Shown here: piece by piece, positions 1 to 64,000 of the stretch
How the letters are laid out: each line of letters opens with the position of its first letter
Numbering within the stretch: the first letter of the stretch is position 1
Assembly: GCA_024684215.1 (NCBI GenBank)
Contig: JAIKXH010000100.1
Span: 62,001 to 126,000, forward strand
Length of the DNA: 64,000 nt
Source: Lachnospiraceae bacterium
GTDB taxonomy: Bacteria; Bacillota; Clostridia; Lachnospirales; Lachnospiraceae
Reading direction: 5' to 3'
Notes under the pieces: generated by a model
Seen by the model: only the letters and a program-made list of their open reading frames with translations
Database searches by the model: none
Told to the model about the DNA's origin: nothing
Translations under genes and position numbers: made by a program

Positions 1-31
1 TTAATATTCATAGTTTTCCTCTTTTTCACCT

Positions 32-679
32 TTAACCCGTTTCAAGTATTTCAAGGCTTTTAAAATGATGCTCCATATAACGCTTACAATATAGCTTTGA
101 AACCGATTTGATTTCCTCCAAAACGCTTTCCGTAACATTAAAAGAATACAAAGACTCAATGGGACTTTGCCTTATAAACTCAAGAGTATACAATGCAGAG
201 TCGCTTAGCCTTATATCCCGCGGCGCTCCGGGATACTCGCCGTTAATAACAATTGATTTAAGCTCATACACCGCTCTCACGAGTCCGTTTGGCAGACTTG
301 GCGCACAAAGTGCTCTAAGCGACTGATAAAAAAGCTTCATCATATCGCGCTCATCATTATTCTCACGACAATAATAATCGGCAATCTCAGCAAAATAAGA
401 CGCATAAAATGAAGCGTCCAGATTGTTTCTGAACTCTTCAAAATAATTCTTGATATCAGCATCTGCGATATTATATGCATCTCTTCCCTCGTATAGCTTA
501 AAGCTTCCGAAACAAAAAGGGCAAGTGGTGGCGGAAAACCTGGAATTAGGCTTTCTCGCCCCTCTTGCAAATGCCGAAATCTTACCTCTTGAATTTGTAA
601 GTATGGTAACCCGTCTGTCGCTCTCCCCTATAGGGCTTTGTTTAATGACAATACCGGTTACGATGATAAAATCCTGCAT
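32..679 (-). CDS. recO: DNA repair protein RecO
   Basis: 215-aa ORF; N-terminal OB-like 'VTGIVIKQSPIGESDRRVTILTNSRGKISAFARGARKPNS' typical of RecO; directly downstream of era, a common arrangement. Confidence 0.93.
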   Translation of the reverse strand: MQDFIIVTGIVIKQSPIGESDRRVTILTNSRGKISAFARGARKPNSRFSATTCPFCFGSFKLYEGRDAYNIADADIKNYFEEFRNNLDASFYASYFAEIADYYCRENNDERDMMKLFYQSLRALCAPSLPNGLVRAVYELKSIVINGEYPGAPRDIRLSDSALYTLEFIRQSPIESLYSFNVTESVLEEIKSVSKLYCKRYMEHHFKSLEILETG

Positions 680-771
680 ACCGATTATTTATACCAATAT
701 CCTGATGTGATTTGTCTATAAAATATAAATCACAATTTTTTATGTCCGGATTACTTTTTATATTTTCCGGA

Positions 772-1671
772 TCACTTTTTATCTTCCACATACCCGAAGT
801 TTTTAAGTAAAAGATCGGAATCTCTCCAATCCTTTTTAACCTTAACCCAGAGTCTTAAATTTATCCGGCTCTCCAGCATATCTTCTATTTCAGGTCTGGC
901 CTGTGAACCGATCTTTTTGAGCATGGCTCCGCCCTTACCTATAATGATGCCTTTATGAGACTCTCTCTCACAATAAATAGTGGCATCTACATCGTAGATT
1001 CCTCCTCTGTCTTTCATCTGCTCGATAGTCACAGCAATACCGTGAGGAATTTCATCAGATAAAAGCCTCAGCGCCTTTTCTCTTATAAGTTCGGCTGTAA
1101 TCTGCCTGATAGGCTGATCGGTAACGGTTTCTTCGTCAAAAAACAATTCACCGTAAGGAAGATACTTGTATATCTGCTCCAAAAGAACATCGCAATTATC
1201 GCCCTTCATCGCACAAACAGGTATTACCTCTGTAAAATCAAGTTCTTTTCTGTAAGTATCAATAAAGGGAAGAAGCTTTTCACGCCTTACAGTATCAATC
1301 TTGTTTACAACTAAGAAAACCGGACATTTGGCTTTTTTAAGCTGCTCTATAATATGTCTTTCACCGGCCCCTATATAATCGGTGGGCTCAACAAGCCATA
1401 TGGAAATATCAACTTCGTTTAAAGTCTTTTCAGCCACTCCCACCATATAATCTCCAAGCTTATTCTTGGATTTATGGATTCCCGGAGTATCGAGGAAAAC
1501 AATCTGTCCTCTCTCGTCCGTATATACTGTCTGGATTTTATTTCTCGTGGTCTGTGGCTTGTTGCTTGTGATGGCGATTTTTTGACCGATTAACCGGTTC
1601 ATAAGTGTGGACTTTCCGACATTAGGTCTTCCGATCAAAGCAACATATCCCGACTTTGTAGTTTCACTCAT
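772..1671 (-). CDS. era: GTPase Era
   Basis: G1 GRPNVGKST, G3 DTPGIH, G4 NKID, C-terminal KH-like 'GIIIGKGGAMLKKIGSQARPEIE'. Confidence 0.97.
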   Translation of the reverse strand: MSETTKSGYVALIGRPNVGKSTLMNRLIGQKIAITSNKPQTTRNKIQTVYTDERGQIVFLDTPGIHKSKNKLGDYMVGVAEKTLNEVDISIWLVEPTDYIGAGERHIIEQLKKAKCPVFLVVNKIDTVRREKLLPFIDTYRKELDFTEVIPVCAMKGDNCDVLLEQIYKYLPYGELFFDEETVTDQPIRQITAELIREKALRLLSDEIPHGIAVTIEQMKDRGGIYDVDATIYCERESHKGIIIGKGGAMLKKIGSQARPEIEDMLESRINLRLWVKVKKDWRDSDLLLKNFGYVEDKK

Positions 1672-1699
1672 TAATTCTTCTTCCCTTTATTTAAAAAAC

Positions 1700-2863
1700 T
1701 TATTTCTGTTCCGGTACAGAACCCTGAGGTGCTGCCTGTGAAGATGCTGCCTGTGAAGATGCTGCCTGTCCGGGTGCTGCCTGTCCGGGTGCTGCCTGAG
1801 GTGATACAGTCTGTGTGTAGACAGTAGCAGTGGCCTTCTTAGCCTCTTCTTCTCTGCGCTTTCTGTTTTTCTTTATATTGAATCTTACAATACCTCTTAT
1901 TGCCATTACGATACCAAAGATGATACCGCCCCAGATAAGAAGATGAGGAAGTGCGGCAACAAAGAATATAGCAAAATTCTTAAGTCCTTCAACAAGAGCT
2001 TCAATACTGTCTTCAAAATTAGAAGTTAATCTGTCCCAGAAGGTCTCCGGCTCGGGCTCATCATATGTAAGCTCCCTAACCTCTTGTATATACATTGTAA
2101 CAGTGCTGTAAGTAACCTTGTTATCATAGGTCCTGAGCTGTGATTCCATGCTCTGCATCTGATAGCGGATATCTGTAAGCTTATCCTCGATAGTAAGGAT
2201 ATCATACATTTCTTCAGCCTTTTCCATCAGAGCAAGAAGTCTTTCTTCCTCAGTCTCAAGTGCCTTTTTGTGGCTCTCAAGGTCTACATATGAAAGAGTG
2301 ATATCCTGTACACTTTCACTCTTATTTTTGATATTGCAAAGCTCTGAAAAGCTGTTTAAAAAAGCCTCAAGATTTTCTCTGGGAACTCTGATGGTATAGT
2401 TTGCATTACGGTTTGAATATGTTGATTCATTACCGTAATAATCATATCTGCTTCCGTTCCAGGTATTTTGGCTCTCTACATAACCGTTGTATGCGGTAAC
2501 CTGATTTTCAATTGCAGCTACAAGAGCATCAAACTCTTTTGTCTCGACATCAAGATCAACTGTTTTGATAAGCTTTCTGTTGGTATCTACCTTGTTCTGG
2601 CTTGAAACAGATGCCGAATCGGATACAGAATCAGCCTGAGTTCCGGAAGTTGTACCGAAATCGCCGTTGTAGCTTTCATCGGCCGTTTCCTCGGCTACAT
2701 CCAAAGAATAATCATATTCATAATCACTATAGTCGCCAGCATCATAATAACTGCTGTCCGCTGCCATTTCGGATACGTAATTCTTATTACCGGATCCGCA
2801 TGCCGTAAGCAAAAGTGCCATTGAAAGTGCTATTCCGATTCCTGCTAAAAACTTTTTCTTCAT
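1700..2863 (-). CDS. DUF4349-type lipoprotein with C-terminal TM segment
   Basis: Lipobox 'SMALLLTACGSG'; DUF4349-like coiled coil and C-terminal TM; start trimmed to the RBS-preceded MKKKFLAG. Confidence 0.8.
   Translation of the reverse strand: MKKKFLAGIGIALSMALLLTACGSGNKNYVSEMAADSSYYDAGDYSDYEYDYSLDVAEETADESYNGDFGTTSGTQADSVSDSASVSSQNKVDTNRKLIKTVDLDVETKEFDALVAAIENQVTAYNGYVESQNTWNGSRYDYYGNESTYSNRNANYTIRVPRENLEAFLNSFSELCNIKNKSESVQDITLSYVDLESHKKALETEEERLLALMEKAEEMYDILTIEDKLTDIRYQMQSMESQLRTYDNKVTYSTVTMYIQEVRELTYDEPEPETFWDRLTSNFEDSIEALVEGLKNFAIFFVAALPHLLIWGGIIFGIVMAIRGIVRFNIKKNRKRREEEAKKATATVYTQTVSPQAAPGQAAPGQAASSQAASSQAAPQGSVPEQK
1731..1799 (-). repeat. Coding 15-nt tandem repeat (AAPGQ/AASSQ pentapeptides)
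   Basis: gctgcctgtgaagat x2 followed by gctgcctgtccgggt x2 and a partial unit. Confidence 0.9.
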
Positions 2864-2994
2864 AAAATATCCTCCCTTTTTACTTTGCGTAATGGCAAAG
2901 CGTTTGTTTTTTGGTCTCTTGCCTATATAGACGTAACAAAAACACAAAACGTTGCAAATATTTTAATTATTTTCAAAAAAATTTTTTAAGCGAT

Positions 2995-5913
2995 TTAGAA
3001 CAGGTTCTCAATCTTATCAAACAAATTGTTCTCTTCCTTGATTTTAGCGGCATTTCCGACTACTACAAGTCTTTCGGATGAGATAAAAGACTTAATGTAT
3101 TTAGCGGTATTTCTTATATCTTCCGCAGTGCAGTTAAGTGCTTCTTCTCTTGCTTTTTGAATCTTATCATAAGGAAGCTCGCCTAAATATGCAGCGAGAG
3201 ATCTCATACCTTTTCCTGAAGGAGTAAGCGGTGTATCGAGCTCGCTGAAAGTACCTATAACATATTTTGTCATGGTTCTCTCGTCTACGTCAAACTTTTC
3301 CATGGCTCCGGCAGCATCCTCAAAGATCTTGATGGTCTTTGAAAGATTAGGGTCTCTGTATGAAACAAAATAGCAGCCTCCGTTTCTTGAGAATCTGCTC
3401 ATACATCCGTATGCACCCCCTTTAACACGTACATTCTCCCAGAGATAATTATAACCCATAATGGTCTTTAATACACTGAGCGCTCCGTTATATTCAAGAT
3501 TATCCTTCTTAAAATCACCTGCTCTGCATACATAAAGTACCTGTCCGGCAGTCATAAAGCCTTCGTTTTCCTTTATAAGTTCAGGAACAAAGCTCTCTTT
3601 TCTGACATCCTCTGTATATAAAGCTTTCTTAAGCTCTCCGATACAAACGCTTAATCCTTCTGCTCCCTTTTCTTCCTCACTTGTAAGGTCAACCATGAAG
3701 TTTTCGGGTCTGAAAATTATCTTGCAAAGCTCTTTTAATTTAGAAGAAATCTCGCTCTTTTTAGAATCAAAATTGCTGCATAGGTCCGAAATAAATCTAT
3801 AGAAATCTATACCATTAACTATTTCATTAATTCTGCCCGCTTTGGTAAAGCTTGCTGCAGCCCTCGAAACTGCAACGCTGTGACCGCCTGATATCATAGA
3901 AGACTGAAGCTGTGACTTGATTTCTGCCAAAATCTCATTAATTCTTACACTGTCATCAAGATTTGACTCAAATATAACCTCTTTTACAAAATCCAGAACC
4001 TTAGATGCGTTCTCATAAAGATACTTGGTCTTTACACTGAAATAGTGCTCATAAATATCTCTGTCGCTTTCTTTGACAAATAATTCTCTGGTGAAATTCA
4101 TGCCTCCGGCAACAAGACTCATCTCATTGTTAAGATCGGCATATTTATGCTTTTTTGTATCAATCTGACCAAGCACATATGTAAGAAGTCCGATATAAGG
4201 ATACAGATCCCCGGGAACATCCTTTAAATTAAACATAAGTGAAAGATACGAAATACCGGTGGTCCTGTAATTGTGAAGGACGATCTTAACTCCGGAAATC
4301 TCAGTTGACTTATTGTCAAACTTCTCTGCTTCTTTCTTTATGTCTTCCCTAGAAAGCAAAGGAATCGTAGCAAGAGCTTCGGGAGTATCAACCTGCTCCT
4401 GGAAGCTTCTGAGCTTTTCAAAATCAGACTTAATCTTATCAATCTCTTCACCCGAAAGTGATGCCTGATATTTTGAAAGCTTTTCTGCAAGCTCATCCGC
4501 TTTCTTTTCAGCAAGTCCGAGTTCAGGCTCTAAAATTACGCATGAAGAATGCTTGTTATCGATAAATATAGCCTTCAAAAGCTTTTCAAAATAATCGGTC
4601 TTTACATATTCCTTCATCTTTGCAAAGCAGTCAAGACACTCTATATGTACAAAAGGCTTTTCATCATCATAAAGCCATGAATCAAGAGCCTGCAGTCCGT
4701 ACATAAGTCCCTTGGGGAAGCGTCCGAAATCTGCCTCTCTGAATGAAAACTCCTGCTTAACGATAGCAGCCATAAGAGATTTCTTGTCAAAGCCTTTTTT
4801 AATAATATCGTTTATAACCTGATAGCAAGTATCAACGAATTCCTGCTGTCTGTTTGTATCTGCGCCTTTTGCAACAATTGAAAAATAAGGCTGTTTAATA
4901 CCATTTTCAACTACGCTGTATACATCATCGCCAAGTCCCTTTTCAACAAGTGCCTGCTTTAAGGGTGCACCGGGAGCAGAAACAAGCGCGCTGTCCAAAA
5001 CGGAAAGCGCCATGTAAAGCTCTCTGTCAGTTGACTGTCCGTATGAAAAGTTGAGAGTAAGATATGTGTTATCCTTTGCATCTTCGCCCTCAGCAAGAGA
5101 ACATTTATGCTTTACGGTCACTCTGTCGTTAAAGGGCTTCTCATCGATGATAGCTGAGTTAACCTCTCTGTAATCAAACTTTGAAAGGTACTCTTTATCG
5201 ATATAATCAAGCTTTTCAGCCATATCCATATCTCCATAGAGATAAATATAGCTGTTGGAAGGATGATAATATGCCCTGTGGAAATCAAGGAACTGCTCAT
5301 AGGTAAGGTCCGGGATATTATCGGGATCTCCGCCTGACTCTACACCATAATTGTTATGGGGATAAAGCGAATTCATTATCTGTCTGAAAAGTACATCTTC
5401 AGGAGATGAATATGCACCCTTCATCTCATTGTAAACTACACCGTTTATGAAAAGCTTACCCTCTTCATCAAACTCGTAATGCCATCCCTCCTGGCGGAAA
5501 ATTGCCTCATTTGTATAAGTGTTTGGATAAAATACCGCATCGAGATAAACATGCATAAGATTCTGAAAATCAGCATCATTGCAGCTGGCAACCGGATATA
5601 CGGTTTTATCGGGATAAGTCATTGCATTAAGGAAAGTGTTAAGTGAGCCCTTGGCAAGCTCAACAAAAGGATCCTTTACAGGGAACTCCTTGGATCCGCA
5701 AAGTACAGAATGCTCAGTGATATGAGCGACACCGGTTGAATCTGAGGGAGGAGTGCGAAATCCTATATAAAATACCTTGTTTTCATCATCATTTGATAAA
5801 AGCGCTATTTTGGCGCCTGTCTTTTTATGTCTAAGCCTGACAGCACGGCTGGCGATATCATCTATACCCCAATCCTCAAGTATTTCGTAGCTTTTTAAAT
5901 CTTCAAGTTTCAT
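2995..5913 (-). CDS. M16C family metallopeptidase (PreP/insulinase-like)
   Basis: 972 aa; inverted zinc motif 'HITEHSVLCGS' (HxxEH), 'KGSLNTFLNAMTYPDKTVYPVAS' typical of PreP. Confidence 0.93.
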   Translation of the reverse strand: MKLEDLKSYEILEDWGIDDIASRAVRLRHKKTGAKIALLSNDDENKVFYIGFRTPPSDSTGVAHITEHSVLCGSKEFPVKDPFVELAKGSLNTFLNAMTYPDKTVYPVASCNDADFQNLMHVYLDAVFYPNTYTNEAIFRQEGWHYEFDEEGKLFINGVVYNEMKGAYSSPEDVLFRQIMNSLYPHNNYGVESGGDPDNIPDLTYEQFLDFHRAYYHPSNSYIYLYGDMDMAEKLDYIDKEYLSKFDYREVNSAIIDEKPFNDRVTVKHKCSLAEGEDAKDNTYLTLNFSYGQSTDRELYMALSVLDSALVSAPGAPLKQALVEKGLGDDVYSVVENGIKQPYFSIVAKGADTNRQQEFVDTCYQVINDIIKKGFDKKSLMAAIVKQEFSFREADFGRFPKGLMYGLQALDSWLYDDEKPFVHIECLDCFAKMKEYVKTDYFEKLLKAIFIDNKHSSCVILEPELGLAEKKADELAEKLSKYQASLSGEEIDKIKSDFEKLRSFQEQVDTPEALATIPLLSREDIKKEAEKFDNKSTEISGVKIVLHNYRTTGISYLSLMFNLKDVPGDLYPYIGLLTYVLGQIDTKKHKYADLNNEMSLVAGGMNFTRELFVKESDRDIYEHYFSVKTKYLYENASKVLDFVKEVIFESNLDDSVRINEILAEIKSQLQSSMISGGHSVAVSRAAASFTKAGRINEIVNGIDFYRFISDLCSNFDSKKSEISSKLKELCKIIFRPENFMVDLTSEEEKGAEGLSVCIGELKKALYTEDVRKESFVPELIKENEGFMTAGQVLYVCRAGDFKKDNLEYNGALSVLKTIMGYNYLWENVRVKGGAYGCMSRFSRNGGCYFVSYRDPNLSKTIKIFEDAAGAMEKFDVDERTMTKYVIGTFSELDTPLTPSGKGMRSLAAYLGELPYDKIQKAREEALNCTAEDIRNTAKYIKSFISSERLVVVGNAAKIKEENNLFDKIENLF

Positions 5914-5936
5914 TCTAAGTTCTCCGTTCTAATAAT

Positions 5937-6011
5937 GTTTTATCTTTTTATGTTTTATCTTTTTATATTTTATCTTTTTATATTTTATCTTTTTGTATTT
6001 TTTCTTTTAAT
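5937..6011. repeat. Intergenic 15-nt tandem array (~5 units, gttttatctttttat)
   Basis: Consecutive 15-mers read directly: gttttatctttttat x2, attttatctttttat, attttatctttttgt, attttttcttttaat. Confidence 0.9.
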
Positions 6012-6064
6012 CTGATTATTGCTTATCATAATTTTCTATAGATTTTGAAATCCGCTTTGATAAG

Positions 6065-6484
6065 CTAAACAGTTAATAGAGCAAGCTTATTAACTCTAAG
6101 TTCTTGTATAACCAGCCCTACAGACTCTTTTTCTTCCTTACTCATGGAAACAAGATCGGGAATACTCATAAATTCCGTGACATACTCTTTTTTCTTTTTC
6201 CCGAAAAGAGATTTTTTCTCCTTTATCACACCTACTCTGACCTTAGAGCGCATCTGTTTTAAGACCTGCACTCTGAAGTCCCCGGGTTCTAAATAATAAA
6301 GGATCGTTTCTAAGGTATCCTCGCCGTCCGAACCTATTTTTAGGCTTTCGGCGCAAACTTTTCTGAATTTAAATAAAATATCCTCATTTTCAGCTATTTC
6401 ATCAATTGTATATTTTGCTCCGACATAAAGACAACTTGTGTCCTGCATACTGTATTTATAGTCTTCGTATAACGTTTTTTTCAT
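6065..6484 (-). CDS. Hypothetical protein
   Basis: 139-aa ORF, 21 nt downstream of the sigma-like gene on the same strand; no family recognised. Confidence 0.65.
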   Translation of the reverse strand: MKKTLYEDYKYSMQDTSCLYVGAKYTIDEIAENEDILFKFRKVCAESLKIGSDGEDTLETILYYLEPGDFRVQVLKQMRSKVRVGVIKEKKSLFGKKKKEYVTEFMSIPDLVSMSKEEKESVGLVIQELRVNKLALLTV

Positions 6485-6505
6485 AAAATCTTACCTGTAA
6501 CAAAC

Positions 6506-7279
6506 TCATTCGATGCCTTTAAGCTCATTAGGCATTTCTATGGAATCAATCTTAAAACCGCTGATCCTTATTGCATCAACAACAGCCTTTCTGGATACAT
6601 GGCTTTCCTCACAGAGTTCTTCCACAGTAATCTTTCTGTTATATTCCTTTGAAAGCCTGTCTGCTTTTTCAAATATCTCGTTAACTCTCTTTAATGCCTT
6701 ATCGCTTACCTCGGCAGAGTCATTGTTTTCCTTGATGAGTTCTTCCATAGCATCCATAACATATTTAATTATCATGCCTTCACAATCCTCGGGCTTTTCC
6801 TGTGAATCAAGCATGGTAACAGCGCCTGCAAGAGCCAAATTGCCTTCACCGATAAGGTCTTCTATAAGCACACCCTGATTATTGTATATTTTTGAAATCT
6901 GTACGACATCCTTCAGATACATCTCTGTAAGCTTTTTCTGAGCTTCTTTATCACCGGCCATAGCCTGCATGGTGTAAGCTCTCTTTTCACCGTCATTATA
7001 TTCGGGCAAAAGTTCAAGCTCATCCAAATACATCTGTAAAAAGTTTAAATCGGCAGGAGAAAACTCTTCTTCCGCTGTTTCATCTGCAGAAGGTTTTTCC
7101 CCTCCAACCTTTATTTTTTGAGCCTCAAGATATTCCTTAACCATTATAAGGCGTGAATCATCCAACTCTAATTCTTTAAAAGCCTCTTTTAAATCTTCCT
7201 CGGAAACATAGTTTCCGTCTTCTTTTGCCGCCTTTTTTACTTCGTTTAAAGTCTTGGCAAATAAAACCTCTTTATCCAT
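6506..7279 (-). CDS. Sigma70-like protein with region 1.2/2-like and region 3-like helices, no region 4
   Basis: 'MYLDELELLPEYNDGEKRAYTMQAMAGDKEAQKKLTEMYLKDVVQISKIYNNQGVLIEDLIGEGNLALAGAV' matches sigma70 regions 1.2-2.1/2.2; 'EYNRKITVEELCEESHVSRKAVVDAI' resembles region 3; ORF ends there. Confidence 0.75.
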   Translation of the reverse strand: MDKEVLFAKTLNEVKKAAKEDGNYVSEEDLKEAFKELELDDSRLIMVKEYLEAQKIKVGGEKPSADETAEEEFSPADLNFLQMYLDELELLPEYNDGEKRAYTMQAMAGDKEAQKKLTEMYLKDVVQISKIYNNQGVLIEDLIGEGNLALAGAVTMLDSQEKPEDCEGMIIKYVMDAMEELIKENNDSAEVSDKALKRVNEIFEKADRLSKEYNRKITVEELCEESHVSRKAVVDAIRISGFKIDSIEMPNELKGIE

Positions 7280-7298
7280 GGGTAACTCCCTCGTCCTT

Positions 7299-7384
7299 TT
7301 AGCTTTTAGTAATATTAAAAGTGCTGATAACTAAGCTTTTTAGTAGTGTATTTAGTACTAAGCTTTTAGTAGTGTCTATATAGT
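7299..7384. repeat. Intergenic imperfect ~27-nt tandem repeat (actaagctttttagtagtgtatttagt)
   Basis: Two near-identical units from 7330 and 7357, plus a diverged agcttttagtaatatt copy. Confidence 0.75.
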
Positions 7385-7402
7385 GCAAACAAAAAAGCTT
7401 TA

Positions 7403-8272
7403 TTATTTTTTATGAGTATGAGTAAACAAATGCTCCTGACAATACTCATAATTTCCTATGCATTTACTGCAATATCTGAATTCCAAATTAGGATTTGATA
7501 CGTCTGTCTGGCCACAAATACAGCATTTATGCTTATAAGCGGCGCCCGCATGCATCTTAGGTGCTTCGGCTTTTTTCTGATACTCCGCTCTCCTTATTTT
7601 GGCTTTGATAGAAAACCTTCTGATATTTGTAAGGTAAAAGATCAAAATGTTAATAAGTGCCGCAGCTACGGCAAATCTGGTAAGCACGCCTCCCATCACA
7701 AGTAAATATGCCATATAGACAAGGTCTATTATACCCAGCCACTTCATCTTCATCGGAATAAAAAACATAAATCTGACCATATTGTTGGGATAGGTCATTG
7801 CAAATCCGAGATAAATCGAAACATTGATATAATATGTACTAAAAGCTCCCCAAACTCCCGCCTGAAGAGTCTCGACGAAATTCACATAATCGCTTCCGTA
7901 GAACAAATATAAAAATCCAAGTGCAGCGAATGACGAAATTACAGTAAATAAAGCTCCGCCAAAGATATAAATATTAAAGCGGAATGTTCCCCATGTTTTT
8001 TCAAGTACCATTCCTATCGAGAGACAGCACCACATCATAAGGAGCACAAACAGAATATTGCTCTCATAGGGCGGAACTATAAGCCATGTAAAAATTCTCC
8101 AAACCTGTCCGTGCAAAATCTTATAGGGATCAAGAAGTAAAAACGATAAAAAATCCGTTCCTCTGAATCTGTCCACAAACGTAATAATATAACCAAGGGC
8201 ATAGCCTATGATGAGCGCAAGTGTAAGATTTGGAATCGCATACTTTCCGAACTTTCTTTCAAATTTATCCAT
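7403..8272 (-). CDS. Rhomboid-like multipass membrane protein with C-terminal zinc-ribbon-like CxxC motifs
   Basis: Rhomboid-like topology and motifs ('GQVWRIFTWLIVPP'); C-terminal 'HKCCICGQTDVSNPNLEFRYCSKC'; start trimmed to MDKFERK. Confidence 0.65.
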   Translation of the reverse strand: MDKFERKFGKYAIPNLTLALIIGYALGYIITFVDRFRGTDFLSFLLLDPYKILHGQVWRIFTWLIVPPYESNILFVLLMMWCCLSIGMVLEKTWGTFRFNIYIFGGALFTVISSFAALGFLYLFYGSDYVNFVETLQAGVWGAFSTYYINVSIYLGFAMTYPNNMVRFMFFIPMKMKWLGIIDLVYMAYLLVMGGVLTRFAVAAALINILIFYLTNIRRFSIKAKIRRAEYQKKAEAPKMHAGAAYKHKCCICGQTDVSNPNLEFRYCSKCIGNYEYCQEHLFTHTHKK

Positions 8273-8494
8273 AATTAACCATCCTAAAAATAAAGTTTCA
8301 ACAAGGCATAGTTTACCATACTTTTTAAATATATGCCTTAACAAAACATTAACTTTATAAAAAATTAATCGTACTTTTAACAGATTATAAAGGTTTGCGC
8401 ATATAAATACCTTCATAATCCAAAAGGATAATCCTCAAAATAGATTTTCAAGTTTTAAAGCATTATGATCGCAAAAAGTTTATACTCTCTTAAT

Positions 8495-8523
8495 TTGCAA
8501 AAAGCATTTCCTACAGTTATAAT
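8495..8523 (+). promoter_or_regulatory. Sigma-A type promoter for the dehydratase activase-like gene
   Basis: TTGCAA - 17 nt - TATAAT, ~58 nt upstream of the ATG at 8581, with ggag before the ATG. Confidence 0.7.
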
Positions 8524-8580
8524 ATTAATTTGCTAACATTTACAGATTTTAATTGAGAAAAATTATACTTTGGAGTTTTT

Positions 8581-11500
8581 ATGAACGATAGATTACAATC
8601 TGCCAGAATGGGTATAGATATCGGTTCCACAACCGTTAAGATCGCCATTTTGGATGATGATAACAATATACTTTTTTCGGATTACAGACGACATCACGCC
8701 AATATCAAAGAAACTCTTTCGGGCCTTTTAAATGACGCATATTCAAAGCTCGGAGAAATAGACGTTTATCCTGTTATCACAGGATCCGGCGGTCTTAATA
8801 TCGCAAAGCATCTCGGAGTGCCTTTTACACAGGAAGTTATAGCCGTTGCTACCTCCCTGCAGACTCTTGCGCCCCAAACCGACGTCGCCATAGAGCTTGG
8901 CGGTGAAGATGCAAAGATAATCTACTTTGAGGACGGCAATGTCGAGCAGCGTATGAACGGTATCTGTGCCGGCGGTACAGGCTCATTTATTGACCAGATG
9001 GCTTCACTTTTGCAGACCGATGCAACAGGATTAAACGAATACGCTAAAAGTTATAAATCGCTATATACAATCGCTGCAAGATGCGGTGTATTTGCCAAAA
9101 CAGATATTCAGCCGCTAATTAACGAAGGCGCTACAAGCGAGGACCTCGCCGCTTCCATTTTCCAGGCGGTTGTTAACCAGACCATTTCGGGTCTTGCCTG
9201 CGGTAAGCCCATAAGAGGTCATGTTGCCTTTTTAGGCGGCCCCTTACACTTTTTAGACCAGTTAAAAGCTGCATTTATAAGGACATTAAAGCTCGATGAC
9301 GAGCATATTATAGACGCTGAAAATTCACATCTTTTTGCAGCTATAGGTTCTGCTCTCAACTATGATAAAAATGTATCTTATCCTTTAAAAGATATGGTTA
9401 CCAAGTTATCAGGCGACCTCAAGATGGAATTTGAGGTTGAACGTATGGAGCCTCTCTTTGCTTCAAAGGAAGACTTTGCCCAATTTGAGGAAAGACATTC
9501 AAAAGCTAAAGTAACCAAAGGTGATTTGGAAAATTATTCGGGCAATGCATTTTTAGGAATTGATGCAGGTTCCACCACCACAAAGATTGCTCTTGTCGGA
9601 GAAAACGGTGAACTTTTATATTCATTCTATTCAAACAACAACGGCTCTCCTTTAAAGACTGCCATAGGTGCCATTTCAGACATTAAGTCTAAGCTTCCCG
9701 AAGGAGTTAAAATAGTTCGCTCCTGCTCCACCGGTTACGGCGAAGCTCTCTTAAAGTCCGCATTTATGCTTGATGACGGCGAGGTTGAGACTATCGCTCA
9801 CTATAAAGCCGCTGCATTTTTCGATCCTGAAGTCGATTGTATCTTAGACATTGGCGGTCAGGATATGAAATGTATCAAGATCAAAAATAAAACTGTTGAA
9901 TCCGTTCAGCTCAATGAGGCATGTTCATCGGGCTGCGGTTCTTTTATTGAGACATTTGCAAAATCTCTTGATTTTTCCGTAAAAGATTTTGCTGCCGAAG
10001 CACTCTTTGCTCCTCATCCCATAGACCTTGGTACCAGATGTACCGTATTTATGAATTCCAAGGTTAAGCAGGCACAAAAGGAAGGCGCTTCCGTAGCCGA
10101 TATTTCAGCAGGTCTTGCTTATTCTGTTATCAAAAATGCTTTATTTAAGGTTATAAAAGTATCTAATGCATCAGAACTTGGTGAGAACATCGTGGTTCAG
10201 GGCGGTACTTTTTACAATAACGCGGTACTGCGCTCCCTTGAAAAGATTGCAGACTGCGAAGTAACAAGACCCGACATTGCCGGAATCATGGGTGCTTTCG
10301 GATGCGCACTTATTGCAAGAGAACGTTATGAAGAAGGCTATGAGACCACCATGCTTTCTTTAGACGATATCATAAATCTCGAATATGAAACCAGCATGAC
10401 AAAATGCCGCGGATGCACCAACTCTTGCCGTCTTACAATAAACAGATTTTCCGGAGGAAGACAGTTTATTTCCGGAAACCGCTGTGAGCGCGGTATCGGC
10501 GGAAAGAAAAATGCCGGTAACGTTCCCAATCTTTACGAATATAAAATGAAGAGACTCTTTGATTATGAGCCTCTTACAGAAGCAGAGACTAAAAGAGGCA
10601 TCGTAGGAATTCCCCGAGTACTTAACATGTACGAGGATTATCCCTTCTGGGCTACTTTCTTTAAAGAGCTTGGATACAGAGTACTTCTCTCTCCCACTTC
10701 AACCAGAAAAGTGTATGAAATGGGTATTGAGTCCATTCCTTCCGAGTCGCTTTGCTACCCTGCAAAAATTGCCCACGGACATGTTACATGGCTTGTTAAC
10801 CAAAATGTTGACTTTATATTCTATCCATCTGTTTTCTACGAGAGAAAAGAGGATCAGGATACCGCAAACAATTACAACTGTCCCATCGTAGCTTCAAATT
10901 CCGAGAATATCAAAAACAACCTCGAAGCCATCACTGAGGGAAAGGTACGCTTCTGCAATCCTTTCATGTCCTTTAAATCTGAAAAGACCATTTACCAGGT
11001 TCTTTCAAAAGAATTTAAGGATATCCCTAAGGGTGAGTTAAAGCAAGCTATACATTTAGCCTGGGAAGAGCTTGCGGCCTGCAGAAAAGACATTCAGAAA
11101 AAAGGCGAAGAAACCTTAAAATATCTCGAAGAGACCGGAAAACACGGCATTGTTCTTGCCGGACGTCCTTATCATATAGACCCTGAGATAAATCACGGCA
11201 TCCCTGAGATGATCAACTCATATGATATAGCAGTTCTCTCAGAGGATTCTATAGCACACTTAGCTAAGCCCGACAGACCGCTTATAGTATCTGACCAGTG
11301 GACCTATCATGCAAGACTTTATGCGGCTGCCAGCTATATAAGGACCAGAGACGATATCGATATGATCCAGCTCAACTCCTTTGGATGCGGACTTGATGCA
11401 GTTACATCGGATCAGGTAAATGATATTTTATCCTGTTCTAACAAGATTTATACATGTCTTAAAATAGACGAAGTAAATAACTTAGGCGCTGCTAGGATTC

Positions 11501-12831
11501 GTGTTCGTTCACTTATTTCCGCAATCGCAGAAAGAAAACGTATCGGTAAAAAGGTTACAGTAGGTGACAGTTCTTACAAACGTGCAGAGTTTACCGAGGA
11601 AATGAAGGGCAAATACACCATTATCTGCCCTCAGCTCTCTCCTGTTCACTTCGATATGTTTGAAACCTGCTTCAGAGCAAGCGGCTATAATTTTGTAGTT
11701 CTTGGAAACGCCGATAAGCACGCCATCGATACCGGACTTAAGTATGTAAATAACGATGCTTGCTTCCCTTCACTTATGATGACAGGTCAGCTGATCCAGG
11801 CCCTTGAATCAGGCAATTATGATCTTGATAAAACGGCTCTAATAATAACACAGACCGGCGGATGCTGCCGTGCCACAAACTATATAGGCTTTATCAGACG
11901 TGCCCTTGAAAAAGCAGGCATGGCTCAGGTACCAGTTATTTCGCTCTCCGTAGGAGGTATCGAGAAAAACGGCGGCTTTAAACTTTCCGCAGGATTAGTT
12001 CTTCGCTTTGCGGTGGCATTTACCTTTGGCGATATCTTTATGAAGTGTATATACCGCATGCGCCCTTACGAACTTGAAAAGGGAAGCTGTGATGCGCTTC
12101 ACGCAAAATGGCTTGAAAAGTGCCGCGCTCTTATCATGTCAAAGCATCTAAGCTGGGCTAAATTTAAGAAATATTGCAAAGAAATAGTCAGAGATTTTGA
12201 TGCAATTCCCATAGATGAGAATCTCAAAAAGCCCAGAGTCGGACTTGTCGGAGAAATACTTATTAAATTCGCTCCCTCGGGAAACAATCATATGGTGGAA
12301 CAGATTGAAGCCGAAGGTGCCGAAGCGGTCGTACCCGACTTTATAGACTTCATACAGTACTGCTTCTACAACCAGATCTTTAAAGCAGACAATTACGGTA
12401 TGAAAAAAGTTAATAAGCTTGTAGGCAAGATAGGAATATGGGCAATCGACCATATGGTTAGAAATACTGCTTTCAAGGCATATGATAACAGCAAACATTT
12501 TGAGAGACCCGAAAGCATTTATGAAACTGCACGCCTTGCCTCAGAAGTTGTTTCCCTCGGAAACCAGGCCGGCGAAGGTTGGCTCCTTACCGGAGAGATG
12601 CAAGAGCTCATACATATGGGCGTGCCCAATATTGTATGCGTTCAACCCTTTGGATGTTTGCCTAACCATATCGTAGGTAAAGGCCCCATTAAGGCAGTAA
12701 GAAAAGCAAATCCCGGTTCAAACATCGTTGCGATTGATTTCGATCCCGGTGCCAGTGAAGTAAACCAGCTCAACAGACTTAAGCTGATGCTCTCCACTGC
12801 TTTCAAAAAGCTGGAAAATGAAAACGCTTAA
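8581..12831 (+). CDS. 2-hydroxyacyl-CoA dehydratase activase-related protein (duplicated BcrAD/BadFG ATPase domains plus DUF2229-like C-terminus)
   Basis: Two ASKHA ATPase modules ('GIDIGSTTVKIAILD' and 'GIDAGSTTTKIALVGENG'), CxxGTGSF-type and CSSGCGSF motifs; 1416 aa. Confidence 0.93.
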   Translation: MNDRLQSARMGIDIGSTTVKIAILDDDNNILFSDYRRHHANIKETLSGLLNDAYSKLGEIDVYPVITGSGGLNIAKHLGVPFTQEVIAVATSLQTLAPQTDVAIELGGEDAKIIYFEDGNVEQRMNGICAGGTGSFIDQMASLLQTDATGLNEYAKSYKSLYTIAARCGVFAKTDIQPLINEGATSEDLAASIFQAVVNQTISGLACGKPIRGHVAFLGGPLHFLDQLKAAFIRTLKLDDEHIIDAENSHLFAAIGSALNYDKNVSYPLKDMVTKLSGDLKMEFEVERMEPLFASKEDFAQFEERHSKAKVTKGDLENYSGNAFLGIDAGSTTTKIALVGENGELLYSFYSNNNGSPLKTAIGAISDIKSKLPEGVKIVRSCSTGYGEALLKSAFMLDDGEVETIAHYKAAAFFDPEVDCILDIGGQDMKCIKIKNKTVESVQLNEACSSGCGSFIETFAKSLDFSVKDFAAEALFAPHPIDLGTRCTVFMNSKVKQAQKEGASVADISAGLAYSVIKNALFKVIKVSNASELGENIVVQGGTFYNNAVLRSLEKIADCEVTRPDIAGIMGAFGCALIARERYEEGYETTMLSLDDIINLEYETSMTKCRGCTNSCRLTINRFSGGRQFISGNRCERGIGGKKNAGNVPNLYEYKMKRLFDYEPLTEAETKRGIVGIPRVLNMYEDYPFWATFFKELGYRVLLSPTSTRKVYEMGIESIPSESLCYPAKIAHGHVTWLVNQNVDFIFYPSVFYERKEDQDTANNYNCPIVASNSENIKNNLEAITEGKVRFCNPFMSFKSEKTIYQVLSKEFKDIPKGELKQAIHLAWEELAACRKDIQKKGEETLKYLEETGKHGIVLAGRPYHIDPEINHGIPEMINSYDIAVLSEDSIAHLAKPDRPLIVSDQWTYHARLYAAASYIRTRDDIDMIQLNSFGCGLDAVTSDQVNDILSCSNKIYTCLKIDEVNNLGAARIRVRSLISAIAERKRIGKKVTVGDSSYKRAEFTEEMKGKYTIICPQLSPVHFDMFETCFRASGYNFVVLGNADKHAIDTGLKYVNNDACFPSLMMTGQLIQALESGNYDLDKTALIITQTGGCCRATNYIGFIRRALEKAGMAQVPVISLSVGGIEKNGGFKLSAGLVLRFAVAFTFGDIFMKCIYRMRPYELEKGSCDALHAKWLEKCRALIMSKHLSWAKFKKYCKEIVRDFDAIPIDENLKKPRVGLVGEILIKFAPSGNNHMVEQIEAEGAEAVVPDFIDFIQYCFYNQIFKADNYGMKKVNKLVGKIGIWAIDHMVRNTAFKAYDNSKHFERPESIYETARLASEVVSLGNQAGEGWLLTGEMQELIHMGVPNIVCVQPFGCLPNHIVGKGPIKAVRKANPGSNIVAIDFDPGASEVNQLNRLKLMLSTAFKKLENENA

Positions 12832-12852
12832 AAGAAATAATCATTATAGGAA

Positions 12853-12932
12853 AATAATAGCCTATATAAAAGAATAATAGCCTTTATAAAAGAATAATAG
12901 CTTTAAAAAAAAATATTTAGCTTTAAAAAATC
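12853..12932. repeat. Intergenic 20-nt tandem array (~4 units, aataatagcctttataaaag)
   Basis: Units start at 12853, 12873, 12893 and 12913 (diverged). Confidence 0.85.
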
Positions 12933-12956
12933 CCTGTGACGAATAATCACAGGGAT
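12930..12956. terminator. Terminator-like hairpin between convergent genes
   Basis: ATCCCTGTGA...TCACAGGGAT perfect stem with flanking A/T runs. Confidence 0.75.
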
Positions 12957-13032
12957 TTCATTTATAAACCTTTAATTATAATCTTATATATTCAATTACT
13001 TAAACATAAAGATTAAAACTAAAACGGTAATA

Positions 13033-14694
13033 TTATTTGGATATTCTCTCAGCTCTTTCTAAAGCTTCATCGATATGTGCACAGAAATTATCTTCTCCCA
13101 CCTTATCAACAAATCCATCCTTTAACATAGTCTTCATGGGCTGGTCGTTTACATGGGAAAATACCATCTTAACGCCCTTCTTTTCACACTTATCATAAAG
13201 CTGTTCAAGAGAATGCATTGCTGTAGCATCAAGTGCGGGCACAGCTCTCATTCTGATTACGAGAACCTTTGTAAATTCCTTTAAAGTAATATCAAGAATT
13301 CTGTCAGCAGCGCCAAAGAACATAGGACCGCTGATCTCATAAACTCTTACATACTCGGGAACTTTTCTTAGCTCTATACTGTCCGGATCGTCATCGGGAT
13401 CGATGTATTTCCAACCCTTAACCGATGACTCATCAGCCATTCTCTTCATGAGAAGTACACAAGCCATAACCATTCCTACACCGATTGCAACCACAAGGTC
13501 AAATACAACGGTAAGAACGAAGGTGGTAACAAGAACTAAAATATCGCTCTTTGGTGCAGTCTTGCAAAGATGGGTAAATGTTCTCCAACCGCTCATATTG
13601 TAAGCAACCTGGAAAAGGATTGCGGCTATGGTAGGCATGGGAATAAGCGCTGCGTAAGGCATAAGGAAAAGTATAACAAGCACAAGTACTATTGCGTGTA
13701 CCATTCCGGCTATGGGAGTTCTGCCGCCGTTTTTAATATTGGCAGCGGTACGTGCTATAGCACCTGTTGCAGGGATACCGCCGAAAAGCGCAGAACCAAT
13801 ATTTCCGACACCCTGTGCGATAAGCTCCTGGTTAGAACGGTGATGCGAATTGATCATTCCGTCTGCAACTACGCAGGATAAAAGTGACTCTATAGCGGCA
13901 AGTATAGCGATTGTAAATGAATCACCGATTACGGCTCTTACTTTTGCAAAAGTAAACTGAGGGAAGCTAAATGCAGGGAAACCGGCTGTGATCGTATAAA
14001 GATCACCAATGGTATTAGCGTGTAAATGAAGTCCCTTCACCATACCGATACCGGCAATAACCGCAATAAGCGATGCGGGTACTTTGCTTCCTACCTTTGG
14101 AATCATAGGCCAAAGAATAAGGATTGCAAGTGACACACCGCCGACTACAAGAGCCTGATAATTAAAGCTTCCGATAAATTTAAAGATATTCTTTACTTTA
14201 TCGATTGTCTCGATATTTTCGGTACCTGCCGCATAGCTAAGACCAAGGAAATCCTTAACCTGTCCTATTGCGATTGTAACGGCAATACCTGCTGTAAATC
14301 CGGTTGTGATGGTATAGGGAATAAATCTAATGAGACTGCCAAATCTCAAAAATCCCATGATAATAAGAATGATACCTGCCAAAATAGTGGCAATAACCAG
14401 TCCGTCAAATCCGTTTTTTGCAACAATTCCTGCAACTATGGTTGCAAATGCCGCAGTTGGTCCGGCAATCTGAACTCTGCTACCGCCTAAAAACGAGATC
14501 AAAAATCCAGCAATAATAGCAGTGTAAATACCCTTTTCGGGTCCTACACCCGAAGCCAAAGCAAGGGCAATAGAAAGCGGCAATGCAATGATTGCCACAA
14601 TCAGTCCGCTTATCAAATCTTTTACGAACTGAGCGCCGGTATACTCTTTCATATTAGAAAAAAGCATCGGCTTAAGCTTACTTCTTTTGTTCAT
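13033..14694 (-). CDS. SulP family anion transporter with C-terminal STAS domain
   Basis: 'DLISGLIVAIIALPLSIALALASGVGPEKGIYTAIIAGFLISFLGGSRVQIAGPTAAF' SulP signature; STAS 'VLVIRMRAVPALDATAMHSLEQL'. Confidence 0.95.
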   Translation of the reverse strand: MNKRSKLKPMLFSNMKEYTGAQFVKDLISGLIVAIIALPLSIALALASGVGPEKGIYTAIIAGFLISFLGGSRVQIAGPTAAFATIVAGIVAKNGFDGLVIATILAGIILIIMGFLRFGSLIRFIPYTITTGFTAGIAVTIAIGQVKDFLGLSYAAGTENIETIDKVKNIFKFIGSFNYQALVVGGVSLAILILWPMIPKVGSKVPASLIAVIAGIGMVKGLHLHANTIGDLYTITAGFPAFSFPQFTFAKVRAVIGDSFTIAILAAIESLLSCVVADGMINSHHRSNQELIAQGVGNIGSALFGGIPATGAIARTAANIKNGGRTPIAGMVHAIVLVLVILFLMPYAALIPMPTIAAILFQVAYNMSGWRTFTHLCKTAPKSDILVLVTTFVLTVVFDLVVAIGVGMVMACVLLMKRMADESSVKGWKYIDPDDDPDSIELRKVPEYVRVYEISGPMFFGAADRILDITLKEFTKVLVIRMRAVPALDATAMHSLEQLYDKCEKKGVKMVFSHVNDQPMKTMLKDGFVDKVGEDNFCAHIDEALERAERISK

Positions 14695-14750
14695 CTTCTC
14701 ATAATCTCCTCAGATTAATAATCTTATGATATAAAATAATATATTTATTC

Positions 14751-14807
14751 GATTTTAAATAATAAATTAGATTTTAAATCATAAATTTGATTTAAAATAA
14801 TTATTCT
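14751..14807. repeat. Intergenic 19-nt tandem array (~3 units, gattttaaataataaatta)
   Basis: Units at 14751, 14770 and 14789 (last diverged). Confidence 0.75.
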
Positions 14808-14825
14808 TATATAAATTCTTTAAGC

Positions 14826-15914
14826 TTAAATCTTCAAATCTCCGTCTTTAACCCAGCCGATTTTCTTGAATATCAAATGGAATCCAAGTGATAAAACGGC
14901 AGGAAGAACAAATGATATTAAAACAAGTCCTATCCAGTCAAAAGGTGTAATTGCAGCTTTTGTTCCGGCGGCTATGTCATTTACCCAACCGGTGTATACG
15001 CCAATCTGTCCGACAAGTCCACAAGTACCCATACCGGAAGAAACTGCTTCACCGTTCATTTGAAGCTTAAATACGCATGTCGCAAGAGGACCTGTGATTG
15101 CTGAAGCAAGTGTAGGCGCAATCCAAATCCTGGGGTTTTTAATGATATTTCCCATCTGGAGCATGGAAGTACCGATTCCCTGTGAAATCAGGCCACCCCA
15201 TTTATTCTCCTTAAATGATATAACAGCAAATCCGATCATCTGTGCGCAGCACCCTGCAACCGCAGCGCCTCCGGCAAGTCCGGTAAGTCCCAATGCAGCA
15301 CATATGGCCGCAGATGATATAGGCAAAGTAAGTGCCATGCCTACAATGACAGATATTAAAATTCCCATAAGTAAAGGCTGTAGCTCGGTTGCCCACATAA
15401 TGAGATTACCTAGCCACATAGCAGCTTTTCCGAGATAAGGCGCAATAAGATATGATAAACCTATTCCTACGCCGATGGTAACCAGAGGTGTAACCAGAAT
15501 ATCCACCTTAGTCTCTTTTGATACCGCTTTTCCGAGTTCTGCAGCTATAATAGCAATAACAAGAACGGCCAAAGGTCCGCCTGCTCCGCCGAGTGCATTA
15601 GAAGCAAAACCAACGGTTATCATTGAAAACAATACAAGCGGCGGACATTTGAGTGCATATCCAATAGCAACTGCCATAGCCGGTCCGCTCATAGCACTGG
15701 CAAGGCCTCCGACAGTATAGTCCTTTCCGGCGATGGTTGCAACAGTCGCCGTTAAAAAAGGAATATGGAATTGATTTCCTATAGTATTAATGATGGTACC
15801 TATAAGGAGTGAGCAAAACAGACCCTGAGCCATGGCTCCAAGAGCATCTATTCCATATCTTTTTAGTGAAATCTCAATGTCTTTTTTCTTTAGAAACGCC
15901 TTAAACTTATTCAT
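14826..15914 (-). CDS. PTS IIC-like membrane transporter
   Basis: 362-aa multipass protein; 'GNQFHIPFLTATVATIAGKDYTVGGLASAMSGPAMAVAIGYAL' and 'GMGTCGLVGQIGVYTGW' resemble the PTS_EIIC_2 family. Confidence 0.75.
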   Translation of the reverse strand: MNKFKAFLKKKDIEISLKRYGIDALGAMAQGLFCSLLIGTIINTIGNQFHIPFLTATVATIAGKDYTVGGLASAMSGPAMAVAIGYALKCPPLVLFSMITVGFASNALGGAGGPLAVLVIAIIAAELGKAVSKETKVDILVTPLVTIGVGIGLSYLIAPYLGKAAMWLGNLIMWATELQPLLMGILISVIVGMALTLPISSAAICAALGLTGLAGGAAVAGCCAQMIGFAVISFKENKWGGLISQGIGTSMLQMGNIIKNPRIWIAPTLASAITGPLATCVFKLQMNGEAVSSGMGTCGLVGQIGVYTGWVNDIAAGTKAAITPFDWIGLVLISFVLPAVLSLGFHLIFKKIGWVKDGDLKI

Positions 15915-15922
15915 ATCGGTGT

Positions 15923-16843
15923 CTAACCCTCACTCTTGTTCCACTCATAAGGAGTGCTCTGATATACATAATAATTTAGCCAGTTGGTATAAAGATTGTT
16001 ACTTGCGGATCTCCAGGTAAGAAGCGGTTTTTTTTCAGGATCATCGTCTGGGAAATAGTTAAAGGGAATCTGTATCGGAAGCCCTTTATTTAAATCTCTG
16101 AAATACTCATTTTTAAGAGTAAGTCTGTCATACTCGGGATGACCTGTAACAAATATCTTTTTGCCTTCTTCAGCCATCGCTAAAAATACGCCGGCCTCTT
16201 CGCTCTCGGCTATTATCGTTAAATCCTTGCAGGCCTTAAGCTCTTCGGTAGAGGTCGCAGTATGTCTGCTGTGAGGTGCATAAAATACATCATCAAAGCC
16301 TCTTACAAGAGGAATCTTTCTGTCATTTACTTTATGCTTATAAATACCGAAAAGCTTCTGTGGAAGCTGTATCTTGTTGATTCCGTAATAATGATAAAAT
16401 CCGGCCTGAGCACCCCAGCAAATATGAAGAGTACTGGTTACATGCGTGGTTGCCCAATCCATGATCATACACACTTCATCCCAGTAATCAACCTCTTCAA
16501 AGCTGATGTCTTCTACAGGAGCACCTGTAATTATCATTCCGTCAAACTTTTCATGCTTTATATCGTCAAATGTGCAATAAAAACGGTTTAGATGGTTTGC
16601 GGATGTATTTAAAGACACGTGCGTTTTGGTGTTCATAAATGTAACATCAACCTGTATGGGCGAATTTGAAAGAGCTCTTAAAAGCTGAAGCTCGGTATCC
16701 TGCTTAACAGGCATATTGTTTAATATAAGCACCTTAAGAGGTCTTATATCCTGATGGAGGGCACGAAACTCATCCATTACAAATATGTTTTCATTTTCAA
16801 GAATCTCTCTTGCGGGGAGATCGCGTTGAATCTTAATAGGCAT
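15923..16843 (-). CDS. metA: Homoserine O-acyltransferase (MetA family)
   Basis: '[23 protein letters not shown]...[33 protein letters not shown]', 'ITGAPVE', 'HICWGAQA'; start trimmed to MPIKIQ. Confidence 0.95.
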
Positions 16844-16897
16844 CCTTGCACTTCCTTTCATATCACCGGTAAGGCGACATATAAATATTTGCAAAAA

Positions 16898-18871
16898 TCA
16901 ATTTAAATACTTGGAAATGAACTCTTCCTCTGTAAGAATATCCACTCCAAGTTCCTTAGCGGTCTTGTTTTTTGTGGAGTTAGAGGTATTGTCATTGTTG
17001 ATAAGGCAGGTGGTTTTACCTGTAACAGATCCTGTAACTTTACCGCCCTTACTCTCAATAAGCTCCTTCAGCGCATTTCTGTTTTCAAAATGATTCAAGC
17101 TTCCGGTAACAACAAATATAAGACCTGTAAGGTTCTGTCCATCAGTATTAATCTCCGGCTTTTCAATGTCAAGCTTTGAGATGAGACTTTTAAGCATTTG
17201 CATATTTTTCTCATTACCGAAAAACTTAACAACAGCAGATGCCATAACATCACCTATACCGTCAATTCCGGCAAGTTCCTCTGCGCTTGCGGCTATAATC
17301 TTATCAAGATCATAATCGTATGCTTTGCAGATAAGCTTAGCGTTTGCAGAACCAATACCGCCAATACCAAGTCCGAAAATAACTCTGGGGAGTGTGGTAT
17401 GTGAGGCCTTTTCCAGTGAAGACATTAAGTTATCATACGACTTTTGTCCAAAACCTTCAAGTTTTACGATATCTTCCTTGTATCTGTCGAGTTCAAACAG
17501 ATCCGGAAAACTTTTTATAAATCCAAAATCAATTAATTTTTCAAGAGTCGCCTCTGACAAACCGTCCACATTAAGTGCTTCTCTGCTTACAAACTGTGAA
17601 AATGCTTTGATCTGTTTAGCCGGGCATTCCTCGTTTAAACAGTACAAAGACTGTGCCTCATTGAGTGCCCTTATCTCAGTCTTTCCTCCGCAAACGGGAC
17701 AAACCATAGGTATTTTTATATTGCCGGAACAGGTGAGATTTTCCGCAATCTGAGGGATTATCATGTTTGCTTTATAAACCGTAATCCTGTCTCCGATTCC
17801 AAGCTTTAAATCCCTTACAATACTTACATTATGAACCGAAGCCCTCGAAACCGTAGTACCCTCCAGCTCTACAGGGTCAAAAACAGCAACAGGATTGATA
17901 AGTCCGGTTCTGCTGGCACTCCATTCAATTTCTCTAAGAGTAGTCTCCGCAGTCTCATCCGCCCACTTAAAAGCAATGGAATGGCGGGGAAATTTTGCCG
18001 TTCTTCCGAGCGATACACCATATGCTACATCTTCATATGTAAGGACCAATCCATCGGAAGGTATTTCATATGACTTTATCTTTTCTGCAAAATATTCAAT
18101 CTCTGATAAAATATTATCCTCGGTAACGCGCTTTCTTTCAACCACTTCAAAGCCCTGTTTTTCAAGGAATGAAAATCTTCCTTCGGCTGAATTGTCAAAT
18201 GCCATTTCGCTGCCGCTTTCATTTATTGCTCTAACAAGATTAAAAGCTATAAACCTGACATTTCTTTTTGCGGTGATCTCGTTATTCAGCTGACGCACAG
18301 AACCGCTGCAAAGATTTCTGGGATTTTTGTACTTATCAACATCATTGGTAATCTTGCGGTTAATCTCCTCAAAATCAGGATAACTTATAACAGCCTCACC
18401 TCTAAGTATAAGTTCACCTTTAAAAGCTATCCTTGTAGGGATATTCACGAATACTTTTGCATTAGGCGTAATTACTTCACCTATTTCTCCGTTTCCTCTT
18501 GTAACAGCTTTTATAAGCTCACCACCGCTGTATGTAAGCACTACTGTAAGACCGTCAAGCTTCCACGAAAGAAGTCCTTCATGGCCGCCCAGCCATGCTC
18601 TTAACGCTTCTCTGTCTTTAGTCTTATCAAGAGAAAGCATCGGGCTCTCATGACGCTCCTTGGGAAGTTCATCAACAGCCGCATATCCTACTTTAACCGT
18701 CGGTGAATTTGAAAGAGTTACGCCCAGTTTTTCTTCAAGCATAACAAGCTCATCATATAGCTTGTCATATTCGAAATTGCTCATTATCTCTTCATCCTTG
18801 GCGTAATAAGCCTCAGATGCCTTTGAAAGAACCGCAACAAGTTCTTTCATTCTATCCATATCATTGGCCAT
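16898..18871 (-). CDS. ligA: NAD-dependent DNA ligase
   Basis: Active site 'SWKLDGLTVVLTYSGGEL', zinc finger CPVCGG...CLNEECPAK, HhH repeats, C-terminal BRCT. Confidence 0.96.
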   Translation of the reverse strand: MANDMDRMKELVAVLSKASEAYYAKDEEIMSNFEYDKLYDELVMLEEKLGVTLSNSPTVKVGYAAVDELPKERHESPMLSLDKTKDREALRAWLGGHEGLLSWKLDGLTVVLTYSGGELIKAVTRGNGEIGEVITPNAKVFVNIPTRIAFKGELILRGEAVISYPDFEEINRKITNDVDKYKNPRNLCSGSVRQLNNEITAKRNVRFIAFNLVRAINESGSEMAFDNSAEGRFSFLEKQGFEVVERKRVTEDNILSEIEYFAEKIKSYEIPSDGLVLTYEDVAYGVSLGRTAKFPRHSIAFKWADETAETTLREIEWSASRTGLINPVAVFDPVELEGTTVSRASVHNVSIVRDLKLGIGDRITVYKANMIIPQIAENLTCSGNIKIPMVCPVCGGKTEIRALNEAQSLYCLNEECPAKQIKAFSQFVSREALNVDGLSEATLEKLIDFGFIKSFPDLFELDRYKEDIVKLEGFGQKSYDNLMSSLEKASHTTLPRVIFGLGIGGIGSANAKLICKAYDYDLDKIIAASAEELAGIDGIGDVMASAVVKFFGNEKNMQMLKSLISKLDIEKPEINTDGQNLTGLIFVVTGSLNHFENRNALKELIESKGGKVTGSVTGKTTCLINNDNTSNSTKNKTAKELGVDILTEEEFISKYLN

Positions 18872-18957
18872 TTTGGTATCCTTATAATCCCTGAAAATTA
18901 ATTATATGAATCTTTATCAACTGTAATGATCAAACTCGTAATGAAGTCATCGAATTA

Positions 18958-19025
18958 TTTCAAATCATCAATCATTTCAAATCATAAATCACTTCAAATC
19001 ATAAATCACTTCAAATCATCATTAA
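18958..19025. repeat. 17-nt tandem array (4 units) running into the 3' end of the pseudouridine synthase CDS
   Basis: tttcaaatcatcaatca / tttcaaatcataaatca / cttcaaatcataaatca / cttcaaatcatcattaa; the last unit is coding and the stop codon is 19006-19008. Confidence 0.92.
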
Positions 19026-19731
19026 GTTTCTTTAATTCTTCATCTGTAAGTTCTCGGTACTGTCCGGGCTTTAAATCGTCAAGATAAATATTTACTATCC
19101 TGATTCTTCTAAGGCTTATGACTTCTGCTCCGCAGGCTTTGCACATTCGTCTTATCTGACGGTTTAACCCTTGCGTAAGTATTACTTTAAAAGTATATTC
19201 CGAAAGCTTTTCTGCCTTAGCAGGTCTGGTTGTCTGGTTTAAATCCTTCAGATAAATGCCCTCTCTAAACCTATTTATAAGGTCGTCGGAAACTTTTTTA
19301 GAAAGTCTTACGATGTATTCCTTTTCGTGGCCGTTTGCGCCACGCATCATTTTTTCAATCAGATCGCCGTCATTGGTAAGCAGCATCAATCCTTCGGAGT
19401 CCTTATCAAGTCTTCCGGCGTAGGTAACTCTTACAGGATAATCTATAAGCTCACCTATGAGCTTTTCCGCGTGTGAATCCTTTTCGCTTACCGTAACTCC
19501 TTTGGGCTTATAAAAAGCAAGATAAGCCTTTCTCTCCGGTCCGGAAATACATTTACCGTCAACGATTATCTCCTCATCCCCCAAAACTTTCATTCCCTGA
19601 GATGCTTTAACACCGTTTACGAAAACTCTTCCGCCTTCAATCAGCTTATCCGCATCACGCCTGGAGCAAATGCCGCAGGCAGCCATATATTTATTTAATC
19701 TGATTTCCTCTTTATTCAAAACAGAAACCAC
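19006..19731 (-). CDS. RsuA/RluB/RluF-family pseudouridine synthase
   Basis: S4 domain 'IRLNKYMAACGICSRRDADKLIEGGRVFVNG' and catalytic 'YAGRLDKDSEGLMLLTNDG'. Confidence 0.93.
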   Translation of the reverse strand: MVSVLNKEEIRLNKYMAACGICSRRDADKLIEGGRVFVNGVKASQGMKVLGDEEIIVDGKCISGPERKAYLAFYKPKGVTVSEKDSHAEKLIGELIDYPVRVTYAGRLDKDSEGLMLLTNDGDLIEKMMRGANGHEKEYIVRLSKKVSDDLINRFREGIYLKDLNQTTRPAKAEKLSEYTFKVILTQGLNRQIRRMCKACGAEVISLRRIRIVNIYLDDLKPGQYRELTDEELKKLNDDLK

Positions 19732-20208
19732 CTATCCTTCATAAAATTCCAGCTCCAAAATATTTTTGGCAGCAGGAATACCTTGTCCCTCTTCAATCCC
19801 TCTCTTAGCAGTTTTATCAGCAAGGTCATTATATTTATCCCCCGAATGACCTTCTACTTTATGAAAAGTGATCTTTATATCGCTTCCCCAGCTTCTCATA
19901 GCATCTCGATATTTTTGCGTGAGTTCATTTTTGGCCTTCCAACCACCGGTTACCCACATCTCTATGCCGCTGTAGTCATAGAAAATATCAATTGCCCTGT
20001 ATCCGCTCTTTCTGGCGCACTGTACCGCATACATGGCACCGAGCATCTCCCCGGTCACATTCCTTTGCTTTAAAGACTCCGGGTTATCACCGTTACCGAG
20101 CGCAAGATATATCTCACCGTCATCCAATATGAATACGCAACCGAATGCATATTTTTTAATCGTGTCGTTGTAACTACCGTCCACGTAGACGGTGATATTA
20201 TCTGCCAT
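19732..20208 (-). CDS. Ribonuclease H-like protein
   Basis: 'ITVYVDGSYNDTIKKYAFGCVF', 'NVTGEMLGAMYAV', 'KVEGHSGDKYNDLADKTAKRGI' RNase H1 motifs; start trimmed to MADNIT. Confidence 0.9.
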   Translation of the reverse strand: MADNITVYVDGSYNDTIKKYAFGCVFILDDGEIYLALGNGDNPESLKQRNVTGEMLGAMYAVQCARKSGYRAIDIFYDYSGIEMWVTGGWKAKNELTQKYRDAMRSWGSDIKITFHKVEGHSGDKYNDLADKTAKRGIEEGQGIPAAKNILELEFYEG

Positions 20209-20266
20209 ATAATTCCTCTTTCGGTATGCACGCCGCATATTTGCGACACACACACCTAAACACTGA

Positions 20267-21628
20267 TTAAGATTTATGGTACGAGGTATTACCAAGTGCG
20301 TAGATATTATAGGAGGCTACGTGGTCGTAGATACAACGCCACGAACTCCATGCATTGCCGCTTACGCAAATATATCTTGTGCCGGACTCACTCATAAGCG
20401 AGCTCACCGCGCAACAACCCGACTGATTTACAAATCCGGTCTTACCCGCACAAATAGTCGCACAATTGTCCTTGTCTTCGATTCTTCTGAGGAACCAGTT
20501 AGATATTAAAATTCCCTCAGGATGAATATCAGTAGAGCTTGTAGTATATGTTCTGGAATTAAGCACCTCTTTAAGGAAATCATCTTGAAGTGCGGCATAC
20601 ATTATAACCGCCAGATCATAGCAGGTGCTGTAGTTCATATCATCGTAAATACCTGCAGCATTGGTAAAATGAGTAGAATCGCTTATACCAAGAGCCTTAG
20701 CATTTTCATTCATAAGACCGACAAAATTATCATGGGTTCCGGCAGTATATTCAGCAAGCATATAGGCCGCCTCACCTCCCGAAGGAAGAATTGTTCCGTA
20801 GAATAAGTCTCTGACAGTAACCGTCTCACCCTCACAAAACCCGGCGCTTGAGCATCCGTTTTTAAGGTCATAAGAGATGGCATTGTATGATAACGTAACC
20901 TTCTCGTCAAGCATTTCGTCAGTGATATACTGCCTTGCGGTTAAAACCGTCATAACCTTTGTCATTGAAGCGGGATACATTGTATCGTATGCATTCTTTT
21001 TGGCAATAACCTTGCCGGCGGAAGCATCAACCATAATTCCGTATTCAGACTCATACTCTGTAGAAGTTATTTCTTTGATATTTTCACTTGCCGAAAACAC
21101 GATATCAGAAGGAGAAAAATCATATCTCTTGGGAAGCTCACATGCGTATCCAAGCTCGGCTCCGCCTAAATTACCGTCACCTGCGGTTCCTGTGCTGCCT
21201 GTTACAGTCGCGGTATTACCGCCGTTTCCGGTGCTACCACCATTTCCCGTGGTGCTACCATTCCCCGTACCGCTGCCTTCCGAGGAGTTACTTTCTTCAC
21301 CGCTTACGGAAATGCCGTTATCAGCTATGATATTATTATCCAGACCACCTATATCATTTATAAGAGTCTCTGTATCGTCCTTTCCGATTTCCTGAACGGT
21401 CTTTTTCTCAGCGATAGGAGCAATCGGTGCTATATTATTTGATTTTATATATTTAACGAGAAAAACAATCCCGGTAATGATAAGCGCTAATAAAACAAGC
21501 AAAATCAGGCCGCCAAAGAATAGTTTTCTGTTACGAAGCTGACGTTTCTTCTCAGCTTCTACTCTGGCGCGTCTGATTTCGCACTTAATCCTATATTCCT
21601 CTTCGGAATAATAATTATTCTGACTCAT
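20267..21628 (-). CDS. D-alanyl-D-alanine carboxypeptidase (S11), N-terminal TM and Gly/Ser/Thr-rich linker
   Basis: SxxK 'YPASMTKVMTVLTA', SGG 'LPSGGEAA', KTG 'CAGKTGFVNQSG'. Confidence 0.92.
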   Translation of the reverse strand: MSQNNYYSEEEYRIKCEIRRARVEAEKKRQLRNRKLFFGGLILLVLLALIITGIVFLVKYIKSNNIAPIAPIAEKKTVQEIGKDDTETLINDIGGLDNNIIADNGISVSGEESNSSEGSGTGNGSTTGNGGSTGNGGNTATVTGSTGTAGDGNLGGAELGYACELPKRYDFSPSDIVFSASENIKEITSTEYESEYGIMVDASAGKVIAKKNAYDTMYPASMTKVMTVLTARQYITDEMLDEKVTLSYNAISYDLKNGCSSAGFCEGETVTVRDLFYGTILPSGGEAAYMLAEYTAGTHDNFVGLMNENAKALGISDSTHFTNAAGIYDDMNYSTCYDLAVIMYAALQDDFLKEVLNSRTYTTSSTDIHPEGILISNWFLRRIEDKDNCATICAGKTGFVNQSGCCAVSSLMSESGTRYICVSGNAWSSWRCIYDHVASYNIYALGNTSYHKS

Positions 21629-21677
21629 GGATTACTCCGTATAAATAGATTTTGTAATGCGAATCACATCCTGCAGT

Positions 21678-22619
21678 TTAAGAATCACTGCGGGTAAGAA
21701 GTTCCTCCCACCTTCTGTCAACTTCTTCCTGGAAGGCAGCAATTAAATGCTGATTCTCAGGCTTAAACAGGTGCTTAAATCTGCCCTGCTTAACAAGGAA
21801 GTCCTCTAACGGAAGCTTGTTTTTGGGTCTGTAATTTACGATCCACTTGCCCTCTATAACCTCAAACAAAGGCCAGTAGCATGTTTCAACAGCAAGCTTA
21901 CAAATCTCGGGAAGATCCGGTGTATCATATCTCCATCCTCTGGGGCAGGGAGCTAAAATGTTAAGGAAAGCAGGACCTTTGGTGTAAATAGCTCTCTCTG
22001 ATTTAACATATAAATCCTTGAAATTGCTTATAAAAGTAGTCTGTCCGACGTAAGGGATATTGTGAGCCGCCATGATTGCAGCAAGATCCTTACGAGTCTG
22101 GGGCTTACCGTTTGAGCACTTACCGGAAGGCGTAGTTGTAGTATCCGCATACTGAGGTGTAGCGGATGATCTCTGAATTCCGGTATTCATATAAGCACCA
22201 TTGTCATAACATACATAAACCATATCATGACCGCGTTCCATAGCACCGGAAAGTGACTGAAGTCCGATATCGTAGGTTCCGCCGTCTCCGCCGAATGTGA
22301 TGAACTTGTATGTATCATCAATCTTTCCGCGCTTTTTTAATGCCTTAAAAGCAGTCTCGGCACCTGATAATGTGGCGCCTGCGCTCTCAAATGCAGTATG
22401 GATATAACTGTCTGTATAAGCTGTGTAAGGATAAGTGTAGGTTGATACTTCCAGACAACCTGTAGCATTTCCAACAACAGCCTTATCTCCGGGATGAAGG
22501 GCTTTAAGTACATTTCTTACAGCGATAGTACCGCCGCATCCTGCGCACATTCTGTGTCCGGGTGCAAGTCTTTCTTCCCTCTCCTGTATTTCTTTAAAAT
22601 TAAATACTGATTGTTCCAT
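21678..22619 (-). CDS. porB: 2-oxoacid:ferredoxin oxidoreductase (pyruvate synthase-like) beta subunit
   Basis: TPP-binding 'GHRMCAGCGGTIAVRNV', 'GDGGTYDIGLQSLSGAMERGHD'; start trimmed to MEQSVF. Confidence 0.92.
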   Translation of the reverse strand: MEQSVFNFKEIQEREERLAPGHRMCAGCGGTIAVRNVLKALHPGDKAVVGNATGCLEVSTYTYPYTAYTDSYIHTAFESAGATLSGAETAFKALKKRGKIDDTYKFITFGGDGGTYDIGLQSLSGAMERGHDMVYVCYDNGAYMNTGIQRSSATPQYADTTTTPSGKCSNGKPQTRKDLAAIMAAHNIPYVGQTTFISNFKDLYVKSERAIYTKGPAFLNILAPCPRGWRYDTPDLPEICKLAVETCYWPLFEVIEGKWIVNYRPKNKLPLEDFLVKQGRFKHLFKPENQHLIAAFQEEVDRRWEELLTRSDS

Positions 22620-22662
22620 AATTTTTCCCAATCTATAAATTAAATATAAGCGTTAAACAAAA

Positions 22663-23844
22663 CTATTCTCTGAGTCCCATGTATGGATATTGATCGTATG
22701 AGATCTCGCCCTTTGAAAGCTTTATGAGGTTCTCATAAACTCCTTCAATATCTTCCACCTTGACATCTCTTCCGGATAAACCGTACATGATATTAACTGT
22801 CTCAGCGGTACATTTTGCCCTATACATAGCTGCGGTAAGCTCAGCACCCAAAGGGCCACCCTGAGTGGAATAGCTCTCGGATCTGTCCATAATGGCTACT
22901 GCTTTACATCCCTTAAGAGCTGCAGCAAATTCTTCGCCTGGGAAAGGTCTGAACACTCTGACTTTCATAAGTCCGGCCTTAATTCCCTGTTCTCTTAATT
23001 TATCAACGGCATCCTTAACGGTACCGCACACTGAGCCGATGGCTACAACTGCATATTCGGCATCCTCTAATCTGTAGCCTTCATAAAATCCGTACTTCTG
23101 ACCGGTAATGGCTTCAAATTCCTTAGCAACATCCAAAATAACCTTTTTGGCATTTCTCATTGCTTCCGCATGAGCCTTTTTAGACTCCATGCAATAATTT
23201 GAAACAGCATAAGGTCCTATAGCCATTGGTTCGTTTTCTTTTAAAAGATAATGCTCGGGCTCATATTCACCAACAAATCTCTTTATAGGCTCATCGTCCC
23301 ATAAAGTAATATTTTGAACGGCGTGGGAAGTAATAAATCCGTCCTGGCAAATCATCACGGGAAGATGTACGCCCTTGGCTTCAGCGATTCTGTGAGCCTG
23401 AAGGAAGTTATCATATACCTCCTGATTTGTCTCGGCATAAATCTGAATCCATCCCGAATCCCTTGCACCCATGGAATCAGAGTGCTCCGCATTAATATTT
23501 AAAGGTCCTGTAAGACCTCTGTTAACAAGTGCCATAACGATAGGAAGTCTGCTCGATGCAGCGCAGTAAAGCATCTCCCACATAAGGGCCATACCTGCCG
23601 ACGAGGTTGCAGTTATGGTTCTTGCGCCTGCAGCCTCGGCTCCCATTGCTGCACTCATGGCACTATGCTCGCTCTCAACAGGAATAAACTCTGTAGTGAT
23701 CTCACCATTGGCAATCATTGACGCTACGAACTGTGGTATCTCTGTTGAAGGTGTGATTGGGAACGCGGGCATTACATCGGGGTTAATCTGTTTGATAGCG
23801 TGTCCGATTGCTTCATTTCCGGACATTCTTGTTTTAGTAGCCAT
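22663..23844 (-). CDS. porA: 2-oxoacid:ferredoxin oxidoreductase alpha subunit
   Basis: 'GNEAIGHAIKQINPDVMPAFPITPSTEIPQFVASMIANGEI'; start trimmed to MATKTRM. Confidence 0.93.
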   Translation of the reverse strand: MATKTRMSGNEAIGHAIKQINPDVMPAFPITPSTEIPQFVASMIANGEITTEFIPVESEHSAMSAAMGAEAAGARTITATSSAGMALMWEMLYCAASSRLPIVMALVNRGLTGPLNINAEHSDSMGARDSGWIQIYAETNQEVYDNFLQAHRIAEAKGVHLPVMICQDGFITSHAVQNITLWDDEPIKRFVGEYEPEHYLLKENEPMAIGPYAVSNYCMESKKAHAEAMRNAKKVILDVAKEFEAITGQKYGFYEGYRLEDAEYAVVAIGSVCGTVKDAVDKLREQGIKAGLMKVRVFRPFPGEEFAAALKGCKAVAIMDRSESYSTQGGPLGAELTAAMYRAKCTAETVNIMYGLSGRDVKVEDIEGVYENLIKLSKGEISYDQYPYMGLRE

Positions 23845-23846
23845 CT

Positions 23847-24143
23847 TTAACCCTCCATAGTAATCGCACCGAAGGGGCATGCCTTTACGCAAATGCCACA
23901 GCCCTTACAGTGATCGTAATCAAAATCAAGTCTCTTTCCGTCCTTTACGGGAATACAACTGTCGGGACAAAAAGGTACACACAAAAGACACTGCTTACAC
24001 TTTTCCTTGTCAAGCACAGGTGTCTGAGTTCTCCACTCGCCGGTATTGAAATCTCTTGAAGTAGCCGGCTCATATATCTGCAATCCCTCTGTAAGGTCCT
24101 GCCACTTAGTCTGTTCGTTAATTTCCGAAGCTTTTATTGCCAT
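23847..24143 (-). CDS. porD: 2-oxoacid:ferredoxin oxidoreductase delta (2x4Fe-4S ferredoxin) subunit
   Basis: 'CKQCLLCVPFCPDSCIP' and 'CKGCGICVKACPFGAI'. Confidence 0.93.
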   Translation of the reverse strand: MAIKASEINEQTKWQDLTEGLQIYEPATSRDFNTGEWRTQTPVLDKEKCKQCLLCVPFCPDSCIPVKDGKRLDFDYDHCKGCGICVKACPFGAITMEG

Positions 24144-24715
24144 CTGACAACCTCCTCGATAGCCATATTAAGAGCCGCAAGGTTACCGTCTAAAACCTCG
24201 GGCTTTCTCGCAAATTTATGCTGAAGTGAAGTCTTCATTTCCTTAAGAAAAACATCAATCTCCATAACCTCTGAAATCTTTACCATAGCGGCAAGCATAG
24301 GTGTGTTGGGGAAATACTTTCCCAAAGTAGCCATGCTTACTTTTCTGGCATCAATAGCATAAATCTTTCCCTTATAATCACCTACAAGAGGTAATATTTC
24401 GTCTTTACTCTTTTGGGTATTGATAAGAATTCCGCCGGTCTCTTTTAATCCGCCGGTAACATTGACGGAATGTAAAAGAGTATCATCGACTACTGCTACA
24501 AAATCAGGCTCGTATATGTTCGAATGAACTCGGATTTCGTGATCGCTGATTCTGTCATAAGCTGTAATGGGCGCACCCATTCTCTCCGGGCCGTACTCAG
24601 GAAAACCTTGCACCTGTTTTCCGGCCTGGAATGCAACATCGGCAAGAAGAAGCGCAGCTGTTTTAGCTCCCTGTCCGCCTCTTCCGTGCCATCTTATTTC
24701 AGTTAGTTTGCTCAT
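24134..24715 (-). CDS. porC: 2-oxoacid:ferredoxin oxidoreductase gamma subunit
   Basis: 'LTEIRWHGRGGQGAKTAALLLADVAFQAGKQVQGFPEYGPERMGAP'; start trimmed to MSKLTEIR. Confidence 0.93.
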   Translation of the reverse strand: MSKLTEIRWHGRGGQGAKTAALLLADVAFQAGKQVQGFPEYGPERMGAPITAYDRISDHEIRVHSNIYEPDFVAVVDDTLLHSVNVTGGLKETGGILINTQKSKDEILPLVGDYKGKIYAIDARKVSMATLGKYFPNTPMLAAMVKISEVMEIDVFLKEMKTSLQHKFARKPEVLDGNLAALNMAIEEVVRWQ

Positions 24716-26057
24716 AGTTTTCTTCCTTCTGTATCTCTTCTTCCTTATCCTCATCCTCTTCGTCGGATACAGGTTCGGGAAGTTCAATTTCAACCTTTTC
24801 GATACGGCTCTGATCAAGTCCGCGGACGGTAAGTTTTGTACCGTCATCAAGTTCAACGCTCTCTCCGTCCTCAGGAAGTCTGTCAAGCTGTTCAATCATA
24901 ATACCGCCGATTGAATCGTAGTCCTCGCTGTGAATATCCGTCTCCAGAAAATCATTAAGGTCATCGGTACTCATTGAAGCTTCTACAAGATACTTTCTAT
25001 CACCGAGATCTGTAATAAGAGTCTCTTCGTCCTCATCATACTCATCGCGGATCTCACCTACGATTTCCTCCAAAAGGTCCTCTAAAGTGATCATACCGAC
25101 GCAGTCGCCGTACTCGTTCATAACCAGAGCGATGCTCGTGGTACTCTCTCTCATCTCCTCGAGAAGGTCAGCAGTCTTTTTATGCTCATGAGTATAAATA
25201 CATTCTCTCAAATAATCTCTGATAACAAAATTGTCGGTATTATCGCAAAAAGCAAGGTCCTTGATATTTATAACTCCAAGGAAATGGTCCTGCTCGCCCT
25301 CCTCATCTTCCTCATATACGGGAAGTCTGGTATACATATGCTCCTTAAATGTATCCTTTACCTCATCAAAGGTATCCGAAACTTTAACTGTAACCATATT
25401 TACCCTGGGGATCATGATATCCTTTGCTTCTGCATCTGAAAATTCAAACACATTAAGGATCATTTCGCGTTCTTCCGACTCAATGACACCGTCCTCATGT
25501 CCGGCTTCCACATATGTTTTAAGCTCAGTCTCAGTCATCGCTTCATGATAATCTCCGTCGATGCGAAGGAGCTTTTGAATACCCTTTGTTATTGCATCAA
25601 CAATAAAGATAACGGGAGTGAGAATAGCCATAAGTGCGTATATAAGTCCGCTGTATGCAAAAGCTATTTTTTCCGAATAACTCATGGCCCAGTTTTTAGG
25701 TACAATTTCACCAAAGATCAATACCACAACGGTAAGAACAGCCGTTGCGATTCCTACAGCAACGCTTTCCGAAAGGCTCGCTCCGGCTAAAGTGCTTATT
25801 TTTATTGCAATCACGGTAGCAATAGAGGAAGCCGATATATTAACTATATTATTTCCGATCAGGATTGCGCTAAGCATTTTGCTGCGCTTCTCCAGGATTT
25901 TGTCAACCCTCTTTGCCGCTTTGTTTCCCTCTTCGGCAAGAGAACGGATTCTGATTTTATTTACAGTTGTAAGTGCCGTCTCCGCAGATGAGAAAAAAGC
26001 AGATAAAACAATTAAAAATAGTAAAATGATAATCTTTAGTATAGTTTCTATGTCCAA
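24699..26057 (-). CDS. HlyC/CorC (CNNM-type) transporter with CBS pair and CorC_HlyC domain
   Basis: 'FFSSAETALTTVNKIRIRSLAEEGNKAAKRVDKI', 'DIMIPRVNMV', C-terminal TerC/HlyC-like domain. Confidence 0.93.
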   Translation of the reverse strand: MDIETILKIIILLFLIVLSAFFSSAETALTTVNKIRIRSLAEEGNKAAKRVDKILEKRSKMLSAILIGNNIVNISASSIATVIAIKISTLAGASLSESVAVGIATAVLTVVVLIFGEIVPKNWAMSYSEKIAFAYSGLIYALMAILTPVIFIVDAITKGIQKLLRIDGDYHEAMTETELKTYVEAGHEDGVIESEEREMILNVFEFSDAEAKDIMIPRVNMVTVKVSDTFDEVKDTFKEHMYTRLPVYEEDEEGEQDHFLGVINIKDLAFCDNTDNFVIRDYLRECIYTHEHKKTADLLEEMRESTTSIALVMNEYGDCVGMITLEDLLEEIVGEIRDEYDEDEETLITDLGDRKYLVEASMSTDDLNDFLETDIHSEDYDSIGGIMIEQLDRLPEDGESVELDDGTKLTVRGLDQSRIEKVEIELPEPVSDEEDEDKEEEIQKEENYEQTN

Positions 26058-26144
26058 TAAGAATGCCCTCCTACGGCATTACTATAAATAATACCATAAA
26101 AGGGCAAAACACGCTACATATTATTGGATTTTTATCATTAAGCT

Positions 26145-29100
26145 TTAAACATTTACTTCCTCCGCAGAAAGATGTTTTAAAAGCATATAAGTCTCTTTAT
26201 ACACTTTTCTTCTCTCGGTGTTCAATATATACTCCATATCCTTAAACACCTCTTTGTCTGTTAAAAGCTCTATGACATAAGGCGAATACCTTGTACCGCT
26301 TTCTTTAGAAACCTCCAAAACAAATTCATCAAGATTTTTTCCTTCGGAATAGCTCCTTCCGATATAGTCCGTTGCAGCGTCCATGCAATCGGCAACAGTT
26401 ACTATATCTATAACGCTCTTTAAAGGAGACGCCTTAATATCAAAAGATTCGGGGTATCCATTAGAACCGTCATAATAAACATGATGTCCGGCAGCAACCT
26501 CAGCATATGCTTTAGTGCTCTCGTACTTTCTTAAAAGTTCCCAGCCCATAAGCGAATGAGACTTTATGATCGGAAGCTCACTGGGAAGCAGTTCTCTGCC
26601 ATACACAAATACAGTATCGATTATGACAAGCTTACCGAAGTCATGGCACATTGCACTGTGATGCACCAGATGTAAAATAGCATCTTTGTATTCATCTACT
26701 TTATCGGCAGAAGGGCATCCGCATACTCCTATAAAAAGCTCGGGATTTTTCTTCATAAGTCGCTCACAGAGGCATACGGAAATACGCGCAACCATAACCG
26801 AATGAATATATGTCGGCGGATGGAACGCAGCCATAACCTTTAATCCGAATTCCTCAAAAGTCATACCGCCCTGTATTTCGACAAATCTAAGGAGCATACC
26901 GCTATATATACCTATAACGCTGGATATGTATTCGAGCATAGGTATTCTGAATGCATATTCGGTTACGCTCTTATACATATCTGTTATATTGCTTTTCATT
27001 TCAGCTGTAAGTTCACCGTCTGCCGCCACATCAATATAAGATGCAGCAGCTATAAGATTGTCCCCGCCGCGTCTGTCATAAATTCTTTTATCGGCAAATC
27101 TCCAGATGGTATACATACGCTTTAAGTGGTCATATCTGTCACACTTGCCGGCCGCATATCTGATATCCTCGGTGATTGAAAAGATATACTCTAAAGGAAA
27201 TACCTTTTCATACTCTTCGGGGCAGCATCTGCCAAATTCTTCGAGCTCTCTGGCATATTTTTCTATTTTCTTTATACACTCTTTGTCGGAGACACAAGGA
27301 GTAGTAACAAGAATAAACTCATATGCCTTTAAAAGATGTTTATTCCAGTTAAATGAAGGAAATGCCTCCCTGTAAAAAGGATCTCTGGCAATTTTTATAG
27401 AATCCTCTATAAGCTCGATTCTTTTATTTATCTTGCTTACATCAGGTGCATAACCCTTCATGTACTCATATAAAACCGGCCCGTATCTGGAGTCGATTAG
27501 CACAAGTGTTTTATACTCATCTGACAAAAGAACAAACTTATCTTTTTCAAGATACTTAACAATTTCTTCGTAAGCGTAAAGTCCTATTTTTCTAAAACTC
27601 TCAGCCACTTCGGGACATGCCACAAGACGCTTGGTCTGGTTAACCATTAGATAAGAATTTGCAACGACCATATCGAGAGCTTTTAAATAATATTCATCAT
27701 CTCCCGATTTTGAAGCATCATCCATCATCATACAAGAAATTGACAACGCCAAAGAAGCGTCAAGACCAAGCCCATGATTTGGATCTGTAAGTTTACTGCA
27801 AAATGTTATAGCTGCGTTAACAACAACATCAGAAAAAGAAAACTCTTTTCCGAGCAAAGGTCTGACATATTTCTTTATCATATTTCGGTTTTCAAGAGCA
27901 AGCTTACCGATTTCTTTAAAGTTTTCTCTCAAAAGATCCGAATATTCGTCAGGGCTGTCAATCGCTTCAAGTGAAGGAGAAGAAAGCTTTCTTATTCTCC
28001 TGACTCTGTTTACATACTCATTTGTTAAGCCTTCAACCTTTTTGTTTTCAACAAGCTGATAAATATTTGAGTATTTATCCTTAAGATAGATTATAAAATC
28101 ATCAGCCGTAATCTCTCTGCCGGTGATATCTTTAATCCAATCCGTGGGCTTTAATCTATTTGCCTTTTTAAAGACATGCTCCTTCATCCATGTATTAATC
28201 TTGGCGAAGTCTCCTTCTCCCACTGCCTCAAATGGATCGAATTCTTCCTTCATTTTATTTAAATACATGGCATTATAGAAGTTACCTATAGCGTACGTGG
28301 GAAAATAGCCGAAATCCGTGGTCCAATGTACATCCTGCAAAAGACCTTCACTGTCTTTTACAGGCTCTACACCGAGGTATTCTTTATATAACCTATTCCA
28401 CTGACCCGGGAGTTCTTCCATCGTAAGATTGCCGTCGATAAGCCTTTTTTCAAGTTCATATCTGATAATGATATGAAGCGTATAAGTAAGCTCATCAGCC
28501 TCGGTTCTGATAAGCGAGGGAGTTACATAGTTTACCGCTTCATACAGTTCATCCTCCGTTACATCCCTCATGGCCTGAGGGAAAATACGACAAACCGCCG
28601 GATATATCAAATGAATAAACTCTTTTGAACGTCCAAGTACATTTTCATAAAATCTCGAGACAGATTCATGCATGCCCATAGTCTTTAAATCTTCTATGAA
28701 GTACTCATGGTCTTCTCTGGGAAGAAGCTGCTCAAAAAGCGCATGCCCGCACTCATGTATAACCGAATAAATGCTTGAAATAAAACTGTTGGGGTAAAAA
28801 TGAGTGGTTATGCGTACATCATTTTTAGATATAAGAGATGTAAAAGGATGCTCTGAAACGGACATCTGTCCTTTTTTGAAATCAAACCCCATAAGTCCCA
28901 TGAGGTATTTAGCCATTTCCTCCTGCTGCGAGTCTTTTACAGGTCTGCTCAAAAAGTCAGTTCTGATACTTTTTTCGCTCCCTTTTATTTTTTCAAGAAG
29001 ATCTAAAATAATTTCCTTGGTACTGTCAAACAATCTGTCTATAGTGGCAGTATCCATACCTTCTTCGAATTTATTAAGCAAAAACTCATAGTCCGAAAGA

Positions 29101-29588
29101 TGCTCTTCTCCGGGCATTCTAAGCGCTATAGATACATATTTTTTCTTGCTGTCTATAACATTTGAAAGCTTTGGTAAATACTCTGAGACATCTTCATCAT
29201 CCCTTGCCTTTGACCATGCAACCCAAGCTTCGTTTCCGATTCTGGAAAACTCTTCATTAAGTTCGGGTGTAATGAATTTATCATGAACATAAGATTTATA
29301 GAGTTCCTCTACAAGCACCTTATCAGCCTCATACAGGCTTTCTCTTTCACCGTAGCACTCTATAACAGACTCAATAAATTTCGCGCTTTTACGGATCCTG
29401 AATGCATGATTCATAACCCTTATCGCGGAATCTCCCTGTGATTTTTGTCCGTCGGGAGGGCAAATTGTCATCTGATCAAATTCGATAATTGTAGCCGCGT
29501 GGAGATATTCTCTCTCCTTACGAAGCTCTTTTTTTATGTAATTAAGCTTTTTACTGATATTTTCTTCCATCGTTCCCATAATGAACAA
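26145..29588 (-). CDS. Fusion: M32 (carboxypeptidase Taq-like) metallopeptidase plus C-terminal HD-GYP-like domain
   Basis: M32: 'HPFTSLISKNDVRITTHF', 'HECGHALFEQ', 'HESVSRFYENVLGRS', 'RTEADELTYTLHIIIRYELE'. HD-GYP: 'MCHDFGKLVIIDT', 'IIKSHSLMGWELL', 'GHHVYYDGSNGYPESF'. Start may be the internal Met at 29570 or 29579. Confidence 0.88.
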   Translation of the reverse strand: MFIMGTMEENISKKLNYIKKELRKEREYLHAATIIEFDQMTICPPDGQKSQGDSAIRVMNHAFRIRKSAKFIESVIECYGERESLYEADKVLVEELYKSYVHDKFITPELNEEFSRIGNEAWVAWSKARDDEDVSEYLPKLSNVIDSKKKYVSIALRMPGEEHLSDYEFLLNKFEEGMDTATIDRLFDSTKEIILDLLEKIKGSEKSIRTDFLSRPVKDSQQEEMAKYLMGLMGFDFKKGQMSVSEHPFTSLISKNDVRITTHFYPNSFISSIYSVIHECGHALFEQLLPREDHEYFIEDLKTMGMHESVSRFYENVLGRSKEFIHLIYPAVCRIFPQAMRDVTEDELYEAVNYVTPSLIRTEADELTYTLHIIIRYELEKRLIDGNLTMEELPGQWNRLYKEYLGVEPVKDSEGLLQDVHWTTDFGYFPTYAIGNFYNAMYLNKMKEEFDPFEAVGEGDFAKINTWMKEHVFKKANRLKPTDWIKDITGREITADDFIIYLKDKYSNIYQLVENKKVEGLTNEYVNRVRRIRKLSSPSLEAIDSPDEYSDLLRENFKEIGKLALENRNMIKKYVRPLLGKEFSFSDVVVNAAITFCSKLTDPNHGLGLDASLALSISCMMMDDASKSGDDEYYLKALDMVVANSYLMVNQTKRLVACPEVAESFRKIGLYAYEEIVKYLEKDKFVLLSDEYKTLVLIDSRYGPVLYEYMKGYAPDVSKINKRIELIEDSIKIARDPFYREAFPSFNWNKHLLKAYEFILVTTPCVSDKECIKKIEKYARELEEFGRCCPEEYEKVFPLEYIFSITEDIRYAAGKCDRYDHLKRMYTIWRFADKRIYDRRGGDNLIAAASYIDVAADGELTAEMKSNITDMYKSVTEYAFRIPMLEYISSVIGIYSGMLLRFVEIQGGMTFEEFGLKVMAAFHPPTYIHSVMVARISVCLCERLMKKNPELFIGVCGCPSADKVDEYKDAILHLVHHSAMCHDFGKLVIIDTVFVYGRELLPSELPIIKSHSLMGWELLRKYESTKAYAEVAAGHHVYYDGSNGYPESFDIKASPLKSVIDIVTVADCMDAATDYIGRSYSEGKNLDEFVLEVSKESGTRYSPYVIELLTDKEVFKDMEYILNTERRKVYKETYMLLKHLSAEEVNV

Positions 29589-29665
29589 AATTCAAGACTG
29601 ATTAATAAGCCGATCAATAAATATATACTATTTAAATTACAACTAAGTGTAAAGAAAAGACTAAA

Positions 29666-31060
29666 CTATATTTTTTTTATTATATTACTGTAAATCCTCT
29701 TAAAGAAAAATGTTGTGGCAGCCGCACTCATAATCTCCGCTATCGGGAATGACCACCATACATAATCAACATTTCCCAAAAGTGAAAGCAGATATGCCGC
29801 AGGTATAAGGACAACGATCTGTCTCATGATTGATGTGATCATGCTGTACATGCTGACGCCCAAGGCCTGGAACAATGAACCTGTAACAATACAATATGCC
29901 GCAACCGGGAAATGAACTGCGATTATTCTAAGAGCAACACTTCCCATAGAGAGCATCTGCTCGGATGCATCAAACAGTCCGAGTAAAAACTCCGGAAAGG
30001 CTTCAAAAGCGATTACTCCGACAAGCATAATTGCGGTCGCGTATAACCATGAGAGCTTCCAGGTCTTCATCATTCTCTCTTTGTTTTCGGCGCCGTAATT
30101 ATAAGCTATTATAGGTATCATACCGTTGTTAAGGCCGAAAACAGGCATGAACGTAAAGCTCTGGAGTTTGAAATAAACTCCGAAAACGGCAACGGCAGTC
30201 GATGAAAATCCAATAAGTATTTTGTTCATGATATAGACCATAACAGAACCTATAGACTGCATCACGATTGACGGAACGCCGATTTTATAAATATGACCGA
30301 TAAGCACCGGATCTGGCTTAAAGCCTTTAAATGATATATGTATATCAGGGTTTTTCTTAATATTAAATATAAGTGCCATTATGCATGCTACTATCTGACC
30401 GCATACAGTGGCAACCGCCGCTCCCGTAACGCCAAGTCTCGGAAAACCTAAAAGGCCGAATATCATAATAGGGTCAAGTATTAGATTTATAATAGCTCCC
30501 GTACCCTGTGTAACCATGGTAAAAATGGTACGACCGGTCGAAGTAAGAATTCTTTCAAAAATAAACTGACCGAAAATCCCAAATGACATGGTCAGAATTA
30601 CTGTTAAGTACTGTACACCGTAGCCTATGATCTCACTGTCGGTAGTCTGGCTCATATAAAAAGGTTTAACAACCGTAAGACCGATGATCAAAAATACCAA
30701 ATAACTTAAAATCGCGAGAAATATACCATTCTCTGCAGTCTTGTTTGCTCTCTCGTATTCTTTTTCGCCAAGGGATTTTGATAAAATAGCATTTATTCCG
30801 ACACCGGTACCGCCCGCAAGAGCTATCATCAGTGTCTGTAGCGGAAATGCCATGGATACGGCAGTAAGTGCATTTTCGCTTACTCTTGCTACAAAAATAG
30901 AATCCACGATATTATACAATGCCTGCACAAGCATGGATGCCATCATAGGAAGTGACATAGATAAAAGTAATTTATTGATGGGTAAAACTCCCATCTTGTT
31001 TTCACGCATAACAGCTTCTTCTTTTTGCTGTTCCAAGTTATTATTCATAGTAATCTCCAT
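29666..31060 (-). CDS. MATE family efflux transporter
   Basis: 'LPMMASMLVQALYNIVDSIFVARVSENALTAVSMAFPLQ', 12-TM MATE pattern. Confidence 0.94.
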   Translation of the reverse strand: MEITMNNNLEQQKEEAVMRENKMGVLPINKLLLSMSLPMMASMLVQALYNIVDSIFVARVSENALTAVSMAFPLQTLMIALAGGTGVGINAILSKSLGEKEYERANKTAENGIFLAILSYLVFLIIGLTVVKPFYMSQTTDSEIIGYGVQYLTVILTMSFGIFGQFIFERILTSTGRTIFTMVTQGTGAIINLILDPIMIFGLLGFPRLGVTGAAVATVCGQIVACIMALIFNIKKNPDIHISFKGFKPDPVLIGHIYKIGVPSIVMQSIGSVMVYIMNKILIGFSSTAVAVFGVYFKLQSFTFMPVFGLNNGMIPIIAYNYGAENKERMMKTWKLSWLYATAIMLVGVIAFEAFPEFLLGLFDASEQMLSMGSVALRIIAVHFPVAAYCIVTGSLFQALGVSMYSMITSIMRQIVVLIPAAYLLSLLGNVDYVWWSFPIAEIMSAAATTFFFKRIYSNIIKKI

Positions 31061-31140
31061 TCAAACATAGCAATTATACAGGAACAGCTTTAAAAAGTAC
31101 ATAAAAAAATTGTACAAAAATTGTGATTTTGCACAAAAAA

Positions 31141-31167
31141 ATCCCACGTATTTGTATAACGTGGGAT
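31141..31167 (-). terminator. Intrinsic terminator downstream of gdhA
   Basis: ATCCCACGT...ACGTGGGAT stem, minus-strand U-tract (aaaaaa at 31135-31140). Confidence 0.85.
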
Positions 31168-31190
31168 TTTATAATTGAGGAAATTATGTA

Positions 31191-32705
<1,515 letters not shown>

Positions 32706-32722
32706 TTATAATTATTCAACAT

Positions 32723-33979
32723 TTATTCAAACAGCGTGCAATCAACAAACTCTTCGGCAACGTACGCTAAAGTTCCCTCAAACTTAACGCAACACCATCC
32801 GTCGGCGATAGATACTATTTCAAGCTGGTCTCCGGCCATAAGCGCGCCGACTCTCTCCGAAGCCGTATCCGGAAGACTTCTGATATTAACCTCGGATTTA
32901 GCTGTAAGCATACCTATTGTAGGCTGTCCATCTGAACTTTGTATCATTGATAAATATTCGGATTTAATATATGCCTCTGAGTCATTGTATATAATCTTAG
33001 TCCATCCGTTTAAAAGCTCCTCAACAACCTGGAACTTATCGCCGGTCATAGCCTCACCGACACGCTCAGCATTTGCACTGTCGGAAGCTCTGATATTAAC
33101 TCTTGTAGTGGCAGTTGCATACATAATAACCGGCTCCGCTTCCTCTACAGTCTCTCCTTCACCGTCCTCAGCGTTCTCCTGTGACTCAGCGTCAAGCTCT
33201 GCCTGAGAAGCTGCCGCTTCAGCCTGCTTTTTGTCATTAAGCTGAGCGATTTTTTCTCCTACAGCAGTGCTGACAGTGGTGTCAAGTTCTATGAAATAAT
33301 CAAGAATATCGGGATGTTCAAGAACAAGGTCATTATATTCTACATTAACTTTATTGCTAAGTTCTCTGACATCATCATGGGAAGCTATCTGAGTGATATA
33401 ATCATTTTCCTCATCGGTGAGATCTCTCATTACAATGTAAAGCTCACCCTCAGCATTTACATCCACCAAATACCCCTTAAGTGCGGGGAGCGCAACATCC
33501 GGATATCTCTCAAATACAGCCATATAATATGTATATGTGATATAGCTTCCCTCTTTTGGACCCGCCTGAATATACACATTGTTTAATGTGTAATCAACGT
33601 AAGCGGACTGTTCGGTAAGCCTTATAAGCTCGCTGTCATCTATCACATCACAAAGGCCTAAAAGCGCATCTGTATCTCCGGCAGACAATGCCGCATAAAA
33701 AGACTCAAACAAAGCCTTTATCTTGTCGTCATTTGTCTCTTCCAAAGGAATCTCGGTATTCTCAATTTCCTCCTGAGCGGCAAGTTTTTCGGCTTCTGCA
33801 GCCTGCGCAAGTCGTTCGTTTTCTCTTTCGATGGATTTTTGTCTCTGATCAAGAGCAATCAGAACAACTGCAGCTGCAATTATAAGAACAGCCACAGGTA
33901 AAAGATACTTGCTGTATTTGATAACAAATTTCTTTATATTAGAAAATAAATTTTTGATTTTTTCACCTAAATTCTTCAT
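32723..33979 (-). CDS. Membrane-anchored protein with two C-terminal SH3b domains
   Basis: N-terminal TM; two SH3_3-like units 'TTRVNIRASDSANAERVGEAMTGDKFQVVEELLNGWTKI' and 'KSEVNIRSLPDTASERVGALMAGDQLEIVSIADGWCCV'; start trimmed to MKNLGEK so it does not overlap the tRNA. Confidence 0.85.
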   Translation of the reverse strand: MKNLGEKIKNLFSNIKKFVIKYSKYLLPVAVLIIAAAVVLIALDQRQKSIERENERLAQAAEAEKLAAQEEIENTEIPLEETNDDKIKALFESFYAALSAGDTDALLGLCDVIDDSELIRLTEQSAYVDYTLNNVYIQAGPKEGSYITYTYYMAVFERYPDVALPALKGYLVDVNAEGELYIVMRDLTDEENDYITQIASHDDVRELSNKVNVEYNDLVLEHPDILDYFIELDTTVSTAVGEKIAQLNDKKQAEAAASQAELDAESQENAEDGEGETVEEAEPVIMYATATTRVNIRASDSANAERVGEAMTGDKFQVVEELLNGWTKIIYNDSEAYIKSEYLSMIQSSDGQPTIGMLTAKSEVNIRSLPDTASERVGALMAGDQLEIVSIADGWCCVKFEGTLAYVAEEFVDCTLFE

Positions 33980-34015
33980 AAAAACATTTCCCGGAATAAT
34001 ATATTTGATGCAGGC

Positions 34016-34087
34016 TGCGGCCGACAGGAATCGAACCTGCATTAAAGGCGTCGGAGGCCTTCGTTCTATCCATTAGACTACGGCCGC
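34016..34087 (-). tRNA. tRNA-Arg (anticodon CCG)
   Basis: Minus strand GCGGCCGTAGTCTAATGGATAGAACGAAGGCCTCCGACGCCTTTAATGCAGGTTCGATTCCTGTCGGCCGCA; 7-bp acceptor, AAGGC/GCCTT anticodon stem with loop CTCCGAC, GGTTCGATTCC T-arm; CCA not encoded. Confidence 0.93.
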
Positions 34088-34160
34088 AAATTGTTACAAC
34101 TTTGTTAAGTCGCCTTGCATATATTATCATATATAGGGCCTAAAATCAATTAAAATAATT

Positions 34161-35105
34161 CTAAACAATAGCCACCTTATTGGTATTCCTGTCAAAATAA
34201 TACAGGTTGTCCGACAGAAAGTCTCCCGGAGACAATTCGGTTCTGTTCACCTCGAAAATCATGCTTTTAAGTTCATCACATTTTTCCTTCCACTCAGCAC
34301 TTTTTTTATCCTTTAAATCATCCAGAAATATAATGATTTCATGCACGGAGCTTGGTATGATAAACAGATTTGAATTTTTATCGGATGCAAAATCCGAAAG
34401 CTCCGTCATATGGACCAGAGCGGTGGCACCGTAAACTTTCTCCTTGTTGGTCACGATCCACATATTGAAAGAATCCCCTTGAGGCATTAATTCCTTCGGA
34501 ATATCGCCATCAGGGAATTTATCCATATTCTTTTTGTAAAACTCCATAAAAAAGCTTTCCATGGGTATTATATCAAAGATTTTATTATTATCGGCATTAT
34601 CTATAGCTGCTTTTAAGATATCTCCGCCTTTAATATTCCACTTTTCAAGGAAGCTTTTCTTGATCATAATATGCCCGCTTCCGACATCTCCCGCGCTTAC
34701 TTCCATATAATACACTACAGCAAGATCTAAAAATCTCGTATAATATGCACTTTCAAGAACCTCAGAATTTTTCTCAAAATTAAGTACCCTCATACAGATT
34801 TTGTCTTTAATATTGTTGAAATCCTTAATAAAATCCATATCAAAATTCTTTGACGGAGCACTTTGCCTGTATACTCTCACAAATGAATTCATCACATCAC
34901 CAAAAGATACCCCGTTTTCATACTCCTCATAAAATGGTTCAACATAAATAACAGGAGTAAGATTAGAATCTTTGCAGGTGATATTTACGCTGACGCTTTT
35001 GGTCTCGTTAATTTTTGTATGCTCCTGTACCTCTATTTTATAATCATCGCCCAAAATCTCCAGGGCTGCTCTTTTTACCTTCTCGGCAAACTCAATTACA
35101 GACAT
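34161..35105 (-). CDS. DUF5688-like protein
   Basis: 315-aa ORF with AAAGGA RBS; overall pattern matches the DUF5688 family as I recall it; start trimmed to MSVIEF. Confidence 0.65.
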   Translation of the reverse strand: MSVIEFAEKVKRAALEILGDDYKIEVQEHTKINETKSVSVNITCKDSNLTPVIYVEPFYEEYENGVSFGDVMNSFVRVYRQSAPSKNFDMDFIKDFNNIKDKICMRVLNFEKNSEVLESAYYTRFLDLAVVYYMEVSAGDVGSGHIMIKKSFLEKWNIKGGDILKAAIDNADNNKIFDIIPMESFFMEFYKKNMDKFPDGDIPKELMPQGDSFNMWIVTNKEKVYGATALVHMTELSDFASDKNSNLFIIPSSVHEIIIFLDDLKDKKSAEWKEKCDELKSMIFEVNRTELSPGDFLSDNLYYFDRNTNKVAIV

Positions 35106-35176
35106 AAATTCCTTTCCGGCCCTCATATATAATTATTTACGCATACTGCGCCCCCTCGGCCTAAAAAACAAAAAAA

Positions 35177-35204
35177 GAGCAATCCCGCATATGCGGAACT
35201 GCTC
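35177..35204 (-). terminator. Intrinsic terminator downstream of efp
   Basis: GAGCA..CCGCATATGCGG..TGCTC nested stem followed by a U-run on the minus strand. Confidence 0.8.
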
Positions 35205-35226
35205 TGTTAGTCTGTAATAAAAAATC

Positions 35227-35790
35227 TTATGCTCTTCCGAGGTACTCAGAGGTTCTGGTATCGATCTTAACTACATCACCTTCGTTGATGAAGATAGGAA
35301 CACGAATCTCTGCGCCGGACTCAACCTTTGCAGGCTTGGTAACGTTGGTAGCGGTATCGCCACGAAGACCGGGCTCGGTCTCGGTTATCTTAAGCTCTAC
35401 AAACATGGGAGGCTCTACTGAGAAGATCTGTCCGTTGTGAGAAAGCATGGTGCACTCCATATTCTCAAGAACAAACTTCATAGACTCACCGATTTCAGCC
35501 TCAGGAAGCTCGATCTGCTCATAAGTTTCCATGTCCATAAATACGAACATATCATCATTTTTATAAAGATACTGCATCTTCTTCTTTTCGATAGTAGCAA
35601 GAGTGAACTTCTGAACAGGGTTAAAGGTTAACTCTCTAACGCCGCCGTTCTTAACGTCCTTCATCTTTACACGAACGAATGCAGCTCCTTTTCCGGGTTT
35701 AACATGCAAAAACTCAAGTACCTGGAATACCTTACTGTCATATTCAAAGGTAACTCCGTTTCTGATATCACCAGCCGTAATTTCAGCCAT
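35227..35790 (-). CDS. efp: Elongation factor P
   Basis: 'DIRNGVTFEYDSKVFQVLEFLHVKPGKGAAFVRVKMKDV', C-terminal 'GDVVKIDTRTSEYLGRA'. Confidence 0.97.
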   Translation of the reverse strand: MAEITAGDIRNGVTFEYDSKVFQVLEFLHVKPGKGAAFVRVKMKDVKNGGVRELTFNPVQKFTLATIEKKKMQYLYKNDDMFVFMDMETYEQIELPEAEIGESMKFVLENMECTMLSHNGQIFSVEPPMFVELKITETEPGLRGDTATNVTKPAKVESGAEIRVPIFINEGDVVKIDTRTSEYLGRA

Positions 35791-35878
35791 TTTAAAATCC
35801 TCCTATGCGGTTTTAGTCACAATACTCAAATATTTTATCAAAAGAAAGTTGAACTTTCAATAAAAATTTTCAGTAAGG

Positions 35879-36322
35879 CTAATTTTTTTTCGCCTTTTCT
35901 ATTATAAAATCAATCGCTTCAACATATCCGCCCAGTCCGTGACCGAATATCTGCGTATCGCACACGGGCGCGGTAACCGATATTTTTCTGAATTCTTCTC
36001 TTTCATTTATGTTTGAAATATGCACTTCAACTTTAATAATGCTCTCAACAGAAGCAAGTGCGTCACGAATAGCGTAACTGTAATGCGTATAAGCCCCGGG
36101 ATTGATAACTATTCCGCATGTCTCATCAAAATAGGCAGCCTGAATCCTGTCTATGATATCTCCCTCGTGATTGCTCTGAAAGCATTCGACACTGACATTC
36201 CTTTCGTCTGCAGCTTTTCCTATCATGTCAACCAGGTAATCATAGTCCTCATTACCGTAAATAGTCTTTTCGCGAATTCCCAAAAAATTCAGATTAGGTC
36301 CGTTAATAACAAGTATTTTCAT
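35879..36322 (-). CDS. aroQ: Type II 3-dehydroquinate dehydratase
   Basis: 'KILVINGPNLNFLGIREKTIYG', 'FQSNHEGDIIDRIQ', 'INPGAYTHYSYAIRDAL', 'VEVHISNINEREEFR'. Confidence 0.96.
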   Translation of the reverse strand: MKILVINGPNLNFLGIREKTIYGNEDYDYLVDMIGKAADERNVSVECFQSNHEGDIIDRIQAAYFDETCGIVINPGAYTHYSYAIRDALASVESIIKVEVHISNINEREEFRKISVTAPVCDTQIFGHGLGGYVEAIDFIIEKAKKN

Positions 36323-36337
36323 AATTTTACTTCCTGT

Positions 36338-36877
36338 TTATTTATTGTTGTTTGCACCAAGGTAGTTTAGTATCTCTTCCAAAACTTCGTTTTGATCTTT
36401 TCCGTCAACACAGACTGTAAAATCCGCACACCTTTCATATATAGGCGATCTGTATTCTATAAGCCCTTTTATTCTTCCCAAGGGATCCTCGCACATAAGC
36501 AGCGGCCTTGTTTTATCGTTTTTTAGTCTATCATAAATCGTCTCGGGAGATGCTTTTAAATAAATTACTGTTCCGCATTTACAGATAAGTGCCTGATTTT
36601 GAAGCTGTACCGGTGTTCCCCCTCCCAAAGAATAAATCCTTTTAGAATCGGAATTGTAAATCTCAGTTAAAAGTTTTGTCTCAAGATTTCTGAAATACCC
36701 TTCTCCCATTTTCTCAAATATTTCGGTGATTGGCATTTTTTCCCGGTCCTCTATAATCTTATCCGTATCCTCAACTGCCGTCTGAAGCTTATAGGAAAGC
36801 TTTATTCCTATAGATGTCTTGCCGCTTCCCATAAAGCCGATGAGCATAACGTTGTCTTTTTTTACTTTTTTAGCCAC
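36338..36877 (-). CDS. aroK: Shikimate kinase
   Basis: 'NVMLIGFMGSGKTSIGIKLS', 'DTDKIIEDR', 'GGGTPV'. Confidence 0.93.
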   Translation of the reverse strand: MAKKVKKDNVMLIGFMGSGKTSIGIKLSYKLQTAVEDTDKIIEDREKMPITEIFEKMGEGYFRNLETKLLTEIYNSDSKRIYSLGGGTPVQLQNQALICKCGTVIYLKASPETIYDRLKNDKTRPLLMCEDPLGRIKGLIEYRSPIYERCADFTVCVDGKDQNEVLEEILNYLGANNNK

Positions 36878-36981
36878 TTAAAATACCTGCCTTAATAGAT
36901 CTATCATTATCAAATCGTGCTTCATACTTTAAATCATTCTATTTGAAACACATATTCAGATCAAGTTTCAAACTATAAATA

Positions 36982-37848
36982 TCAGGTCTTCCCCATACTC
37001 TCAAGCATTTTAGCATAAACCTTAAGAGCATCGTCGTCTGAAATACTTTTACCGCTCCAATACTCATAGGCTATGATTCCCTGATACAAAAGCATTTTTA
37101 ATCCATGAAAGCTTTCCGCACTGGCCTCTTTACACAGCTTCATAAACTTGGTCTCCAAGGGATTATAAACAATATCATATCCTTTGGTTATCTTATCATA
37201 AAAAGCATTGTCATCTATGACCGCGCAGTCTGTATTGGGATACATCCCGACATTCGTTGCCTGAATGCATATATAATCATTTCCGGAAAGCTTAGAATAA
37301 TCCGAAAGCTCCATGGCAGTGACTATTTCTCCCTTATCCTTAATGATTTCGTCAGCAATTGCTTTTGCCTTGCTAATCGTCCTGTTCAAAATATAAATGT
37401 GTTTTGCGCCGCTGTCGGATAAAAGAATGGCCACGGCTCTTGCCACGCCGCCTGCGCCCAATACGATAACCTCTTTATCCTTTACCTCAATACCGTCCGA
37501 TCTCATAGCGCGTAAAAGTCCCGGCATATCGGTATTGTAGCCCTTGTAGCCTCCGTCGCAGCTCACTAATGTATTAACTGCTCCGATACGCTTTGCGAGG
37601 GGATCTATATCCTTTAAATACGGTATAACAGCACTTTTGTGTGGAACCGTCACATTAAGTCCCAAGATACCAAGCGCGTAAGCACCTTCTATAGCGGCCT
37701 TAACATTGCTTTCTTCCACTTTGAAGGGAAGATAGCAAAAATTATCTCCTGTTATATTTGCCAAATTATTATGTATAACCGGCGAAACAGTGTGTTCTAT
37801 AGGATTGCCGATAACACCAAGCGTTCTTGTTTTTCCGTCTATGTTCAT
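36982..37848 (-). CDS. aroE: Shikimate dehydrogenase
   Basis: 'TRTLGVIGNPIEHTVSPVIHNNL', 'GLNVTVPHKSAVIPYLKDID', 'VLGAGGVARAVAILL'; start trimmed to MNIDGKT. Confidence 0.95.
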   Translation of the reverse strand: MNIDGKTRTLGVIGNPIEHTVSPVIHNNLANITGDNFCYLPFKVEESNVKAAIEGAYALGILGLNVTVPHKSAVIPYLKDIDPLAKRIGAVNTLVSCDGGYKGYNTDMPGLLRAMRSDGIEVKDKEVIVLGAGGVARAVAILLSDSGAKHIYILNRTISKAKAIADEIIKDKGEIVTAMELSDYSKLSGNDYICIQATNVGMYPNTDCAVIDDNAFYDKITKGYDIVYNPLETKFMKLCKEASAESFHGLKMLLYQGIIAYEYWSGKSISDDDALKVYAKMLESMGKT

Positions 37849-37863
37849 ATTTTGCCTCAAAAT

Positions 37864-37945
37864 TAGTTAACGTCTGAATCAATAATAGTTAATGTCTTAA
37901 TTAATAATAGTTAACGTCTGAATCAATAATAGTTAATGTCTGAAT
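37864..37945. repeat. 22-nt tandem array (~3.7 units, tagttaacgtctgaatcaataa) running into the yqeG-like stop codon
   Basis: Units at 37864, 37886, 37908, and partial at 37930; the partial copy overlaps the C-terminal codons FRH* of the adjacent gene. Confidence 0.92.
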
Positions 37946-38436
37946 TTTCTATGATAAAAGAAAAGAACTATCGCTTCAAGTTTTCTTTTTAGCACAATTT
38001 GAATTTCTTCCTTAGGGTGAATGGGCTTTGTAAGATATGAAAAAATACCCGTTCTTTTAGCTCCCCAAACATCAGTAAAAAGCTGATCTCCGACAAAAAT
38101 CGTTGTGCCGGGTTTCGTTCGCATTATTCTCATTGCCTTTTCATAGCCTTTTTTAGAAGGCTTGTTTGCTTTATATAAATACGCGGAATTTACAGCATCC
38201 GCAAAGGGCTTTACTCTCGGTTCTTTATTGTTTGATATAAGTACGGTCTCAAATCCTATACTGTGAAGCCTGTCAAAAAGAGCGACGGCCTTTTTTGTTG
38301 CTGGCGCTCCATGAGGAACCAAAGTATTGTCTATATCAAACAAAATACCTCTGTAACCAAGCTCATATAATTTTTCGTAGGGAAGATTGTAAGCTGAATC
38401 AGCCTCACAATCCGGGTAAAAAGTATCTAAAAGCAT
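37933..38436 (-). CDS. YqeG-family HAD-IIIA phosphatase
   Basis: 'GILFDIDNTLVPHG', 'VLISNNKEPRVKPFA', 'KPSKKGYEKAM', 'FVGDQLFTDVWGAKRTGI'. Confidence 0.93.
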   Translation of the reverse strand: MLLDTFYPDCEADSAYNLPYEKLYELGYRGILFDIDNTLVPHGAPATKKAVALFDRLHSIGFETVLISNNKEPRVKPFADAVNSAYLYKANKPSKKGYEKAMRIMRTKPGTTIFVGDQLFTDVWGAKRTGIFSYLTKPIHPKEEIQIVLKRKLEAIVLFFYHRKFRH

Positions 38437-38465
38437 AAATTCTCCGATAAAAATCCATATATTAT

Positions 38466-39131
38466 CTATTCTTCAACAGAATCTTTTTCTTCTTCCAAAG
38501 CTTCGGGATTGGAAACGGCCCCGGGCTGTTTTTCAATTTCTTTGAAAATCTTAAGTGCAAATCCGCTTATAGTAAGCATAACACACACGGGTGCGATCAA
38601 AGCACCAATGGCTATAAGCACATTATTCCAAATAAACAAGCACACCTCTAAAGCAATAAGCACTGCCAAAAGTGCGGTCCTTCCGAAATATCTTACAGAT
38701 ATTTTCACAGAATTGACCACTGTACCGAAAATCGAATTATCATATCTTGCCAAAAGAGCAAAGGTATAAACAAAAGCGCAGTAAAACATAACAGCAAAAA
38801 TAATACCCGCGGCGAGTAATATTCCCTCATATTTTTCGGCATTTAATATAATCTGAACATAAATGTACATGGCATAGATACAAACCGCAAAAATGATTCC
38901 AAGGGGTATACCCTTTTTCAGATTTGCCTTAAACGCCTTAAAGAAAGGCTTTACTATATATCCTTCCGTATCATCAGCCATATGGAGCGTGATTGAAAAG
39001 GCAGCAGCCGTTGATGCTCCTATTGTAACGACAGGAAGAGAACATAAAAGCCAAAAGAAATTAAGTTTTATTAAATCCCACAATCTGTCAAAAAATTTGA
39101 AAAGCGGGCTTTCTACACTAAACAGTTTCAT
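38466..39131 (-). CDS. YesL/DUF624-family membrane protein
   Basis: 'FFDRLWDLIKLNFFWLLCSLPVVTIGASTAAAFSITLHMADDTEGYIVKPFFKAFKANLKKG'. Confidence 0.92.
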   Translation of the reverse strand: MKLFSVESPLFKFFDRLWDLIKLNFFWLLCSLPVVTIGASTAAAFSITLHMADDTEGYIVKPFFKAFKANLKKGIPLGIIFAVCIYAMYIYVQIILNAEKYEGILLAAGIIFAVMFYCAFVYTFALLARYDNSIFGTVVNSVKISVRYFGRTALLAVLIALEVCLFIWNNVLIAIGALIAPVCVMLTISGFALKIFKEIEKQPGAVSNPEALEEEKDSVEE

Positions 39132-39155
39132 ACATCACCAAATCAAAAATTATAA

Positions 39156-39180
39156 AAGAGGGGTAAAAATTACCCCTCTT
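39156..39180 (-). terminator. Hairpin terminator downstream of the sugar-binding protein gene
   Basis: AAGAGGGGTAA-AAA-TTACCCCTCTT perfect stem. Confidence 0.75.
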
Positions 39181-39294
39181 TATTAAACACTATTAGATTT
39201 AAAAACGCAAATGTTTTAAACCTCATTATGCAGCATGTTTTAGACTTGTCGCAATTTCTTTCTGTAAATAATTAAAGTTGCTTTATAGAGATTA

Positions 39295-41016
39295 TTATTT
39301 AGAAGCAACAGCAAGCTCAGCCTCATGACGTCTTGCAGCCTCTTCAAGAGACCAATCAAGACACTCTTTGTAATAATATGAGTTTGCTTTGCCTATCATT
39401 TCGTTTACAATGCTCTCGAATTCTTCATCATTTTTAGCATAAATTGCGTTCCATGAGTAGGTTCTGATACAGTTTGTAGTCTGATCCCACTTAGTCTGTA
39501 ATTCATCGTCACGCTTACCGTTTACAAATGTTGTAGCGGGTGCAAGTCTGTATCCGCCTTTTTCCATATACTCATCTGTGGTAAGGCAACCGGTAAAGTC
39601 TCTCCAATCCTGCTCAATATCGCACTTTGCGGTTACATTGTTGCTTGCCCAGAAATCGGAGTTATATCTCTCACCTGCTGAATCAGGGTTAAGTGCATCA
39701 AGTGCCCATGTAATATTGTTCCACTGAGGCTGACCGTCATGGAAGGTTCCCTGATATCCTGCCTCTGTCATAGAAGTATTGATATCATTGTGGCACTTCT
39801 GACCAAGCTCGGTGAAATAGGTCTTTCCGGACTCGTCATAGTCCCAGCATACGCCCTGAGGACCATATTCCATAACCATTCTTCCTTCGGGTGTGCAGAG
39901 ATAATTGAGGATCTCCATGCAAAGCTCGGGATACTCAGTCTTAGCACCGATAGAGAAGATTCTGTTTCCGCCATATACGTCCATACCATAAACAATAGGA
40001 GTTGCATCTTCGGGAGTAAGTGAAAGCATCATCTTGCCCTCTGCCATATGGTCATCGGTATTGTAAAGTGAACGTCCGGAATAGTTAAAGATTGAGGAGA
40101 AAGTTCCGCCTGCGGATACCTTCTCAGCCATCTTATCCCATGTATTTGTCATAGAGTCGGGGTCTAAAAGGCCTTCCTGATAGAGCTTGTTGTAGAACTG
40201 AAGGCTCTCTAAGTAAGGACCGTAAGAGCCGTCATCATTCATACCGAGGCAATCATAATAATCGCCGGTTGTAGGATCGTAAACACCGATACCGAGCTCA
40301 TCATATCCGTAATAAGCGGTAGCGGTAGACTTAACATACATTACCATATCTCCGTCCCAATCAGGCCAGAGTGATACGGCATAAGTAGGATTTCCGTTAT
40401 CATCGGTAGGGCAAATCTCATGCATGTCCTTGAAAAGCTTTAACATGTCATCATAGTTGCTAACCTTAGGATATCCAAGTTCCTTGTAAAGATCCCATCT
40501 TACATCCCAGGTATAGAAGAAAGACTGATGGTCCTCGGAAGAGGTTGCCACAGCATGGCCAAATCCGTAAACAGTGGTATCATCCTCCATGCCTTCAGGC
40601 TTAATGGAAGCATTCTTCTCAAGAGCCGCTGACATATGCTCCTTAATATAAGGACCATACTCGGTAAGAAGGTCGTCTTCATTCCAATCATAGAGAAGTC
40701 CGGCCTCAATAGCATTGGTGTACTGAGTTCCGTCAGAACCCCAAATAACGATATCTCCCAAATCTCCTGCTTCCATCTTGGTCTGAAGCATACCGTTAAG
40801 ATCCGGGATGATGTTTACCTCAACATTAAACTTCTCTTTTAAAATGTCAGCAGACCAACCCTGCTGAAATCCTGAAAAGTTTGCAAGCTGAGAAAAGATT
40901 GTCAGGGTTACGGTCTTTCCCGATTTTCCTGACCCGCCGGCGCCACAACCCGTGAAAAGTCCGGCTGCCATCACACAGCAAAGAGCCATGGCGGCAATTC
41001 GTTTAAACTTTTTCAT
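39295..41016 (-). CDS. ABC transporter solute-binding lipoprotein (LplA-type)
   Basis: Lipobox 'AGLFTGCGAG'; 573 aa; adjacent to LplB- and YtcP-like permeases. Confidence 0.9.
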   Translation of the reverse strand: MKKFKRIAAMALCCVMAAGLFTGCGAGGSGKSGKTVTLTIFSQLANFSGFQQGWSADILKEKFNVEVNIIPDLNGMLQTKMEAGDLGDIVIWGSDGTQYTNAIEAGLLYDWNEDDLLTEYGPYIKEHMSAALEKNASIKPEGMEDDTTVYGFGHAVATSSEDHQSFFYTWDVRWDLYKELGYPKVSNYDDMLKLFKDMHEICPTDDNGNPTYAVSLWPDWDGDMVMYVKSTATAYYGYDELGIGVYDPTTGDYYDCLGMNDDGSYGPYLESLQFYNKLYQEGLLDPDSMTNTWDKMAEKVSAGGTFSSIFNYSGRSLYNTDDHMAEGKMMLSLTPEDATPIVYGMDVYGGNRIFSIGAKTEYPELCMEILNYLCTPEGRMVMEYGPQGVCWDYDESGKTYFTELGQKCHNDINTSMTEAGYQGTFHDGQPQWNNITWALDALNPDSAGERYNSDFWASNNVTAKCDIEQDWRDFTGCLTTDEYMEKGGYRLAPATTFVNGKRDDELQTKWDQTTNCIRTYSWNAIYAKNDEEFESIVNEMIGKANSYYYKECLDWSLEEAARRHEAELAVASK

Positions 41017-41107
41017 TTTCTATCCTCCTTTTATAATAGCACTGTGAATAAACAATTCTACATTACCTCACCACAGTGAAATTAACATTTTTGCCGCTTG
41101 GAAAAGG

Positions 41108-42073
41108 TTAACCCTTAACCGCACCAAGCATGATTCCTTTTTCGAAATATCTGTTCATAAAAGGATAAACGACCAAAATAGGTATTACAGTTACCATAGA
41201 GATCGTGTACTTAAGCACCTTCTGGTTCATCATGGAAGCGGCGGCATTAGAAGCTGCGGAGCCTCCGGTACTCATAACCTGAGCAAGGTTTGAAGATGTA
41301 TTTAAGTAAATATACAGTCTGTGCTGAAGTGTGAAAAGTTCAGGCGCATTCTGCATAAGAATAAGCGAATCGGTAAAGGAGTTCCAATGACCTACCGCAC
41401 CGAAAATCGCAATAGTCGCAAGTATGGGCTTTGAAAGAGGGAATATTATCTTTCTCCAAACAGTAAAGAATCCTGCGCCGTCAATAAGCGCACTCTCCTC
41501 GAGCTCACCGGGGATAGACTCAATATAAGTCTTAACAAGGATAATATTATAAGGAGCAACAATACCGGGGATTATGTATGCAAGGAAATTGTTGGTAAGT
41601 CCGAGCATAGACATATTCAAAAACCATGGAATGGTACCGGCATTGAAATACATGGTGATCACCAGGAATCTGTACCAGAATTTTCTGCCCCACATCTCCT
41701 TTTTCGTAACAAGATATCCGACAAATGCAGTAGCGAGGACCATCACTATCGTACCGATTATAGTACGTGCAATAGAAATCAGAAACGCATTTCCAAGATC
41801 GGATACGTTTAACATTGCGATATAATTATCAAAATTGATTCCCTTTGGATAAAAAGTAATCTGTCCTCTTTGTACCAAATCGTTGTTAGAAATGGTATTG
41901 ATGAACAAGAAGTAAAAAGGGAAAAAGCAAAGTAAAGTAAATACGCCAAAAAATACATAATCGATCACGTTAAAAGTGACATCGCCAAATGACAGCTTAT
42001 GACTCTTTTTGTGAGATCTGTAATACTGCTTTTCAGCCTTGGCATCAAGTTTTTCTTGTTTAGTCTTAGCCAT
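41108..42073 (-). CDS. Carbohydrate ABC transporter permease (YtcP/LplC-type)
   Basis: EAA loop 'ESIPGELEESALIDGAGFFTVWRKIIFPLSKPI', C-terminal 'FMNRYFEKGIMLGAVKG'. Confidence 0.94.
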   Translation of the reverse strand: MAKTKQEKLDAKAEKQYYRSHKKSHKLSFGDVTFNVIDYVFFGVFTLLCFFPFYFLFINTISNNDLVQRGQITFYPKGINFDNYIAMLNVSDLGNAFLISIARTIIGTIVMVLATAFVGYLVTKKEMWGRKFWYRFLVITMYFNAGTIPWFLNMSMLGLTNNFLAYIIPGIVAPYNIILVKTYIESIPGELEESALIDGAGFFTVWRKIIFPLSKPILATIAIFGAVGHWNSFTDSLILMQNAPELFTLQHRLYIYLNTSSNLAQVMSTGGSAASNAAASMMNQKVLKYTISMVTVIPILVVYPFMNRYFEKGIMLGAVKG

Positions 42074-42085
42074 GATTCTCCCTCC

Positions 42086-43525
42086 TTATACAATGCTTTC
42101 GCCGCGGATAGCCTTGGATATACCGTTGGCTCCGAAGAGAAGTACCACGCTGACTACCGATTTAACCATACCTATAACGGTTGAAAGCGGTATATTACCG
42201 TTTTGAATACCGAGCGTATATACATAAAGGTCCAAAACCTCGATTGTAGAAACGTTCTGCGCATTTTTAAATACAAGATACTGATCCATACCGTTTGAAA
42301 GAACGTTTGCAACGCTCATAAGAAGCATTACAAAATATGTGGGAAGAAGTCCGGGCACAGTTACATGCCACATCTTCTGGAATCTGCCCGCACCATCAAC
42401 GGTGGCAGCCTCATACAGCTGCTGATCGATACCTGAAATACCCGCAATATAAATGATTGCGCTCCATCCTATTCCCTTCCAGGTACCCCATGCAAGCATT
42501 TTAAGCCAAATGAGATGATTACCCATCAGATAGTTGGTATCACCGCCGAATGCAGTATTGATAAAACCGTCTGTTGAGAAAATAGCAAGTGCTATTGCAT
42601 AAACAAGTACCCATGAAATAAAGTTAGGGATTGTAGTAAAGGTTTGAACAATTCTTTTAAACCATCCAACCTTAATTTCATTTAAGAATATGGCAAACGC
42701 CATAGGAAGCCAGCTTGTAGCAATTCCGAGTCCGCTCATTGCAAGTGTGTTTCTAAGCACTCTTACAACGTCAGCTTTTGTAGCTTCACTCTGGAATAGG
42801 TTTGTAAACCATTTAAATCCGACAAAATTATCCGCAGATAATGTACCGCCGGCAGAATAATCAAAAAATGCATATCTCCATCCGTATAAAGGAAGATATG
42901 AGAATACAAAGCAAAGCATAGCGAAAGGCAGAAACATAAGGAAAAGCTTAAATTTAGGTTCCATATAGAATTTTTCGTTCTTATCTGCCTTAGGAAGCAT
43001 TATAAGAGTAATGATTGAAGTGATTAAAATCACCAGAATCAAAAAAGCATATACAAAAAATCCGCCGGGAAATGAAGGCTCTACCTTTTCAGGTCTGTCA
43101 GTAAGTAAAACCTGTGTATATGAAATATAAACAAGTACCAGACCCAAAATTGCAGCCAATGCTCCGCCGACGCCAAAAGGCATACCGAACTTTTTAAGTC
43201 TTAGATTACCCAGTGAAGTACATGCACAAACAACCGCCGCAATTATTCCCAACAGAATAAGTACTGCTCCGATATACAAAATAGTAATAGAAAAATAAGA
43301 CAGCCAGCCCCTGTTAAGAGCTCTGCCCATCTCAGAAGTCAGTGTTCCGTATGAAACAGCCGATGTAAACAAAGAGACGTTCTTTCCGATAAGAGAAGTA
43401 ATTCTCGTAGGTGAAGCCTGCGGGAAGAACAACAAGAAAACGCTCAAAAAAGTGGCAACGCGGGATATCCATAAAACGACTTCCGCGCGCTTCTCCTTAG
43501 AAGAGATCTCGTATTTCATTTTCAT
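42086..43525 (-). CDS. Sugar ABC transporter permease (LplB-type) with N-terminal multi-TM extension
   Basis: 'LMFLPFAMLCFVFSYLPLYGWRYAFFDY', EAA loop 'DQQLYEAATVDGAGRFQKMWHVTVPGLLP'; ~190-aa extra N-terminal hydrophobic region. Confidence 0.9.
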   Translation of the reverse strand: MKMKYEISSKEKRAEVVLWISRVATFLSVFLLFFPQASPTRITSLIGKNVSLFTSAVSYGTLTSEMGRALNRGWLSYFSITILYIGAVLILLGIIAAVVCACTSLGNLRLKKFGMPFGVGGALAAILGLVLVYISYTQVLLTDRPEKVEPSFPGGFFVYAFLILVILITSIITLIMLPKADKNEKFYMEPKFKLFLMFLPFAMLCFVFSYLPLYGWRYAFFDYSAGGTLSADNFVGFKWFTNLFQSEATKADVVRVLRNTLAMSGLGIATSWLPMAFAIFLNEIKVGWFKRIVQTFTTIPNFISWVLVYAIALAIFSTDGFINTAFGGDTNYLMGNHLIWLKMLAWGTWKGIGWSAIIYIAGISGIDQQLYEAATVDGAGRFQKMWHVTVPGLLPTYFVMLLMSVANVLSNGMDQYLVFKNAQNVSTIEVLDLYVYTLGIQNGNIPLSTVIGMVKSVVSVVLLFGANGISKAIRGESIV

Positions 43526-43559
43526 CCTCCAAATTAAGTAAGAGCACGCTTTAAAAAAA

Positions 43560-43585
43560 CAGGCCCGTGAGAATTCACAGGCCTG
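43560..43585 (-). terminator. Terminator downstream of the surface protein gene
   Basis: CAGGCC(C)GTGA-GAAT-TCAC(A)GGCCTG with A-run (minus-strand U-tract) at 43553-43559. Confidence 0.8.
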
Positions 43586-43639
43586 AATTAATTTTTGCCC
43601 TGAAGTCTAGATACTATTTAAGTAGTACTACTTAACCAA

Positions 43640-45427
43640 TTACCTAACTTTTTTGATAACGGTAACTGCGACAACTCCGGCTGCAACAGCTGCTACAAAA
43701 CCGAAGATGCCTGCAAAGTCAACATCGTTAGCATCGGTTCCGATAACTTCTGCTGAAGATGAAGCACATCCTGAAGCCTCAGCAGCAGGCTCCTCTGTTG
43801 CAGGCTCCTCTGTTGCGGGCTCTTCTGCTGCGGGCTCCTCTGTTGCTGCAGCGTCATAGCTAAATCCGCTTACATTGAAGGAAATTTCAATAGTCTGGAA
43901 AGGAACTGCATAGTAACCGATGGTAGCAAGCTCATCAACCCAGATGTTCTGGATATTGAACTGAATATGCTTTCCTTCTTCCTCGATAGTAGGATTGATA
44001 TCACTTACTTCGCTTCCGTTAACCTTAAGTACGATATCACTTACAGTGATATCACCGGTGTTAGGGATATCGGTTGAGAAGAAAATGAGATTCATGTGAT
44101 CCTGATCTGAGAACTCGTCAGCAGGCCACTCAATATCGGTAGCAGATACTGTGTAAGTACCGTTTCCTGCGATTACAGCATCGTTAAAGGTGCAAGGAAC
44201 AGAACTCTTCTCTGCGGTGTCACCCTGAAAAGTAAGCTGATTAAAGAAATCAGTGCCAAATCCGGTAGCTTCATTGTCATAAGCATCACGGAAGGTGTAC
44301 TTAGGTCCCTGAAGTCCGATATAAGCATTGTAGGTTCCGTCAAGAGCTACTTCCTCTGTTGTAACAGCTTCCTCTACGGGAGTACCAACCTGAATATCGT
44401 TGATAGTGATGGTATATTCTACCTTAGAATAGTTAGCGGGCTCAGCGATATACTGGGTTCCCCACTCATTAAATCCGCCTGCAAGACGAATAGAATTTTC
44501 GTATGCTCCTGTAGCTTCAACCCACCATGCATCTCCTGCTGCGGTATCGATTGCTACATCTGCACCGTCTATTTTAAGAGCAACTGTAGCATCTACTGCA
44601 GTTACAGTTGCTTCTGCATCATCAAGAACCAAAACGGGTGACATCCACCAAACATTAATAACAGGTGTTGCAGTCTCAAGTGAGATTGTTACTGTATCGC
44701 CAACCTTAACGCCCTCAGCGTTAGAAGCGGTAACATCACCTGCATTGTTGTCAGCATTGGGTGAATTGTACTGGATTCCCCAATCATTCTCCTCGGCAGC
44801 GTCTCCGCCCATACCGATATAAAGTGAAGAAGTTCCTTCATAAGAACCTGAAGCAGTAGCTTCGCCTTCACTTGAAGTGATGCTGTTAAGCTTAATGGTA
44901 TACTCTACCTTTTTGAATCCGGCGGGCTCAGCAATATACTGTGCTCCCCATTCGTTAAATCCGCCTGCGAGTCTTACTGCACCGGCATTATCGCCTGTAG
45001 CCTCAACCCACCATGCATCTCCTGCTGCGGCATCGATAGCTACATCTTCGCCATCGATCTTAAGAGAAACTTCAGCATCAACATTAGCAATGCCTGCATC
45101 CTCGGGTAATACGAGAACGGGAGCCATCCACCAAACATTAACTACTTCTGAAGGGAACTCAAGAGAGATCGTAACAGTGTCACCAGCTTTAATGGTTGCA
45201 TCTGTAGCAACGATCTCACCTGCATTGTTATCTGCAGTAGGTGAATTGTACTGTAAGCCCCAATCGTTCTCCTCAGCTAAGTCTCCACCAAAACCTACAT
45301 AGGCAACAATTTCATCCTCATATGCAACTTCTTCTGCATTGGATGCAATCGGTGCGAGCGCAAAACTGCTAAGTGCAAAAACAGCAGCAAGCGCAGTGGA
45401 ACTGATTTTTTTCCACAACTTTTTCAT
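43640..45427 (-). CDS. Secreted, C-terminally membrane-anchored protein with two near-identical ~140-aa domains
   Basis: Signal peptide ending 'LAPIASNAEE'; repeat domains 'EENDWGxQYNSPxADNNAG...GDAWWVEATG...RLAGGFNEWGxQYIAEP'; Pro/Glu/Thr linker; C-terminal 'FAGIFGFVAAVAAGVVAVTVIKKVR'. Confidence 0.85.
   Translation of the reverse strand: MKKLWKKISSTALAAVFALSSFALAPIASNAEEVAYEDEIVAYVGFGGDLAEENDWGLQYNSPTADNNAGEIVATDATIKAGDTVTISLEFPSEVVNVWWMAPVLVLPEDAGIANVDAEVSLKIDGEDVAIDAAAGDAWWVEATGDNAGAVRLAGGFNEWGAQYIAEPAGFKKVEYTIKLNSITSSEGEATASGSYEGTSSLYIGMGGDAAEENDWGIQYNSPNADNNAGDVTASNAEGVKVGDTVTISLETATPVINVWWMSPVLVLDDAEATVTAVDATVALKIDGADVAIDTAAGDAWWVEATGAYENSIRLAGGFNEWGTQYIAEPANYSKVEYTITINDIQVGTPVEEAVTTEEVALDGTYNAYIGLQGPKYTFRDAYDNEATGFGTDFFNQLTFQGDTAEKSSVPCTFNDAVIAGNGTYTVSATDIEWPADEFSDQDHMNLIFFSTDIPNTGDITVSDIVLKVNGSEVSDINPTIEEEGKHIQFNIQNIWVDELATIGYYAVPFQTIEISFNVSGFSYDAAATEEPAAEEPATEEPATEEPAAEASGCASSSAEVIGTDANDVDFAGIFGFVAAVAAGVVAVTVIKKVR
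43785..43844 (-). repeat. Coding 15-nt tandem repeat (EEPAT/EEPAA pentapeptides)
   Basis: gcaggctcctctgtt x2, gcgggctcttctgct, gcgggctcctctgtt. Confidence 0.88.
44393..44821 (-). repeat. Domain repeat copy B of the surface protein
   Basis: Encodes residues 203-345, near-identical to residues 43-183. Confidence 0.88.
44879..45301 (-). repeat. Domain repeat copy A of the surface protein
   Basis: Encodes residues 43-183; see copy B. Confidence 0.88.
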
Positions 45428-45649
45428 ACTTTCTTCCTCCTATAATGGTTATATATATCCGCTTTTTGCGGAATATATCAATGGGATTTCAGCCGCGTAT
45501 TAAAATCGCATCAAAAGCAATCAAATACAAGTATCACAGCTAAAATTTCTTAAATTACGAGGTGGATTATTTTTACCTGGGAAATCCGAGTCCTCGCAGT
45601 CTGAAAGGCTTATTTTATATAGATTTGCATTCCTCCCCCACAAGCATAA

Positions 45650-45677
45650 ATTATACCATATAAAAGTGACAATTCAA
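45650..45677 (-). promoter_or_regulatory. Promoter of the surface protein gene (long leader)
   Basis: Minus strand TTGAAT - 16 nt - TATAAT, extended -10 (TGG), ~220 nt before the start codon. Confidence 0.65.
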
Positions 45678-45762
45678 ATTGTAAATGGATATTTTCTTTA
45701 TGTAATAATAACTATATTTTTAAATGTATTTTTGTTAGTTCTTCGGGTAAATTTAGCTAAAT

Positions 45763-47421
45763 TTAGCCTAGTAATTCTCCCTGCCTTGTTCCCAGAGCTT
45801 TTGCATTGTCATTTTTATCTGTTCTAAAAGGAGCCAAAGGAATGCCACAAGCTCCGTAAACCCGAACTTTCCCGAAGTTTTTCCAAAAATATCTTGCAAA
45901 TAATGGTTCTGAAACTTTATCGCTTGACATCTTTAACACAATACAGTCATCCCCGCGCAAAACCTGAACTTTAGCATCAAAATAAACTCCGTCTTTACCG
46001 GCTATTTCAAAGCCCGCATCATCAGGTAAATAGCTTTCCATATACACGTCTTCCAAAAATCCGTCATCACCGTCGGTTACAAGTCCGTTATCGCAGCAAT
46101 CTATTTCAGCATATATGAAATTCCCTTCAGAATAAGCATTAATAAGGGATGGGCCGTATGCATCCCACTTATCGCAAAGTCCGTAGCGGTTATACAAAGC
46201 CAGATAGGCAAGCCTATAACCGACGGTTTCTTTATCCAAAGGATGAATATTGTATTTTTCTCCCGCCTCAAGGCAAACGGCAGTATGACAATTATCATCC
46301 TCTGTTGAAATATCAAACTCCGATTCTCTTAAAAAAGGCCAGTTTTTAAAGTCATCCTCGCCCTCATTTTTAAACACCGGAAGCTGAACTATATAAAAAG
46401 GAAGCTCACTGTTTTCGAAATCCTCTCTCCAGTTCTCTATCAAAGACTTTAAAAGTCTTTTATAAGCGTATGGTCTGTTGTCATCATCCTCGCCCTGATA
46501 CCACAAAACGCCGCATATTCCGTATGGTGCAATTCGTTTAAGCATTGTCTCATATAAACCTGAAGGCCTTGTCCAGTTTTTAGGTCCCATGGGCCCGGGG
46601 TATTTATTCTCCCCAAAAAGCTTAATAGCTTCGTCCCATGAAGGATTTTTGGCAGTCATATAGTAATTTCCGACATTTTTATCAAACTCTGCCTGATAAA
46701 CAACATACTCGTCATACGCTTTCAAATATTCATCATAATCCTGATCCTTTGTAAGTTCATCATACCTGTCAAGATATACCTTGGTTTCCGGATATTCGGA
46801 GAGCTTTTCTTTGCTCATCCACGCACTGGCACTGGTTCCGCCCCAATTACATCCTATGATGCCTATCATTATATTTTGGTCATTACTAAGTCCTTTTGCA
46901 GGTGCCTTATCAATCTCTTCGGTAAGAGCTTTGGCAAAATAATATCCGACGGCAGACCAGCACTTAGTCTCTCCGGGTTTACAAAGTTGCCATGCGCTTT
47001 CACTTTCAGCCTTATTAAGTTCTTCACCGAGCCAGGCAACCTTAGGCGTATAATAAAACCTTATATTTGGATTATCGCAGTTTTCACATTCCTCCTTGCC
47101 GTCCTTTGAATTTTGCAATTCAAGTTCCATATTGGACTGACCTCCGGCAATATATACATCCCCGAAATAAATATCATCAAGAACGCACTTATCATCTCCC
47201 GCACATACAATAAGGTTATATGGTCCTCCTGCATTAAAAGGACCTGTTTTAACTTCAAATATATTGTTATTGGATGTCGCGTCTAGTTTACATAATTCAT
47301 CGCCATTTGCATCTTTTATAGTTATGTAAACCTGTTTTGCATCTGTTTTTCCCCAAATGCTTATTTTCTGATCCCTCTGCAAAACTGCATGATTTTTAAA
47401 GATTCCGGGTAATTTGATCAT
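45763..47421 (-). CDS. Sialate O-acetylesterase-like (SASA/DUF303) carbohydrate esterase
   Basis: 'FGDVYIAGGQSNMELELQN' GQSNM motif, 'GIIGCNWGGTSASAWM', 'GVLWYQGEDD'. Confidence 0.92.
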   Translation of the reverse strand: MIKLPGIFKNHAVLQRDQKISIWGKTDAKQVYITIKDANGDELCKLDATSNNNIFEVKTGPFNAGGPYNLIVCAGDDKCVLDDIYFGDVYIAGGQSNMELELQNSKDGKEECENCDNPNIRFYYTPKVAWLGEELNKAESESAWQLCKPGETKCWSAVGYYFAKALTEEIDKAPAKGLSNDQNIMIGIIGCNWGGTSASAWMSKEKLSEYPETKVYLDRYDELTKDQDYDEYLKAYDEYVVYQAEFDKNVGNYYMTAKNPSWDEAIKLFGENKYPGPMGPKNWTRPSGLYETMLKRIAPYGICGVLWYQGEDDDNRPYAYKRLLKSLIENWREDFENSELPFYIVQLPVFKNEGEDDFKNWPFLRESEFDISTEDDNCHTAVCLEAGEKYNIHPLDKETVGYRLAYLALYNRYGLCDKWDAYGPSLINAYSEGNFIYAEIDCCDNGLVTDGDDGFLEDVYMESYLPDDAGFEIAGKDGVYFDAKVQVLRGDDCIVLKMSSDKVSEPLFARYFWKNFGKVRVYGACGIPLAPFRTDKNDNAKALGTRQGELLG

Positions 47422-47479
47422 ACTCTTCCCTTCCTATATGTGGTATAATACCCCCGTAAAGATTAATGGAGGCGCACAT

Positions 47480-48310
47480 ATGCTATTATACCACTATACG
47501 GACTTTAACGCATTAAACGGAATAGTCGGAAATGCCGAGCTCAGGCTCAACAATATTTTGAATATGAATGACTCCTCCGAGATGCGTCTGTTTGTAAACG
47601 CTCTCAGAGATAATGTTTTGGTAGATTTAAAGAATGCCGGTCTTGACAGAAATTTTACATTGGCAAAAGAATTTTTCAAAAAGGAATTTGCCGAGGAGTT
47701 CCACTATTCAGCTTATGCGGCATGCTTTTCCGAATACCGCGATGATGCTGCTCAGTGGGAAAGATATGCTAAAGGCGGCCAGGGTGTCTGTATCGCCTTT
47801 CATAAAAATATTTTGGAACAGATTGTCGAAGATGCTGCATCCGTATCCCTCAAAAAAGTATGCTATCAGGATACTGTAGAAGGTCATGAACTTATAGCCA
47901 AATTAACCGAGGCCATGAGTGATCTTTCTGCATTCGAGGGCGATCAAAAAGACCTTCACACTTTGATGCAGGATGCCTGGATATCATCGGCAGCATTTAA
48001 ACACCCTTCATTTACTTCCGAAAATGAAGTAAGACTTATTTACACCCCTTACAGTGCAGAGGAAGCTGCAGTAAAACCCAAATACCACATAGCATGGGAC
48101 CGTATCAAAAAATACTACCCTCTTGATCTGGTTGAACTTTGCGGAAGATTCGGAATTCACCTTGTGGACCTTGTCGAAGAAATCATTATAGGTCCCGCAT
48201 CACCTCAGTCACTTCCTATTTTGCAGGACTATCTTATAGACAGTGGTCTTAGGACTTTATCCAAAAAGGTTACTCTTTCCAACTGTCCTCTCAGAAAGCC
48301 TACAACATAA
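47480..48310 (+). CDS. DUF2971-type protein
   Basis: 'LLYHYTDFNALNGIVGNAELRLNNILNMNDSSEM', 'FSEYRDDAAQWERYAKGGQGVCIAFHK', 'HPSFTSENEVRLIY'; start trimmed to MLLYHY with GGAGG RBS; extended -10 TGGTATAAT at 47441-47449. Confidence 0.85.
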   Translation: MLLYHYTDFNALNGIVGNAELRLNNILNMNDSSEMRLFVNALRDNVLVDLKNAGLDRNFTLAKEFFKKEFAEEFHYSAYAACFSEYRDDAAQWERYAKGGQGVCIAFHKNILEQIVEDAASVSLKKVCYQDTVEGHELIAKLTEAMSDLSAFEGDQKDLHTLMQDAWISSAAFKHPSFTSENEVRLIYTPYSAEEAAVKPKYHIAWDRIKKYYPLDLVELCGRFGIHLVDLVEEIIIGPASPQSLPILQDYLIDSGLRTLSKKVTLSNCPLRKPTT

Positions 48311-48393
48311 ATTGTTTTACAAAATTCTATTTATAACTATTTTGCGATTAATTCCATTAGGCTTTTGACACAAATCTAATATAATAATTCAAA

Positions 48394-48425
48394 AAAGGCG
48401 ATCCTTCAAAAGAAGAATCGCCTTT
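48394..48425. terminator. Bidirectional terminator between convergent genes
   Basis: AAAGGCGAT..CTTC-AAAA-GAAG..ATCGCCTTT. Confidence 0.85.
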
Positions 48426-48443
48426 AATAATTCATGGCTTAAA

Positions 48444-49295
48444 TTACTTTACAGTAACAGAAGTGATGTGGGGGTTAACTCCCTCGTACCAATATACGAA
48501 ACCTTCGCAATCGATAACATCTCCTACATTAAGTCCCTCTACAGTAGCGTAAACATCAGTGGTGTTGTCGCAAAGATAAGACTCAACGGTGAAGGTGTAT
48601 ACGTTTCCGTTAGCATCCTGTACATCGAAGTAAAGGTCACTGTTCTCATCGTGGCTTCCTGAGTTGTCATACTTGTAATCAACAGCGTTTCCGCTCTCTC
48701 TTGCAACTACGGTAAGTCCGTTGAAAGCTGCCTTCTGGTTCTGATAATTGATAAGCTCGTCAGTTCCAAGCTTGTCGGTAAGGTCGGTAGCTTCTGCTAC
48801 GAAAGTATCTCCATCCTCAACGAACTCGAAAGTAGCGTCGGTGATTTCAACTTCGCCTGACCACTCTGACTTAAATCCGTGAACCTTGATCTTGGTTCCC
48901 TCGGTAAGCTTTGCAGCGTCTTCCTCAGAGCAAGCAAGCTCATAAAGGAAATATGCTCCGTCAGCGTCCTGGGTGTAAACGGTAACCTTGTCTTCCCACC
49001 ATGACTGATGAGCCTGTACATAGGTAACAACGGTAACTTCGGTGTCAAGCTCAGCTGCTGCATAATCAGCATAGCTCATAGCTTCTGCTTCTTCAACAGT
49101 TTCTACTGCTTCAGTAACTTCTTCCTTAACTTCCTCAGCAGCTTCAGTTACAGCCTCTGCTGCTTCCTCTGCTACTTCTTCTACAGCTGCCTGAGTATCC
49201 TCAACAACTTCGTTTGCGGCATCCTTTGCGCCACATGCTGCAAGGCTAAGAGCCATTGCACTTGCTAATACTATACTAGCAATCTTCTTTTTCAT
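48444..49295 (-). CDS. Lipoprotein with Ala/Glu-rich helical linker
   Basis: Lipobox 'ALSLAACGAK' followed by 'EEVAEEAAEAVTEAAEEVKEEVTEAVETVEE', then a small globular domain. Confidence 0.8.
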   Translation of the reverse strand: MKKKIASIVLASAMALSLAACGAKDAANEVVEDTQAAVEEVAEEAAEAVTEAAEEVKEEVTEAVETVEEAEAMSYADYAAAELDTEVTVVTYVQAHQSWWEDKVTVYTQDADGAYFLYELACSEEDAAKLTEGTKIKVHGFKSEWSGEVEITDATFEFVEDGDTFVAEATDLTDKLGTDELINYQNQKAAFNGLTVVARESGNAVDYKYDNSGSHDENSDLYFDVQDANGNVYTFTVESYLCDNTTDVYATVEGLNVGDVIDCEGFVYWYEGVNPHITSVTVK

Positions 49296-49411
49296 AATTG
49301 TTCTCCTCTCTTGAAATCGCCTTTAACGGCAATATTTACAAGACGGCTATGCGCCATGAGAGTATTTGTACTCTCTGATAAAGATTATACAAAATATAGA
49401 TAAATACAAAA

Positions 49412-49443
49412 ATAGCCACAATACCTAAAAATATTGTGGCTAT
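49412..49443 (-). terminator. Terminator downstream of the EAL gene/operon
   Basis: ATAGCCACAATA-CCTAAAAA-TATTGTGGCTAT perfect 12-bp stem. Confidence 0.85.
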
Positions 49444-49528
49444 CTTTCATTTTTCCGTTATTTTACATACTCAAAAATGCTGAATATTCTTTATTTTTCG
49501 GCTTTTTAAACTATAATACAGGACATCT

Positions 49529-51664
49529 CTATCTATACTCGCCGTAATCGACATTGTGAAAATACGGATAACCGTTTATCGAAAAACGATTCTTTCCGTG
49601 CTTTATAATAATATTCTCCTCAGGCGCCATAGTGTCTTTCTGGCAGGCAGTCATAAGGTCAACCGATGTGTCGGAATCGGATATATGTATCATAGTATTA
49701 CTGCTTAGGCCTCCGTAAGCAAGCGCATGGGAACCGCTTCCCTTTACGCGAAGAGTAGCTCTGTCCTGATTGTAGTTTGTACCGCCCTTTACAGAACCGG
49801 CGCCCACAATATAATCGCCCCTTATATCCAGATATATACTGGCATCGCTAAATTCAATATCCGCCTTATCGCCCTCTATCGATCCGATGCATGAAACTTC
49901 AGTTCCCTCGCAATTGCATTTTATTGAAGCATTCTTTGTTTTCACATCGCAATTGCTTTTAATAGAGCCGATTCCTACGCCTTTGGTAACCGCAAGCGCA
50001 ATTTCGATTTCCGATTCCTCGATATCTACCGAAATATCGTTGTAATGGCTTCCGATTCCCACGCCGTAGCCGCAGTTTACAATGAGATTGTATTTGCCCT
50101 TATTAATCCTGATATTTCCGCCGTTTCCGGAACCTATAGCCACACCGGAATTACCCTTTACATCGATATCGATAAAACCGTCCTGGTTAAATATAAGCTC
50201 ACCGTTTCCGGACTCTAAATTATTACCGATTCCGTACGTACTCTGTCCGTCAAGCGCAATATTTAAATTTCCGGGTCCGATAATTGTAAGCTTCGAACTT
50301 TCCGGAACCATGATCCCGCCCTTATCAAACCTGTTATCTCCTATAAGCACAAGCGTTACATCACAATTCTCTCCAAGTTCCACACAGGATTTTCCCTGTG
50401 CGCAGGATAGATGAGCATTTTCCAAAGTAAGCTTTCCTTTATAGCTTGCATAAATCTCAACATGCGCCTTTGTCTTAAGATTATGCGTGCCGGAAACAGT
50501 GATATCATTGGATTCTCTCTCATCCTTGCCTATAAGAATACATGAATAATTTGATTTGCTTATAGATGAAAGATTTACCCTGCCGGTATCATCCGCAATA
50601 TATACCGGCTGCTTTTTACCGACATTGTATTCATCTCTGTATCGTAAGATTTCGCGTCTGATATCGCTGTCTATTTCTCTTATGATATTGGGCGAAGGAT
50701 GAGCGGTATAATAACCCTGGATAAGGTCTACGCCCATTCTTACAACCATTCTTAGCTCTCTCCATGTCTCAACGCCCTCTGCAAGAGAAAGAATATTATT
50801 ATCTTTGCAAAAATCTATAAGTTCCTTAACAAATCTCTGCTTTTTGGGATATTTATCGATTTCCTGAAGCAAAGACCTGTCTATCTTTACGTAGGAAGGC
50901 ATATACTGCAAAAGATTCATTACATTGGAATAACCTGTTCCGTAATCATCGAGCGCAAGTCCTATACCTATAAGCTCGTAACGTCTTTTTATAGCTCGAA
51001 GAGTCGCCTCATCGGCTTCAGTCTGCTCGGTAATCTCCACAACAACATTCTGAGCATGGTCAATAAGTGCAGACTCTATATCGACATAGTCGTCGGGCAG
51101 CAGCCTTGCTCCGGGGATACTGTTGATAAAGATAAGTCTGTCTTTTATAAAATCCAAATTCTCGTCTATTAGTTCGGCAACGTTTAAAAAAGTAAGTCTT
51201 TCGACATCACCGAGTCTGCCGAGAATTTCGCTGTATTTAAGAATTTTAACGGGGTTTATGCTATCAGCATACTTTCTGGCTCTCATAAGAGCCTCAAAAG
51301 CAAATATATGGCCTGTTTCGGCACTGACAATAGGCTGGAAATAATAATTTAAAAGATTATTGTCAAGTATTTCAACAACCTGCTCAAGTTCATGTCTTTC
51401 CTCCTCGGACAAAGCTTCAATGCTCTTTTGCCTAAGTTCGGACACACTCTCTTTTCTTCCGAAAGCACCTGCAAAGATATATGCATCAACTTCAAAATTT
51501 TTAAAGGCATCCATTGCACTTTCCGAAGTCATGTTGTTTATTCGAGGAAGTATCCTGACTTCGCAATCAGCTTCCTCGATACTTTTTTTGATCTTGTCGA
51601 TCAGTTCGCCGTTCTCTTCGGCTATTTCACTGTCTGTCAAAATACCAAAAATTTTCTTTGCCAT
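49529..51664 (-). CDS. EAL-domain c-di-GMP phosphodiesterase fused to a C-terminal beta-helix-like repeat domain
   Basis: EAL motifs 'FEALMRAR', 'VVVEITE', 'LDDYGTGYSN', 'VKIDRSLL', 'AEGVET', 'IQGYYTAHP'; C-terminal ~330 aa with G-[IA]-G-S turns every ~28 aa; start trimmed to MAKKIF. Confidence 0.9.
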   Translation of the reverse strand: MAKKIFGILTDSEIAEENGELIDKIKKSIEEADCEVRILPRINNMTSESAMDAFKNFEVDAYIFAGAFGRKESVSELRQKSIEALSEEERHELEQVVEILDNNLLNYYFQPIVSAETGHIFAFEALMRARKYADSINPVKILKYSEILGRLGDVERLTFLNVAELIDENLDFIKDRLIFINSIPGARLLPDDYVDIESALIDHAQNVVVEITEQTEADEATLRAIKRRYELIGIGLALDDYGTGYSNVMNLLQYMPSYVKIDRSLLQEIDKYPKKQRFVKELIDFCKDNNILSLAEGVETWRELRMVVRMGVDLIQGYYTAHPSPNIIREIDSDIRREILRYRDEYNVGKKQPVYIADDTGRVNLSSISKSNYSCILIGKDERESNDITVSGTHNLKTKAHVEIYASYKGKLTLENAHLSCAQGKSCVELGENCDVTLVLIGDNRFDKGGIMVPESSKLTIIGPGNLNIALDGQSTYGIGNNLESGNGELIFNQDGFIDIDVKGNSGVAIGSGNGGNIRINKGKYNLIVNCGYGVGIGSHYNDISVDIEESEIEIALAVTKGVGIGSIKSNCDVKTKNASIKCNCEGTEVSCIGSIEGDKADIEFSDASIYLDIRGDYIVGAGSVKGGTNYNQDRATLRVKGSGSHALAYGGLSSNTMIHISDSDTSVDLMTACQKDTMAPEENIIIKHGKNRFSINGYPYFHNVDYGEYR

Positions 51665-51685
51665 AAAACCTACCCGCAAAAATAA

Positions 51686-53314
51686 CTATTTGTTATTTCT
51701 TCTTCCCTTAATTTTTGTAAAACAAAAATACAATAAGATCAGAGCCCAAACAGACAAAAGGGCTATTATTAAAGCTTTAGCTCCCGCAGGAAGCGGTCCT
51801 AAATCCGGCTTTTGCCCGGATGAAGCGCCTGCGGCCGCACCAAGCTGGTCCAGCCTATACAGCGATATAATATCATCATAAAGTTTTTCGAAATATGCAT
51901 CATCCACAGTTTGCTTTCTTCGCATGGATTTGGATGTATTTTCGATAAGCTGACCCGCAGCGTCTCTGACGGATGCCGAGCCGTTAAATACAGGCGTTAT
52001 AAAGGTATTTTCAATATTATCAAGAAGCATCTTTGTAGCATCTATCTTTATACTGTAGTATGTGGTATTGTTCTCTCCGCCTCTTGAGAGATAGTCAAGG
52101 TATTCTGCACTGTTTTGTGCCTTTAAAGTGACCGGTACATAACCTTCGGTTTCGGCATAAGGTATCTGAACATCGTTGGTTAAGAGAAATTGCGTAAATA
52201 GCCAAGAAGCCAATACTTCCTGAGGATCTTCCTTGTTAAATACACAAACAGACGGCCCTTGAGAAATCATAAGCGGATTTGAAGGATCTACCTGAGGAAT
52301 CCTTCTTACCACAACATCTATATCACTTATTATATCATCGGAACAAATATCGGACAATGGTGCTTCAGGTCCCATCCAGGTTGCTCCGGCAGTTGAATCT
52401 ATGGCAAAAATACATTGTCCGGCGTTAAGAAAATTACCGGGATAACTTGAAATCTTAAAGGTTGAAAAAGACTTTGTTCCCGCATGAACTGCAATCTCTT
52501 CAAGAATACCCTTTGTATCATCGTTAAACAAAAGAACATCCCCGGCCTCTGTGGTGTAATCGTAACCGTTTTGTTTTAAGAGCTGGATCATCATATTATC
52601 CGTAGATTTATAGATAAACGGGATCAGCACCTTTTGTCCGTTTACAACAAAATTATCATCCCCGTCCTTTTTCATAGCCTCTTCCGATACTTCCCAGATA
52701 AAATCCCAGGTTATATCGTCAGGGAGCTCATATCCAAGCTTTTCAACATAGGTCTTGTTAACATACAAAGCTTCGGAAGACCTCATATAAGGGAGTGCAT
52801 AAAGCTTTCCGCCTATTTCACATTCTTCCAGATACTTTGACACCACTTCGTCTTTTTCAGGCGCATCAAAATTCACTTCACTGCCGCCAAGTCCGTATTT
52901 TGGATCATCTATTAAATCAGACAGGCATAGCACCTGATTGTTACCTGTAAGATAAGTCGCTATATGGTCCGGATATGTAATGCAGACATTTGGCGTGGTA
53001 TTTGTAGCGATATTTGTGATTACATCATTATAAATCTTTCCGTAATCGGTATAAAATCTGAGATTAACCTTAATATTTGGATAAATCTCCTCAAATGCAG
53101 TCACGGACTCTTCGTAAATGGTAGTCTGAGCTTTATTCGTATCATTTTTTGCCCAAAAGGTTATTTCAATGTCTTTTGAAGTATCAAACTCTTCAGGCAT
53201 TTGAAATCCTGCATTGCCGGAAGAAGCATGACATCCTGTAAGCATAAGACATGAAAATGCCGCAAATGCCAACACTAAATGCTTACCAAAGGATTTAAAA
53301 AACTTGCCGATCAT
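51686..53314 (-). CDS. ABC transporter solute-binding lipoprotein with C-terminal TM segment
   Basis: Lipobox 'CLMLTGCHAS'; SBP family 1-like; C-terminal 'ALIIALLSVWALILLYFCFTKIKGRRNNK'. Confidence 0.9.
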   Translation of the reverse strand: MIGKFFKSFGKHLVLAFAAFSCLMLTGCHASSGNAGFQMPEEFDTSKDIEITFWAKNDTNKAQTTIYEESVTAFEEIYPNIKVNLRFYTDYGKIYNDVITNIATNTTPNVCITYPDHIATYLTGNNQVLCLSDLIDDPKYGLGGSEVNFDAPEKDEVVSKYLEECEIGGKLYALPYMRSSEALYVNKTYVEKLGYELPDDITWDFIWEVSEEAMKKDGDDNFVVNGQKVLIPFIYKSTDNMMIQLLKQNGYDYTTEAGDVLLFNDDTKGILEEIAVHAGTKSFSTFKISSYPGNFLNAGQCIFAIDSTAGATWMGPEAPLSDICSDDIISDIDVVVRRIPQVDPSNPLMISQGPSVCVFNKEDPQEVLASWLFTQFLLTNDVQIPYAETEGYVPVTLKAQNSAEYLDYLSRGGENNTTYYSIKIDATKMLLDNIENTFITPVFNGSASVRDAAGQLIENTSKSMRRKQTVDDAYFEKLYDDIISLYRLDQLGAAAGASSGQKPDLGPLPAGAKALIIALLSVWALILLYFCFTKIKGRRNNK

Positions 53315-54186
53315 CCCTTTGTACCTCCTCTCGAAACACCGGTCATAACGGTTTTTCTAAACACGAGGAAAAGCACAATAAGCGGCAGTGAAATAACAAC
53401 GACAGCCGCCATCATGGCAGGTATGTTCTCTCGACCGAATCCGTTTTCTCTTATCTCCTGGATTCCGTTTGAAACAAGGAAAAAGTTTGGATCGTCGGTT
53501 ATTAGCCTGGGCCATACGTATGAGTTCCAGCACTCTATAACTTTTAAAATAATGATCGTTACAAGTGTAGGTCTGGCGATAGGCACCATAACCTTTATAA
53601 GATACTTAAAATCTCCCGTTCCGTCCACCTTCGCCGCATAATATAGATTATCGGGCACTGCTTCAAAGTTTTCCTTTAAAAGATAAATATAGAAAACAGA
53701 AGCCACCGAAGGAAGTATAAGTCCGGGAAAGCTGTTTCTCATATCAAGATTTGTAACGGTAACAAAATTGGTTATGATAACAAGCTCATTAGGTATCATC
53801 ATTAAAGCAAGGAAAAGAACAAAAACTATATTTTTCCCCTTGAACTGAAGTCTCGCAAAAGCATACGCCGCCAGAGTCGTAACAACAAGCATGATCACGG
53901 TCGTAACTATGGTGAAAATTGCGGTATTAAGCAAATATTTCCCCAATGATACCGTGGTAAATGCATCATAGTAATTTTGAAATGTAGGGTTTGTAGCATA
54001 AAATTTCGGTATAAATTCCGAATTATATGAGCTGTAGCTCTTGAAGGAAGTAAGGATCATCCAGTAAAAAGGAAACAGCACAATAAGCCCCCATATTCCC
54101 AGCAAAATGTAGGTGAGGGTCTTGCCTGCTATGTCCTTAAACTTAGCTTCCTTTTCAATTTCTTCGTATTCGTGACTTTTGTCCAT
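53311..54186 (-). CDS. Carbohydrate ABC transporter permease (MalG/UgpE-type)
   Basis: 'LFPFYWMILTSFK', EAA loop 'DNLYYAAKVDGTGDFKYLIKVMVPIARPTLVT'; 4-nt overlap with the SBP gene. Confidence 0.94.
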   Translation of the reverse strand: MDKSHEYEEIEKEAKFKDIAGKTLTYILLGIWGLIVLFPFYWMILTSFKSYSSYNSEFIPKFYATNPTFQNYYDAFTTVSLGKYLLNTAIFTIVTTVIMLVVTTLAAYAFARLQFKGKNIVFVLFLALMMIPNELVIITNFVTVTNLDMRNSFPGLILPSVASVFYIYLLKENFEAVPDNLYYAAKVDGTGDFKYLIKVMVPIARPTLVTIIILKVIECWNSYVWPRLITDDPNFFLVSNGIQEIRENGFGRENIPAMMAAVVVISLPLIVLFLVFRKTVMTGVSRGGTKG

Positions 54187-54205
54187 CTTAAAAGTTCCTT
54201 AAATC

Positions 54206-55102
54206 CTATCGCTTGCTCTTATTTCTTACAAGCAAATTGATAACTGTAATCGTAAGCACAATTGAAAACAATATGATAGCAGCCGCCGAAGCGTATGAAG
54301 GATATCCACCGCTGTCCCCGTAAAGCATATCGTACACATAACCAACTATAGTATTCATCTCGGCAACATTCAGATTTGTTCCAAAGAGCGCAACCGCATC
54401 GCTGTATGCCTTAAACGCTCCGATAAAACCTGTAATTACAAGATAAAAAATCATAGGTGAAATCATAGGAAGTGTGATTCTGAAAAATATCCTTGTATTT
54501 GAAGTACCGTCCACTCTTGCAGCACTGTAATAAATAGGATTTACACTGGCAAGCGAGCTTGTAAGCACCAGCACCTTAAAGGGCATTACGATCCAGATGG
54601 TATAAATACATAAAACCATCATTTTAGCCCAGTAAGGACCTTCTATAAAATCAACGCTCTTTCCGCCAAATGCAGTAATTAGCAAATTTACCATACCGTC
54701 GGTATATGCGGTCTTTTTAAATAGAATCATAAAAACGAGTCCGACAGCAAGTGTATTTGTAACATAGGGTAAGAAATAAATCGTCTGAAACAGCTCTTTT
54801 AATTTTGTTATTTTGTTGAGTCCGAGCGAAATCAAAAGAGATAGTATAGTTGATGAAGGAACGGTAATTGCAACCAAAATAAGAGTGTTCTTAAGAGCCT
54901 GTAAAAAATAGGGGTCGTGAAGAACATATGAATAATTGTAAATACCGGTCCCAAATGAAGTCTGAGACGCAGAATTATATCCCTCTTCAAATGAATATAC
55001 AAAAACATCTATAAGAGGATATACCATAAACACGCCAAGAAATATCAGCGCAGGCAATAAATAAAGCCAGGCTTTTAAATTGCTTTTAAAAGTAGATTCC
55101 AT
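54206..55102 (-). CDS. Sugar ABC transporter permease (MalF/UgpA-type)
   Basis: 'LYLLPALIFLGVFMVYPLIDVFVYSF', EAA loop 'NPIYYSAARVDGTSNTRIFFRITLPMISP'. Confidence 0.94.
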   Translation of the reverse strand: MESTFKSNLKAWLYLLPALIFLGVFMVYPLIDVFVYSFEEGYNSASQTSFGTGIYNYSYVLHDPYFLQALKNTLILVAITVPSSTILSLLISLGLNKITKLKELFQTIYFLPYVTNTLAVGLVFMILFKKTAYTDGMVNLLITAFGGKSVDFIEGPYWAKMMVLCIYTIWIVMPFKVLVLTSSLASVNPIYYSAARVDGTSNTRIFFRITLPMISPMIFYLVITGFIGAFKAYSDAVALFGTNLNVAEMNTIVGYVYDMLYGDSGGYPSYASAAAIILFSIVLTITVINLLVRNKSKR

Positions 55103-55119
55103 AATGAACGCCTTACCGT

Positions 55120-56211
55120 TTACAAAAGTCTTTCTTCAGAAGTCTTGTCAAAAACAAAAACCTTTTTGGGATTTAGATTAAATCTGACCGTCGCTTTGCT
55201 TGTGTCAATAACATTATCCGAGCTTATAATTGCTCTGATATCAACATTTTGGCAATTATCATGATGTGCTATAACGCTTATGTCCCTGCCCATAACTTCT
55301 ATTCTCTCAAGTTCTAATGAAAGAACGCCTTCACTGTCATGTTTAAAGCCTTCCGGTCTAATGGTTATATAAACCTCTCCGTCCTTTAAATCCGGAGTGT
55401 CCATTATTTCTTCTTTTCCGATAAAGAGCTTTCCGCCCTTAACATTTCCTTCAAAAACATTTATCGGTGGCGTACCCAAAAACTTTGCAACAAAAAGATT
55501 CTTAGGATTGTCATAAACCTCTTGAGGAGCGCCTATCTGATGCACCACACCGTCCTTCATAACAACGATCTGGTCACAGATACTCATCGCCTCTTCCTGG
55601 TCGTGAGTGACAAAAATAGTCGTAATCTTAGTCTCTTTTTGAATACGTCTTATTTCTTCTCTTGTCTGTAGTCTGAGTCTTGCATCAAGATTTGAAAGGG
55701 GCTCATCAAGAAGGAGAACCTTTGGCATTTTTACAAGTGCTCTTGCTATGGCAACTCGCTGCTGCTGACCTCCCGAGAGCTCCGCAGGCTTTCTTTGCAT
55801 AAGATTGTCAATCTGTACAAGCTTGGCCGCGCCTATTGCCGCAGTCTCCATCTCCTGCTTGGTCATTTTATCCTTGCCCTTTAGATTTTGAAGGGGAAAT
55901 AAAATGTTTTGTCTGACAGTGAGATGAGGATAAAGCGCATAATTCTGAAATACAAGTCCGATTCCTCTGTTTTCGGCGGGAAGCTTTGTAACATCATCCT
56001 CTCCGAAAAAGATCTGACCTCTTGTGGGCTTTTCAAGGCCGCTTATAAGGTTAAGCGTGGTGCTTTTTCCGCATCCGGAAGGTCCCAAAAGGCCGATAAG
56101 CTTGCCATCGGGTATAGTGAAATCAAAATTATTAACTGCTATAACATCCTCGGGATGTTTTTTGTCTCTGGACGGAAATCTCTTGGTGAGATTTTTCAGT
56201 ACGACTTTCAT
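55120..56211 (-). CDS. ABC transporter ATP-binding protein (MsmK/UgpC-type)
   Basis: Walker A GPSGCGKST, signature LSGGQQQRVAIARAL, Walker B VLLLDEPLSNLD, C-terminal MOP/TOBE-like region. Confidence 0.96.
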   Translation of the reverse strand: MKVVLKNLTKRFPSRDKKHPEDVIAVNNFDFTIPDGKLIGLLGPSGCGKSTTLNLISGLEKPTRGQIFFGEDDVTKLPAENRGIGLVFQNYALYPHLTVRQNILFPLQNLKGKDKMTKQEMETAAIGAAKLVQIDNLMQRKPAELSGGQQQRVAIARALVKMPKVLLLDEPLSNLDARLRLQTREEIRRIQKETKITTIFVTHDQEEAMSICDQIVVMKDGVVHQIGAPQEVYDNPKNLFVAKFLGTPPINVFEGNVKGGKLFIGKEEIMDTPDLKDGEVYITIRPEGFKHDSEGVLSLELERIEVMGRDISVIAHHDNCQNVDIRAIISSDNVIDTSKATVRFNLNPKKVFVFDKTSEERLL

Positions 56212-56293
56212 TTAGCTGACTCCTGTACGAGCTGTTTTACAGCAAAACAGACTCAATATATATATCAAATAATAACCAATGTATATTGTTCGA

Positions 56294-58534
56294 TTATGAC
56301 TTAAGGTATTCAAGTTCATTTGAAATTTCCATCGGAATGGGACTTCCGGTGTTTTTCACTTTCTGAATGAGTACATCCATACGATGAATCTTCTGTGCCT
56401 GCTTCCTGTCATAATACTCAATGATTTCTTTAAAGGTAGGATTTTGTAAAAGGGCTGTTCTCTTGGCCGCAGGGAAAGGACAATACTTACCCATAATGCT
56501 TCTGGTGACTTTATTAAGTCTGGGTGAACCGTCGCTTTCATATGCTACCCAAATCATATAATCCATTACAAACATCTCTTTAAAGCTGTTTTTGGCTCTC
56601 TGGAGCTGTAACTTAACCTTTTCCTTTGCATCCACGGACAAGTCGTGATTTTTACGATAAAACTGTGCGTAATCAAAATACTCACTTGTAAGCGAAGGGT
56701 CTGAAACATCGTTCCATCTGGCGCCCTGTACTCTCTTACACATCTCCCATCTGTACTCGCCGCACATATGTAAGATTTGAGATTTCATGTCCTCCAAATC
56801 AAATACCGGAAGCATAAATCTGGCATGAGTATTTCTAACACGTCCCTGAATCTCCTGCCACATAAGTCCTCTGGTTCCCACGTTCGGCATAAGTATGACA
56901 TCGGGAAGTACCTCTGTACCTACATATTCGCCCTTTATACCGAGACGTTCGTTGGAATATAGATTATCTCTGTAAAAAAGCTGAAAATCAATATCTTTAG
57001 TGTTCTCGATAACCTGGTTTGCAAGTCCTGCGGTTACAAGATTATCGGGAAGCTTTCTTACCACGTTAACACTGTTAAATATAGGACAGAAAATAGTGAT
57101 AAGGCCAAAGGTTACTTTATTTGCGGAGATAAACATATTTTTAAGCTCATATTTGACCATAGCCGTTCGGTCCTTCATAAGCTTTTTCTCTTCTTCCGCA
57201 GTTATTTGATTCTTAACCTTTTTCTCGTGAACAAAGGCCTCATAGTCAACATCAAATTCATTTTTGGAAGGAAGCCTGTCGCCTACGTAGATAGCTTCAA
57301 GCCACTCAAAAAAATTAAACACACAGGCCGCCGGATTGGTGTATCCGCTGCCGGCCTTTTCATACAGATAAAACAGATCGCTCTTTGTGCAAAGTTCCTC
57401 ATCCATATATCCGAATTCCAGGAACATTCTGATAAGCTTAGAAGGCATGCTTCCCTTTAAAACCTTGAGAACAACAGCCTCGTATATCATGTAAAAATAG
57501 TTTGTAATATCCAGTCTTATATGTCTGGCCGCGTCGTCCTGGCTCCTGGGATCCGCAAGATTTCTGTAAGAAATTATAAGTGACTTGAAATCATTGTGAG
57601 TCTTTTCATCACAACCCGCAAAATCAAGTATCTTATCTACCGAATCTTCAAGTTCAGCAAAGATCTCAGCTTCATTTTCGGTATGATCTGCTTTAAGCTT
57701 TGTACGCTCAACCTTCATACCAAAAGCTGAAGTGCGCTCGAAATATCTGTTGGGATTAATATAATTCTTTTTGTTTAAATAATCCTCTATGGTGCGGATT
57801 TTGTTTAATATGCTGTCAGATACAGTTCCGAAAGCACTGTCTAAATAGCTTCTGGTCAGTATACCGTAAAGGTCTGAATTTTCATCCTCCAATACAAGCT
57901 GACCTATCTCAGATAAATATATAAAAATCTTTTTCGAACCAAGGGTTATTGCTCTCGCATCTTTTGAAAGCTTTGAAATGAAAATATCCAAAAACTCGGG
58001 AGATACTTTTCTTCCATCGGTTACAAGATTTGCTATCTCGTTATAATATCCGTTTAAATTGTCATTTACACCGGAATCGTCAATAAACCTGCCTTTTCTG
58101 GCAAGTTCGTTAAAAGGTTCGGCCATAGTTCCGACTTTTGCACATAAATCTTTGTAAAAATCGTATATGCTTTCAGCCATGTTATACAGCTCATCAGTCT
58201 CTTCCTTTACAACGGAAAACTGAGAAACACATTCTAAAATCTGCCTTATGGCAGACCTGTAAATGTATGCTGAAAAATCATTCTTTTTTTCAAGCATCGA
58301 GTATAAACTTTCAATCGGAATGGGAATTAAAACAGAATCTTCAAGAGCCATGTAATTGAAAAAGTGTGCTTCAAAGCCCACTTCCAACGCCCCTATTACA
58401 TCCCCCTTGGATAGATTAAATCTGATACCCGGTGCCGATACTGTTACCTCACCGTCGGAAATAAGATAAAGCATATCATTATTACCGGCCGCACCTGCAA
58501 TAATATCATTTTTTGTAACGTTTTTTGAAGCCAT
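56294..58534 (-). CDS. 746-aa protein with N-terminal cyclic-nucleotide-binding-like (cupin/beta-roll) domain
   Basis: 'MLYLISDGEVTVSAPGIRFNLSKGDVIGALEVGF...MALEDSVLIPIPIESLYSMLEKKNDF' resembles a cNMP-binding fold; the remaining ~600 aa are not recognised. Confidence 0.7.
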   Translation of the reverse strand: MASKNVTKNDIIAGAAGNNDMLYLISDGEVTVSAPGIRFNLSKGDVIGALEVGFEAHFFNYMALEDSVLIPIPIESLYSMLEKKNDFSAYIYRSAIRQILECVSQFSVVKEETDELYNMAESIYDFYKDLCAKVGTMAEPFNELARKGRFIDDSGVNDNLNGYYNEIANLVTDGRKVSPEFLDIFISKLSKDARAITLGSKKIFIYLSEIGQLVLEDENSDLYGILTRSYLDSAFGTVSDSILNKIRTIEDYLNKKNYINPNRYFERTSAFGMKVERTKLKADHTENEAEIFAELEDSVDKILDFAGCDEKTHNDFKSLIISYRNLADPRSQDDAARHIRLDITNYFYMIYEAVVLKVLKGSMPSKLIRMFLEFGYMDEELCTKSDLFYLYEKAGSGYTNPAACVFNFFEWLEAIYVGDRLPSKNEFDVDYEAFVHEKKVKNQITAEEEKKLMKDRTAMVKYELKNMFISANKVTFGLITIFCPIFNSVNVVRKLPDNLVTAGLANQVIENTKDIDFQLFYRDNLYSNERLGIKGEYVGTEVLPDVILMPNVGTRGLMWQEIQGRVRNTHARFMLPVFDLEDMKSQILHMCGEYRWEMCKRVQGARWNDVSDPSLTSEYFDYAQFYRKNHDLSVDAKEKVKLQLQRAKNSFKEMFVMDYMIWVAYESDGSPRLNKVTRSIMGKYCPFPAAKRTALLQNPTFKEIIEYYDRKQAQKIHRMDVLIQKVKNTGSPIPMEISNELEYLKS

Positions 58535-58591
58535 AATCCATCCTTTAAAACAAGTTGTTAAAGTACAATTTGAACCGTCAAAAACCTAATA

Positions 58592-58619
58592 AAGCCCAAG
58601 TGTCTAAACACTTGGGCTT
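58592..58619 (-). terminator. Terminator downstream of kdgK
   Basis: AAGCCCAAGTGT...ACACTTGGGCTT perfect stem. Confidence 0.85.
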
Positions 58620-58665
58620 ATGACTATTTTATAATACTACTTAATAGTTAAAATATCAAATCCAT

Positions 58666-59763
58666 TTATCTCTGAACACGTGCTCCCGCACCGCCCATAA
58701 GAGCCTCAACTTCCTTCTTGGAAGCCATGGTGGTATCTCCGGGTGTAGTCATTGCAAGTGCGCCGTGTGCTGCACCGTACTCTACGGCAAGCTTAGCATC
58801 GCCGGTGGTCATAAGACCGTAAACAAGTCCGGATGCGAATGAATCTCCCCCGCCTACACGGTCCATGATCTCAAGTCCGTCATACTGCTTAGCCTTGTAG
58901 ATTTCTCCATCAGCCCAGCAGATAGCGCTCCAGTCGTTAACTGTAGCGGTCTTTACCTGACGAAGTGTGGTAGCAACAGCCTTAAAGTTAGGATAGGTCT
59001 TTGCTGCTTCGTTGATCATCTTCTTATAACCGTCAAGATTAAGAGTCTTAAGGTTTGCATCATTACCTTCGATTTCAAATCCGAGGCATGCAGTGAAATC
59101 TTCCTCGTTACCGATCATAACATCAACATACTTAGCAATTTCCTTGTTAACTTCCTGAGCCTTTGCCTGTCCGCCGATAGCGCTCCACATTGAAGGACGA
59201 TAGTTAAGGTCATAAGAAACAACGGTTCCGTACTTTTTAGCTGTCTTGATAGCTGCAAGAACGGTCTCGCATGACTGCTCTGAAAGTGCAGCATAGATTC
59301 CGCCGGTGTGAAGCCATCTTACACCAAGCTCACCAAAGATATGATCGAAATCAAAATCTGCGGGAGTAGCCTTTGAGATTGCAGTGTTTGCTCTGTCTGA
59401 ACATCCTACGGCTCCTCTGATACCAAATCCGCGCTCAGTAAAGTTAAGACCGTTTCTGCAAACGCGTCCGATACCGTCGGTAGGCATCCACTTGATAAGA
59501 GAAGTATCAACACCACCCTGAAGGATGAAATCCTCCATAAGCTTACCTACTTCATTGTCAGCAAAAGCTGTGATAACGCCGGTCTTTAAACCGAAACATC
59601 TTCTTAAGCCTCTTACTACATTGTACTCTCCGCCGCCTTCCCAAGCACGGAACTGTCTTGCGGTACGAATTCTTCCCTCACCGGGATCGAGACGAAGCAT
59701 AACTTCACCGAGTGATACGGCATCATATTTGCATTCGTTTTCAGGTCTTAAATTTAAATCCAT
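58666..59763 (-). CDS. kdgK: PfkB-family sugar kinase, probable 2-keto-3-deoxygluconate kinase
   Basis: 'VSLGEVMLRLDPGEGRIRTARQFRAWEGGGEYNVVRGLRR', 'DRVGGGDSFASGLVYGLM'; located next to uxaC/uxaA/uxaB. Confidence 0.85.
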   Translation of the reverse strand: MDLNLRPENECKYDAVSLGEVMLRLDPGEGRIRTARQFRAWEGGGEYNVVRGLRRCFGLKTGVITAFADNEVGKLMEDFILQGGVDTSLIKWMPTDGIGRVCRNGLNFTERGFGIRGAVGCSDRANTAISKATPADFDFDHIFGELGVRWLHTGGIYAALSEQSCETVLAAIKTAKKYGTVVSYDLNYRPSMWSAIGGQAKAQEVNKEIAKYVDVMIGNEEDFTACLGFEIEGNDANLKTLNLDGYKKMINEAAKTYPNFKAVATTLRQVKTATVNDWSAICWADGEIYKAKQYDGLEIMDRVGGGDSFASGLVYGLMTTGDAKLAVEYGAAHGALAMTTPGDTTMASKKEVEALMGGAGARVQR

Positions 59764-59798
59764 TATTTTTCTCCTTAGTTAACCTAGTATTAAATGTT

Positions 59799-59814
59799 TG
59801 CTGAAATTTCAGCA
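59799..59814. promoter_or_regulatory. Perfect 16-bp palindrome TGCTGAAATTTCAGCA, candidate operator before kdgK
   Basis: Palindrome 4 bp downstream of a minus-strand TATAAT (59818-59823) and upstream of the kdgK ATG. Confidence 0.5.
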
Positions 59815-59852
59815 GATATTATAACTTAGTACATATTGCTTTTTATCCAAAA

Positions 59853-61271
59853 TTATCTGGTTTTAAGCATATCAAACTTAAAGTATCTTACAGCGTTGTT
59901 AAAGGAAATATCCTTTACAATCTCTCCGAGAATATCATAGTCCTCGGGATATTCACCATTGTCTACCCAGTTTCCGAGTAAATTACAAAGTATGCGGCGG
60001 AAATACTCGTGACGAGTATACGAAAGGAAACTTCTTGAGTCTGTAAGCATTCCGACAAATCCGGAAAGGTTTCCGAGGTTTGCAAGTGAGGTCATCTGAT
60101 CCTGCATACCAACCTTGTGATCGTTGAACCACCAAGCGCTGCCCTGCTGAATCTTTGCAACCGCATCAGAGTTCTGGAAGCATCCTAAGATAGTTCCGAT
60201 AGCCTGGTTGTCATTAGGATTAAGGCTGTAAAGGATGGTTCTGGGAAGTGAATCCTTTTCAATCAAATTGTTAAGGAAGTCGGCAGTCTGAGCTGAAGGT
60301 GCATAGTTGTTAATGCAATCATATCCGGTATCGGGTCCAAGCTTAGCATACATAGGCTTGTTATTGTCTCTCTTACATCCGTAATGAAGCTGCATAACCC
60401 ATCCGCGCTTTGTATATTCGCCTGCAACAAAGGTCATAAAAGCAGTCTTAAACTTCATTTCCTCTGTATGAGAAATAGGATCTTTAACAAGAGCCTTTCT
60501 GTAGATAGCTTCAAGCTCATCGTCAGTAGCATCCTCATACATAACATATTCAAGAGCATGATCGGAAACAACACATCCCATTGATTCAAAGAAATCCATT
60601 CTCTTAACAAGAGCATCCTTTAAATCCTTGAAGGAACGAATTGCAACACCGCTTACCTCTGAAAGCTTCTTGATATAGTCAGAATACTCAGGCTTTTCAA
60701 GGTTCATAGCCTTGTCGGGTCTCCATGCGGGAAGCACGGTAACATCAAAACTTGCATCATCTTTGATCTTCTGATGCCACTCAAGGTTATCAACAGGGTC
60801 ATCGGTAGTGCAGATAAGCTCTACGCCGGACTGTTTAATAATATTTCTTACTGACATTGATGGTTCAGCGAGCTTCTTGTTGCAAAGCTCCCAAACTTCC
60901 TCTGCGGTCTTTGCGGAAAGTGCTCCGTGATATCCGAAATATCTCTGAAGCTCAAGATGTGACCAATGATAAAGAGGATTTCCTACAGCCTTTCCAAGGC
61001 ACTCAGCCCACTTTAAGAACTTCTCCTTATCGGAAGCAGCTCCTGTAATATAGTACTCATCAACACCGCATGATCTCATAAAGCGCCACTTATAGTGGTC
61101 TCCTCCAAGCCATACCTGAGTGATGTTCTCAAACTGTCTGTCCTGTGCAATCTCCTGAGGATTGATGTGACAGTGATAGTCGAGAATGGGCATGTTTTCT
61201 GCATAATTGTGAAAAAGCTTCTTGGCAACATCACTCTGAAGCAGAAAATCTTCATCCATAAATGCCTTCAT
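59853..61271 (-). CDS. uxaC: Glucuronate isomerase
   Basis: 'MKAFMDEDFLLQSDVAKKLFHNYAENMPILDYHCHINPQEIAQDRQFENITQVWLGGDHYKWRFMRSCGV', 'QLHYGCKRDNN'. Confidence 0.97.
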   Translation of the reverse strand: MKAFMDEDFLLQSDVAKKLFHNYAENMPILDYHCHINPQEIAQDRQFENITQVWLGGDHYKWRFMRSCGVDEYYITGAASDKEKFLKWAECLGKAVGNPLYHWSHLELQRYFGYHGALSAKTAEEVWELCNKKLAEPSMSVRNIIKQSGVELICTTDDPVDNLEWHQKIKDDASFDVTVLPAWRPDKAMNLEKPEYSDYIKKLSEVSGVAIRSFKDLKDALVKRMDFFESMGCVVSDHALEYVMYEDATDDELEAIYRKALVKDPISHTEEMKFKTAFMTFVAGEYTKRGWVMQLHYGCKRDNNKPMYAKLGPDTGYDCINNYAPSAQTADFLNNLIEKDSLPRTILYSLNPNDNQAIGTILGCFQNSDAVAKIQQGSAWWFNDHKVGMQDQMTSLANLGNLSGFVGMLTDSRSFLSYTRHEYFRRILCNLLGNWVDNGEYPEDYDILGEIVKDISFNNAVRYFKFDMLKTR

Positions 61272-61313
61272 TTTGTTTTTCTCCTCTCTTAAATACAATA
61301 TCCGATGGTTAAG

Positions 61314-62804
61314 TTACAGAGTAACCCCCTTCTTAAAGATTGCCATATCGTGGAATCCTGCTTTTTCGCTGGCAACCTTTTCTCCGGATGCAACCTTTAA
61401 TACAAAGTCGAAAAATCTCTTTGATGTTACATCCATATCCTCATCCTCAACAAGCACACCGGCATTGAAATCTATCCAATTGCTCTTTTTGCCTGCAAGG
61501 CGTGAATTCGTAGATATTTTCATGGTGGGTACGGGGCATGCAAAAGGCGTACCGCGACCCGTAGTAAATAATACTATATGAGCTCCGCTCGCCGCAAGTG
61601 CAGTAGCTGCAACAAGGTCGTTACCGGGCGCGGACAGGAGGTTAAGTCCGGGAGTCTTTACAGGCTCGCCGTAAGAAAGCACGCCTTTTACAGCACTGCT
61701 TCCCGACTTCTGGGTGCAGCCGAGTGACTTATCCTCCAATGTAGAAATTCCGCCTTTCTTGTTTCCCGGTGAGGGGTTTTCATATATAGTCTGATTGTTG
61801 TCTTTAAAATACTGTTTGAAATCGTTGATAAGTTTAACGGTTTTATCAAACATTTCTTTGTTTTCGCAGCGGTTCATAAGTATTGTCTCCGCTCCGAACA
61901 TTTCAGGGACCTCTGTAAGAATAGTGGTTCCGCCCATAGAAGTGAGCATATCGGAAAACTTTCCGACCAGGGGATTTGCGGTAATTCCCGAAAATCCGTC
62001 GCTTCCGCCGCACTTCATACCGATAATAAGTTTAGATGCGGGAATAGGCTCTCTTACAAATCCCGAAGCATACTCGATAAGCTGCATAACGAGCTCATCG
62101 GCATCTGCCATCTCATCGTCGGATTCCTGACATACAAGGAACTTAACACGATCCTTGTTATACTCTCCGATATAGTTTTTAAGTACATCAATATTGCTGT
62201 TTTCGCAACCAAGGCCAAGCACAAGCACGCCGCCTGCATTGGGATGATTGATAAGGTCGGCCAAAATCTCTCTGGTATTTTCCTGATCGTCACCCATCTG
62301 AGAGCAGCCGTAGGGATGAGGAAAAGCGATAACTTCGTCAACTCTGGACCTTATTATATCACTCATTTGGGAAAGTGCTTCATTAGCTTTTTTTGCAATA
62401 GCGGTAGCGATATTATTAACGCATCCTACTGTAGGAACGATCCAGATCTCGTTTCTTACGGCAACCTTTCCGTCAGGTCTCTTGTAGCCCATAAAGGTTG
62501 CTTCTTCCGATTTTGAAGTCTTTATTTCAATGGGCTCATAGGTGTAGTCAAGAATCTCTCCGAGCGCTGTTCCCACATTATGAGTGTGAATCCACTCTCC
62601 TGCTTTGATATCCTCTTTTGCATTGCCTATACGGTAGCCGTATTTAATAACGGGCTCACCTTTTTTTATATCGCAAAGAGCCATTTTGTGACCCGCGGGA
62701 ACTTCGCTGACTGCACTTACGCCCTCAATTACGCTGCCGGGAGCGATATCCGCCAAAGCAACCACTACATTATCGTTTTCATTAATCTTTATATAAGTTT
62801 TCAT
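61314..62804 (-). CDS. uxaA: Altronate dehydratase
   Basis: 'YKRPDGKVAVRNEIWIVPTVGCVNNIA', 'FPHPYGCSQMGDD', 'LGLGCENSNI', 'GMKCGGSDGFSGITANPLVG'. Confidence 0.96.
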   Translation of the reverse strand: MKTYIKINENDNVVVALADIAPGSVIEGVSAVSEVPAGHKMALCDIKKGEPVIKYGYRIGNAKEDIKAGEWIHTHNVGTALGEILDYTYEPIEIKTSKSEEATFMGYKRPDGKVAVRNEIWIVPTVGCVNNIATAIAKKANEALSQMSDIIRSRVDEVIAFPHPYGCSQMGDDQENTREILADLINHPNAGGVLVLGLGCENSNIDVLKNYIGEYNKDRVKFLVCQESDDEMADADELVMQLIEYASGFVREPIPASKLIIGMKCGGSDGFSGITANPLVGKFSDMLTSMGGTTILTEVPEMFGAETILMNRCENKEMFDKTVKLINDFKQYFKDNNQTIYENPSPGNKKGGISTLEDKSLGCTQKSGSSAVKGVLSYGEPVKTPGLNLLSAPGNDLVAATALAASGAHIVLFTTGRGTPFACPVPTMKISTNSRLAGKKSNWIDFNAGVLVEDEDMDVTSKRFFDFVLKVASGEKVASEKAGFHDMAIFKKGVTL

Positions 62805-62881
62805 TCATTTCCCTCAATAACCAAAGGATACATAGGGCTCAGTGCCCGGGTAAACAGCAAAGCAAATAAAACTTTTACGAA

Positions 62882-64000
62882 TTACGCGAAATACTTCTCC
62901 ATGGTCTTTCTCATGCCGATTTCACGAATACTTGTGATATACTCGGTGATCTTTTCCTCAAGTCCTGAGATTTCGGTAAGATCCTGTCCCCAGAAATCTT
63001 TGTTGGAAAGAACGGCCTTGGAAAACTCTGCGGAAGCTTTGCCGCTGTTATTCTTAAAGAACTCAAGAACAGCCGCATCATCAAGAATCTGGTACTCCTC
63101 ACCGTTTCTGTGACCGATGAGAGCTTTTTCTCTGATCTCGCTTCCTGTGTAGAATGCCATAAGTGCTGCGATTGAGAATGTAAGATGCTCGGGAAGTTTG
63201 CCCTCGTTCTTTACATAGTCAAGGAAGCTTGGCATACATCTTGCTCTCCACTTTGAAACAGAGTTAAGAGCGATTGAAAGATGAGCATGCTTAACATAAG
63301 GATTGTTAAATCTTGCAAGTACAGCATCTGCAAAATCAAGAAGATCCTGCTTGGGAAGGGTAAGTGTAGGAATAACCTCATCAAATAAAGTACCCTTGAT
63401 GAATTTAAGTATAAGCTCGTCATTCATAGACTGAAGCACAATGTCATTGCCGCAAAGATATGATGCAAGTACAAATGAAGTATGAGCTCCGTTTAAGATA
63501 CGAACCTTTCTCTGCTTATAAGGATGATGATCGGGTGTATAGATAACAGGAAGTCCTGCTGCGGGAAGAGGAAGCTCGTCAGAAAGGTCCTTGGGGCTCT
63601 CAATTACCCAAAGAGCAAAGGGCTCACCGGTAACAATTAAATCATCCTGATAACCGAACTCCTTGCAAAGCTCCTCTGCCTCGTCTCTGGGATATCCGGT
63701 AACGATACGGTCAACAAGAGTCGAAGTAAAGATACATGCTTCATTAAGCCAATCTGAAAAACCGTCTTCAAGGTTCCAGTTCTTAGCCTGCTTTAATACG
63801 CACTCCTTTAAATGAAGTCCGTTGTCATCAATAAGCTCAACGGGAAGCATAATAAGTCCCTTGGATTTATCACCGTTAAAATGCTTATATCTTTCATATA
63901 AAAACTTTGCAAGCTTTCCGGGATAGCTCTTGGGGGGATTAAGCTCAAATTTATCGGTCTCATCATAAACGATACCGGCCTCGGTTGTGTTTGAAACGAT
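62882..64000 (-). CDS. uxaB: Tagaturonate reductase (altronate oxidoreductase), 5' end beyond the window
   Basis: Open frame continues to the window edge ('IVSNTTEAGIVYDETDKFELNPPKSYPGKLAKFLYERYKHFNGDKSKGLIMLPVELIDDNG'). Confidence 0.93.
   Translation of the reverse strand: MVSNTTEAGIVYDETDKFELNPPKSYPGKLAKFLYERYKHFNGDKSKGLIMLPVELIDDNGLHLKECVLKQAKNWNLEDGFSDWLNEACIFTSTLVDRIVTGYPRDEAEELCKEFGYQDDLIVTGEPFALWVIESPKDLSDELPLPAAGLPVIYTPDHHPYKQRKVRILNGAHTSFVLASYLCGNDIVLQSMNDELILKFIKGTLFDEVIPTLTLPKQDLLDFADAVLARFNNPYVKHAHLSIALNSVSKWRARCMPSFLDYVKNEGKLPEHLTFSIAALMAFYTGSEIREKALIGHRNGEEYQILDDAAVLEFFKNNSGKASAEFSKAVLSNKDFWGQDLTEISGLEEKITEYITSIREIGMRKTMEKYFA

Follow-up and report, generated by a model that had tools for sequence, protein, structure and literature searches.

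An EAL domain joined to a predicted cytoplasmic beta-helix in a Lachnospiraceae bacterium and other Clostridia

Introduction

To our knowledge, control by c-di-GMP has been little studied in the fibre-associated Clostridia of the gut and rumen. Among described EAL phosphodiesterases (PF00563), RocR, DosP, BlrP1 and YahA have the EAL fold and a complete catalytic set in common with the 711 aa protein reported here; unlike in this protein, we know of no beta-helix C-terminus in these solved relatives. YkuI-type EAL proteins resemble it in carrying an accessory domain which is thought to be intracellular (PMC8846402), although that domain, YkuI_C, is CACHE-like and not a beta-helix. The census of c-di-GMP sensory domains in the same paper makes no mention of a beta-helix. 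A search of the open-access literature, with most subscription journals outside its scope, found no description of an EAL–beta-helix protein, which is weak evidence. EAL proteins act within local protein complexes (PMC5635695).

Among beta-helix proteins, Cthe_2159 (PF14262; solved homologues 4peu and 4phb) is reported to bind cellulose and polygalacturonic acid (PMC6712302) and has no EAL domain. PF18889 (Beta_helix_3) has been catalogued as a stalk domain (PMC8286594). Bactofilins (PF04519) are cytoplasmic proteins which form filaments (PMC12448750). Here we describe an EAL protein encoded in a stretch of 64,000 nucleotides from a Lachnospiraceae bacterium, referred to below as the window, and compare it to these systems.

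Domain structure of the EAL protein

The gene is complete, running from an ATG start to a stop codon on the minus strand (49529..51664), and encodes 711 aa. Residues 99–323 (50696..51370, minus strand) matched the Pfam EAL family PF00563 (E = 1e−46; 159.7 bits against a cutoff of 31.3), and the catalytic and metal-binding residues are all present: E124, R128, N181, E210, D239, D240, K260, E296, E299 and Q316. These signature residues are retained across 29 homologues, the sole exception being the lysine in one of them (L051), and the relatives of the domain are solved phosphodiesterases. No transmembrane segment was found in the protein (the highest Kyte–Doolittle mean over 19 residues was 0.84), and the N-terminus lacks any hydrophobic, signal-peptide-like stretch. 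An earlier note on this DNA had described a motif-complete EAL domain in a protein without signal peptide or membrane segment, and both descriptions hold. We infer that the protein is a cytoplasmic c-di-GMP phosphodiesterase, with hydrolysis predicted from the complete catalytic residues. A further EAL region in the same genome (L003, G000:C147:7269-7943) contains an in-frame TAA.

The N-terminal ~72 aa (51449..51664, minus strand) were modelled by AlphaFold with low confidence, and residues 1–72 matched no family in Pfam. By eye this short N-terminus looks like the LacI-type domain of longer relatives; the idea that it is a remnant of that domain was nevertheless rejected, as it scored below shuffled sequences. 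Between the EAL domain and the C-terminal domain lies a linker (residues 324–353; 50606..50695, minus strand) which is mostly one predicted helix (residues 333–350). Its length is nearly constant across the family, at 24–27 residues in 41 of the 42 fusions from sampled genomes (34 in the other one) and 24–28 residues in the loci from named genomes, and its alignment is almost gap-free. Because the linker is short, nearly fixed in length and mostly helical, the EAL domain and the beta-helix probably move as one unit.

Conservation, AlphaFold models and profile comparison place an all-beta domain of ~355 residues at the C-terminus (residues 354–711; 49532..50605, minus strand), with a short predicted helix near its start (residues 365–370, within the same coordinates) as a possible cap. 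The earlier note had put this domain in the last ~330 aa; a domain is indeed there, but it is slightly larger and structured from near residue 355. Seven GxG turns about 28 residues apart, as previously noted, run from residue 477 to about residue 652 (49708..50236, minus strand), starting at residues 477, 508, 535, 563, 591, 620 and 648 with spacings of 31, 27, 28, 28, 29 and 28. A simple pattern matched exactly these seven turns, and when the C-terminus was shuffled 20,000 times it never matched more than 4 positions; this shuffle test is a plausibility check, the pattern having been composed after the turns were seen. Independent and stronger support for the repeats comes from 30 homologues, across which the turn glycines vary little or not at all. 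The repeat length of 27–31 residues is typical of solenoids.

When the C-terminal domain was modelled in isolation, AlphaFold returned a confident all-beta structure (pLDDT 95.1, pTM 0.92), which together with the repeat length supports the parallel-beta-helix type proposed in the earlier note. The domain was equally confident in the full-length model, where the overall pTM was 0.55, so the prediction does not fix how the EAL domain and the beta-helix are placed relative to each other. Most of the top Foldseek matches to the domain in the PDB were proteins with a parallel beta-helix, among them lyases, polygalacturonases, tailspikes and NosD, but none was significant (best E = 0.17, TM ≤ ~0.32), and the PDB and viral searches gave no significant specific relative. 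Matches this weak do not establish the right-handed coiling suggested in the earlier note. The search for a solved relative by sequence profile gave one chance-level match only. Residues 354–711 reached no Pfam or NCBIfam cutoff, including those of PF18889 and PF14262, and DUF7467 alone appeared, below its cutoff. Assignment of the C-terminal domain to the beta-solenoid fold class, with no close solved relative, is well supported.

Distribution of the fusion within the Clostridia

The pairing of EAL domain and beta-helix, which had been presented as an oddity of one protein, turned out to be a recurrent architecture. Of 397 genomes sampled from the same family, 24 contained the beta-helix domain, and full-length fusions were also found in two other families in our sample of the class, including Saccharofermentans. 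Among the genomes sampled from the phylum, those outside the Clostridia gave no match, and a pattern scan found no viral source. A scan of named genomes with the query domain alone gave zero matches; seeded with three close relatives, it gave 29 loci. These belong to Saccharofermentans, Ruminococcaceae or Lachnospiraceae genomes, several of which are titled as originating from herbivore rumen, omasum, jejunum or faeces.

The EAL domain directly precedes the beta-helix in all 42 fusions from sampled genomes and in 28 of the 29 named loci, the remaining one being interrupted by a contig end. EAL and C-terminal domain distances are correlated (Mantel r = 0.79, 0 of 2000 permutations), indicating that the two domains descend together, and the fusions group together in a quick EAL tree with low support at their base. 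In contrast to this constant pair, the N-termini are exchangeable: a LacI-type Peripla_BP domain followed by a ~200-residue region of no assigned family, with or without GGDEF; GGDEF alone; GNAT; a pair of hydrophobic segments (transmembrane); or a short N-terminus without a family match. The GNAT acetyltransferase domain stands ahead of the EAL domain and beta-helix at L055:7918-10281 (minus strand). By simple pattern, the canonical GGDEF motif was found in none of the GGDEF regions examined, with GSDEF or GNDEF in a few. The quick EAL tree also points to at least two separate origins of the short forms.

Conservation in the C-terminal domain is mostly confined to turn glycines and core residues, and mean pairwise identity falls to 15–22% in the last coils. 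Such weakly conserved coils would be expected if the fusion were an ordinary domain shuffle of little functional meaning, with the beta-helix as passive bulk. We consider this very improbable, as homologues from three Clostridia families keep a similar length after the EAL domain (365–433 residues), turn glycines which are invariant or nearly so and a fixed linker. No truncation of the beta-helix was seen among complete loci.

Ancestry of the beta-helix

The family profile retrieved secreted proteins, several of them with PF18889 repeats. In profile–profile comparison the EAL-linked domain matched the secreted PF18889-type set at 98.8% (E = 1.4e−16, 177 columns) and Cthe_2159/PF14262 at 94.6% across about 103 columns, and these two secreted sets matched each other at 95.2%. 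Pairwise profile E-values can be inflated for solenoids; however, the signal appears specific because the control profiles were negative (bactofilin 0.2%, Beta_helix PF13229 0.3%). The kinship to extracellular beta-helix families which had been suggested from the turns is thus supported by profile comparison, although searches with the families themselves reached no Pfam cutoff. Ancestry from bactofilins or generic Beta_helix proteins (PF13229) was rejected on the same 0.2–0.3%. Over the ~177 columns, the EAL-linked domain and the PF18889-type proteins have NVxI, VTLxLxGxN, GIxVPxxSxLTIxGxGxL and GIG turn motifs in common, while the turns read GIGS in the former and GAGIGGG in the latter. Elsewhere in the same genome (G000:C87, G000:C158) there are two Cthe_2159 (PF14262) matches as well as bactofilin matches, and no PF18889 match.

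Where their N-terminus is complete, the PF18889-type proteins are secreted or surface proteins, whereas the EAL-linked beta-helix is predicted to be cytoplasmic and is rich in cysteine (2.25 Cys per 100 residues, where the PF18889-type and PF14262 sets have 0.37 and 0.82, respectively). This enrichment is consistent with a reducing cytoplasm. The economical reading is that a surface beta-helix was taken into the cytoplasm and became fixed behind an EAL domain, the direction of transfer being inferred.

The cysteines also bear on an autoregulatory role, in which contact between the beta-helix and the EAL domain would hold the enzyme on or off, possibly via redox-sensitive cysteines. There are about 8 cysteines per domain, enriched relative to the secreted relatives; the linker is fixed, the two domains share their descent, and YkuI_C provides a precedent for an accessory domain, thought to be intracellular, in c-di-GMP proteins (PMC8846402). 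However, cysteines are conserved at few positions (the family has Cys where query residue 551 is Ser) and the placement of the domains is not confidently predicted, and we regard autoregulation as unlikely.

Genomic setting

The EAL gene is preceded on its own strand, at a distance of 21 nt, by the gene for the solute-binding protein of a sugar-type ABC transporter (51686..53314, minus strand), and the two are likely to be carried on one transcript. The solute-binding protein has a lipobox-like N-terminus and a C-terminal hydrophobic segment which resembles a transmembrane anchor. Further upstream, likewise on the minus strand, are two permease genes, an ABC ATPase gene and then a PfkB kinase gene, beyond which uronate isomerase, altronate dehydratase and mannitol-dehydrogenase-family genes are found, also on the minus strand. 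This arrangement suggests that the EAL gene is expressed together with a uronate-uptake cluster. An ORF of 746 aa (56294-58534, minus strand), located between the genes for the ABC ATPase and the PfkB kinase, has only a sub-cutoff match, at its N-terminus, to a cyclic-nucleotide-binding domain.

The setting of this gene raises the question of an intracellular carbohydrate sensor, in which the beta-helix would bind either an internal polymer or an imported oligosaccharide, in this genome perhaps an oligogalacturonide, and tune EAL activity. The proximity to the sugar-type solute-binding gene and to the uronate isomerase, altronate dehydratase and mannitol-dehydrogenase-family genes agrees with such a role, as do the profile relation to Cthe_2159, a reported binder of cellulose and polygalacturonic acid (PMC6712302), and the LacI-type sugar-binding domain in many relatives. 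Against it, UxaA/UxaB homologues were found among relatives only near L051, and there on the opposite strand; the Cthe_2159 match spans only about 103 columns; no conserved aromatic or acidic cluster was found in the beta-helix at family level; and where sugar sensing is likely the N-terminal domain already provides it. For the same lack of a conserved cluster, the polysaccharide binding proposed for the C-terminus in the earlier note is not supported. We therefore judge a carbohydrate sensor rather unlikely, although individual lineages may have ligands of their own even where a binding patch common to the family is lacking. Sugar-type permeases are found close to a relative of the same genus (L041), but most relatives adjoin unrelated genes, and a general tie of the family to galacturonate use was rejected because the setting is not conserved in the relatives' neighbourhoods.

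Two further genes of the window, both on the minus strand, are worthy of note. The ORF at 26145-29588 (1147 aa) combines an M32 carboxypeptidase (PF02074, E = 2e−150) with an HD domain at the C-terminus (PF01966, exceeding its cutoff, with a weak HD_5 match), which is an unusual pairing. The predicted start of the ORF at 32723-34042 overlaps a tRNA-Arg gene (34013-34088, minus strand), and its true start is therefore probably further downstream.

Discussion

We tentatively favour, at somewhat short of even confidence, the explanation that the protein is a cytoplasmic c-di-GMP phosphodiesterase whose beta-helix, instead of binding carbohydrate in the classical way, serves as a rigid module for assembly or for partner binding. 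This role is favoured because the linker is fixed, the EAL partner is constant and the inputs are exchangeable, and because conservation is mostly structural, without a family-wide aromatic or acidic patch, the exposure of beta-helix residues having been judged from sequence alone. The EAL domain would hydrolyse c-di-GMP, as its residues predict, and in relatives the LacI-type sugar-binding, GGDEF, GNAT or membrane-anchor inputs would feed a constant EAL–beta-helix output unit. The beta-helix would present an extended surface through which the protein could self-assemble or bind a partner protein, and would thereby place c-di-GMP breakdown at one site or couple assembly to EAL activity.

Bactofilins offer a precedent for a cytoplasmic protein of beta-helix type, but by analogy only, since their profile similarity to the EAL-linked domain is nil. 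Nor does descent by itself speak for a scaffold, as Cthe_2159 binds polysaccharide (PMC6712302). It should also be noted that an assembly or partner role is weakened by the absence of a conserved gene partner from 29 neighbourhoods of relatives and by the full-length pTM of 0.55.

In its widest form, the proposal is of a new c-di-GMP output unit in Clostridia: an EAL domain, with exchangeable sugar-sensing inputs, on a beta-helix that derives from secreted surface proteins and now resides in the cytoplasm. This beta-helix would assemble, or would recognise a partner or a carbohydrate within the cell, and would thereby determine where c-di-GMP is broken down. We regard this as possible but doubtful. 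The pairing itself is, judging by the genomes compared, recurrent in many plant-fibre-associated Clostridia. If the proposal is true, a family in which LacI-type inputs are wired to a constant EAL–beta-helix output would link the sensing of plant sugars to c-di-GMP turnover, and a surface beta-helix fold would have been relocated to the cytoplasm as a part of signalling.
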